Source: Actinoallomurus sp. (GTDB lineage: Bacteria; Actinomycetota; Actinomycetes; Streptosporangiales; Streptosporangiaceae). From it: a stretch of DNA of 43,995 nucleotides. The position numbers and the translations under genes were made by a program. Below the pieces are notes generated by a model. The model was not told the DNA's origin and ran no database searches. It saw only the letters and a program-made list of their open reading frames with translations. The stretch lies in assembly GCA_025964625.1 (NCBI GenBank), contig JAOPYL010000315.1:1-43995 (forward strand), written 5' to 3'. Shown one piece after another: positions 1 to 43,995 of this stretch; within the stretch, counting starts at the first letter, position 1, and each line of letters starts with the position of its first letter.

Positions 1-150
1 CGCGCGGAGCTGGTCGTCAGTGAGGACGTGATCCGGTGGCAACGCTCGCACGTAGGAGACCGCCGGTCGGACGAGGCGCAGCAGTTCGGTCTCGTTGAGG
101 GTGCCATTGGCGATCAGCCGCCCGGCCTGGGAGACGCTTCGCCCGCTGGG
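1..150 (-). pseudogene. Minus-strand coding fragment, cut by window start
   Basis: Read on the minus strand this stretch gives an uninterrupted frame of about 47 codons with G/C in most third positions. It contains the peptide SQAGRLIANGTLNETELLRL followed by VRPAVSYVRALPPDHV and runs off the left edge. No start codon or family is recognisable. It meets the TetR remnant of the opposite strand near 145-160, so it is either the 3' part of a gene lying left of the window or debris at a recombination junction. Function unknown. Confidence 0.3.
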
Positions 151-154
151 CGGC

Positions 155-573
155 GCCGGGGCCGATCCACGCCACGTGCTCGAAGGCGCCCTGTACGCCA
201 TACTCCCCACCGACGAGGCGAGCCGACGAGGCGAGCCGACGAGGCGAGCCGACGAATCACGCTCGCCTACAGCGCGTACCAGGCGCTGGCGATCACCGCC
301 CCGAACACGGCCACTCGTCATGCCCTCACCTATCCCGGCGCGATGGAGCGGTTCCTGGCCGGCCAGGTCCGCCGGGCCCAGCAGCATGGCGACATCCCGG
401 CCGGGCACGACCCGCAGCTCGCCGCCGCGGGGCTACTCGCACTCACCAACGGCCTGGCCGCCAGCGTCTTGGGCGGCCAGCGCGATGGTGACGCCGCCCG
501 AGCCGTCCTCATCTACTACCTCGACCGGATCTTCACCTCGCGTCCCGTAAACGAGTCTCCCTTTGAAAAGTAG
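155..573 (+). pseudogene. TetR-family regulator remnant: 5'-truncated and frameshifted
   Basis: The C-terminal ligand-binding half of a TetR repressor is readable, but in two frames. Up to about 224 the frame reads PRHVLEGALYAILPTDEAS. From 251 a different frame continues RITLAYSAYQALAIT and runs to the stop at 571-573, ending with the helix LIYYLDRIFTS. The frames are separated by three tandem copies of a 13-bp unit (212-250). With a single copy the two halves join in one frame as TDEASRRITLAY, so two extra copies (26 bp) broke the gene. The N-terminal helix-turn-helix is absent; its place is taken by unrelated minus-strand coding sequence. The family call rests on helix pattern and length, so it is firm for the C-terminal half only. 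Confidence 0.6.
212..250 (+). repeat. 13-bp tandem repeat, 3 copies
   Basis: Three exact copies of gacgaggcgagcc lie at 212-224, 225-237 and 238-250, with a partial fourth at 251-255. The unit length is not a multiple of three, so each gain or loss shifts the reading frame of the surrounding TetR remnant. One or four copies would be in frame. Confidence 0.9.
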
Positions 574-686
574 TTTTGTGATGGAACAAATGCCATGGCG
601 ATCTCATCAACGCTCAAGAAGCGCAGCACCGGTCTCGATGGCGGCTACGCCACCAGAGACGCGCCACGATGCCACTACAGCGACAA

Positions 687-725
687 GCCCTCGTAGCTCA
701 GGGGATAGAGCAACGGTTTCCTAAA
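687..725 (+). pseudogene. 5' half of a tRNA-Arg(CCU), broken at the anticodon loop
   Basis: The 39 nt match a tRNA from base 1 to just past the anticodon loop: acceptor 5' strand gccctcg, ta, D stem gctc/gagc around a normal D loop, a 5' anticodon stem acggt and the loop ttcctaa with anticodon cct. The expected 3' anticodon strand (accgt), T arm and acceptor 3' strand are missing; the following bases are unrelated and hold no T-arm sequence. This is not a functional tRNA. Anticodon loops of tRNA genes are classical tyrosine-integrase crossover points, so it is probably an integration or excision scar. Confidence 0.7.
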
Positions 726-790
726 GAGTGCTCTCCCCGATTTCCGGGCCTCCCTCCACTGTCTTAATGATCAGCGAAAACCTGCGTCGG

Positions 791-1312
791 TCAGGAGCGT
801 GGGTCAGTAATCGCCGTTGCGTCGCTCCAGGTGATCTTGTAGTACTTCAGTCGGCCGTCCTCTGCGACCAGCCGCATGCCGGCTGCGGCCATGACGTGTT
901 GGGAGGCGATGTTGTCGTGGTCGGTGTCGCCCTCCACGCTGGTGATGCCGTGTGCGCGTGCGAACGCCAGCAATGCGCGGAGAGCCTCGGAGGCGTATCC
1001 CTTGCCCTGTGCTGACGGGATCAGGCCGTAGCCGACCGTGACGCTGCCGCTCTCGTCCGCGGTTCCGTGGAAGCCCACACCGCCGATGGCGTATCCGTCC
1101 TCGCGGCGACGGATCGCGTACGTGCCGAACGGCTGGGGGTCACCGGTGTTCGCGCAGGTGTTCAGGAAACGCCTGGCCCCGGCCACGTCACCCCCGGCGG
1201 GATATCCAGCGGCCCATCGGGCACCGTCATCCGGCTCACCCGCCACCACCCGCTCCGCCTCCCTGACGCTCATCGGATGAAGCGCCAGCCGCGCTGTCAC
1301 AAGATCGTCCAT
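791..1312 (-). CDS. GNAT N-acetyltransferase (RimJ/RimL type)
   Basis: 173-aa cytosolic acetyltransferase that would transfer acetyl from acetyl-CoA to an amine; the substrate cannot be told. The sequence opens with the RimJ/RimL-type LVTARLALHP strand. The central beta-4/acetyl-CoA loop is VGYGLIPSAQGKGYASEALR (about residues 92-111), a good Q/R-x-x-G-x-G/A motif. It is followed by EGDTDHDNIASQHVMAAAGM, the usual asparagine-containing segment before the last strands. Length is normal for a single-domain GNAT. The ATG at 1312 lacks a clear ribosome site, so a leaderless message is possible. It is divergent from the TetR gene at 1493, with about 180 bp between them. Confidence 0.85.
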   Translation of the reverse strand: MDDLVTARLALHPMSVREAERVVAGEPDDGARWAAGYPAGGDVAGARRFLNTCANTGDPQPFGTYAIRRREDGYAIGGVGFHGTADESGSVTVGYGLIPSAQGKGYASEALRALLAFARAHGITSVEGDTDHDNIASQHVMAAAGMRLVAEDGRLKYYKITWSDATAITDPRS

Positions 1313-1422
1313 GCGTGTGAACTATCACGCGAGAGGACCGGATCGCATTCGGATTACCCGCCCCCGGCCAGACAGGGCCAGAGCCACGTCGCCGCAATGG
1401 CCGGCCGTCGCGAACAGAGGCG

Positions 1423-1480
1423 TTGACAGCGTCACGCACATGGCGCACAGTAACAGCGTTATTATGAAGTAACGATGTTA
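1423..1480 (+). promoter_or_regulatory. Promoter/operator of the TetR gene with twin palindromes
   Basis: A ttgaca -35-like hexamer sits at 1423-1428. Two copies of the inverted repeat TAAC-N3-GTTA follow at 1451-1461 and 1470-1480, centres 19 bp apart, roughly two helical turns on the same face. The second ends 12 bp before the TetR ATG. This is the expected layout for autoregulation by a TetR dimer pair. The -10 element is not clear. Confidence 0.6.
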
Positions 1481-1492
1481 TGGCGGTGACCA

Positions 1493-2137
1493 ATGACTTT
1501 GACCACATACGAGCAGGCGCAGGGCAAGGGACAGTCCGCGCTGCGCACGGCTCTGCTCGACACGGCCAGCGGGCTGCTCGTCGACGAAGGCCCCGGGGCG
1601 CTGTCGATGCGCCGGATCGCCGCCGCCGCAGGCTGCTCGACGACGGTCCTCTACACGCTCTTCGGCGGGAAGGACGGCCTGGTCGAGGCGCTCTACATCG
1701 AAGGCTTCGCGCGCTTCCGCCGACGGTTCGAGACGGTCCACGACGACGACCCACCGGGCTACCTGTGGGCGCTCGGCCGGGCCTACCGTGACAACGCGCT
1801 CGCCGAGCGCAACTACTACGGGCTCATGTTCGAGAAGCCGATCCCCGGCTTCCAGCCGAGTCCAGAGGCCCTGCGAGCCGCCGGGGAGACCTTCGACTAC
1901 CTCGAACGCGCCGTCAGGGCCTGTCTGGACCACGGCCGCATCGCGCCGGGTGACCCGCGCGTGATCGCGGAGTCATTCTGGTCGGTGGTGCACGGCGTGG
2001 TCAGCCTGGAGCTCGCCGGCCACCTCTCCGACCCCGAGGCCGTGTTCATGGCGGCTATCACCGCCTGCGCGCCCAGGTTCGAGCCGGGCGCGCATCCCGA
2101 CGATCCCAAGGAGGGGACATGTCCAGCCGTTTCCTGA
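1493..2137 (+). CDS. TetR/AcrR-family transcriptional regulator
   Basis: 214-aa repressor. The N-terminal DNA-binding domain is typical: a helix ALRTALLDTASGLLVDEG, then the HTH GALSMRRIAAAAGCSTTVLY followed by TLFGGKDGLVEAL (about residues 36-68). The rest is the alpha-helical ligand/dimer domain, ending in SFWSVVHGVVSLELAGH. The last 19 nt overlap the start of the carotenoid oxygenase gene, and the 3' end supplies that gene's ribosome site, so the two are co-transcribed and probably translationally coupled. Twin TAAC-N3-GTTA palindromes just upstream suggest autoregulation. The ligand is unknown; an apocarotenoid or aromatic aldehyde is a guess from the partner gene. Confidence 0.93.
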   Translation: MTLTTYEQAQGKGQSALRTALLDTASGLLVDEGPGALSMRRIAAAAGCSTTVLYTLFGGKDGLVEALYIEGFARFRRRFETVHDDDPPGYLWALGRAYRDNALAERNYYGLMFEKPIPGFQPSPEALRAAGETFDYLERAVRACLDHGRIAPGDPRVIAESFWSVVHGVVSLELAGHLSDPEAVFMAAITACAPRFEPGAHPDDPKEGTCPAVS

Positions 2138-3456
2138 CCGGTCCATTCGCGCCCGCGACCGAGGAGGTGACCGCGTACGACCTGCCGGTCACCGGCCGGC
2201 TCCCTGGCGAGCTCACCGGCCGTTATCTCCGCAACGGGCCCAATCCGCTCGGCCTGGAGGACCCGGAGGCGTACCACCTGTTCCTCGGTGAGGGCATGGT
2301 GCACGGCGTGCGGCTGCGCGACGGCCGGGCCGAGTGGTACCGCAACCGGTGGGTCCGATCTGAGAGCGTCGCCCAGCGACTGGGCGAAGAGTGGCCCGGC
2401 GGCCCGACCTTCGAAGGTTTCGACTTCGCCCCCAACACCCACGTCATCGGCCACGCCGGCAGTACGTTCGCGCTCGTCGAGGGCGGCCCGCGGCCGTACG
2501 AGCTGACCTACGAACTCGACACGGTCGGTCCCTGCGACTTCGGCGGCACGCTTCCCGGGGCTTACACGGCGCACACCAAGCGCGACCCGCGCAGCGGTGA
2601 GCTGCACGCCGTCGCGTACTTCTTCGGCCGGGAGTACGTGCAGTACATCGTCGTCGACGCCGCCGGCACGGTCGTTCGCACGGTGGACATTCCAGTGAGC
2701 GACGGCCCGATGATGCACGACTTCGCCCTCACCGAACGGCATGTGATCCTGTACGACCTGCCGGTGACGTTCAGCATGGACCTCGCGGCGGTCGGCGCGA
2801 AGCTGCCGTATTCGTGGAACGAATCACATCCGGCGCGCGTGGGCGTCATGCCGCGCGACGGCGGGGACGCCACCGTGCGGTGGATCGACATCGACCCCTG
2901 CTTCGTCTTCCACACGCTCAACGCCTATGAGGACGCGGACCGTATCGTCGTGGACCTGGCGCGCTTCCCGGAGATGCTGGTGGACGGCCTGCTCGAGACC
3001 GTGCCGACCCCGACGCTGGACCGCTGGACGATCGACCCCGCCGCCGGAAAGCTCACCGCGGAGCGCATCGACGACCGGCCGCAGGAATTCCCCCGGATCG
3101 ACGAGCGGCTGATCTCGAAGCGGCATCGCTACGGCTACACGGTGAGCGCGGCGGCGCTTCTCCACACGAAGTCCGGCGAGGCGCTGCTCAAGCGTGACTA
3201 CGCCTCGGGGCAGGCCGAGACGCGAATGTTCCCGGCAGGTTCCGACGTGGGCGAGGCGGTCTTCGCCCCACGCACGCCCGAGGCGGCGGAGGACGACGGT
3301 TACGTCATGACGCTCGTGTTCGACCCCGCACGCGGCGCCACCGACCTCGTCGTCCTCGCCGCGCAGGACTTCACCGGCGTTCCGGTCGCCCGCGTGCATC
3401 TTCCGGTGCGCGTTCCGGCCGGCTTCCACGGCAGCTGGGTCCCTGACGAACACTGA
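2119..3456 (+). CDS. Carotenoid oxygenase (RPE65 family)
   Basis: 445-aa non-haem iron dioxygenase of the carotenoid-cleavage/lignostilbene dioxygenase family, which splits a double bond to give two aldehydes. The four iron-binding histidines are visible in family context: AHTKRD (His152), PMMHDFALT (His200), FVFHTLNAYED (His265) and GFHGSW (His437, near the C-terminus). The N-terminal PVTGRLPGELTGRYLRNGPNP is the conserved opening of the family. There is no signal peptide. The ATG at 2119 follows a strong aaggagggg site and overlaps the TetR gene by 19 nt. No carotenoid-synthesis genes (crtB, crtI) are nearby, so the substrate (carotenoid, apocarotenoid or stilbene) is open. Confidence 0.95.
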   Translation: MSSRFLTGPFAPATEEVTAYDLPVTGRLPGELTGRYLRNGPNPLGLEDPEAYHLFLGEGMVHGVRLRDGRAEWYRNRWVRSESVAQRLGEEWPGGPTFEGFDFAPNTHVIGHAGSTFALVEGGPRPYELTYELDTVGPCDFGGTLPGAYTAHTKRDPRSGELHAVAYFFGREYVQYIVVDAAGTVVRTVDIPVSDGPMMHDFALTERHVILYDLPVTFSMDLAAVGAKLPYSWNESHPARVGVMPRDGGDATVRWIDIDPCFVFHTLNAYEDADRIVVDLARFPEMLVDGLLETVPTPTLDRWTIDPAAGKLTAERIDDRPQEFPRIDERLISKRHRYGYTVSAAALLHTKSGEALLKRDYASGQAETRMFPAGSDVGEAVFAPRTPEAAEDDGYVMTLVFDPARGATDLVVLAAQDFTGVPVARVHLPVRVPAGFHGSWVPDEH

Positions 3457-3694
3457 TCCCCGATCCCCGATCACACGGAATGAATCGCGCGATCCCCGGA
3501 AGGCCCCGTGCCTGCGGCTACGCCTCACCGTTGACGAATAACCGCTGAGACCCGTGCGGAATCCACTGAGGTCCGCGCGGCGGGATCTGTCCGGCCGCCG
3601 GCGGGCCCATGCCGTCACGAGACCACCGGGGAAGTATGGGCACTACTCCCGTAATCTCCACACGTAGGTACGACAGACCCTTGGGAGACACCGC

Positions 3695-4237
3695 ATGCGA
3701 TGGACGGTGCACGGACGGCGGGCGATCTACGAAAGCCCGTGGATCAGTCTTGACCTCGTCGACGTGGAGCTGCCCGACGGTCAGCGGTTCGAGCAGCACG
3801 TCGTCCGGATGGCGCGTCCGGTGGCGGCTGCCGTGGTCGTCGACGATCAGGACCGTGCGCTGCTGATGTGGCGGCATCGGCATGTGACCGACACGTGGGG
3901 CTGGGAGATACCGGCGGGCCGGGTCGAGGCCGGCGAGTCACCTGAGGAGGCGGCGGCTCGTGAGACCGAGGAGGAGACCGGCTGGCGGCCTGGGCCGCTG
4001 CGCCTGATCGTCGCCTCGCAGCCGTCGAGCGGCTCGGTCGACAGCCGGCACTACCTCTACCGCGCCGACGGAGCGAAGCACATCGGGGCGCCGACCGACA
4101 TCACCGAGGCCGAGCGCGTCGAATGGGTGCCGCTCGCGGAGATCCGGTCGCGGATCTCCGAGGGAGAGATCGTCAACGGGCCGACTCTCATCGGCCTGCT
4201 CCACGTACTTTCCGATCCCGCCCGTCAAGAGACGTAG
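3695..4237 (+). CDS. Nudix hydrolase (ADP-ribose pyrophosphatase-like)
   Basis: 180-aa enzyme of the Nudix family, which hydrolyses nucleoside-diphosphate-linked compounds using Mg2+ or Mn2+. A complete Nudix box GX5EX7REUXEEXGU is present at about residues 75-97 (GRVEAGESPEEAAARE then TEEETGW). The PAVAAAVVVDDQD-like strand before it and the WVPLAEI strand after it match the ADP-ribose/NDP-sugar diphosphatase subgroup. The ATG at 3695 is preceded by gggaga at 3683-3688. It stands alone between the carotenoid oxygenase (238-bp gap, apart from a gatccccgatcccc duplication no feature seen) and the double GNAT gene. Confidence 0.92.
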   Translation: MRWTVHGRRAIYESPWISLDLVDVELPDGQRFEQHVVRMARPVAAAVVVDDQDRALLMWRHRHVTDTWGWEIPAGRVEAGESPEEAAARETEEETGWRPGPLRLIVASQPSSGSVDSRHYLYRADGAKHIGAPTDITEAERVEWVPLAEIRSRISEGEIVNGPTLIGLLHVLSDPARQET

Positions 4238-4409
4238 TAGGTGATCATCACCCCGGATGGTCACCCGGTTCGCCGGGTAGGCCTAAGTACGGGCCATACC
4301 GGTCAAAGCCGCCGTACCGCGCCGAGGCGGCTGCCTGGAATGACAGACGCGTCCGGGCTCCGGCGCGTACGGTCCTTTAGGAAGGCGAGCCAACCATCAA
4401 GGAGCCTCC

Positions 4410-5393
4410 TTGGACACGGTTCAGCAACTGCACGACATCTCGGACACCGACGTCGCCGCCTGGCATGCCGTCCTCGCCGCGTCGGTGGCCCGGGATCTGC
4501 CCGGTGAGCCGATGCCGACGCTCGACCAGATTCATGGCTACTTGACCACGGCGGGCTTCGGCAGCCATCACCTGTTGTGGGCGGCCACGAACGACGCCGG
4601 GGTCGCCGGGGTCGCGAGGCTCCGGCTCTTCAACGGGTCCGGGCGCGCCCACCTCGGCGAGTTCGCCATCCACGTCCACCCGGACCACCGGCGCCAGGGC
4701 ATCGGGTCGCGGCTGCTCAAGACGGTCGCGCAGGCGGCGCGTGAGGAGAAGCGGCGCAGTCTGGTGGTTGAGGCGTCGTCGGAGACCTCGGGCGTCCCCT
4801 TTCTGGAGGCCAACGGCTTCACCTGCGTGCTGTCCCTCAGTCTTCTCCTGCTGAGCGTCCCCGACGCCGGAGGGATCGACGAGATCGTGCACTCCGAGCA
4901 TCCCGGCTACCGCCTGATCCGCTGGCTCGGCGTCGTACCGGACGACCTGGCGGCGACCTTCGCCGCCGCCAAGTCCGCCATGGGCGACATGCCCACCGGG
5001 GAGATGGACTACGGGACGACCACCTGGGACACCGACCGCGTACGCGACATGGCCGAGGTCGTGGAGAAGCGCGGCGACACACTGCTGACCGTCGCGGCGA
5101 CGCACGGCGACGCGATCGCCGGCTTCACCGAGCTGGTGATCCCGGTCGGCGACGGCAGCCGGGCCATCCAGTACGACACCGCCGTGGTCTCCGGCCATCG
5201 CGGGAACGGGCTGGGGCTCTGGGTGAAGGCGGCGATGCTGGAGTGGCTGCGCGCGGAGTGGCCGGCCGTCCAGGAGATCGAGACCGACAACGCCGAGGAC
5301 AACACGCACATGCTCGCCGTCAACGAGCGGCTGGGGTTCCGTCCGCTGCGCCAGACCCGGCAGTACCAGTGCGATCCTGAGACTCTCCGCTAG
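4410..5393 (+). CDS. Tandem-domain GNAT acetyltransferase
   Basis: 327-aa protein with two GNAT folds, the layout of mycothiol synthase and similar actinobacterial enzymes. Domain 1 (about 60-145) has the acetyl-CoA loop HVHPDHRRQGIGSRLLKTV, then VPFLEANGF. Domain 2 (about 240-320) has VVSGHRGNGLGLWVKAAML and ETDNAEDNTHMLAVNERLGF. Both loops keep Q/R-x-x-G-x-G, so both could bind cofactor, although in such tandems one domain is often structural. The TTG start at 4410 is chosen because aaggag lies at 4399-4404. The substrate is unknown; it is not close enough by eye to call MshD. The 170-bp upstream gap holds only a small ccggttcgccggg hairpin. Confidence 0.88.
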   Translation: MDTVQQLHDISDTDVAAWHAVLAASVARDLPGEPMPTLDQIHGYLTTAGFGSHHLLWAATNDAGVAGVARLRLFNGSGRAHLGEFAIHVHPDHRRQGIGSRLLKTVAQAAREEKRRSLVVEASSETSGVPFLEANGFTCVLSLSLLLLSVPDAGGIDEIVHSEHPGYRLIRWLGVVPDDLAATFAAAKSAMGDMPTGEMDYGTTTWDTDRVRDMAEVVEKRGDTLLTVAATHGDAIAGFTELVIPVGDGSRAIQYDTAVVSGHRGNGLGLWVKAAMLEWLRAEWPAVQEIETDNAEDNTHMLAVNERLGFRPLRQTRQYQCDPETLR

Positions 5394-5455
5394 ACCGCTG
5401 CGGCGCCCTCCCTGGCCGCACGGTCTACAGTTACGGAGAGTTCAGGGAGGTGCAA

Positions 5456-6121
5456 TTGCTGTACTGGTTCATGTACAGGGTGGTCCGCCCGCTGCTCCGG
5501 CTCGTGTTCCGGCCGGTTGTCGCGGGGTTGGACAACGTCCCGGCCGAGGGCCCGGTCATCCTTGCGAGCAACCATCGGTCGTTCGTGGACAGCGTGCTCA
5601 TTCCGCTCGTCCTGTCGCGCCGGGTCACGTTCCTCGCCAAGGCGGAGTACTTCGAGGGGCGGGGCGCCGTCCGCGTGCTCGGTGCGTTCCTGAGCGCCAT
5701 GGGCCACATCCCGGTCCCGCGTACGGAGCAGCGCGCCGCCGTTGCCGCCCTCGACATCGCCCTGCGGGCGCTCGGCGAGGGCAATGCGTTCGCCATCTAC
5801 CCGGAGGGCACCCGGTCCGAGGACGGCCGGCTGTACCGCGGGCACACGGGCGTGGGCTGGCTCGCCCTGAACGCCAAGGTGAGCATCGTGCCGGTCGCGG
5901 TCCGGGATACCGAGCACATCATGCCGGTCGGCGCCAGGTTCCCGCGGGTACTCCGCCCGGGCGTGAAGTTCGGCAAGCCGATCGACTACACCGCCTTCGC
6001 CGACATGCCTCCGGCGAAGGGGCGGCGTGCGTTGGTCGACGAGATCATGCGGGAGATCCAGAAGCTCTCCGGCCAGGAGTACACCGGCACCTACAACGAG
6101 CGGTCGAAGAAGACCGTCTGA
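5456..6121 (+). CDS. PlsC-type 1-acyl-glycerol-3-phosphate acyltransferase
   Basis: 221-aa membrane-associated acyltransferase that would add the second acyl chain in phosphatidic acid synthesis. It has the HX4D block in SNHRSFVDSVLIP, the EYFEGRGAVRVLGAF segment and the substrate-binding block AIYPEGTRSEDGRLYRG, all in family order. The N-terminus MLYWFMYRVVRPLLRLVF is a hydrophobic anchor. A GTG at 5450 is in frame, but the ribosome site ggagg (5445-5449) abuts it; the TTG at 5456 has a proper 6-nt spacer and is preferred. Only 3 bp separate its stop from that of the convergent phosphatase gene, leaving no room for a terminator. Confidence 0.93.
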   Translation: MLYWFMYRVVRPLLRLVFRPVVAGLDNVPAEGPVILASNHRSFVDSVLIPLVLSRRVTFLAKAEYFEGRGAVRVLGAFLSAMGHIPVPRTEQRAAVAALDIALRALGEGNAFAIYPEGTRSEDGRLYRGHTGVGWLALNAKVSIVPVAVRDTEHIMPVGARFPRVLRPGVKFGKPIDYTAFADMPPAKGRRALVDEIMREIQKLSGQEYTGTYNERSKKTV

Positions 6122-6124
6122 GCC

Positions 6125-8542
6125 TCAGATCGACTGTTCGAACCAGACGACCTTGCCGGTCGGCGTGCGCTGGGTACCCCAGCGTTCGGCGAGGGCGGTG
6201 ACGAGCTGCAGGCCGCGGCCGTTCTCGTCGGTGGCCTCGGCCCGGCGCAGGGACGGCAGCTCGTGCCCGTCGTCGCGTACTTCGCAGAGCAGGGAGTTGG
6301 CCCGGATGAGCCGCAGCCCGATGTCGCCGGCGCCGTGCCGCACGGCATTGGTGACCAGCTCGCTGACCAGGAGCTCGACGGTGTCGGTCAGCTCACTGAG
6401 CCCCCAGGTGCCCAGGGTGTCCCGGGCGAGTTCCCGGGTCTGACGGACCATCGCGGGGGCGGAGTCGAACGTCCAGGAGCACACGTCGTCCTTGGGGATG
6501 CCCTTGAACCGCACCGCCAGCAGCGCGATGTCGTCGTCGCGGCGGCCCGTCGCACCGAACCCCTCGATGAGGGTGTCACAGACGCTCTCCAGAGGCTGCG
6601 GCGGCCCGGTGAGGTATTCCCGCATCGCGGCGAGCCCGACATCGATGGCCTGGCCGCGGCGTTCGACGAGGCCGTCGGTGCAGAGCACGAACTGGCTCTC
6701 GTCCTCCACGTGGAACTCCACCGTCTCGAACGCCACGCCGCCGACGCCGATCGGCGCGCCGGACGGCACCTCGAGCAGCTCGCTGTCGCCGAACGGTGAG
6801 ACCAGCACGGGCGGCAGATGCCCCGCGTTGGCCACCTCGCAGCGCCGGGCCACCGGGTCGTACACGGCGTAGATGCAGGTGGCGAGGTATTCGTCGCCGA
6901 GCCGCCCGGCGAGGTCGTCGAGCTGGCGTAGCAGCTGGCCGGGTGGCAGGTCCTGCGCGGCGAGAGTGCGTACGGCGGTGCGCAGCTGCCCCATGATCGC
7001 GGCGGAGGTCAGTCCGTGTCCCATGACGTCGCCGACCACGAGCGCGAGCCTGCCGCCCGGAAGGGGAATCGCGTCGAACCAGTCGCCGCCGACCCGGACG
7101 GCTTCGTTCGCCGGGACGTAGCGGTAGCAGATCTGGGCGCCCGCCACGACGGGGGGCGCGTCGGGCAGCATGGTCTGCTGCAGTTCGGCGGCGGCCCGGG
7201 CCTCGCGCAGGTAGAGCCGGCCGTTGTCGACGCAGACGGCGGCGCGGCGGCACAGCTCCTCGACCATGGTCACGTCGGGCTCGTCGAACGATGGCCGGTC
7301 CGGTCTGCGCAGCAGCGCGATGTAGCCCAGCACGGTGCCGCGCGCGATGAGCGGAGCGACGAGGAGTGCCCGCCCCTCGAGGAGGGGCCGCAGGTCGCGG
7401 TCGCCGAACCGGGCGGAGATGCGGCGGCCGAGCCGTTCGCTGACGCGGGGGATGTTGACGCTGCGCCCGGTCGTCAGACTCTGCGTGTACGGGGTGGCCG
7501 ACGGCAGCCGCAGCGTCTCCCCCAGCGGCATCACGTCGTCCCAGCGGTCGTGCTCGTCGTCGTGGCTGACGGCCACGCGCACGGCGCTGGGTGACTCGTC
7601 CGGCGTCAGGGGCGGCAGCTCCTGGACGGAGACGACGGACTCGAGCAGCTCGACGTCGGCGAAGTCGGCGAACCGCGGCACCAGGGCCTCGCAGAGCGCC
7701 GCCGCGGTCTGCACGGGGTCGAGGGTGTCGACGATGCGCGCGCCCGCGTCATTGAGGAAGTCAAGGCGCTCCTTGGCGGCGGCCTGCTCCAGCGAGCCGG
7801 CGGGGCGCGGTTCGGGGTGCGGGATGTCCGCGGCCCGTATCCGTTTCCCCGGGCGTGGCGGTGCTCCCCAGTAGGCCGCGAACGGCAGCCGCGCGGTGAC
7901 GCTGACGTTGACCGCCGGGTAGCCTCGCGCCAGCACCTGCCCGACGATCGGCGCGGCCGCGTCGGGCTGGATGAGCTGCAGCATCTCGGTCAGGCGCCGG
8001 CTGAGCATGGCGGTGTCGGCGCCGGAGGCCGGCAGCAGCGTGGGCTCGACGCGCAGCACCCGCACGCCGCTCGCCCCGGTCAGCGGGGTCTGGGACGGAG
8101 CCGCCACCAGGGCGTCGCCGAGCGCGAGACCCGGCCCCTCGTCGCGCAGCCGGTGGGCGTCCGCGGCGATCGCGAGCACCCGGGCCCGATCGGGCCCGGT
8201 CAGCGGGTACACCCACCAGGCGACCTCGCGCAGCTGGCCGTCGTCGACGCGCGGGACCAGGCACACGCCGGCCCAGACGTGCCGGATGGTGCGCCCGCCG
8301 GGCTCGAAGGCCTCCCGATGCTCCTGGGGCAGCCGCAGGAGCGTACGCAGGGGACGGCCGACCGCCTCGTCGTGCGTCACCCCGAAGATGTCGGCGGCCA
8401 CGCGGTTCCAGTGGCTGATCCGGCCGAGGTCGTTGAGAATGATCACGGCCATCGGAGCGACCCCGAGCAGCTGCTCGTCCAGCAGCCGGGGTGAGCCCGC
8501 CGCGGCGCTGCGCGCGCCCGGGTGTACACGAGTGACCACCAA
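6125..8542 (-). CDS. PAS-GAF-SpoIIE (PP2C) phosphatase with C-terminal HATPase domain
   Basis: About 805-aa signalling protein combining a sensor, a serine phosphatase and an anti-sigma-type kinase fold. A PAS domain (GVAPMAVIILNDLGRISHWN...) occupies about 30-150. A GAF domain follows at about 265-430. The PP2C/SpoIIE domain at about 460-660 has the metal-binding VGGDWFDAIPL, GDVMGHGLTSA and LCTDGLVERRG motifs. The HATPase_c domain at about 685-805 has ELVSELVTNAVRHGAG (N box), DDG and GRGLQLV. Such proteins typically act in partner-switching by dephosphorylating anti-anti-sigma factors. An ATG exists at 8563, but the site GGGAGG (minus strand 8553-8548) is correctly spaced from TTG at 8542 or GTG at 8539. 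No anti-anti-sigma gene is adjacent. Confidence 0.92.
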   Translation of the reverse strand: MVVTRVHPGARSAAAGSPRLLDEQLLGVAPMAVIILNDLGRISHWNRVAADIFGVTHDEAVGRPLRTLLRLPQEHREAFEPGGRTIRHVWAGVCLVPRVDDGQLREVAWWVYPLTGPDRARVLAIAADAHRLRDEGPGLALGDALVAAPSQTPLTGASGVRVLRVEPTLLPASGADTAMLSRRLTEMLQLIQPDAAAPIVGQVLARGYPAVNVSVTARLPFAAYWGAPPRPGKRIRAADIPHPEPRPAGSLEQAAAKERLDFLNDAGARIVDTLDPVQTAAALCEALVPRFADFADVELLESVVSVQELPPLTPDESPSAVRVAVSHDDEHDRWDDVMPLGETLRLPSATPYTQSLTTGRSVNIPRVSERLGRRISARFGDRDLRPLLEGRALLVAPLIARGTVLGYIALLRRPDRPSFDEPDVTMVEELCRRAAVCVDNGRLYLREARAAAELQQTMLPDAPPVVAGAQICYRYVPANEAVRVGGDWFDAIPLPGGRLALVVGDVMGHGLTSAAIMGQLRTAVRTLAAQDLPPGQLLRQLDDLAGRLGDEYLATCIYAVYDPVARRCEVANAGHLPPVLVSPFGDSELLEVPSGAPIGVGGVAFETVEFHVEDESQFVLCTDGLVERRGQAIDVGLAAMREYLTGPPQPLESVCDTLIEGFGATGRRDDDIALLAVRFKGIPKDDVCSWTFDSAPAMVRQTRELARDTLGTWGLSELTDTVELLVSELVTNAVRHGAGDIGLRLIRANSLLCEVRDDGHELPSLRRAEATDENGRGLQLVTALAERWGTQRTPTGKVVWFEQSI

Positions 8543-8698
8543 GGACACCTCCCAAGCGGGCATCCTGCACGGCCCCCCGGACCCGCTGTGAGGATGACGC
8601 TACATCCCGTGAGCCACGCGCGCTGAGTTTCGTTCGGATTGCGGTGACGGCGGGATCGCAGCTGAGACGCAACACGCCTCTTCGCCCAGCCGGACACG

Positions 8699-8863
8699 AT
8701 GGCCGAGATCGCGCGGCTGCCACCGGATCCGGGCGAGTACGCCCGCGAGGTCGTACACACCGTCCTGCGGGACATCTCTGACGCCCTGGCCCGCACGGTG
8801 ACCGGAACAGGCCGACGGGTCCGCCATGAGGCATCTCCTGGGCTGATCGCCTACACGGCGTGA
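8699..8863 (+). CDS. Possible small conserved protein (54 aa)
   Basis: The frame ATG 8699 to TGA 8861 encodes 54 aa with G/C-biased third positions and a plausible protein texture: MAEIARLPPDPGEYAREVV, then HTVLRDISDALARTV and a C-terminus GLIAYTA. The open frame reaches back to a stop at 8663, and the extra residues DATRLFAQPDT also look protein-like, so it may be the 3' remnant of a longer gene. No clear ribosome site. No family recognised; hypothetical. Confidence 0.35.
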   Translation: MAEIARLPPDPGEYAREVVHTVLRDISDALARTVTGTGRRVRHEASPGLIAYTA

Positions 8864-9002
8864 CCACGCTGCGGGTCGTCGGCCGCGTGGCCACGCCGGG
8901 CGCCCCCCTATGTCTGCCCTGGTCGCAGGCGTGCCGCCGCTCCGCGTTACCCTGTAGATATAACCGAAGTCAGTACAGTCTGTGACGAAAGCCACTTCAC
9001 AA

Positions 9003-9051
9003 CGTGGCATGTTTGCGTTACGATATTGGTCGCGGTAAGCGCCGTGGCATG
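9003..9051. repeat. Direct repeat cgtggcatg, 40-bp spacing
   Basis: The nonamer CGTGGCATG occurs at 9003-9011 and again at 9043-9051, followed by tttgcgtt and aaacgcgt respectively. Spacing of exactly 40 bp (about four helical turns) upstream of a sigma-factor gene suggests a protein-binding pair; the factor is unknown. Confidence 0.4.
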
Positions 9052-9146
9052 AAACGCGTGAGACCGTCTGCGCCCACCAGCCCGCCCTCTTGGCCCCTGG
9101 TCGGCGACCATGTCCGTTTTCCTTTTGGGCGACGAAGCCGAAAGCT

Positions 9147-9227
9147 GCACGGAAGATCCTTCCGTGCCCGGAGTCATGACCCGGCCCCGCTTCCCGGGGA
9201 GCCCGACCCCTGCGTTGACGGGGTCGG
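9147..9227 (+). promoter_or_regulatory. Hairpin-rich leader of the sigma-factor gene
   Basis: Two perfect stems lie just upstream of the sigma gene. GCACGGAAG/CTTCCGTGC is at 9147-9155/9159-9167 with a 3-nt loop, and CCGACCCC/GGGGTCGG at 9203-9210/9220-9227. A weaker ccccg/cgggg stem lies between them. The series ends about 28 nt before the ggag ribosome site. It matches no riboswitch class I know. It may be a structured 5' UTR or a terminator for readthrough from upstream. Confidence 0.45.
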
Positions 9228-9263
9228 AGGTCTCTGCCCACGTCAGCACCCTACGGAGCGAAG

Positions 9264-9851
9264 ATGACGACTCTGGCCCCTCCCGCGCGCCGCCAAGACG
9301 ACGAGCGCTACGAACGTGACGTCATGCCGCTCGTCGACCCGCTGTACGCCAGTGCGGTGCGGATGACGCGCAACCCCACCGACGCCGAGGACCTCGTGCA
9401 GGAAACCCTGGCGAAAGCCTATGTGAACTTCCATCAGTTCCAGGAAGGCACGAACCTCAAGGCCTGGATGCACCGCATCCTCACCAACAACTTCATCAAC
9501 ACCTACCGTAAGAAGCAGCGCGAGCCTCAGCGTGCCGCCACCGAGGAGATCGAGGACTGGCAGCTCGCCCGCGCCGAATCCCACACCTCCACCGGACTGC
9601 GCTCGGCCGAGCACGAGGCACTCGACCGGCTCCCGGACTCCGACGTGGTCAGGGCGCTGCGCGCACTCGCCCCCGAGTTCCGCACCGCGGTCTACCTCGC
9701 CGACATCGAGGGATACCCCTACAAGGACATCGCCGCCATGATGGGCACCCCCATCGGCACAGTGATGTCCCGGCTGCACCGCGGCCGCCGCCACCTGCGC
9801 GAACAGCTGCAGGCATACGCCCCGCGCGTGCCCGTGGCCCGCGCCGCGTAG
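9264..9851 (+). CDS. sigR: SigR-like ECF RNA polymerase sigma factor (ECF12 type)
   Basis: 195-aa extracytoplasmic-function sigma factor closely resembling SigR, the thiol-oxidative-stress sigma. Region 2 reads [20 protein letters not shown] and [20 protein letters not shown], followed by [20 protein letters not shown], a stretch characteristic of SigR homologues. Region 4 reads [20 protein letters not shown] and [19 protein letters not shown]. The ATG follows ggag at 9255-9258. In Streptomyces sigR is followed by the zinc anti-sigma gene rsrA; here the next gene is convergent and unrelated, so the cognate anti-sigma must lie elsewhere or be missing. The symbol denotes similarity; this may be a paralogue of the main SigR. 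Confidence 0.9.
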
Positions 9852-9915
9852 ACCCGGCCGGCGTCCGCGCCACCGCCTTGCCCGCCCGGCAGGACTCTCA
9901 CCGTGAGATCGGCGG

Positions 9916-10875
9916 TCAGGGAACCTGGCCGTGAAGATAGCCCGTGAGCTGCTCGTAGCGCTGCCAGGCGTCCTGCTGCCGCCCGTCGCCGAGCGTGTAC
10001 CACGCCGTCGGCGACCGGGCCTCACCGATCTGCTGGGCCGGGATCCCGGGCGGCCCCGGGGCCGAACCGCTCACGGCCATGCCGATCGGAGCGGCCGGCC
10101 CGACCCAGCGCGGACCGGTGGTGAGGTCGGCGCGGCCCGGGCTGAGCTGGGCGAAGAACGACATCACTGAGTAGTCCGCGGCAAGCGCTCCGGCGATCGT
10201 GGGCAGCGCCGTCACGGGAGCCCCGTGCGAATCGGTGTAGCCGATCACCAGCGTGACCGCCTCCTCCACGGCATCGTCCACCTGGGACAGCAGTATGGTC
10301 CCGACCGCCGGCCGCCCGTCGCCGGCGCCCACGACCGTCAGCCACGTCGCAGCGGACGCGCGCGAGCCGAACAGCTCATCCAGGTCTTCGAGCTCCCACA
10401 GCCCGGTCGCCGGCTCGGCGGTCCCCCAGCCACCCGGCGGCTCGCCGGTCAGGGACCTGCACATCTGCTCCGCCGCCCCTCCGATCGCCGTGTCCGGCAT
10501 GTGCCGTACGCGGAAGGTCACGGTCAACTGGGCGCCCACCGGCTCGGACGGCGGCATCGTGTAGGCCGGCGCGTACGTCCGCGCCTCGGGCTCGACGACG
10601 AACGCCCCGCCGTCCCAGCGCAGCGGCACACCGGTGAGCCCGTCGTAGTAGCCGCCGTCCGCGCGTACGACCCACCTGCTGTTCGGAGCGGTGAGGACCA
10701 GCTTCAGCGGCACCGTGATCCGCGACTCCACAGGCGTCACGAGCTGCAGCCCGCGCCGCGTCTCACTGCACATCCGCAGCCCGTCGGCGAGCCACCTCGT
10801 GAACCCCACCACGGGGCGGTCCTGGAGCACCACCATCGCCTTCGGCGTGAGCGCATCGACCGCCGGGTGGCTCAC
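9916..10875 (-). CDS. DUF6177-like protein, C-terminal part (type VII secretion associated)
   Basis: 319-aa cytosolic protein resembling the DUF6177 proteins encoded beside actinobacterial type VII secretion genes. The start AVDALTPKAMVVLQDRPVVG, then FTRWLADGLR, corresponds in my memory of that family to an internal point, with SRWVVRADGGYYDGLTGVPL further on. It starts with GTG at 10875, overlapping the stop of the upstream gene in a GTGA junction, so the two are translationally coupled. Together they seem to make one family-length protein. No catalytic motif or membrane segment seen; function unknown. It is convergent with the sigma gene, with 64 bp between containing a tight tctcac-c-gtgaga palindrome. 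Confidence 0.7.
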   Translation of the reverse strand: MSHPAVDALTPKAMVVLQDRPVVGFTRWLADGLRMCSETRRGLQLVTPVESRITVPLKLVLTAPNSRWVVRADGGYYDGLTGVPLRWDGGAFVVEPEARTYAPAYTMPPSEPVGAQLTVTFRVRHMPDTAIGGAAEQMCRSLTGEPPGGWGTAEPATGLWELEDLDELFGSRASAATWLTVVGAGDGRPAVGTILLSQVDDAVEEAVTLVIGYTDSHGAPVTALPTIAGALAADYSVMSFFAQLSPGRADLTTGPRWVGPAAPIGMAVSGSAPGPPGIPAQQIGEARSPTAWYTLGDGRQQDAWQRYEQLTGYLHGQVP

Positions 10876-11243
10876 GGCGCCTCCCCGCCCGGGGATCCGG
10901 CCCAGACCGCGCCGCCCTGCCAGTGCACGATGTCATCGGCGAACTTGCGGGCGACACGCATGGCGTCCGGCACTCCAGTCGCGACACGTACCTCCACCCA
11001 CCACGCCGGCAGGCGCACCCGCGCCGCCATCTCCGGGCCCAGCAGCCGCTCGACCTCCCCGGGAACGCGCACCAGCTCCGGAACCTCGACGGAGACCGCC
11101 AGCCGCCCCTCGCGGTCGTACAGGTGGAACGCCCCGTCACCGGCCTCGCGCAGCTTGAGCGACTCACCAAAGGCGATCATGCCCTCCACGACCGTCGGAA
11201 TGTCAGGCTCGTTGCGCACCAATGCGACGACGTCACTGGTCAA
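10872..11243 (-). CDS. DUF6177-like protein, N-terminal part (type VII secretion associated)
   Basis: 123-aa protein beginning with the sequence TSDVVALVRNEPDIPTVVEG and containing EGRLAVSVEVPELVRVPGEV, a compact beta-rich segment, then LPAWWVEVRVATGVPDAMRV. I recall this arrangement as the N-terminal third of DUF6177-family proteins; here it ends with its own stop and the rest follows as a separate overlapping gene. It lies 29 bp downstream of the MinD-like ATPase, with a cacctcc ribosome site (gaggtg on the coding strand) just before the ATG. Function unknown; likely part of a type VII accessory complex. Confidence 0.65.
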   Translation of the reverse strand: MTSDVVALVRNEPDIPTVVEGMIAFGESLKLREAGDGAFHLYDREGRLAVSVEVPELVRVPGEVERLLGPEMAARVRLPAWWVEVRVATGVPDAMRVARKFADDIVHWQGGAVWAGSPGGEAP

Positions 11244-11272
11244 GGCCGCTCACCTCCTACTGCCGGTCGGTC

Positions 11273-13036
11273 TCACACACTCGTGGCCCGGGCGAAGGCC
11301 TCCATCGCAACGCGAATCGCCGCCGCCCTGGTCTCCTGGCCGATCCGCGCGGACTCTACCGCCGTTCCGGCGGCCAGGTGCCGGTCGTAGGGCAGGTGAA
11401 CCACCGGCATCCCGCCCACGCTGAGCATCTGCGCGGCGCGGGTGAGGTCCGCGTCGACGTGCGGGGTGTGCGTCACGAATGCGATGACTGTGCGCGTCAG
11501 CAGATGCTGGTAGCCGCTACGCGCCTGCCATTCGAGGGCACCCCTGGCGCTGAGCGCCCCGTCGACCGTGCCCGGCGTCACCATCACCTGGGAATGGGCG
11601 TCGGCGAGGATGCCGCGCTGCAGCTCGGGCAGCAGACCGGCGCCGCAGTCGATGACGGCGGCGGCGAAGTATCGGGTCATCCCGCCCGCGGCGGCCTGGA
11701 AGGTGGCCAGGTCGAGCTCGCGGGAGATCCGGCCGCCCGCGGTGCCGGACAGCACCCACAGCCCATCGGTGGTGCGCGCGAGGTAACGAGCCGCCTCGTC
11801 AAAGGTCCGCGGATGCGTCGAAGCCAGGTCGTGCAGCGATCGCTCCGGCCCGACGCCGAGCCGCAGCGGCAGCGACCCGAGCTCGGAATCGGCGTCCACC
11901 GCCAGGACGCGATCCTGGCGGTACTGCGCGATGACGGTGGCGGTGAGCCCGGCCACTGTGGTCTTGCCCGCCCCGCCACGGATGCTGGTGACGGCGATCT
12001 GCCGGCACGATGCGACCGGCCGGCCCAGCACGCTCTCCACGTCGGCGGTCATGCGGACCTCATTGGCCGCGGTGGCGCCCACGGCCCGCCGCACGCCACG
12101 GGTCATCCGCCGGACGAGCGGATCACCGTACGCGGTGCGCCGTACGAGATCCTGCGGGGCCGGCGGCTGCCCGCCGGGCGCCGGCGGCGCGGGGGCCGAC
12201 CGGTCCGGCGGCTGCTCGGCATCCCGCTGCCAGGCGCCGCCCTCGGACTGTTCGCAGGCCTCCCGCCACTCCGGCGCTGCCGTGTCCGGTGCCTGCGGCG
12301 GGACTTCTCCGTCCCGCGGCGACTGAGCGAGCCGGTCCCAGGATCCCTGCGAGGCCTGGTCCCACGACGCCTGCGAGGCCTGGTCCCAGGCGCCTTCCTG
12401 CGAGGCACGATCCGCGGGCGGCTCCTGCAAGGCACGGTCCGCGAGCGGCTCCTGCGCCGTCTGCGGCGAGGGCGCCTCCTGCGGGGGCGCCTCCTGCGGG
12501 GGCTGGGGCCACGGCGTCCGCGGAGCCTGGGACGAGGCCGGCTGGACCTGCTCGTCCTGGCCGACGGCCCACAGCCCGGGAGGCTCGGGCGCGGAGTGCA
12601 CCTGCGCGGAGGGGGGCACCGGATCGGCCGACCACGCGACCGGCCCGGGTACTGCGTGCCCGTCGCGAGAGGACCCGGCATGCCGGTCGCCCCACTGGTC
12701 GTACGGAGCCGCCTGTCCGCCGCCGGCCGCCACGACCGGCGGCTGCGCCGGCGGCTCGTCCCACGAGTCAGGGGACATCGACGGCTCGTCCCACGAGTCG
12801 GGGGACGCGGGCGCCTGTTCGGGCCGTTGCTCCTCAGCCCAGAGATCACGCTGCTCCGCCATCGGCGGCGGCTCCTGCGTGACCTGGCGCGACGGCGTCT
12901 CCTGGCCACCGGTGGCCGACGCGGCCGGCCCGACCGCCGGGGGCGCGGCCGGTCTGCCCGAATCGGGGGTGACCAGCCCGGATGGGGGGATACCGAGCTC
13001 AGCGAGCACGGCAGCCTGCCAGTCGTGCTCGGACAC
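11273..13036 (-). CDS. MinD/ParA-like ATPase with long disordered N-terminus (EspI-like)
   Basis: 587-aa protein. Residues 1-295 are Pro/Gln/Ala/Trp-rich and low complexity, with short repeats: PDSWDEP twice at a 10-residue period, ASWDQASQ-like units three times and PQEAP twice. After a basic segment (LVRRMTRGVRRAVG, about 307-320) comes a deviant Walker A, SIRGGAGKTTV (351-361), then VLAVDADSELGSLPLRLG and a switch-II-like AAVIDCGAG. This is the architecture of EspI-type ATPases of type VII secretion. The start is GTG at 13036 with gagaggag upstream. It heads a three-gene minus-strand operon with the split DUF6177-like pair. The ESX core genes (eccC, esxA/B) are not in the window. Confidence 0.85.
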   Translation of the reverse strand: MSEHDWQAAVLAELGIPPSGLVTPDSGRPAAPPAVGPAASATGGQETPSRQVTQEPPPMAEQRDLWAEEQRPEQAPASPDSWDEPSMSPDSWDEPPAQPPVVAAGGGQAAPYDQWGDRHAGSSRDGHAVPGPVAWSADPVPPSAQVHSAPEPPGLWAVGQDEQVQPASSQAPRTPWPQPPQEAPPQEAPSPQTAQEPLADRALQEPPADRASQEGAWDQASQASWDQASQGSWDRLAQSPRDGEVPPQAPDTAAPEWREACEQSEGGAWQRDAEQPPDRSAPAPPAPGGQPPAPQDLVRRTAYGDPLVRRMTRGVRRAVGATAANEVRMTADVESVLGRPVASCRQIAVTSIRGGAGKTTVAGLTATVIAQYRQDRVLAVDADSELGSLPLRLGVGPERSLHDLASTHPRTFDEAARYLARTTDGLWVLSGTAGGRISRELDLATFQAAAGGMTRYFAAAVIDCGAGLLPELQRGILADAHSQVMVTPGTVDGALSARGALEWQARSGYQHLLTRTVIAFVTHTPHVDADLTRAAQMLSVGGMPVVHLPYDRHLAAGTAVESARIGQETRAAAIRVAMEAFARATSV

Positions 13037-13158
13037 CGTGCTCCTCTCGGCGCGCAGCGGGCTGATGGGACGCGATCCTCACGATCCTATCGGCGTCCGC
13101 ACCCCTCTGGCCTCCCCGAACAGCCCCCCACCATGATTACTCTCCGAAACGGATGCGC

Positions 13159-13201
13159 TACAGTATGCGACTGAGACTCCGCCGAGACCGGCGGTCTTTT
13201 T
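13159..13201 (+). promoter_or_regulatory. Putative -10 and terminator-like hairpin in the SSI gene leader
   Basis: A -10-like TACAGT lies at 13159-13164. About 15 nt downstream is a perfect 6-bp stem CCGCCG/CGGCGG (13179-13184/13189-13194, loop agac) directly followed by TCTTTTT at 13195-13201. That is the form of an intrinsic terminator, yet no plus-strand gene precedes it because the upstream gene is divergent. It sits between promoter and ribosome site (ggggggaa, 13204-13211), suggesting attenuation or an RNA-stability element. Confidence 0.45.
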
Positions 13202-13218
13202 CGGGGGGAAATACCGAC

Positions 13219-14139
13219 ATGCGACGAATACTGGCCACTTCCATCGCCGCCGCCATTCCTGCCGTGCTTCCTATGCACATGGCTGACGCCCGTACCAAGC
13301 CGGCGCCTCCGCCCACGGTCGGCGCCCATGCGAAGCCCGGGTCTCCGCGCGGGCACGGCGCGCATGGGATGCACAGCCGACCGGCACCAGCACCGGCGAA
13401 CGACACGTACGGCAGACCAGACGGCAGACCAGACGGCAGACCAGACCCTCGCGCGAACGACGTGCAGGTCTCCGCCGACGACGACGGCGGCAGCCCGCAG
13501 GGCGGGCAGGAGTCGCAGGGCTCACACCAGGCCCATGGCTCGCACGAGTCGCACGAGGGACACCAGGCGCAGGACGCGCAGCAGTCGCACGGCCGGCCGG
13601 CGCACCGGTCCGACGCGAACGGCAACGCGAACAACCAACCGCAATCGCGGCCCGGGACAGGCCCCGACACCGGATATTCGATTCCGTCCGACGCGGACGC
13701 CGACCCGGCCATTCCACCGGAGGCGGTGTCGGCCCTCAAGGAGGTCGGCCAGACGCCGGACCAGGACATGAACGGGGACCAGGGCGCGAGGCGGATGACC
13801 GCCGCGGTGGGCCGTGCCGCCAAACCTGCCGCGGGCACGTCACAGCTCACACTCCGTACCACCGCCGGAACGAACGCCGCCCGCTCCGTGATACTGCGTT
13901 GCGATCCTCCCGGTGGCACTCACCCGAAGGCGGCGGATGCGTGCGCGGACGTCGCCAAGTCCCAGGGTGATCTCAAGCAGATGCCCGCCAGCAGCAACCC
14001 TCGGGCCTGCTTCATGATCTATGCCCCGGTGACGGTGAGCGCACAGGGCAACTGGCGCGGCCAGCCCCTGCAGTTCACCGCTCAGTTCCCGAACACCTGC
14101 GTGATGCGCGACAAGACCGGCTCGGTCTTCGACTTCTAG
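13219..14139 (+). CDS. Secreted protein with C-terminal subtilisin-inhibitor (SSI) domain
   Basis: 306-aa exported protein. Residues 1-24 form a signal peptide (MRRILATSIAAAIPAVLP...). Residues 25-205 are a low-complexity, His/Gly/Ser-rich spacer with an in-frame (GRPD)3 repeat and about 15 histidines between 36 and 130. Residues 208-306 are an SSI domain: LRCDPPGGTHPKAADACADV, then CFMIYAPVTV and GSVFDF at the end. The four cysteines 228, 242, 264 and 294 fit the two SSI disulphides. By alignment to SSI (Cys-Pro-Met-Val) the reactive-site P1 is Met266, predicting inhibition of subtilisin/chymotrypsin-like proteases. Classical SSI proteins lack such a spacer. An earlier ATG at 13153 would overlap the -10; the one at 13219 has a good ribosome site. 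Confidence 0.88.
   Translation: MRRILATSIAAAIPAVLPMHMADARTKPAPPPTVGAHAKPGSPRGHGAHGMHSRPAPAPANDTYGRPDGRPDGRPDPRANDVQVSADDDGGSPQGGQESQGSHQAHGSHESHEGHQAQDAQQSHGRPAHRSDANGNANNQPQSRPGTGPDTGYSIPSDADADPAIPPEAVSALKEVGQTPDQDMNGDQGARRMTAAVGRAAKPAAGTSQLTLRTTAGTNAARSVILRCDPPGGTHPKAADACADVAKSQGDLKQMPASSNPRACFMIYAPVTVSAQGNWRGQPLQFTAQFPNTCVMRDKTGSVFDF
13411..13446 (+). repeat. 12-bp in-frame tandem repeat, 3 copies
   Basis: Three exact copies of ggcagaccagac encode GRPD-GRPD-GRPD in the spacer of the SSI-domain protein. Being a multiple of three, copy changes would alter spacer length without breaking the frame. Confidence 0.9.
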
Positions 14140-14210
14140 CCGGTTGCGGCCGGAAGCCCTGAATAAGACCCGCGCGCTGGGGTAGGCGGGTTGGGCGAAG
14201 GGAGTCCGCG

Positions 14211-14639
14211 ATGGCGCAGAAAGACGTGAAGGTGCGCGACGTCATGACGCCTGAGCCGGTCACCCTCCCCCTCGACGCTCCGCTGACCGAGGCGGCACGC
14301 CTGATGCGCGATGAGGCGATCGGCGGTGTGCTGGTCACTCAGGGCGACCGGCTGTGCGGGTTGCTGACCGACCGCGACATCGTCGTGCGCGCGGTCGCCG
14401 AAGGACGGGACCTGACCGGCACGCGCCTCGCCGAGGTCTGCAGTGCGGGCATCGTGACGGTCAGCCCGGACGACGGGGCGGACGCCGCTCTGCGGCTCAT
14501 GCGTGAACTCGCGATCCGGCGGCTGCCCGTCGTCGAGGACGGCCGGCCGGTGGGCATCGTATCGATCAGGGACCTGAACCCCGACGAGGACGATGCCTCG
14601 ACTCTCGCCGACTCCGGTCTGGTGCCCCCGACCACGTAG
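14211..14639 (+). CDS. CBS-domain pair protein
   Basis: 142-aa cytosolic protein made almost wholly of two CBS motifs (about 8-60 and 72-125), which together form one nucleotide-binding Bateman module. Visible strands are VRDVMTPEPVTLPLDAPLTE, GVLVTQGDRLCGLLTDRDIV and RLPVVEDGRPVGIVSIRDL. Such proteins bind AMP/ATP or related ligands; the target is unknown. The ATG follows gggag at 14199-14203. The next gene (GAF-ANTAR) starts only 11 bp after its stop, so the pair is probably one transcript. Confidence 0.93.
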   Translation: MAQKDVKVRDVMTPEPVTLPLDAPLTEAARLMRDEAIGGVLVTQGDRLCGLLTDRDIVVRAVAEGRDLTGTRLAEVCSAGIVTVSPDDGADAALRLMRELAIRRLPVVEDGRPVGIVSIRDLNPDEDDASTLADSGLVPPTT

Positions 14640-14650
14640 CAGCGGCTACT

Positions 14651-15421
14651 TTGGAGCACGTGGCGTTCGAACCGCATATCAGCAGCGATCTCGCGGTGGA
14701 GATCGCCCGTCTCGGCCTGGTGCACGACGCGTCGGAGACCGCGACGCTGCGACGAGTGACCGAGCTGGCCACCCGTGCCGTCCACGGGTGCGCCGGCGCC
14801 ACCGGGGTGCGGTGGAGCGCGGGGGACCCGCCTGAGCCACTCGATCAGGTCGGCAGCCATCCCGACCTGGCGTATCTCGTCGAGATCCAATGCGCGCGCC
14901 GGTCCGGCCCCATCTTCGACGTGGCCCGCAGCGAGACTCCCCTCTTCTGTGACGACACGCTCGCCGAGACACGCTGGCCCGACTACACGCCCCGAGCGCT
15001 GGAGCGCGGAGTGCGGTGCTTCGTGACGACCGTCCACCGGACCGGGCCGGTGATCCTGACGCTGACGATGTACGGCGTCACGCCGGGCGCGCTGGACCGG
15101 CCGGAGCTCAACCTGGGCGCCCTGCTCACCGCCCAGGGCGGCGCGGCCGTGTCGAACACCAAGCACTACGAGGACGCTCACCGCACCGCCGTGCAACTGC
15201 GGCAGGCCGTCGAGGCGCGTGCCGTCGTCGACCAGGCAAAGGGCGTCTTGATGCACGCGATGGGCTGCGACGCGGACACCGCGTTCGACGAGCTCAAGCG
15301 GATCTCGCAGACCCGTCACGTCAAGCTGACCGCGCTCGCCCAGCGGATCGTGGCCGGGCACAGGCCCGATGACGATGATCATCGCAGGTCCGGCCTCCCC
15401 CGGCGCTCTGACGGCGATTAG
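14651..15421 (+). CDS. GAF-ANTAR transcription antitermination regulator
   Basis: 256-aa sensor-regulator. The N-terminal 160 residues form a GAF-type sensor (LGLVHDASETATLRRVTELA onward). The C-terminal ANTAR RNA-binding domain is at about 175-240: AVEARAVVDQAKGVLMHAMG, CDADTAFDELKRIS and VKLTALAQRIVAG, with the usual QAKG and alternating A/aromatic pattern. ANTAR proteins bind dual hairpins in nascent RNA to prevent termination. Two starts are possible: TTG 14651 or GTG 14660, the latter only 3 nt after ggag. It lies between the CBS protein and the PP2C phosphatase, which may share its signal. Confidence 0.9.
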   Translation: MEHVAFEPHISSDLAVEIARLGLVHDASETATLRRVTELATRAVHGCAGATGVRWSAGDPPEPLDQVGSHPDLAYLVEIQCARRSGPIFDVARSETPLFCDDTLAETRWPDYTPRALERGVRCFVTTVHRTGPVILTLTMYGVTPGALDRPELNLGALLTAQGGAAVSNTKHYEDAHRTAVQLRQAVEARAVVDQAKGVLMHAMGCDADTAFDELKRISQTRHVKLTALAQRIVAGHRPDDDDHRRSGLPRRSDGD

Positions 15422-15627
15422 AGTACGAGCAGCCGTCCCACGCCGATCACCCGTCGCGACCCCGCCACGCTGGAGGCATCATCCCCGCCCAGCACGAACC
15501 CACGTCTCTCCGGCTCGAGGCCGCCGCGCTGGAGACGCGCGCCGCCGAGCTGCGCAGCGCGGCTCTCCTGCCGGACGCCGACCGCGGCCCGCTCCTGGAC
15601 GCTGCCCTGGTCGAGCTTGAGCTGGCG

Positions 15628-17346
15628 GTGACCGCGCTGCGGGCGGACGGGGCCGCTCATGCGTCCGCTCAGGCCAGGACGGCGGCGGCCGACAGCGAGC
15701 GCCGGCTGTTGCGCACCGTCTTCCAGGACGCGCCCGTGCCGCTCTTCCTGCTCGAGCGGGACGGCACCGTACGGCGCGTCAACCGTCAGGCGGGTGCGCT
15801 CCTGGGTTCGTCGGCGGGCTACCTCACGGGAAAGCCGTTTCCGGTCTTCTGCGATCTGGCGACGCGGGCCACGGTCGGTTCGCACGTGGCCGGGGTGTTC
15901 CATTCGGGGCAACGGCGCCGTGCCCGGATACGCCTGCTGTCCAAGCACGGCCCGGTCCAGGCCGACGTGACGTTCGCGCGGGTCTGGGTGAGCGGCGAGC
16001 CGGACCCGCTGGTGATCGCGGCGACCGCGCCCTCGACCCGTGAACCGGCCGCCCAGGACCTTCCGCGGGTCGTCACCGCCACCGATGACGCGGTGGCCAC
16101 GGTCGTGCACCGCATGGACGTCCTCGCCACCGCCACCGGCATGCTGCTGGACGACGGCTCGTTCACGGAGTCAGTCGCGGTACGCCGCTGCGCCCGGCTG
16201 CTCGCCGCCGAGCTGGCCGACTGGGTCATCGTCGATCTCGAGCAGGACGACGAGCTGCTGCGCCACGTGGTGATCGGCCCGGACGACCAGCGCAGCGCGG
16301 AGGTCGCGCGGTCGCTCCAGGAGGTCCATCCCCTCCCCGGCTCGCTGCCGGCGTCCGTCCACGAGTCCGGCCGGTCGGCGCTGCAGGCTCACATCGACGA
16401 CCTTGACGCGCTCGGCACCGCGCCGACCGGCCTGCCGGTGTGCGGGCTGATCGAGGCATCGTCGCTCATGTGCGTGCCGCTGGACGACGGCGAGCGGTGC
16501 CTCGGCACTCTGACCCTGACCGTCACCGGTGAGCAGGGGCCGTTCGAGCTGATGGACCTCGGCCTCGTCGAGCGGATCGCCCGCAATCTCGCCCTGGTCA
16601 TCCGGGCCGGTCGGCGCTACCGGCGACGCGCGGTGATCGCCGAGCGGCTGCGGGCGGGCCTGCTGCCACGCGAGCTGCCCGCGATCCCCGGTGCCGAGGT
16701 CGCCGGCCGCCATCACCCGGCGACGCACGACACGGGCTTCGGCGGCGACTTCTATGAGGTGTTCCCGACCAGTGCGGGATGGGGCCTCGTCCTCGGCGAC
16801 GTGTGCGGAAAGGGCGAGGACACCGCCGCGGTGACCGCGACCGCGCGGCACGGCATCCGGCTGCTCGCCCGCTGGAACCCCAAACCCGCCGAGGTCCTGT
16901 CCATGGTGAACGAGGCGCTCATCGACGAAGAACGCTTCGTCACCGCCGCCATGGCCTGCGCGGAGCCCCGTACGCAGGGCGTGTCGATGACACTCGGCAG
17001 TGCCGGGCACCCGCCCGCCATCCTGATCCGGCGCGACGGCCTCATCCGCACGATGAGCGGTGGTGGCATTCCGCTCGGCCTGTTCGAGGACGACTTCGAG
17101 GTCGGGGTCGAGTCGCTCGACCTCGATCCGGGCGACACGCTGTTCCTGTACTCCGACGGCGTGCTCGAGGCGTGCGACCCGGCGCGGGTCCGGTTCGGCC
17201 ACGAACGGCTCATCGAGACCCTCGCAGCGCACGCCGACCGGCCGGTCGCCGACCTGGCCCAGGCCGTCGAACAGGCGCTACTGGAGTTCTGCGGGGGCGA
17301 CCTGCGCGACGACGTGTCCATGCTCGTGCTGCGCGTCACCGAGTAG
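15628..17346 (+). CDS. PAS-GAF-SpoIIE (PP2C) serine phosphatase
   Basis: 572 aa from the first ordinary start codon (GTG 15628). A PAS domain reads RRLLRTVFQDAPVPLFLLE and GTVRRVNRQAGALLG. A GAF domain spans about 180-340. The PP2C domain (345-572) has GFGGDFYEVFPTSAGWGLVL, GDVCGKGEDTA, LYSDGVLEACD and DDVSMLVL. Unlike the phosphatase at 6125 it lacks a HATPase domain. Coding character continues upstream of 15628 in the same frame to about 15478 (LRLEAAALETRAAELRSAAL, a coiled-coil-like helix), where TGGAGG (15471-15476) precedes ATC ATC but no ATG/GTG/TTG exists. The real start may be a rare ATC at 15478/15481. Likely target: an anti-anti-sigma factor encoded elsewhere. Confidence 0.9.
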   Translation: MTALRADGAAHASAQARTAAADSERRLLRTVFQDAPVPLFLLERDGTVRRVNRQAGALLGSSAGYLTGKPFPVFCDLATRATVGSHVAGVFHSGQRRRARIRLLSKHGPVQADVTFARVWVSGEPDPLVIAATAPSTREPAAQDLPRVVTATDDAVATVVHRMDVLATATGMLLDDGSFTESVAVRRCARLLAAELADWVIVDLEQDDELLRHVVIGPDDQRSAEVARSLQEVHPLPGSLPASVHESGRSALQAHIDDLDALGTAPTGLPVCGLIEASSLMCVPLDDGERCLGTLTLTVTGEQGPFELMDLGLVERIARNLALVIRAGRRYRRRAVIAERLRAGLLPRELPAIPGAEVAGRHHPATHDTGFGGDFYEVFPTSAGWGLVLGDVCGKGEDTAAVTATARHGIRLLARWNPKPAEVLSMVNEALIDEERFVTAAMACAEPRTQGVSMTLGSAGHPPAILIRRDGLIRTMSGGGIPLGLFEDDFEVGVESLDLDPGDTLFLYSDGVLEACDPARVRFGHERLIETLAAHADRPVADLAQAVEQALLEFCGGDLRDDVSMLVLRVTE

Positions 17347-17367
17347 ACCGCCACCGTCCGTCCGGCG

Positions 17368-17474
17368 AAGAATTTTCGATCCTTGGTTTAAGTTGCCACA
17401 CGACAAGGTAAATTCTTAAGCAGGTAACCGTGCCTAAGACGCAGGCACACCACGGGAGGGCGTTATCCGCCCTC
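17368..17474 (+). promoter_or_regulatory. AT-rich nested inverted repeat and two hairpins in the GT4 gene leader
   Basis: An unusually AT-rich nested inverted repeat lies at 17368-17417: AAGAATTT/AAATTCTT as outer 8-bp arms and CCTTG/CAAGG as inner arms around an 18-nt loop. It is followed by GTGCCT/AGGCAC (17430-17435/17443-17448) and by a 7-bp stem GAGGGCG/CGCCCTC (17456-17462/17468-17474, loop ttatc). The last ends just before a ggaggg ribosome site and a small ORF. It matches no riboswitch class I can recognise. It could be an operator plus attenuator or a structured RNA. Confidence 0.5.
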
Positions 17475-17492
17475 GACTTCCGGAGGGTGTGC

Positions 17493-17714
17493 ATGCGTAC
17501 TTCCAGTCTCGTCGTCATCGCTGGGCTGACGCACGCCTCTTCCTCCTTCACCGTGCCGGGTTCTCTTCCCGGCTGCGGACGCATGAGCGCATATATCCCC
17601 CGTGGCTGTCCCGCCGCCCGTCTCCGTCCCGCTCGACGGGGCACTCCACGGGCCGGGACGACCACGGTCCTCAACCCATACCGCCAACGGGTCCTCCAGG
17701 AGTCTGCCCGATGA
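17493..17714 (+). CDS. Possible leader ORF upstream of the glycosyltransferase (73 aa)
   Basis: ATG at 17493 follows a strong cggaggg site (17481-17487), and the frame runs to a TGA at 17712-17714 that overlaps the glycosyltransferase ATG in an ATGA junction. The product starts MRTSSLVVIAGLTHASSSFT, a short hydrophobic N-terminus, then becomes Pro/Arg-rich. Codon bias is weaker than in neighbouring genes, so it may be a translated regulatory leader rather than a functional protein. A GTG at 17489 in the glycosyltransferase frame competes for the same ribosome site. Confidence 0.35.
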   Translation: MRTSSLVVIAGLTHASSSFTVPGSLPGCGRMSAYIPRGCPAARLRPARRGTPRAGTTTVLNPYRQRVLQESAR

Positions 17715-18958
17715 ACATAGCCATGGTCTCCGTGCACGCCAGCCCCCTGAACGCGGAAATGCCGCCGCACGAAAGCCTTTCCACCCACGTCGCCGAACTC
17801 GCCCGCGGGCTGGGCCGGAAGGGACATCGCGTCACTGTCTACACGCACGGCGACGGCGCGGGCGACCGGGTGCGGTTCGCCCCAGGTGTGACCGTCGAGC
17901 ACCTCTCCGCCGGGGACGCGCTGCCGATGTCCGAAGACGACCTGCTGCCGCACATTCCGGAGTTCGCAGAGCAGCTGGCGCGACGCTGGACGGCCAACCG
18001 TCCCGACGTGATCCACGCGCACCACTGGATGAGCGGCCTCGCCGTGCTCTCCGGCGCCGACGGCCTCGACATCCCGATCGTGCAGACCTTCCACGAGCTC
18101 GCCTCACTCGAGCAGCGGCCCGGGCAGCCCGGATCGGCCGCCCGGATGCGGCTGGAGAAGGCCATCGGACGCAGCGTCCGCGCACTGATCGCCACCACCG
18201 AAAGCGAGCAAGCGGGGCTCGTCCAACTCAGGGTGGGCCGACCGCGCATCGCGACGGTGCCCTCCGGGGTGGATCTCGCCAGGTTCAGCCCGCAGGGCCG
18301 CCCGGCCCTTCCCCGCAGTGAGGCGCCGCGCCTCCTCACGCTGTCGCGATCGGCCGATTTTGAGGGCGTGGACACAGTGATCGAGGCCCTCGCCCGCATT
18401 CCGGACGCCGAGCTCGTCGTGGCCGGCGGCCCGCCGGTCGACGAACTCGGCGGCGACCAGGACATCTACCGGCTGCGGATACTGGCGAAGGAGGCCGGTG
18501 TCGCCGAGCGGGTCACCTTCCTCGGCGAGGTGGACCCCGCCGACACGCCCGCCCTGCTGCGCTCGGCGGACCTGACCGTGAGCCTGCCCTCATACGAGGC
18601 GTTCGGCCGGGTGCCGGTCGAATCCATGGCCTGTGGGACGCCCGTCGTCGTCTCGGCCGTGGGCGGTCACCTCGACACGGTCATCGACGGGGTGACCGGG
18701 ATGCACGTGCCGAGCGGGCGGCCCCTGGAGCTGGCCCGCCGCATCCGCGGCCTGCTCGCCGAGCCGACGCACCTCGCCGCCCTCGGGATCGCGGGGGTGG
18801 ACCGGGTTCAGTCCCGTTACTCCTGGGAACGGATCGCCGACGAGACGCTGAAGGTCTACGAGACCCTGCTCCCCGTCCCGGACGTCCCGGAGACCGCCGA
18901 TGCGGCGTCAGACGAGCCAGCCGAGCCGTCCAAGCCGGAGCTCGCCGTCGCGAGCTGA
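17711..18958 (+). CDS. GT4-family glycosyltransferase
   Basis: 415-aa GT-B retaining glycosyltransferase. The N-terminal domain starts MNIAMVSVHASPLNAEM and has HVAELARGLGRKGHRVTVYT and DVIHAHHWMSGLA. The C-terminal domain has the nucleotide-sugar site: PSGVDLARFSP, VDPADTPALLRSADLTVSLP, then YEAFGRVPVESMACGTPVVV with the E-x7-E motif, and GGHLDTVIDGVTG. It resembles MshA/sucrose-synthase-like GT4 enzymes; donor and acceptor are unknown. ATG 17711 is chosen because AGGAG is at 17698-17702; the frame is open back to 17489 but that part lacks homologous texture. It is preceded by a ~340-nt structured leader. Confidence 0.92.
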   Translation: MNIAMVSVHASPLNAEMPPHESLSTHVAELARGLGRKGHRVTVYTHGDGAGDRVRFAPGVTVEHLSAGDALPMSEDDLLPHIPEFAEQLARRWTANRPDVIHAHHWMSGLAVLSGADGLDIPIVQTFHELASLEQRPGQPGSAARMRLEKAIGRSVRALIATTESEQAGLVQLRVGRPRIATVPSGVDLARFSPQGRPALPRSEAPRLLTLSRSADFEGVDTVIEALARIPDAELVVAGGPPVDELGGDQDIYRLRILAKEAGVAERVTFLGEVDPADTPALLRSADLTVSLPSYEAFGRVPVESMACGTPVVVSAVGGHLDTVIDGVTGMHVPSGRPLELARRIRGLLAEPTHLAALGIAGVDRVQSRYSWERIADETLKVYETLLPVPDVPETADAASDEPAEPSKPELAVAS

Positions 18959-19011
18959 TCCACCGATCGAACCGCTGTGAGATCTGCGGGGCGAACGCGT
19001 TCACCGTCTCA

Positions 19012-21403
<2,392 letters not shown>

Positions 21404-21414
21404 CCGCGCTCGAA

Positions 21415-22713
21415 TCAGAAGTACTCGCCGCTGAGGTCGCCGGACGGCCACGTATCGACGGCCTCCGCGGCCTCGTGCAGGTCCGGGTCGATGTCGGCGT
21501 AGCTCTCGCCGGACGGGTCGTCCCGCTGGTCGAACATGACCGCCCAGGTCAGCCCGTCGAAGCGGCGGACGAGCAGCGTGTACGTGCCGGGCAGGCTCCC
21601 GTTGTGCCAGGTGTCGCGGCCCTCGGTGACCGGGCGCACGTGCCAGCCGCAACCGTAGTACGAGCCGTCCGCCCTGACGCCGGCCTCCGGAGGCGCGAAG
21701 GCACGGGAGACGGAGTCCTCGGCCAGCACCGTGGTCGCGCCGTCGTAGATCGTCGCGAACCTGGTGAGGTCCACCACCGAGGCCAGCCAGCCGCCGTTGA
21801 AGGCGTTGTTCTCGTGGTTGAAGGAGCCGTACGGCCCGGCGACCTGGCTGCCCGACGTGTCCATGACGGTCGTGCCCGTGTACTGCGAGTAGTAGGGCAC
21901 TTCGCCCGCGGCCTGGACGAGTGTGCGGCCGAGTCGCATCCGCTTGATCGCCAGGGGCGTGAACACCGTGCTCTGCACATGATCGGCGTACGCCGTCCCG
22001 GTGACCTTCTCGATGATCTCGCCGAGCAGCAGGTAGCCGTAGTTGCTGTAGGCGTAGGTCGTGCCGGGGGCGTGGTCGAGCCGGCGCGCCGTGACGTACC
22101 GGGCGATGTCGTCCCGGCCGATCGGAAGCCGCTTGCCGAGGTCGACCCCGATCGCCGAGTCGTAGAACAGCGGATCGTAGGAGACGTCACGGTCCCAGCC
22201 GCCGAGATGCTGCAGCAACCGCAGCACGGTGACGTCCTGCAGCCGGGAGTCGGCCGACGTGCTCAGGCCGAGGAGGTCGGCCACCCGGTCCGTCGGCTGG
22301 AGCCTGCCGTCCTGCACGAGCCGGAGCACGACGGTGGCGGTGACCGGCTTGGTGACGCTCGCGGTGCGGAACAGCGAGGTCGGCTGGGTGTTCAGCGTGG
22401 TGTCCGCGCTCCACGTGTAGCCGCGCGCCAGCACCAGCCGGCCCTGGCGGGCGACGGCCAGCGAGCCGCAGGTGATGTCGCGCGCCCGCATGAAGCTCTC
22501 CATCGTGGAGTCGAAATCACCGAGGCCGGCGAGGCGGCGGCCGGCGACCCGCCAGGCACGGGTCGCGGCGGCCTCGGCGGTGACCGTGGTGGCCTCGGCG
22601 GTGACCGGTACGGCGAGGGCCGCCCCGGCGAGCCCCAGGAGCTTGCCGAAGTCACGCCGGGAGAACTGGTCGGCCGTCAACGCCCCTCCAAGAACGCGCG
22701 GATACGAGATCAT
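21415..22713 (-). CDS. Tat-exported serine hydrolase (class C beta-lactamase/PBP-like)
   Basis: 432-aa extracytoplasmic serine hydrolase of the beta-lactamase/D-alanyl-D-alanine peptidase superfamily. The N-terminus has a twin-arginine motif FSRRDFGKLLGLAGAALAV, so it is folded before export by Tat. The catalytic SxxK is in FRTASVTKPVTATVV, YxN is YSNYGYLLLGEII, and the third box is probably HNGSLPGT. True beta-lactamases usually have KTG at the third box; the HNG form suits an esterase or peptidase. The physiological substrate is unknown. It is convergent with lepB, with only 11 bp between stops. Confidence 0.9.
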   Translation of the reverse strand: MISYPRVLGGALTADQFSRRDFGKLLGLAGAALAVPVTAEATTVTAEAAATRAWRVAGRRLAGLGDFDSTMESFMRARDITCGSLAVARQGRLVLARGYTWSADTTLNTQPTSLFRTASVTKPVTATVVLRLVQDGRLQPTDRVADLLGLSTSADSRLQDVTVLRLLQHLGGWDRDVSYDPLFYDSAIGVDLGKRLPIGRDDIARYVTARRLDHAPGTTYAYSNYGYLLLGEIIEKVTGTAYADHVQSTVFTPLAIKRMRLGRTLVQAAGEVPYYSQYTGTTVMDTSGSQVAGPYGSFNHENNAFNGGWLASVVDLTRFATIYDGATTVLAEDSVSRAFAPPEAGVRADGSYYGCGWHVRPVTEGRDTWHNGSLPGTYTLLVRRFDGLTWAVMFDQRDDPSGESYADIDPDLHEAAEAVDTWPSGDLSGEYF

Positions 22714-22829
22714 GATGCTCCGCGACGCGCTCGTCGACCGGCCGACGGGCCGTGGCGCGCCGAACGCCTGCGCGCGGCACCGCGAAAATCGGTTGGGGCG
22801 CCTGCGGACATGGCCCAGACTGGGCTGAC

Positions 22830-24473
22830 GTGAGCCACGTCGAAGTCGCGCATCTCAGTCACGCCCTCCCGGACGGCCGGGTGTTGCTCGAGGACGTCTC
22901 GTTCCGGGTGGCCGACGGCGCGGTCGCCGCGCTGGTCGGGCCGAACGGCGCGGGCAAGACGACCCTGCTGCGGCTGGTGGCCGGCGACCTCGAGCCGCAG
23001 AGCGGCTCGGTCGCCCGCAGCGGCGGCCTCGGCGTGATGCGGCAGTTCATCGGCAACATCCGCGACGAGTCCACCGTTCACGAGCTGCTCCTGTCGACGG
23101 CTCCGCCGCGGATACGCGACGCGGCCGAGACGCTCGACCGGGCCGAGCTCGCCATGATGGAGCGCGACGACGAACCCACCCAGATGCGGTACGCCAAGGC
23201 GCTCACCGACTGGGGCGACGCCGGCGGGTACGACGCCGAGGTGCTCTGGGACGCCTGCTGCGTCGCCGCGCTCGCCACGTCGTACGACCGGACCCGGTGG
23301 CGCGAGGTGAAGACGCTGTCCGGCGGCGAGCAGAAACGGCTCGTGCTGGAGGCGCTGTTCCGCGGACCGGACGAGGTGCTGCTGCTCGACGAGCCCGACA
23401 ACTACCTCGACGTGCCCGGCAAGCTGTGGCTGGAGGAGAAGCTGCGCGAGACGCCGAAGACGGTGTTGCTCGTGTCGCACGACCGCGAGCTGCTGGCCCG
23501 CGCGGCACGGCAGATCGTCACCGTCGAGGCCGCGAACGTCTGGGTGCACGGCGGCGGCTTCGCCTCGTACGCGCAGGCGCGGGGCGACCGCAACGAGCGG
23601 CTGGAGGAGCTGCGGCGGCGCTGGGACGAGGAGCACGCGAAGCTGAAGGCGCTCGTGCAGATGTTCAAGCAGAAGGCGGCGTACAACTCCGACATGGCCT
23701 CCCGCTACCAGGCGGCGCAGACCCGGCTGCGGCGGTTCGAGGAGGCGGGCCCGCCCGAGATCCCGCCGCGCGACCAGCAGCTGAAGATGCGCCTGCGCGG
23801 AGGCCGCACCGGCAAACGGGCCGTCATCTGCGAGAACCTCGAGCTACGGTGGTCCACCCCCTCGGCCACGCCCGACCCCTCCCACGGGCTGATGCGGCCG
23901 TTCAGCGTGGAGGTCTGGTACGGAGAGCGGGTGGCGGTCCTCGGCTCCAACGGCTCCGGCAAGAGTCACTACCTGCGGCTCATCGCCGGGGAGGACGTCG
24001 CGCACACGGGGGTGGCCCGGCTGGGCGCGCGGGTCGTGCCGGGGCTGTTCGCGCAGACTCACTCGCGGCCGGAGCTGCACGGCCGCACGCCGGCCGAGAT
24101 CCTCATGACCGAGCACGCCCGGCTGCGCAACGAGGCGATGGCCGCGCTGGCCCGATACGAGCTGCAGTACTGCGGCGACCAGCCGTTCGAGACGCTGTCC
24201 GGCGGGCAGCAGGCGCGGCTGCAGATCCTGCTGCTGGAGATGAGCGGCTGCACGCTGCTCCTGCTCGACGAACCCACCGACAACCTGGACCTGGCCAGCG
24301 CGGAGGCGCTGCAGGAGGGTCTGGAGGCCTATCAGGGCACCGTGCTGGCCGTCACCCACGACCGGTGGTTCGCGCGGTCCTTCGACCGCTTCCTGGTCTT
24401 CGGCGGCGACGGGTCGGTCTACGAGTCCGCCGAGCCGGTCTGGGACGAGACCCGCGTCGCCCGCCCGCGCTGA
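22830..24473 (+). CDS. ABC-F family ATPase
   Basis: 547-aa soluble protein with two ABC ATPase domains and no membrane span, the ABC-F plan (ribosome-acting translation or antibiotic-protection factors). Domain 1 has GPNGAGKTTLLRLVAG, LSGGEQKRL and VLLLDEPDNYLD. The linker (about 265-330) is charged and helical (RRRWDEEHAKLKALVQMFKQ), as in the P-site tRNA interaction motif. Domain 2 has GSNGSGKSHYLRLIAGE, LSGGQQARLQILLLEMSG and LLLLDEPTDNLD. The second Walker A ends GKS-H instead of GKS-T. GTG 22830 matches the family start. About 115 bp separate it from the divergent serine hydrolase. Confidence 0.93.
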   Translation: MSHVEVAHLSHALPDGRVLLEDVSFRVADGAVAALVGPNGAGKTTLLRLVAGDLEPQSGSVARSGGLGVMRQFIGNIRDESTVHELLLSTAPPRIRDAAETLDRAELAMMERDDEPTQMRYAKALTDWGDAGGYDAEVLWDACCVAALATSYDRTRWREVKTLSGGEQKRLVLEALFRGPDEVLLLDEPDNYLDVPGKLWLEEKLRETPKTVLLVSHDRELLARAARQIVTVEAANVWVHGGGFASYAQARGDRNERLEELRRRWDEEHAKLKALVQMFKQKAAYNSDMASRYQAAQTRLRRFEEAGPPEIPPRDQQLKMRLRGGRTGKRAVICENLELRWSTPSATPDPSHGLMRPFSVEVWYGERVAVLGSNGSGKSHYLRLIAGEDVAHTGVARLGARVVPGLFAQTHSRPELHGRTPAEILMTEHARLRNEAMAALARYELQYCGDQPFETLSGGQQARLQILLLEMSGCTLLLLDEPTDNLDLASAEALQEGLEAYQGTVLAVTHDRWFARSFDRFLVFGGDGSVYESAEPVWDETRVARPR

Positions 24474-24483
24474 CCCGCGCGCG

Positions 24484-24508
24484 GGCGGCCGCGCCGGCCG
24501 GGGCCGCC
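24484..24508. terminator. Hairpin between convergent ABC-F and YceI genes
   Basis: GGCGGCC (24484-24490) pairs with GGCCGCC (24502-24508) over an 11-nt loop in the 55-bp gap between two convergent genes. There is no T tract, as is usual in GC-rich actinomycetes; it could act in both directions. Confidence 0.45.
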
Positions 24509-24528
24509 GCGGGCAGGTCCCACCCGGC

Positions 24529-25083
24529 TCACTCGGCGCCGGGCGCCGCCAGGTCGAACTCGATCTCCACCGGGTCGGCGAGCTTGAGCGTGCCGAACAG
24601 CGCCGAATACGGCTTGATGCCCCAGCGCGACTGGGTAACGGTCGCGCCGCCGGTCACCCGGTCCCCGGTGACCTGGCCGCGGACGGTGACGGGCTGGGGC
24701 TCACCCATGATCGTCAGGTCACCCCAGATCGTGAACGACTCCGGCGTGCCGTCGACGTTGGTCGAGCGGAACGTGATCGCTGGATGCTCGGCGGTGTGCA
24801 GGATCTTCTCCCGCACCACTTTCTTGATGTCGGCCCGGTCGGAGTCCGACAGCGGCTTGGCGCCGCCAACACCCTCCCTGACCTCGAACGAGTCGACCTC
24901 CATCTCGAGGGTCAGGGATGACGCCGCCGGCTCCGCCGGGTCGACGACGGCCTCGCCCGACCATCGGGTGACCTCGATGGTCAGGTCGTGGCCCGCCTTG
25001 CGCCCGAGCCCCGTGCGGCCTGTCTTGACCAGGAGCCGCCCGGAGTCCGGTCCCAGCTTGTGCGTGCCTTTGGTGAGCGCCAT
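24529..25083 (-). CDS. YceI-family lipocalin-like protein
   Basis: 184-aa protein of the YceI family, beta-barrels that bind isoprenoid or other amphipathic ligands. Recognisable are the opening GTHKLGPDSGRLLVKTGRTG, the DLTIEVTRWSG strand, SLTLEMEVDSFEVREG, HPAITFRSTNVDG, FTIWGDLTIMGEPQPVTV and the closing SRWGIKPYSALFGTLKLAD. No signal peptide is seen, so it would be cytosolic, unlike E. coli YceI. ATG 25083 is preferred; in-frame codons upstream do not resemble the family. It is convergent with the ABC-F gene. Confidence 0.93.
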   Translation of the reverse strand: MALTKGTHKLGPDSGRLLVKTGRTGLGRKAGHDLTIEVTRWSGEAVVDPAEPAASSLTLEMEVDSFEVREGVGGAKPLSDSDRADIKKVVREKILHTAEHPAITFRSTNVDGTPESFTIWGDLTIMGEPQPVTVRGQVTGDRVTGGATVTQSRWGIKPYSALFGTLKLADPVEIEFDLAAPGAE

Positions 25084-25163
25084 GGTCGCCACGGTACGCC
25101 TCGATGGCGCGGGCGACGACAGCACGCGGGCGATGGGAGCGCCCCCGGCCCCGCCGCGGCGAC

Positions 25164-25532
25164 TCAGTGCTCAGTGCGTACGCCGATGGCGCGGACGACC
25201 TCACCGAGGCTCTGGAATTCACGGCCCTCGGGCAGGCCGGAGATCGCGTCGACGACCGAGTCCGGCGCCCTCCGCGTCCGGAGGCGAGCGAGCAGGCGCC
25301 CCCGGTCGGCGGGGAACTCGCTCGGCGGCAGATGCCGGGTCAGCTCGGCACGGCGGGCGACGTCAGCGGGCGACATGCCGCGAGGGGCCCCAGGATGTTC
25401 CGGCGGAGTACTCCGGCCACCGGACCCGTCCCCCTCCGTGCGTGTGGCTCCGCCACCCCCGATCAGGCTCTCGCTCTCCTTGCGCGGGTGGTCCTCCCGA
25501 ACCGGACTGTGCTTCTCGCTCTCGCGGTGCAT
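25164..25532 (-). CDS. DUF2795-domain protein
   Basis: 122-aa hydrophilic protein. The first half is charged and disordered (HRESEKHSPVREDHPRKE...). The C-terminal half is a DUF2795-like module: AELTRHLPPSEFPADRGRLL, then LPEGREFQSLGEVVRAIG. Function unknown. ATG 25532 follows AGGTGAGG on the coding strand; an upstream GTG lies inside that site and is less likely. It is on the same strand as, and downstream of, the PAP2-DAGK gene, but a 10-bp hairpin lies between them. Confidence 0.8.
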   Translation of the reverse strand: MHRESEKHSPVREDHPRKESESLIGGGGATRTEGDGSGGRSTPPEHPGAPRGMSPADVARRAELTRHLPPSEFPADRGRLLARLRTRRAPDSVVDAISGLPEGREFQSLGEVVRAIGVRTEH

Positions 25533-25637
25533 AGACCTCACCTTTCGCGTAGCCCCTCACAGGCGCGCCCCCCGCGCGCTGGCGTTCCGGATCGACCTCC
25601 CTCTCGACGGAGCGCCGACGTCACTCGACCTTCCGCC

Positions 25638-25662
25638 GGACGGTCGCTCCGCGCGACCGTCC
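25638..25662 (-). terminator. Strong hairpin downstream of the PAP2-DAGK gene
   Basis: A perfect 10-bp stem GGACGGTCGC/GCGACCGTCC (25638-25647/25653-25662) with a 5-nt loop lies 142 bp past the stop of the minus-strand PAP2-DAGK gene and 106 bp before the DUF2795 gene. It is the best terminator candidate in this 270-bp gap; nothing else was seen there. Confidence 0.55.
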
Positions 25663-25803
25663 CTGTGAGGCGCCGTACCCGAGCCGGGCTGCGGTGAACC
25701 CTTACGCCCCTCCCGCACACCTATCCGGCGCTTGGCCACGACATCGGCGAAACGACGGTCCGCACGGGGTCCTCGGCCGTAACCGGCCCGCGCCGTGTGC
25801 GGG

Positions 25804-27306
25804 CTACTGGCTGGTGGCGGCCAGCCGGGCGGGCCCGAAGATCGCGAGGGCGGCCCGCCGCTTGGTGATCGTCACGATGCCGTCCGCGGTGCCGAGCTCG
25901 CCGTCGCACGCCAGTCGCAGGGGGCCGTCGCCGCCCGCGAGACGCAGGCTGCCGGCGCGCCAGGTCGTGTAGTCCGGCATCAGGTGGAGGTGCCCGACCA
26001 GCAGCGCGGCCACCGCGCGGGACTTGCTGATGTGGCGCTTGGCGCCGATCAGCCGGATGTCGAGCAGGCCGTCGCCGAGATGACCGCGCCAGGTCGGGGC
26101 GACACCATGGGAGCCGTACCGGCAGTTGCCGATGAACGCGAACCACACCCGCAACCGGCGGCCGTCGACGTACACCTCGGTCGGCTCGGAGTGCCGCAGC
26201 ACCAGCACGGCGGCCACCGCGAGCGCGGGCCACTTGCCCAGCCGGCCCTCGAGACGCGTCCGCAGACCGACGAGCTCGGTGTACGCGCCGAAGCTGGCCG
26301 TGTTGAGGAAGAGACGGTCGCCCGCGGAGGCCACGTCGACGCGCACGACACCCCCCGAGCAGTACGCCTGGATCGCATCCCGCACGGTCTCCATGCCGAG
26401 CGCCCGCGAGAAGTGGTTCAGCGTGCCTCCGGGGATCACCAGCAGCGGCAGGCCGCGCGCGATCGCGACCTCGGCCCCGGCGTTGATCGTGCCGTCGCCG
26501 CCGCACACGCCCAGCACGATCGCCCGGTTCGCGGCCTCGGCGAGGGCCTTGCCCAGGTCCTCGGACGCCTCGACGATCTCCGCGGCAGGGAGCTCCGCGC
26601 GCAGCGTCGCGGAGACGTCGCCGCCGCCCGCGTCCTGGTTGACCACGACCACGACCCCCGCGCCGTCCGGGGAGATGCCGGCGACCGCCTCGGCCGGCAT
26701 CGACCATACGGCTCGCGCGGGGCCGGGCCGTGCGGGCCAGATCACGCGTGTGGCGAGCGCGGTCGCCGAGCCGAGCGCCAGGCCGGCCAGCACGTCACCG
26801 AGATAGTGCGCTCCGTTGTAGACGCGTGAGAACGCCACCCCGGCGGCCGCCGCCATCACAGGCACGGCGACGGACGCCGGCGCCTCCATCGCCACCGCCG
26901 TGGCGAACGCGGCGGCCGAGGCCGAATGCCCGGACGGGAAGGACGGCGAGGTCGGCAGCCGCGACCGCACCCGGACCGAGGGGATCCGGGTGCCGCGGCC
27001 CATGCCGAACAGCGTTGACGAGCCGGTCAGGTCGACCAGCGGGCGGGGGCGGCGGAACGCCTGCTTGCCCGCGATGTTCGCGAGCGGGCTGGCCAGGCCC
27101 ACCGCGAGCGCTCCGCGCAGCGCCGCCCGGCGCAGCCGCGGCTGGCGGGTGACGGCGAGCCCAGCGGCGATCCCGGCCCACAGCAGGGAGTGATCGGCCA
27201 TCCGGGACAGGCGGGGCAGGACGTATTCGAAGCCGGGCAGCCGCGCGGCCGCCACGGCGTCAAAGGCGCGCTGGTCGAGCCTTGAAAGTCTCTTCACCAC
27301 GGACAT
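25804..27306 (-). CDS. PAP2 phosphatase-diacylglycerol kinase fusion
   Basis: 500-aa membrane enzyme joining two lipid-phosphate activities. The N-terminal PAP2 domain (about 60-185) has all three motifs: KQAFRRPRP (K81...R88-P89), FPSGHS (124-128) and SRVYNGAHYLGD (S160-D171). The C-terminal diacylglycerol/sphingosine-kinase-type domain (about 215-500) has VCGGDGTINAG (GGDGT 269-273) and PGGTLNHFSRALGM (292-305). Such fusions may interconvert diacylglycerol and phosphatidate or process polyprenyl phosphates. ATG 27306 is chosen as the sequence upstream is not protein-like. It is divergent from the TagG-type exporter, consistent with a cell-surface polymer role. Confidence 0.92.
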   Translation of the reverse strand: MSVVKRLSRLDQRAFDAVAAARLPGFEYVLPRLSRMADHSLLWAGIAAGLAVTRQPRLRRAALRGALAVGLASPLANIAGKQAFRRPRPLVDLTGSSTLFGMGRGTRIPSVRVRSRLPTSPSFPSGHSASAAAFATAVAMEAPASVAVPVMAAAAGVAFSRVYNGAHYLGDVLAGLALGSATALATRVIWPARPGPARAVWSMPAEAVAGISPDGAGVVVVVNQDAGGGDVSATLRAELPAAEIVEASEDLGKALAEAANRAIVLGVCGGDGTINAGAEVAIARGLPLLVIPGGTLNHFSRALGMETVRDAIQAYCSGGVVRVDVASAGDRLFLNTASFGAYTELVGLRTRLEGRLGKWPALAVAAVLVLRHSEPTEVYVDGRRLRVWFAFIGNCRYGSHGVAPTWRGHLGDGLLDIRLIGAKRHISKSRAVAALLVGHLHLMPDYTTWRAGSLRLAGGDGPLRLACDGELGTADGIVTITKRRAALAIFGPARLAATSQ

Positions 27307-27414
27307 GGGACGGTCTATCCCCCTTCTGACCCGGATCACGCAGAAGATCACATTCTCGTCATGCATCTAACCGAACGTCGATGCGGGACCGCTGTCTGCA
27401 ATAGGCTCTTCCGC

Positions 27415-28485
27415 ATGAGTCACCCGGAACGGCTCGGAGCCTCGGGTGGCGGACAGACCAACGCGATCGCGGAACGCCCCCAGCTGAACGGGCACCCCTC
27501 GCTGGCCGAGTTCGCCACCGGACACGGGCTCAAGAAGAGCGCCGCCCGCCCCCCGCTGGGCTCTTACATCCGTCAGCTCTGGCAGCGTCGCCACTTCATC
27601 TGGACGTTCGCCACCGCCAAGAGCGTATCCATGTACACCGAGTCTCGGCTCGGACAACTCTGGCAGGTGTTGACGCCGCTACTCAACGCGGCCGTCTACT
27701 ACCTGATCTTCGGTCTCCTGCTGGGCCGCAGCGGAGATGTGCACAAGTACATCCCGTACCTGGTCATCGGGGTGTTCTTCTTCTACTTCACCCAGCGATC
27801 GATCACCTCGGGCGCCAAGGCGGTCCAGGGGAACATGTCGCTGATCCGGGCGCTCCACTTCCCCCGCGCGACGCTGCCGTTCTCCTACACGATCGTCGAA
27901 CTGCAGCAGCTCTTCGCGGCCATGAGCGTGCTGTTCGTAATCATGCTGGCGTTCGGCGAGTACCCCACCTGGCACTGGTTGCTGATCATCCCTGTGCTGG
28001 TGCTGCTGCTGATGTTCAACATCGGCGTAAGCCTGGTCGTCGCGCGCATCGGCGCGTTCGTGCCCGACCTCAGCCAGCTCCTGCCGTTCATCCTCCGGAC
28101 CTGGCTCTACTTCTCCGGCATCATGTTCTCGATGTACACCCTCGCCGGGAAGCTCCCGACCTGGGCGACGCGCCTGTTGGACGCCAACCCCGGCTCGGTC
28201 TACGTCGAGCTGGCCCGCCGGTCGCTCATGGGCTCCTACCGCAAAGACCTCGCGGCCATGACGACGAAGTATGGAGAAAGGTGCAGCCGGCCCGTCGAAC
28301 AGGGCCTCGTGGGCAAGGCGCTGAGGAAGGCGACCACGACTCACACCGGTTACTGCAGGCAGCATGAGGCGCTGGTCTCGATGAACCAGACGGTCTGGTA
28401 CTACGCCATCGGCTGGGCCGTGGTCGCGTTCGTGCTGGGCTTCTGGTACTTCTACCGCGCTGAAGAAAGGTACGGCCGTGGCTGA
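27415..28485 (+). CDS. TagG-type ABC exporter permease (surface polysaccharide/teichoic acid)
   Basis: 356-aa ABC-2 permease. Six membrane spans are seen at about 87-105, 112-130, 155-180, 186-212, 224-242 and 327-347, after a ~50-residue cytosolic N-terminus and amphipathic segment. It pairs with the ATPase that overlaps its end by 8 nt to export a lipid-linked polymer. The loop between spans 5 and 6 is long (about 80 residues) and holds two cysteines, Cys290 and Cys314, predicted to face outside. ATG 27415 is preferred over ATG 27361 because TAGGCT lies 7 nt upstream, giving a leaderless arrangement, and neither start has a ribosome site. Confidence 0.9.
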   Translation: MSHPERLGASGGGQTNAIAERPQLNGHPSLAEFATGHGLKKSAARPPLGSYIRQLWQRRHFIWTFATAKSVSMYTESRLGQLWQVLTPLLNAAVYYLIFGLLLGRSGDVHKYIPYLVIGVFFFYFTQRSITSGAKAVQGNMSLIRALHFPRATLPFSYTIVELQQLFAAMSVLFVIMLAFGEYPTWHWLLIIPVLVLLLMFNIGVSLVVARIGAFVPDLSQLLPFILRTWLYFSGIMFSMYTLAGKLPTWATRLLDANPGSVYVELARRSLMGSYRKDLAAMTTKYGERCSRPVEQGLVGKALRKATTTHTGYCRQHEALVSMNQTVWYYAIGWAVVAFVLGFWYFYRAEERYGRG

Positions 28486-29308
28486 CGCGCTCAAGGAGAA
28501 GGACAAGGTGTCCGGTGCACCGGAACAGTCGACCCCGCCGGTGGTGGTCAACTCGGACCGGGAGCCCATCGTCGTCGTCGACGACCTGCACATCGTCTAC
28601 CGCGTATACGGCGGCAGCGAAGGCAAGGGCAACGCGGTCACCGCCTTTCGACGGGTCCTGCGCAGGGAGAACCGCCCGTCGATGAAGGAGGTGCACGCGA
28701 TCCGCGGCATGTCCTTCGTCGCCTACCAGGGCGACGCGATCGGCGTGATCGGCAACAACGGCTCGGGCAAGTCGACCCTGCTGCAGGCCATCGCCGGCCT
28801 GCTGCCGCCGGACCGCGGTGGCGTCTACACGACGGGCCAGCCGTCGCTGCTCGGCGTGAACGCCGCCCTGATGAACGACCTCACCGGTGAACGGAACATC
28901 GTGCTCGGCTGCCTGGCCATGGGCATGTCGCCGGATGAGGTCAAGGAGAAGTACGACGAGATCGTGAAGTTCGCCGGTCTCAAGGAGGGCTTCATCCAGC
29001 TGCCCATGCGGGCCTACTCCTCCGGAATGGGCTCGCGGCTGCGGTTCGCCATCGCCGCGTCCAAGTCCCACGACGTGCTGCTCATCGACGAAGCGCTGGC
29101 CACCGGTGACGCGAAGTTCCGGCGCAAGAGCGCTGCCAAGATCGACGAACTGCGCGAGGAGGCGGGCGCGGTCTTCCTCGTCGCGCATCAGCTCGACTCG
29201 ATCAGGGAGATGTGCAACCGCGTCCTCTGGATCGACGAGGGCAAGATGATGATGGACGGTGACCCCGACACGGTCGTGGACGCCTACATCGAGGCCACCA
29301 GCAAGTAG
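28478..29308 (+). CDS. TagH-type ABC exporter ATPase
   Basis: 276-aa nucleotide-binding subunit of the polymer exporter. Walker A is GNNGSGKST (92-100), the signature is the YSSGM variant at 180-184 (typical of TagH/Wzt/RfbE ATPases), and Walker B is VLLIDE (200-205) followed by ALATGDAKFRRKS. The N-terminal 70 residues include the FRRVLRRENRPSMKEVHAI segment usual in this subfamily. No C-terminal carbohydrate-binding extension is present. GTG 28478 overlaps the permease by 8 nt, with gaagaaagg upstream. Its TAG stop directly abuts the stop of the convergent phospholipase-D-like gene with no gap. Confidence 0.94.
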   Translation: MADALKEKDKVSGAPEQSTPPVVVNSDREPIVVVDDLHIVYRVYGGSEGKGNAVTAFRRVLRRENRPSMKEVHAIRGMSFVAYQGDAIGVIGNNGSGKSTLLQAIAGLLPPDRGGVYTTGQPSLLGVNAALMNDLTGERNIVLGCLAMGMSPDEVKEKYDEIVKFAGLKEGFIQLPMRAYSSGMGSRLRFAIAASKSHDVLLIDEALATGDAKFRRKSAAKIDELREEAGAVFLVAHQLDSIREMCNRVLWIDEGKMMMDGDPDTVVDAYIEATSK

Positions 29309-30529
29309 TCACCTCGGGTCGGGCACGCGACCGCCCAGCCGCACGTGGCTGTCGGCCGCCGTCCAGAGGTCAGCGAAGTTCTGCCGGTAGGCCGCGCAGA
29401 CGCCCGCGTCCCGGATGACGAGCATGGTCTCGTCGTTGTGCCGGAGCGCGGGCACCGTGTAGTTCGGGCTGCCCGTTATCACCAGCTGCCGGCGGCGCCC
29501 GGAGTAGGTGCCGTCGATCGTGACGTACTTGGAGTGGACGTAGGCCTGTACCGGCTCGCCCGTCTCCGGGTCCAGGTAGCTGTAGTGGCTGCTGACCAGC
29601 GGCGGGCCGCCCGGACGTTCGAGGAGCTTCCGGGCGCGGGCGCCGAGGTTCGTGTAGATCACCCGCACGTCGCAGCCCTGGTGCGCGAGCGACCACAGCC
29701 GCCGCGCCACGCGGGTGCGGGTCAGCGAGAACGTCGTCACATGAACGGCCGTGCCGCGTGCGCAGCCGACGTGGCCGAGCAGCCCGTACAGGGTGTCGCT
29801 GCCGGTCGTCGAACCGGCCCGCGGGAAGGTGTACGCCGTGACGCGGCCGCTCCGGACGACGCGGTAGTAGCCGGCGTGGTGGCGCCGGGCTGCGAGTGCG
29901 GAGAAGTATCGCCCGTACGCCCGGTAGAGAGCCGGGTCGCTGATCGTGAAGGCGTTGTTCCAGGCGTTCACGCGGTTGGTCGTGGTCAGGTTGGCGGACG
30001 CCTGCACGACGACGTCGGCGGCCGACCCGCTGCGCGAGTACAGAAAGAACTTGTTGTGCATGATCGTGTCGCCGATGCAGCCTTTCACGCAGGCCACCAC
30101 CCAGGACGACCGTTTGCGGCTGGTGCCGAGTGCCTTCGCGACCCGGCGGTACGCCGCGCTGGAGCGGCTGCTCCCGTCGATGACCAGCTGGACGCGCACG
30201 CCCCGCCTCCTCGCGTCGGTCAGGGTCTGCGCGAACGCCGATGAGGTGAACTGGTAGACCGCGATCCGGATCAGCGCACCGCGCGGCGCTCCGGCTGCCA
30301 GCTCGTTGACGTGGTGGCCGATCGCGTTCTGCTCCTCCGGCGAGCCTGACGGGATGTTGAAGACCGCCGAAGACGGCGCGGCGCGGCGCGCCGGGGCGGT
30401 GCGGGGAGGCGTGCCCGCCGCGCGTACCACCTGTGCGGCCATGGCACCTGGTTCCACACGGGCGTCCGCGAGGGCGGGCGCCGTGCTCGCGATGGCGACG
30501 GCACTGACCGTGACGGCGACTCGGCGCAT
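29309..30529 (-). CDS. Secreted phospholipase-D-like protein
   Basis: 406-aa exported protein with a signal peptide (MRRVAVTVSAVAIASTAPAL) and two phospholipase D half-domains. The second catalytic block is canonical HxKx4D: AYVHSKYVTIDG (His332, Lys334, Asp339) followed by GSPNYT. The first is MHNKFFLYS (His158, Lys160), with Ser165 where Asp is usual, followed by ASANLTTTN. Such enzymes hydrolyse or transfer phosphodiesters. Its target may be a lipid or a teichoic-type polymer given the exporter next door (inference). It converges with the exporter operon with zero spacing. Confidence 0.88.
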   Translation of the reverse strand: MRRVAVTVSAVAIASTAPALADARVEPGAMAAQVVRAAGTPPRTAPARRAAPSSAVFNIPSGSPEEQNAIGHHVNELAAGAPRGALIRIAVYQFTSSAFAQTLTDARRRGVRVQLVIDGSSRSSAAYRRVAKALGTSRKRSSWVVACVKGCIGDTIMHNKFFLYSRSGSAADVVVQASANLTTTNRVNAWNNAFTISDPALYRAYGRYFSALAARRHHAGYYRVVRSGRVTAYTFPRAGSTTGSDTLYGLLGHVGCARGTAVHVTTFSLTRTRVARRLWSLAHQGCDVRVIYTNLGARARKLLERPGGPPLVSSHYSYLDPETGEPVQAYVHSKYVTIDGTYSGRRRQLVITGSPNYTVPALRHNDETMLVIRDAGVCAAYRQNFADLWTAADSHVRLGGRVPDPR

Positions 30530-30918
30530 ATCGTTTCTCCTCCGTTGCGAGACCCGGACTGGGACGGCCGGCCTGGCACGCGGATGGATCTCGGCCGACT
30601 TCGATCACGGACTGTAGCGATTCGGTCACGTACAGCACATCATCAACCCAAGAAACACTGTTGGCTACCCCTGATCGGTGAAGTGCCTCTGGATGAGCGA
30701 CCAAGGTCGATCTACCTTCGAGGGAGAAGCCGATCGCGAGGAAGGCCCCATGACGGATCAGCGCTCCCCGTTCCGACGCGGCTTCCCGAACGCGGTGGGC
30801 CCGGCACCGGCGCGCGCTCCGGACGGCCCGCGCTCCTGCGCGGGCGTGCAGTGGGCGAGGGGGCTGGTCGGGGGTTGAAACCGAGCACGGAGCCGCCGGG
30901 CGAGCGGAGCGGGCGGCG
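30530..30918. other. Intergenic stretch before the sugar-type importer
   Basis: About 390 bp between the phospholipase-D-like gene and the importer. It holds the small ORF listed at 30750-30878. The part at 30600-30700 is less GC-rich and may carry both divergent promoters. No substrate-binding-protein remnant or clear operator was found. Confidence 0.5.
30750..30878 (+). CDS. Possible small ORF (42 aa)
   Basis: ATG 30750 is preceded by gaggaagg (30738-30745), a good ribosome site, and the frame runs to TGA at 30876-30878. The product (MTDQRSPFRRGFPNAVGPAP, then ending WARGLVGG) is Pro/Arg/Gly-rich and recognisable as no family. It ends 40 bp before the ABC ATPase start and may be a translated leader. 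Confidence 0.3.
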   Translation: MTDQRSPFRRGFPNAVGPAPARAPDGPRSCAGVQWARGLVGG

Positions 30919-32006
<1,088 letters not shown>

Positions 32007-32010
<4 letters not shown>

Positions 32011-32963
32011 GGGGCGTGCCGGCGCGCGGCCGCCCGCGCGCCGGGGAGAAGGCGCGGCTCACGGACCGCGAGGGGTTCCTGGCCTGGGCCTTCCTGCTGC
32101 CTTCGGTCGTCTACCTGACGGCGCTGGTCGCGGCGCCGTTCTGCCTGACGGTCGCGTTCGCGTTCTCGGACGCGAACAGCGCCGCTCCGTCGTACCGCTT
32201 CGCCGGGCTGCGCAACTTCCGGGCGATCTTCCGCGACGACGTCTTCTGGCGCGCCCTCGGCGACACGCTGGCCCTCACCGGCCTGTCGATGGCGCTGGTC
32301 GTGTTCTTCGGCATGATCCTCGCGAACGTCCTACTCGCCGACTTCCGCGGCAAGTGGCCGGTGCGCCTCCTCGTGCTGCTGCCGTGGACGACACCCGTGG
32401 CGCTGTCGGCGATCTCCTGGCGGTGGCTGCTCGACTCGGCGTACTCGCCGGTGGACCCCATCCTGCGGGACGCCGGCGTGCTGCACGGCGGCGCGTCGTT
32501 GCTCGGGCGGCCGCCTCTGGCGACGGCCTCGGTCGTCGCGGTGCACGTCTGGCGACTGACGCCGCTCGCCGCCGTCATCCTGATGGCCGGGCTGGCCGCC
32601 ATCCCGCGCGACGTCGGCGAGGCCGCCCGCCTCGACGGAGCGGGCTTTTGGCGGCGCCTGTTCGGCGTCACGATCCCGCTGACGCTGCCGGTGATCGTGG
32701 TGGCCGCGGTGTTCGGGGCGGCCGTCACGTTCGCCGACATGGCCGTGGTGCGCGTGCTGACCGGCGGCGGGCCCGGAGCGTCCACCCAGGTGCTGCCCGC
32801 GCTGGCGTACCACCGAGGCGTCGAGGACGGCGACATGGGGCAGGGCGCCGCGATCGCGCTGTTCCTGTTCCCGCTGCTGCTCGCCGGGGTGATCGGCGTG
32901 CTCCGCGCCGTACGACGCCCGGAGGACGCCAACGACGGCGAAGCGGATGGGGAGGAACCGTGA
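32007..32963 (+). CDS. MalF-type ABC importer permease
   Basis: 318-aa inner-membrane permease with six predicted spans, beginning with FLAWAFLLPSVVYLTALVAA. The cytoplasmic EAA loop that contacts the ATPase is EAARLDGAGFWRRLFGVTIP at about 207-226. The GGGPGASTQVLP segment after it is typical of MalF/UgpA-like subunits. GTG 32007 overlaps the ATPase gene by 4 nt, and its stop overlaps the next permease start, so the three are one operon. Substrate unknown. Confidence 0.92.
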
Positions 32964-33850
32964 ACGGCGTGGCCGCGCGGACCAGGGCGCGGGAGCTGGA
33001 CCGGCAGCGCCGGTGGTCCGTGGTACGCCACGTCGTGGCGCGAGCGGCGGTCTACGCCGTGGCGGCGGGCGCGGCGCTGGTGTGCGCGGCGCCCTTCCTG
33101 TGGGGTCTGGTCACCGCGTTCGTGCACGACCGCGGCGGCCCGGGCGCGAGCGGCGGGCCGATCAGGACCGGCCGGGCGCCGACGGCGGAACATGTGCGTT
33201 TCCTGTTCCGCTCCACGCCGTTCCCGGCGTTCGTGGTGAACACGCTGATCGTCGGCTCCCTCGTCGCGGTCGTCACCCTGGCGCTGGCGCTGCCGGCGGC
33301 ATATGCGCTGGCCCGGCTCAACCGGTCCTGGGGCACGCCGGCGAGGATGGCGATCCTGCTGGTGTACCTGGTGCCGCCGTCGCTGCTGTTCCTGTCGTTC
33401 TCACGGATCGTGGCGACGCTGGGGCTGGCGGACTCCTTCTGGGCGCTGGTCCTGGTCTACCCGACGGTCACCGTGCCGGTGTCGGTCTGGCTGCTCACCG
33501 GGTTCCTGAAGGCGGTCCCGGTGGACATCGAGGAGCAGGCGATGGTGGACGGCCACAGCCGCCTCGGCGCGTTCGCGCGGGTGGTCGCGCCGCTCGTGTT
33601 CCCGGGGGTCGTGGCGGTCGTCGTGCTGGCGTTCACGCTGTCCGCCGGGGAGTTCGCGTACGCGCTGACGTTCGTGTGGTCGAACGCGCGGATGCCGGTG
33701 AGCACCGGGATGCCCGCGCGGCTGGGGAACGGCGACCCGTTGCTGTGGCAGTCGATGCAGGGCGGGGCGGTGTTCGTGGCGGTCCCGCTCGCGATGGCGG
33801 CCAACCTCTTCCTGGATCGGTTCGTCGCCGGCGTCACGCCGCACCGCTGA
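32960..33850 (+). CDS. MalG-type ABC importer permease
   Basis: 296-aa partner permease of the CUT1 family. Spans begin at AVYAVAAGAALVCAAPFLWG; FVVNTLIVGSLVAVVTLALA and ARMAILLVYLVPPSLLFLSF are typical MalG-like helices. The EAA loop is EEQAMVDGHSRLGAFARVVA. GTG 32960 overlaps the upstream gene by 4 nt with ggagga just before. The extracellular loop between spans 1 and 2 is Gly-rich. No gene for a lipoprotein binding component follows: the next gene is a PEBP protein 175 bp on. Confidence 0.92.
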   Translation: MNGVAARTRARELDRQRRWSVVRHVVARAAVYAVAAGAALVCAAPFLWGLVTAFVHDRGGPGASGGPIRTGRAPTAEHVRFLFRSTPFPAFVVNTLIVGSLVAVVTLALALPAAYALARLNRSWGTPARMAILLVYLVPPSLLFLSFSRIVATLGLADSFWALVLVYPTVTVPVSVWLLTGFLKAVPVDIEEQAMVDGHSRLGAFARVVAPLVFPGVVAVVVLAFTLSAGEFAYALTFVWSNARMPVSTGMPARLGNGDPLLWQSMQGGAVFVAVPLAMAANLFLDRFVAGVTPHR

Positions 33851-34024
33851 GCCGCAACCGCCGGGGGGCTGGCACAGCGTGCGCGCGTGGCGTCCCGGCG
33901 GCGACCTCAGGCGGGTGCCGCGCGCCCCGTCCTGATAGGACTGTAGGAGCGTCCGCGGCCGGCCGCCGGTCCGGCGTGCCGCCGCCGGGCGCTCCAGAAC
34001 AACCCGCGATCCCAGGAGGTTGCC

Positions 34025-34558
34025 ATGGTGGGCAGGCCGCCGCTTCCCCACGAGTTTCTCCCCAAGGTCGAGCCGTTCACGGTGACCAGCGACGACGTCA
34101 CGGACGGGGAGCGCCTGTCCGACGCCCAGGTCTTCAATGACTGGGGTTTCAGCGGCGGGAACGTGTCGCCCCACCTCCGCTGGGAGGGTTTCCCGCCAGA
34201 GACGAAGAGCTTCGCGGTCACCTGCTATGACCCCGACGCGCCCACTGGGAGCGGCTTCTGGCACTGGGTGCTGTTCGACATTCCGGCGTCGGTCACCGAA
34301 CTGCCGGCCGGGGCGGGCGGCGGCGACTTCGCGGGCCTGCCGGAGGGCGCGGTGCACGCTCGCAACGACTACGGCAGCAAGGAGTTCGGCGGCGCCGCGC
34401 CGCCGCCCGGCGACCCGCACCGGTACGTCTTCACCGTGCACGCCCTCGACACCGACAGTCTCGGCCTGTCCGACGACACCGCGCCGGCCGTCGTCGGCTT
34501 CAACATCACGGCCCACACGCTGGGCCGTGCGCAGATCGTGCCGGAGTACGCCAGCTGA
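34025..34558 (+). CDS. YbhB/YbcL-family PEBP protein
   Basis: 177-aa phosphatidylethanolamine-binding-protein-like protein. It has the ligand-site motif [20 protein letters not shown] and the second block [15 protein letters not shown], plus FGGAAPP between them. Bacterial PEBPs are cytosolic or periplasmic with poorly known roles (protease or kinase inhibition by analogy). There is no signal peptide. ATG 34025 follows caggaggt. It stands alone, with a strong hairpin 19 bp after its stop. Confidence 0.94.
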
Positions 34559-34576
34559 CCGTGGCTCTCCGACGGC

Positions 34577-34606
34577 CGGAGGGGGCCCGTGCGTGGGCCC
34601 CCTCCG
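34577..34606. terminator. 12-bp perfect hairpin terminator
   Basis: CGGAGGGGGCCC (34577-34588) pairs perfectly with GGGCCCCCTCCG (34595-34606) over a 6-nt loop, right after the PEBP stop and facing the convergent aminomutase-like gene. Very stable; probably bidirectional. Confidence 0.75.
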
Positions 34607-34886
34607 CCGGTGGCGAAGGGGCGACGCACCCGGAAACGTTGCCGGGGCCGCACCCGCACAGGCACGACCCCGGAACCAAGCCCCGCCAGCGCACCCCGCG
34701 GGACATGTGACGCACGGACCGCCGACCCCGGCCCCGTTGGTCACGTCCTGGACCCCCGGGGACGCCGGCCGCCGCCACGTCACGGACCGGGCCGCCGTTC
34801 ACACGGTTTCAGCCCGGGTCACTTCATGATGGTCCGTGCCGCCATCGTTTCGCTTCGAGTCCGCTATCGGTGCGTCCGGTGCGGGG
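34607..34886. other. Non-coding gap after the terminator
   Basis: 280 bp between the hairpin and the stop of the radical SAM gene. No coding-like frame, repeat or RNA gene was recognised. Confidence 0.4.
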
Positions 34887-36263
34887 TCAGACCGACGGGT
34901 CGGCCGCCACGACGTCGTGCGCGGAGGTGTCCCCACCCATGACGATGCCCTGGAAGGGGAACCGGTCGCCGAAGGCCGGCTTGAGGTCGGTCAGCCACAC
35001 CGCCTCCGGGTCGTACTTGGCGAAGAACGGCTTGTTCACGAACTCCGGGTCCCGGCACTGGATGAAGTGCAGCACGAAGAGTTTCTCGCCGCCGATCTCG
35101 ACGACTCCGTCGACGCACACCTTGCCCGGCGTCGCCGACATGGAAGGCCCGCGGACCGTACGGCAGAGCCCGGAGACGTTCTTGTAGGCGTCGCGGAACA
35201 CCTCGTAGGCGCGCGCCAGCGGCACCGCGAAGTAGTCCTGCGGGCCCGTGTCACGCTCGACGAACATGTAGTAGGGGACCATGCCCATGCGCAGCTGGCG
35301 CCGCCACATGGTCTCCCAGGTCTCCGGCGTGTCGTTGATCGTGCGGATCAGCGGCGCCTGCGTGCGGACGATCGCGCCGGTGTCGCGGATGCGGCGGACC
35401 GCCTCGGACACCATCGCGGGCTCGAGTTCGCGCGGATGGGTGAAGTGGGCCATGAAGGCGAGGGTCTTGCCCGCCTGGCCGACCCGCTCGAACAGGCGCA
35501 GAGTGTCGTCGGCGTCCGGGTCGGTGACCCACCGTTGCGGCCAGTACGCGAGGGCCTTCGTGCCGATCCGGATGGACTCCAGCTGCTCGACCTCGAGCAG
35601 CGGCTCGATGTAGCGCCGCAGCACCGGCTCACCCATGATCATGGGGTCGCCGCCGGTGAGGAGGATGCTGGTCACCTCGGGGTGCGCGGACAGATAGCGC
35701 TTGAGGCCTTCGATGTCGTCGGCGGCCATCTTGAGATCGGGCTCGCCCACGAACTGCGCCCAGCGGAAGCAGTACGTGCAGTAGGCGTGACAGGTCTGAC
35801 CCTGCTTCGGGAAGAAGAGCACCGTCTCGTCGTACTTGTGCTGCACGCCCGGCATCGGCTCCTCGCGGAAGCTCGGAATGTTGAGCTGCAGCTGGCCCGC
35901 CGGATGCGGGTTGAGCTTCATCCGCACCTGGTGGGCGAGCGCCTCGACCTCCGCCTTGGGCGCCTCGCGGCGCAGCAGTTCGGAGAGGCGCGCGACGTCC
36001 TCGGAGGGGAGCATGTCCTCCTGCGGGAAGACGAGCCGGTACATCGGGTCGTCCGGCGCCGCCGACCAGTCGATCAGCTCGTCGAGGACATAGCTGTTCG
36101 TACGGAACGGCAGGACCGCGGCAACGGCCCGGGTGCCCAGACGTTGCTCGGCGGTCAACCCGGCGCGTGCGGTCAGCTCGTCCAGGTGCTTCGCCGTGAA
36201 GGCGCGAAATCGGCGGCCGGTGGTTCGCACAGCGGCCGACGCCGCGTCGTTGACCAAAGTCAC
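34887..36263 (-). CDS. KamA-family radical SAM aminomutase (lysine 2,3-aminomutase-like)
   Basis: 458-aa radical SAM enzyme. The [4Fe-4S] motif CX3CX2C is CHAYCTYCFRWAQF (Cys158, 162, 165), preceded by the family segment DETVLFFPKQGQT and followed by ILLTGGDPMIM. The fold matches lysine/glutamate 2,3-aminomutases, which use PLP and SAM to move an amino group. The usual PLP-lysine stretch near the C-terminus (a GGGGK-like motif in clostridial KamA) is not seen; RGPSMSATPGKVCVDG (Lys381) may take its place. The substrate is uncertain: lysine by default. The protein is about 40 residues longer than classical KamA. GTG 36263 follows AAGGAG by 10 nt. No beta-lysine-using genes adjoin it. Confidence 0.88.
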   Translation of the reverse strand: MTLVNDAASAAVRTTGRRFRAFTAKHLDELTARAGLTAEQRLGTRAVAAVLPFRTNSYVLDELIDWSAAPDDPMYRLVFPQEDMLPSEDVARLSELLRREAPKAEVEALAHQVRMKLNPHPAGQLQLNIPSFREEPMPGVQHKYDETVLFFPKQGQTCHAYCTYCFRWAQFVGEPDLKMAADDIEGLKRYLSAHPEVTSILLTGGDPMIMGEPVLRRYIEPLLEVEQLESIRIGTKALAYWPQRWVTDPDADDTLRLFERVGQAGKTLAFMAHFTHPRELEPAMVSEAVRRIRDTGAIVRTQAPLIRTINDTPETWETMWRRQLRMGMVPYYMFVERDTGPQDYFAVPLARAYEVFRDAYKNVSGLCRTVRGPSMSATPGKVCVDGVVEIGGEKLFVLHFIQCRDPEFVNKPFFAKYDPEAVWLTDLKPAFGDRFPFQGIVMGGDTSAHDVVAADPSV

Positions 36264-36658
36264 GTTGGTGTTACTCCTTGGAATCGAGGGAAGGCGTGCG
36301 CTGCGCCGCACCCGGTCACGGCGTGACCTGCCGGGGCGGGCACTCGCTGTCGGGGTCGTGTCCTCCTTCACAATCGGCCGCGCTGCACGGGGCAGCACGT
36401 CACGCTCCCCGCCCCCATTGAACCCTTAACCAAACGTTTCTTACGAATCTGATACCCGCCAGGGCAGTTATCGATACCCAGGGCCGCACTCGCCGAACGC
36501 TCAACGTCACAGCGGCCTCAGCAGTGTCGGCTTCGACACGCGGAGAAATTGGTCATCCGCGGCAGCGGACGTACGACATACTGTGCGGGACAGATCCCGC
36601 TACGCGACAGAAGTCACTGTCACCCCGCAATGACGCTGGCGCCCCACGAGGAGAGGTC
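36264..36658. other. Divergent regulatory region with an AT-rich island
   Basis: 395 bp between two divergent genes. Around 36415-36490 the sequence is much less GC-rich and contains the palindrome AAACGTTT (36432-36439) and atcgat, with ttaacc and gaatctgatac nearby: a likely promoter/operator area. A gaaggagga ribosome-site-like run on the minus strand at about 36363-36371 is followed by no start codon. No gene seen. Confidence 0.45.
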
Positions 36659-37807
36659 GTGGGCAGACACCGCAAACGGCGCCGGGCGCCGCACCGGATG
36701 AGCCGCAGGATCGCGCTGGTCTCGGCCGGTCTGCTCATCCCCCTGACGGGCGGCGCCGTCGTATTCGCCGCCACCACTGACGCTGCTCGGCCTGCCGCAC
36801 ATTCATCCAGATCGCACGGGACATCCCGGCCTCCGGCAGCGGCCGCACACCCCGGTGCGCGCCCGCAGACCGCGACCGTGAGACCGGCCGCCTCCCCGAC
36901 GCCGGCCGGCCCGGCGCCTGCCACCCAGACCCCCGCGTCCCCGCCCGCCGGACCGCGGATCGGGTTCGCGCCCTACGCCGACGTGCTCGCCTGGCCTCCG
37001 CTGGACCTGCCGAAGACCGCCGGCACCACCCACGTCAAGGACTACACCCTGGGATTCGTGGCCGCCGGCGGTGGATGCTCGGCCGCCTGGGGCGGCCTGT
37101 CCCCGCTCGACGACCCGTTCGCGGAACGCCGGATCAAGGCCGTGCCGGGAAAGCTGATCGTCTCCTTCGGCGGCCCGCGCGGCACGGAACTCGCGCGAAG
37201 CTGCGGCAGCGTCGACGACCTGGCCAAGCAGTACCAGGCCGTGCTCGACGCGACGGACCCCGCCGGGATCGATTTCTTCCTGAACGAGGGCGCGCTGGCC
37301 GACGGCGCGTCGGTGGAGCGCCGCACCCAGGCGCTCGCCCGCCTGCAGGGCGAGCACACCGACCTCGGGGTGTCGATCACCCTTCCACTGCACCGGTCCG
37401 GCCTGTCGGGTGACGCGCTCGATGTGCTGCACTCCGCGGCCGATGGCGGCCTGCGGGTCTCAACCGTCAACCTCATCCCCGCCGACGGGGATGAGCAGTC
37501 CCTCATCTCCTCCGCCACCGCCGCACACGGCCAGCTCCAGCACCTGTACCACCAGAGCGACGCCCAGGTGTGGCAGCGCATGGGCGTCACGCCGGTCATC
37601 GGCATCGCCGCCGCCGGCACGGGGTTCCGGCCGGCCGACGCCGAGCAGCTCGTCGCCTGGGCGCAGGCCCGCGGTCTGGGCCGGCTGTCGATGTGGTCGG
37701 TCACCCGCGACACGCCCTGCACCCTCAACACCAGCACCGCGAACGACACCTGCAGCGGCCTGGACGAGGACGCCGGCGCGTTCTCAAAGATCTTCCAGCC
37801 CTTCTGA
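36659..37807 (+). CDS. Secreted GH18 chitinase-like protein with altered catalytic motif
   Basis: 382-aa exported protein. A basic N-terminus and membrane segment (RIALVSAGLLIPLTGGAVVF) form a signal or anchor, followed by a Pro/Ala/Thr-rich linker to about residue 100. The rest resembles actinobacterial GH18 chitinases of the type starting GFAPYADVLAWPP..., with YTLGFVAAGGGCSAAWGG, KLIVSFGGPRGTELA and GVSITLPL. The catalytic motif, normally DxxDxDxE (as VDFDIEG), reads GIDFFLNEGAL: the middle Asp is Phe and one residue separates the following Glu. Chitin hydrolysis is therefore doubtful; sugar binding is possible. GTG 36659 follows gaggagagg at 36648-36656. Confidence 0.82.
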   Translation: MGRHRKRRRAPHRMSRRIALVSAGLLIPLTGGAVVFAATTDAARPAAHSSRSHGTSRPPAAAAHPGARPQTATVRPAASPTPAGPAPATQTPASPPAGPRIGFAPYADVLAWPPLDLPKTAGTTHVKDYTLGFVAAGGGCSAAWGGLSPLDDPFAERRIKAVPGKLIVSFGGPRGTELARSCGSVDDLAKQYQAVLDATDPAGIDFFLNEGALADGASVERRTQALARLQGEHTDLGVSITLPLHRSGLSGDALDVLHSAADGGLRVSTVNLIPADGDEQSLISSATAAHGQLQHLYHQSDAQVWQRMGVTPVIGIAAAGTGFRPADAEQLVAWAQARGLGRLSMWSVTRDTPCTLNTSTANDTCSGLDEDAGAFSKIFQPF

Positions 37808-37913
37808 AACAGCGGAACATCGCGTTGTACGAGGTCACAGGCTTGAGGTAGTCGACTGCGACCACCCCCGGAGTACTTATGCTGGGACCAGTGGCGGGGG
37901 GAGCCGGAGGAAC

Positions 37914-38675
37914 GTGAAAGTGAGCTCGTCCAGGGGTTCGCGCGATCCGGGCACGGTGCCGGCATTCGTGCCGGTGCTGGCCGCCGTCGCGGGGATCACC
38001 TACGGCTCATGGATACTGCAGTTCGCCATCAACCCGCAGCTCGACCCGGTGAACGGCTACGTCAGCGAGCTGTCAGCCAGTGACCAGCCGTTTCACTACC
38101 TCTTCGCGGCCAGTGACTTCCTCTCCGGCCTTCTGACGATCATCGTCACGGGCGCCGTGCTGGTGCTGCTGCGGCCACGTGGCTGGGCACTGGCCGGCTG
38201 GCTGGCCCTGCTGGTCTTCGGCGTGTTCTCGATCGGCGACTCGCTGTTCGCGATGGACTGCGCGCCGAACTCCGACACCACCTGCGCGTTGCGCGAGCGC
38301 GCCGGGAAGGTGTCCTTCGCGCACCAGTTCCACACCGTGACGAGCGCATGCGTGGTCACGGCGGGCATCGTCAGCCTTCTCGCGCTCACCATCGCCGCCC
38401 GCCGGTTCCGCGGGTGGCCGGTGATCGCCCGCTGGAGCTGGCTGCTCATGGTGGCGGAGACGGCCACGGCCCTGGCGACACTGCCGCTGATGTACTTCGG
38501 CGTGCTGCTCGGCGTCATCGAGCGCGTCCAGGTGGCGGTGATCTCGCTGTGGCTGTTCGTCATCGCCGGTGAGCTGTACGCCGGCCGGCGGCACCGGACC
38601 CGGCCCTCCGCGCCCGTCAGGCGGACCAAGTCCGTACGGGACAGGACCCCGCGGGCGAAGGCCGCCAGCACGTGA
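37914..38675 (+). CDS. DUF998-like integral membrane protein
   Basis: 253-aa membrane protein with six predicted spans (starting FVPVLAAVAGITYGSWILQF) and the DUF998-like sequence VNGYVSELSASDQP after the first. A pair of cysteines (DCAPNSDTTCALRERAG) lies in the extracytoplasmic loop with the His pair AHQFHTVTS following. The C-terminal 30 residues are strongly basic. Function unknown. GTG 37914 follows ggagga. Its stop overlaps the hydrolase gene start by 4 nt (GTGA). Confidence 0.85.
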   Translation: MKVSSSRGSRDPGTVPAFVPVLAAVAGITYGSWILQFAINPQLDPVNGYVSELSASDQPFHYLFAASDFLSGLLTIIVTGAVLVLLRPRGWALAGWLALLVFGVFSIGDSLFAMDCAPNSDTTCALRERAGKVSFAHQFHTVTSACVVTAGIVSLLALTIAARRFRGWPVIARWSWLLMVAETATALATLPLMYFGVLLGVIERVQVAVISLWLFVIAGELYAGRRHRTRPSAPVRRTKSVRDRTPRAKAAST

Positions 38676-39514
38676 ACAGTCGCCTGCCCGGCGAGCTCAT
38701 CACCCTCGGCGGAGACCGCCTGCACGTCGTGTCCGAAGGGACGGGCGCACCTCCAGTGCTGCTGAGCGCCGGGCTGGGCGGCGCCTGGTTCGACTGGATC
38801 CCGGTGGCGGAGCGGCTCCGCGACCGGCACCGGGTGGTCAGCTTCGACCGGCCGGGACTCGGCGGCAGCCCGCCCGCGCGCAGATCCGATGGGCTGCGCG
38901 GGGAGGCGGACCGGCTGGCGGCGCTGGCCCGCTGGACGGGTTCCCCGGTGATCATGGTCGCCCATTCGCTCGCCGGGTTCCACGCCGAGGCGTTCGCCCG
39001 CCTGCACCCGGGCCTGGTCGGCGGGATGGTCCTCGTCGACCCGAGCGCCGAGCAGGACGATCCCCGGCACGCGAGGCTCCTGACCCGCCTCGCGCCACTG
39101 GCCCGCCTCGCCGGCAACGCGGTCGGCCTGGCCGGGATCCCGCGGCTGGCCGGGCCTCGGGTCCGTGGCATGGTCATGCGGATGATCACCGAGCGCGGTG
39201 ACGTGGCGCCACCGCACTTCGCACGGGCCGTCTACACCCGGGCGCACGTGCTCGGCACCCTGCTCGTCGAGCTGACCGAATACCGGCAGATGGCCGCCGA
39301 CCTCCTCGCCCTGCGCCGGTCCCGGCCGTTCCCGGACATCCCACTGCGGGTCATCACGGCGCTCGCAGACGTACGCGGCGACGGATGGGAGCGTACCCAC
39401 GCCACGCTCGCCGCGCTGAGCCCGCGCGGACGCCAGATGGTGCTGGCCGACACGGGGCACATGGTCCACATCGACCGGCCCGACGTGGTCGCCGAGGCGG
39501 TGCGGGACCTGTGA
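38672..39514 (+). CDS. Alpha/beta hydrolase
   Basis: 280-aa alpha/beta-fold hydrolase. An oxyanion-loop region (LSAGLGGAWFDWIPV) is present, the nucleophile elbow is VAHSLAGFHAEAFA (Ser about 91), an acid is likely around the ALADVRGD strand, and the catalytic His is in ADTGHMVHIDRPDVV. Substrate unknown. GTG 38672 and the GTGA overlaps on both sides place it in a three-gene operon with the DUF998-like membrane protein and a small secreted protein, which suggests a membrane-linked job. Confidence 0.92.
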   Translation: MNSRLPGELITLGGDRLHVVSEGTGAPPVLLSAGLGGAWFDWIPVAERLRDRHRVVSFDRPGLGGSPPARRSDGLRGEADRLAALARWTGSPVIMVAHSLAGFHAEAFARLHPGLVGGMVLVDPSAEQDDPRHARLLTRLAPLARLAGNAVGLAGIPRLAGPRVRGMVMRMITERGDVAPPHFARAVYTRAHVLGTLLVELTEYRQMAADLLALRRSRPFPDIPLRVITALADVRGDGWERTHATLAALSPRGRQMVLADTGHMVHIDRPDVVAEAVRDL

Positions 39515-39882
39515 AGCACGTCCTGCTGCTCGTCTCGCTGCTCACCCTGCTCGCGTCGCCGGCCTGCACCGACACGGCGCGCAAGGTGTCGGAGAGCTCG
39601 CTGCGCAACGCCACCGCCCGCGGCGCGACCGAGGAGATGCGCGGCCTCGGGTACACCATCAGGAAGGGCATGCGGTGCCGGACACTGTCGGCCGACACCA
39701 TGGCCGTCGTCCGGGTGCGATGCGTGGGCCGTACGACCCGGAATGAACCCGTGCGGGTGGACGGGGTGGCGTCCAACGCGGGCTCGGCTCACCCGACCCA
39801 GGAGTTCGTGATCACCGTCGGCGGCCGTGAGGTCGTCCGCACGTCCTGCCTCGGCCAGGGCTGCCGGGACCACGGCCGATGA
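39511..39882 (+). CDS. Small secreted protein, possible lipoprotein
   Basis: 123 aa beginning with a clear signal peptide MKHVLLLVSLLTLLASPAC. The Cys at 19 could be lipidated, but the lipobox (SPAC) is imperfect, so it may be cleaved by signal peptidase I instead. The mature part has four further cysteines? Three are evident (MRCRTL, VRCVGR and the tail TSCLGQGC with two). No family recognised. GTG 39511 overlaps the hydrolase stop by 4 nt; the operon likely ends here, 34 bp before plsX. Confidence 0.75.
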   Translation: MKHVLLLVSLLTLLASPACTDTARKVSESSLRNATARGATEEMRGLGYTIRKGMRCRTLSADTMAVVRVRCVGRTTRNEPVRVDGVASNAGSAHPTQEFVITVGGREVVRTSCLGQGCRDHGR

Positions 39883-39916
39883 GCGGGCGGACCGGCGGCA
39901 GCGGTACCTTTCGCGG

Positions 39917-41026
39917 ATGCAGCGTCGAACCGCCCGGCGAGGCGACGGCGTGAGCCGGCCCCCGGGCCCCGCCGAGGGCACCCGGATCATGGTGGACGCG
40001 ATGGGCGGCGACAACGCGCCGGACGAGGTGGTGGCCGGCGCGGTCGCCGCGGCGCGCGAGCACGGCGTCCGCGTCATCCTCGTCGGGCAGGCGCGCCGGA
40101 TCCGGGAGGCCCTGGCCGCCCAGGAGGCACTCGGCGAGATCCCGATCGTGCACGCCGAGGACGCCCTCACCAAGGACGAGGGCGCCCTGGCGGGCCTGCG
40201 CCGGCCGCGCTCGTCGGTGGCGGTCGCCTGCCGCCTGATCCGCCGGGGCCACGCGTCGGCACTGGTGTCGGCCGGATCGACCGGTGGCGTGGTGGCGACG
40301 TCACGGCTGCGGCTGCGCGGGCAGCCCGGTGTGATCCGGCCCGCGATCGCCGTGGTCCTGCCGACGCGCCCACGGCCGACCGTGCTGCTCGACGCGGGCG
40401 CCACCGCCGACGCCAAGCCGGAGATGCTCGTCCAGTTCGCCACACTCGGCACCGCGTACGCCCGGATCCGGCTGGGCGTCGAGTCGCCCCGCGTCGGGCT
40501 GCTGACGATCGGCGAGGAGTCCGGCAAGGGGAACAAGCTGACCCGCCGGGCACATGAGCTGCTGGCGGGTGACATGGAGGGCATCGATTTCGCGGGCAAC
40601 GTCGAGGGCGGCGACCTGCTGGCCGGCAAGGTCGACGTCGTGGTGACCGACGGCTTCACCGGCAACGTCGCGCTCAAGACGATCGAGGGCACGGTACGTC
40701 TGGTGGTCGGCGAGATGCGCGAGGCGGTCACCGCCAGCCGCACCGCCAAGGTCGGCGCGCTGCTGCAGCGACGGCGCCTGCGGCAGCTGCGCGACCGCCT
40801 GAACCCCGAGACGTACGGCGGTGGCGTGCTGCTGGGGCTGAACGGGACCGTCGTGATCGCCCACGGCGCGTCACGCGCGGCCGGGATCGCCGCGGCGTGC
40901 GTGCTCGCCCGCGACCTGGCCGACGGCCGGATCATCGAGCAGATCGGAGAGGGGATCGTGGCGACCCGCAGCCACTGGTTCATCCGGCGGTCCCACGGCG
41001 ACTCCGACGCGGAGGAGCCCTGCTGA
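39917..41026 (+). CDS. plsX: Phosphate acyltransferase PlsX
   Basis: 369-aa enzyme converting acyl-ACP to acyl-phosphate for phospholipid synthesis. Family landmarks are MVDAMGGDNAPDEVVAGAV, ALVSAGSTGGVVATSRL, VLLDAGATADAKPEMLVQFA, GLLTIGEESGKGN and VVTDGFTGNVALKTIEGTV. ATG 39917 is used because TACCTT (39905-39910) lies exactly 6 nt upstream, as for a leaderless gene. The protein is somewhat longer than usual at both ends. In most bacteria plsX sits with rpmF, fab genes or rnc; here none of those adjoin. Confidence 0.94.
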   Translation: MQRRTARRGDGVSRPPGPAEGTRIMVDAMGGDNAPDEVVAGAVAAAREHGVRVILVGQARRIREALAAQEALGEIPIVHAEDALTKDEGALAGLRRPRSSVAVACRLIRRGHASALVSAGSTGGVVATSRLRLRGQPGVIRPAIAVVLPTRPRPTVLLDAGATADAKPEMLVQFATLGTAYARIRLGVESPRVGLLTIGEESGKGNKLTRRAHELLAGDMEGIDFAGNVEGGDLLAGKVDVVVTDGFTGNVALKTIEGTVRLVVGEMREAVTASRTAKVGALLQRRRLRQLRDRLNPETYGGGVLLGLNGTVVIAHGASRAAGIAAACVLARDLADGRIIEQIGEGIVATRSHWFIRRSHGDSDAEEPC

Positions 41027-41146
41027 GCATCGGCCGCGTCCGGCCGGGGGCCGCCATGGATCTCACCACAATCGCGGCCCGGGGGGTTCCGCCGGGCGAG
41101 CGCAGCCGGTAAGCAGTACCTACACCCGCGGTATTGGAGGATCTCC

Positions 41147-42298
41147 TTGGACCGGCCCTACGACGTCGTGCTGTTCGGCGCCACCGGTTTCACCGGCGCG
41201 CTCACCGCCGAGTACCTCGCCGCGCACGCTCCCGCGAAGTGGGCCCTCGCCGGACGCGACCCGGCCCGGCTCGAAGCGCTGCGCGACCGGCTCGGCCTGG
41301 ACGTGCCGCTGCTGCGGGCCGACGTGACCGACCCTGGTTCGCTGCGTGAGGTCGCCTCGTCGGCGCGGGTCGTGATCACGACGGTGGGCCCGTACCTCAC
41401 GTACGGCGAGCCGCTCGTCGCCGCGTGCGCCGAGGCCGGCACCGACTACGCCGACCTCGCCGGGGAGTCGGAGTTCGTCGACCGGATGTACCTGAAGTAC
41501 CACGCGCGGGCCATGGAGACCGGGGCGCGGATCGTGCACGCCTGCGGGTTCGACTCGATCCCGCACGACCTGGGCGTGTACTTCACGATCCAGCAGCTCC
41601 CCGCGAACGTGCCGCTGCGGGTGCGGGGGTACGTCCGGGCGAACGCCGCGTTCTCCGGTGGCACCTTCCACTCCGCGATCACCGCGATGTCGCGCGGGGG
41701 GGAGGCCATGAGCGCGCACCGGGAGCGCCGGAAGGCCGAGCCGCCCCTGGAGGGCCGCCGCGCGCGTGCGGTGCCCGGCCGCCCGCACCGCCGGTCCGGC
41801 CTGGGTGCCTGGGCGTTGCCGCTGCCGACCATCGACCCCGACGTCGTACGCCGTTCGGCCGCGGCCCTCGACGCGTACGGGCCGGACTTCTCCTACAGCC
41901 ACTACGTGGCGGTGAGGCGGCTGCCGACGGCCGTGGCCCTGGCCGCCGGGACGACCGGCGTGGTCGCGGCGGCCCAGCTCTCCCCCGTACGCGACTGGCT
42001 GCTCGGCCGGATCAAGCCCGGGGACGGCCCGTCGGCGGAGAAGCGCGCCAAGAGCTGGTTCAGCGTCCACTTCGCCGGCGAGGGCGGCGGCCGGAAGGTC
42101 GTCACGAAGGTCTCCGGCGGCGACCCCGGCTACGACGAGACCGCCAAGATGCTCGCCGAGTCGGCGCTCTCCCTGGCCTACGACGACCTGCCGAAGACCG
42201 CCGGCCAGGTCACCACCGCCGAGGCGATGGGCGACGCGCTGCTCGCCCGCCTGCGGCGCGCCGGGATCACCTTCACCGTCGTGGGCGCGGCCGGCTGA
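41147..42298 (+). CDS. Saccharopine-dehydrogenase-like reductase (trans-acting enoyl reductase type)
   Basis: 383-aa NAD(P)-binding protein of the saccharopine dehydrogenase superfamily. The N-terminal Rossmann motif is VVLFGATGFTGALTAEYL, followed by WALAGRDPARLEALRDRLG and RVVITTVGPYLTYGEPLVAA. HACGFDSIPHDLGVYF is the signature shared with mycobacterial trans-acting enoyl reductases and their actinobacterial relatives. The exact reaction (enoyl reduction of a lipid intermediate or other) is not determinable. The TTG start at 41147 is supported by ggagga (41135-41140). A ~90-bp gap with a taggct -10-like element separates it from argS. Confidence 0.9.
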   Translation: MDRPYDVVLFGATGFTGALTAEYLAAHAPAKWALAGRDPARLEALRDRLGLDVPLLRADVTDPGSLREVASSARVVITTVGPYLTYGEPLVAACAEAGTDYADLAGESEFVDRMYLKYHARAMETGARIVHACGFDSIPHDLGVYFTIQQLPANVPLRVRGYVRANAAFSGGTFHSAITAMSRGGEAMSAHRERRKAEPPLEGRRARAVPGRPHRRSGLGAWALPLPTIDPDVVRRSAAALDAYGPDFSYSHYVAVRRLPTAVALAAGTTGVVAAAQLSPVRDWLLGRIKPGDGPSAEKRAKSWFSVHFAGEGGGRKVVTKVSGGDPGYDETAKMLAESALSLAYDDLPKTAGQVTTAEAMGDALLARLRRAGITFTVVGAAG

Positions 42299-42391
42299 GC
42301 GGAAAATCGGGACGGGTCGCTCCGCTTCCGCCGATAGGCTTGAGGGACTCCGCAGCGTGAGCTGCCGAAAGCCGTACTCACGAGGATTCTC

Positions 42392-43995
42392 ATGCCCGAC
42401 CCGCAACACGTTCTCGCCTCCCGCGTCCAGGCCGCCCTCGGGGCCGCCTTCGGAGAGCCCGACGCCGATCCGGTGATCCGACCGTCGCAGTTCGCCGACT
42501 TCCAGGCCAACGTGGCGTTGCCACTGGCCAAGAAGCTGGGCCGCAAGCCTCGCGACATCGCGGCCGAGATCGTGGAGCACCTCGACGTCTCGGACATGTG
42601 CGAGGAGGTCGAGATCAGCGGTCCCGGCTTCATCAACCTGACCCTGAAGAGCGAGTGGATCGCCGGGCGGGCGCAGGCCATGCACGGCGACGACCGGCTG
42701 TCCGTCGAGCCGGCCGAGGCCCCGCGGACCACGGTCGTGGAGTACTCCTCGCCCAACGTGGCCAAGGAGATGCACGTCGGGCACCTGCGGACGACGAACG
42801 TGGGCGACGCGGTCGCGCGGGTGCTGGAGTTCCTCGGGCACCACGTCGTACGCGACAACCACCTCGGTGACTGGGGCACGCAGTACGGCATGCTCATCGA
42901 GCACCTGCTCGACGTCGGCGAGGAGTCCGACGAAGGGCTGCTGCTCGAAACCGACCCGAACGCCTTCTACCAGGCGGCGCGCGCCAGGTTCGACTCCGAT
43001 GAGAAGTTCACCGAGCGGGCGCGGCGGCGGCTGGTGAGCCTGCAGGCCGGCGACCCGGAGACGATGCGGCACTGGCAGCGGCTCGTCGACCTGTCCAAGG
43101 TCTACCTTCACATGATCTACGGGCGGCTCGGGGTCACGCTCACCGACGACGACATCCGCGGTGAGAGCTTCTACAACGACATGCTCGCCGACACCGCCGA
43201 CGAGCTCGCCGCGCGCGGCATCGCGACCATCAGCGAGGGCGCGCTGTGCGCGTTCCCGCCCGGGTTCACCGGCCGCGACGGCGACCCGCTCCCGGTGATC
43301 ATCCGCAAGAGCGACGGCGGCTACAACTACTCCACCTCCGACCTGGCGACAATCCGCTACCGGGTCGACAAGCTGACCGCCGACCGCATGATCTACATGG
43401 TCGGTTCGCAGCAGGCGCTGCACTTCCAGATGGTGTTCGCGGTGGCGCGGATGGCGGGCTGGCTGCCAGAGCACGTCGTCGCTGAGCACGCCCAGATCGG
43501 CAGCGTCCTCGGCTCGGACGGCAAGATCTTCCGAACCCGCAGCGGAAAGTCGATCAAGCTGACGGAGCTGCTGGACGAGGCCGTCGAGCGGGCCGGCGCG
43601 GCGTTCGACGACGTCCCGCACGACGAGCCGTTCGACGAGGTGACCCGGCGGCAGGTGGTCGAGGCGGTCGGCATCGGCGCGGTCAAGTACGCCGACCTGT
43701 CCGTGGCGCGCGACAGCGAGTACGTCTTCGACTTCGACCGGATGATCTCCTTCCGCGGCAACACCGGGCCGTACCTCCAGTACGCCACGGCCCGGATCCA
43801 CTCGATCTTCCGCAAGGGCGGCACCGCCCCCGAGCAGGCCGCCGGGCCGATCACGCTCGGCCACGACGCCGAACGCGCCCTGGCGCTCCACCTGCTGGGC
43901 TTCGGCGGTGCCCTGGAGGTCGCCGCACAGGCCACCGAGCCGCACCGGCTGTGCGCGTACCTGTTCGACCTCGCCTCGGCGTACACCACGTTCTA
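42392..43995 (+). CDS. argS: Arginyl-tRNA synthetase, truncated by the window end
   Basis: The first 534 codons of a class I synthetase that charges tRNA-Arg; the C-terminal ~50 residues lie beyond the window. The N-terminal tRNA-binding domain ends at FINLTLKS. The HIGH motif is in SSPNVAKEMHVGHLRTTNVG. The DNHLGDWGTQYGMLIEHL, NYSTSDLATIRYR and VGSQQALHFQMVF blocks follow. A KMSKS-equivalent region reads GSDGKIFRTRSGKSIKL, as is common in ArgRS. The start of the DALR anticodon domain (GPYLQYATARIHSIFRK) is present. ATG 42392 is preceded by gaggatt. Confidence 0.96.
   Translation, partial: MPDPQHVLASRVQAALGAAFGEPDADPVIRPSQFADFQANVALPLAKKLGRKPRDIAAEIVEHLDVSDMCEEVEISGPGFINLTLKSEWIAGRAQAMHGDDRLSVEPAEAPRTTVVEYSSPNVAKEMHVGHLRTTNVGDAVARVLEFLGHHVVRDNHLGDWGTQYGMLIEHLLDVGEESDEGLLLETDPNAFYQAARARFDSDEKFTERARRRLVSLQAGDPETMRHWQRLVDLSKVYLHMIYGRLGVTLTDDDIRGESFYNDMLADTADELAARGIATISEGALCAFPPGFTGRDGDPLPVIIRKSDGGYNYSTSDLATIRYRVDKLTADRMIYMVGSQQALHFQMVFAVARMAGWLPEHVVAEHAQIGSVLGSDGKIFRTRSGKSIKLTELLDEAVERAGAAFDDVPHDEPFDEVTRRQVVEAVGIGAVKYADLSVARDSEYVFDFDRMISFRGNTGPYLQYATARIHSIFRKGGTAPEQAAGPITLGHDAERALALHLLGFGGALEVAAQATEPHRLCAYLFDLASAYTTF

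Follow-up and report, generated by a model that had tools for sequence, protein, structure and literature searches.

A conserved leader RNA with two competing helices upstream of GT4 glycosyltransferase genes in Streptosporangiales, a putative translational switch

What is controlled by the long leader of a glycosyltransferase gene, and by what kind of element? The question is raised by a stretch of 43,995 nucleotides from Actinoallomurus sp. (contig JAOPYL010000315.1; the whole stretch is referred to below as the window), in which a leader is located between a gene encoding a SpoIIE-type phosphatase (15628-17346) and a GT4 gene (ATG at 17711). A preliminary description of this region distinguished an AT-rich repeat and two hairpins, and likened them to an operator plus attenuator or to an unclassified cis-regulatory RNA. 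Our analysis points to a bistable leader RNA that would act as a translational ON switch governing initiation (estimated probability of about 0.7), its trigger and direction being our reading of sequences and predicted folds.

Architecture of the leader

The features of the leader, all located on the + strand, are as follows:

17386 to 17411, + strand: putative SigB-type promoter, by motif only; GTTTAA (17386-17391), 14 nt, AGGTAA (17406-17411)
17430 to 17448, + strand: conserved 19-nt core GUGCCUAAGACGCAGGCAC, hairpin A; 17430-17435 pairs with 17443-17448, loop AAGACGC (17436-17442)
17439 to 17498, + strand: helix B, the alternative fold; 17445-17451 with 17486-17492, extension 17439-17443 with 17494-17498
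17456 to 17474, + strand: inner GC hairpin, 17456-17462 with 17468-17474; inner stems differ in sequence and length among relatives
17482 to 17487, + strand: ribosome site serving the upstream ORF, GGAGGG, of which the final two bases are paired in helix B
17493 to 17714, + strand: upstream ORF of 73 codons; its TGA (17712-17714) overlaps the GT4 ATG (17711-17713)
17711 to 18958, + strand: GT4 glycosyltransferase gene (415 aa), MshA-like, below the MshA cut-off

The 309-nt leader folds more stably than its own shuffled versions (z -3.87, 0/100). Both perfect hairpins of the preliminary description were found again, at 17430-17448 (6 bp, 7-nt loop) and 17456-17474 (7 bp, 5-nt loop). The second was said to abut a ribosome site; GGAGGG indeed begins 8 nt past it, but this site serves the ATG of the upstream ORF (17493) and not the GT4 gene. 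The centre of the element is a long-range pairing of 17439-17451 with 17486-17498, which had been overlooked. In this pairing the 3′ part of GUGCCUAAGACGCAGGCAC can bind GGUGUGC-A-UGCGU (17486-17498), and the resulting helix B is predicted to hide the end of the ribosome site together with the start codon. Helices A and B are mutually exclusive, since both use bases 17443 and 17445-17448.

For the RNA spanning 17420-17520, the A state is predicted to be 5.8 kcal/mol less stable than the B state. When minimum-energy folds of growing prefixes were computed in 5-nt steps, hairpin A was present in prefixes ending at 17449-17489 and helix B from 17494 onwards. Free folding of 139 elements (defined below) gave a B-like structure in 125 cases, A in nine and neither in five, and forcing A costs a median of 7.0 kcal/mol. 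By sequence and predicted fold, the region covered by helix B comprises the end of the ribosome site plus, for the genus of the window and the GTGTC clade, the start codon, through pairing of (G)ACGCA with UGCGU(C).

The AT-rich part of the leader had been described as a rare nested inverted repeat. Its 8-nt arms, AAGAATTT (17368-17375) and AAATTCTT (17410-17417), were recovered by an inverted-pair search, but its rarity was not borne out. In the dyad 17368-17417, 13 of 25 positions are paired, a score shared by 836 of 43,945 window positions and equalled in 254 of 500 single-base shuffles of the local 200 nt; in seven congeners only 5-9 of the 25 positions pair at the same place. With a score at chance level and no conservation, the dyad was rejected as an operator.

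What the AT-rich repeat overlies is a conserved promoter motif, located upstream of the RNA element and not downstream of 17474. The window sequence, GTTTAA-N14-AGGTAA, is close to the SigB consensus GTTTAA-N12-14-GGG(A/T)A(A/T), as cited in PMC8346170. By motif, the GTTT-like -35 box, the GG(G)TA-like -10 box and their spacing are those of a SigB-type promoter. The pattern GTTT-N14..21-GG(N)(T/A)A, which was chosen after the sequences had been viewed, occurs in 106 of 127 distinct upstream sequences against a mean of 2.5 in single-base shuffles, and in 105 of the 106 cases it ends 11-24 nt before the core. Transcription would accordingly start near 17418-17421. Upstream sequences of the GTGTC clade differ, as judged by eye, and the RNA is therefore not bound to a single promoter type. 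The product of the gene directly upstream of the leader (15628-17346, + strand), beside the putative SigB-type promoter, is a PAS/GAF protein that carries a SpoIIE (PP2C) phosphatase domain. Such proteins are often tied to SigB-like control.

Conservation, paired changes and distribution

A DNA search of 60 relatives yielded the conserved core and was the starting point of the alignments. Covariance model R1 was built from 22 chosen rows and included helix B, with helix A left out. In 83 distinct rows aligned by R1, all 486 cells of hairpin A are standard pairs (100%); a single pair has both-side changes, seen in 11 rows, and wherever only one side differs (30 changes) the result is G-U. The 139 distinct elements preceding GT4/GT9-type genes (at most four mismatches anywhere to either core form and a target match 20-520 nt downstream) contain 23 distinct 19-mers, the stems of which comprise 121 Watson-Crick and 17 G-U cells, with none of the 138 broken. 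This variation includes an exchange of C-G for U-A. Among 60 other candidates, which lacked a target match at 20-520 nt, 13 of 132 stem cells are broken; these candidates are a mixture, in which intact cores from truncated stretches, near-palindromic matches to the opposite strand and chance matches were recognized. Many loci were retrieved by means of the core pattern itself, so that helix A variants could be observed only within a restricted range. The exchanged form GTGTC..GACAC also turned up when GT4 homologues were fetched by protein similarity alone. Helix A is invariant within the 28-row GTGTC clade and by itself uninformative there, and its covariation is carried mainly by the one pair changed on both sides, plus the G-U changes.

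In helix B (GGCACACC with GGTGTGCC), 88.9% of 623 cells are paired. Changes on both sides affect six of its eight pairs, with 40 such cells against 9.1 in shuffles and lower values for all slid versions, in an alignment that was fitted to helix B and so leans its way. On the 22-row MAFFT set, three pairs (8 cells) show both-side changes, against 1.1 and 1.4. In copies preceding a second type of GT4 gene, the strand CACCTCC pairs with GGAGG. The ANGACGC loop is conserved also in those genera in which helix B offers it no partner, which suggests that hairpin A itself is recognized. Sequence comparison thus reveals two mutually exclusive helices, both conserved and both retained by paired changes, as expected of a bistable cis-regulatory leader RNA.

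A covariance search across actinomycete genomes had been suggested as a check; both conservation and paired changes were observed. The proposal of an unclassified cis-regulatory RNA is upheld by these results: both-side changes occur in two competing helices, and the element lies outside the Rfam families. In Rfam 15 the window had no match at the gathering threshold and none at E ≤ 5 within 17300-17760; the only match in seven element loci was sR32 (E 0.93, L239:532-581), away from the element. A leader peptide encoded by the core was considered and rejected, as the freely varying base would be a second codon position and the stem changes follow pairing.

The core pattern GTGCCTANGACGCAGGCA (at most one mismatch) was found in 186 of 341 genomes of the family, compared with about 14 for the backwards control. 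R1 gave matches at E ≤ 0.01 in 238 of the 341, representing 46 of 68 genera. A protein search of 32 family genomes lacking an R1 match detected a GT4 homologue (E ≤ 1e-60) in 22. In 30 GT4 loci from R1-negative genomes, the upstream core was exactly exchanged, GTGTCTAAGACGCAGACAC, in 11 cases, read GTGTCTAAGACGCAGATAC in one and had a near form in L300; the other 17 had none. Five of the remaining nine such genomes have a core 213-400 nt before a second GT4 homologue, and no core was seen in the other four (G354, G023, G024 and G239). With at most one mismatch, the exchanged pattern is present in 148 of the 341 family genomes (backwards control: 1), 83 of which are not among the 238 with an R1 match. 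By model or pattern the element was identified in 321 of the 341, of which a few weak model matches may be due to chance; 20 genomes had neither. Loci with the element come from Nonomuraea, Microbispora, Streptosporangium, Herbidospora, Actinomadura, Actinoallomurus, Nocardiopsis and other genera; Actinoallomurus and Nocardiopsis both belong to the order Streptosporangiales.

A class-wide draw of 394 genomes contained the exchanged pattern in 25, all within the family, and R1 and the exchanged pattern together covered all 41 family genomes drawn. The other 353 held no credible case. R1 matches were obtained in 14 of them, all at E above 3e-4, and were taken as chance: eight of the 14 were inspected and none had a GT4 match downstream.

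Five pattern matches (L057-L061) appeared chance-like by context and were dropped before the alignments, and L010, L011, L014 and L015, which matched other parts of the query, were left out. Genome G069 holds a GTGCC-type (L032) and a GTGTC-type core (C1:26143), so the two forms coexist.

Proposed mechanism and alternative explanations

Leaders in which an anti-sequestor hairpin is exchanged for a helix hiding the ribosome site are known as a kind. In the switch proposed here, hairpin A would be the earlier structure to form as the RNA is transcribed. When synthesis has passed the ribosome site and start codon, the 3′ arm and loop of A could switch partner to build helix B, which as the more stable fold should block initiation. 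Were A held by a ligand, a protein or slow refolding, the start would remain free, i.e. the switch would be ON for as long as A holds. We infer this direction, the existence of a trigger and the coupling described next.

In most relatives the hidden start would be that of the GT4 gene itself, and in 88 of 133 elements helix B ends at most 20 nt from this start. Where the leader is long, the start that is freed would instead open an upstream ORF. In the genus of the window the GT4 gene would then be translated by coupling, since the stop of the upstream ORF overlaps the GT4 start. The same frame is present in all eight Actinoallomurus genomes; the overlap is 4 or 1 nt in seven, and in the eighth the stop falls 5 nt short. 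Start-to-start distances range from 218 to 251 nt and all leave a remainder of 2 on division by 3. Among 14 further long-leader loci outside this genus, a 4-nt overlap was found in eight (L009, L029, L030, L034, L035, L049, L051 and L053) and was absent in three (L031, L038 and L040); no GT4 start was found in the remaining three. In the GTGTC clade, 30 loci were inspected, one lacking an ORF start and one a GT4 start. Half of the other 28 (14/28) have the 4-nt overlap: 12 of 16 outside Nocardiopsis and 2 of 12 within it. Judged from these sequences, coupling is likely for the window but not general. The upstream ORF differs in length and sequence between genera, and the conserved part is the RNA before it.

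If the leader is such a switch, what would hold hairpin A? We tentatively propose a new riboswitch class. Hairpin A would be its sensor, a candidate minimal aptamer (~19 nt) whose ligand, a small molecule, belongs to a cell-envelope or heptose-glycan pathway. Nearly all of Streptosporangiales would use this class, with different outputs attached: the start codons of GT4 genes and of GT9 or GmhB-like genes, an upstream ORF that is coupled to its target and variable in sequence, and in a few lineages perhaps a terminator. The same switch might, somewhat more doubtfully, respond to a dedicated RNA-binding protein or a small RNA, for instance in autoregulation or stress control. The small size of the conserved part (19 nt), the conservation of ANGACGC where it is unpaired in helix B and the stress-type promoter before most copies are all consistent with such a partner. 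In the genome of the window, however, the core occurs once (at most one mismatch, either strand), which implies that no long RNA complementary to that stretch is encoded elsewhere. It is unlikely that the leader works without any trigger, as a temperature- or speed-dependent device in which translation is simply restricted by helix B and hairpin A is a transient step on the folding path. The early formation of A and the greater stability of B would suit such a leader, but a thermometer could do without a competing hairpin that is always paired and is conserved in sequence, loop included.

Two further explanations would replace the translational switch altogether. Transcription attenuation, with helix B as terminator stem and hairpin A as antiterminator, appears improbable. 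At least five T within the 8 nt following helix B were found in 5 of 110 elements of the GTGC or GTGT..GGCAC type, e.g. L239, but such a stretch is absent from the window and the other 105, and most copies end at a start codon. No intrinsic terminator (GC stem plus T run, + strand) was found in the leader of the window, its sole terminator-like site being on the - strand, so the attenuator of the preliminary description was not confirmed in this form. Most improbable of all is that the core acts as DNA, its dyad GTGCCT-N7-AGGCAC being an operator for a dimeric repressor behind the promoter. In its favour, the core is an inverted repeat 11-24 nt past the -10 box in 105 of 106 cases, and the symmetric exchange GTGTC..GACAC would also fit a dyad. 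Yet every one of the 17 non-Watson-Crick cells on this strand is a G-U and A-C never occurs, an asymmetry that speaks for RNA and against a DNA dyad; these 17 cells do not count as independent events, but they are spread over five of the six pairs. Moreover, the asymmetric centre is conserved and helix B changes together with bases at least 40 nt away. The translational ON switch is the reading that we retain.

In L239, L038, L039, L243 and L259, a T-rich stretch rather than a start codon follows helix B, as if the sensor were joined to termination. Given these 5 cases among 110, a terminator form is possible in a few lineages.

Target genes and relation to known systems

The best solved relatives of the GT4 protein of the window are 6kih and 3c4q/3c48. 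It does not fall within MshA, scoring 177.4 bits against TIGR03449 (cut-off 462.5). Among the 118 named loci listed, 109 have a GT4/GT9-type match downstream: the best match is the GT4 of the window in 90, the second GT4 type in 16 and GT9 in two, and L121, which was labelled with a faulty query, reads as GT4-like. Nine of the 118 lack a target match, three of them being cut off within 210 nt. The predicted targets are thus mostly GT4 glycosyltransferases, with some heptose-type genes.

Translational riboswitches that hide the ribosome site are likewise leader RNAs in which the 5′ region is conserved and one of two exclusive helices conceals the start. The element described here, a candidate riboswitch, differs in its core of only ~19 nt and in having no Rfam family. 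Actinobacterial cis-regulatory motifs such as Actino-pnp, msiK, mraW and ykkC-III are also gene leaders, but of other genes, according to PMC2864571. None of these four was matched in the Rfam search of the window and seven element loci. As described in PMC10272879, the leader of Corynebacterium ilvBNC contains a conserved upstream ORF thought to regulate the gene behind it. The actinobacterial leader studied here has an upstream ORF as well, but one that varies between genera, the RNA before it being the conserved part. No description of the element was found in the open-access literature searched, and as far as could be found, the RNA family, its minimal core and the variable coupled ORF are new.

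If the proposed switch is real, an order rich in natural-product producers has, in most of its species, a glycosyltransferase under the control of an RNA switch that was not described before. It would offer a handle on the pathway of the GT4 enzyme, at the role of which the extra copies before heptose-type genes would hint. It would also be an example of a sensing hairpin of very small size that is combined with several kinds of output, among them an upstream ORF whose overlap with the gene is retained although the ORF itself differs between genera.

Second copies of the element are often located near heptose-type genes, encoding GT9 proteins related to heptosyltransferases, a fusion of a GmhB-like phosphatase with a GT9-like domain, and HldE. 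The GT9 proteins and the fusion score below the equivalog cut-offs, and the HldE domain above its own. The fusion gene of L268 has a copy directly in front of it, as do GT9 genes of L271 and L274, the relation of which to GT9 has E values of 1e-113 and 6e-78. In five genomes (G099, G104, G032, G300 and G124) the distance between a copy and an HldE-domain match is no more than ~8 kb. This domain passes its cut-off in 15 of the 24 element-bearing genomes tried, including that of the window, and has no match in four (G006, G034, G029 and G080), so the heptose signal is a lead and not a conclusion. Weak HldE-domain matches are common, occurring in 11 of 14 control genomes.

Several minor observations concern gene neighbourhoods. 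Two long open frames of the window, at 14339-15382 (- strand, 346 aa) and 11222-13174 (+ strand, 650 aa), had no Pfam match at E ≤ 0.001. In G300, an exact core (L254/L269; L269:1806, + strand), which may be a real copy or a chance match, stands before what by eye is the start of a carbamoyltransferase-like gene, near GmhB- and HldE-like genes; a SigB-type promoter was not seen by eye and helix B is poor. The type-2 copies L270, L271 and L274 have, as judged by eye, a metallophosphatase-like gene upstream and GT4 and/or GT9, SDR-like and transketolase-like genes downstream, a neighbourhood that looks like a heptose-glycan cluster.
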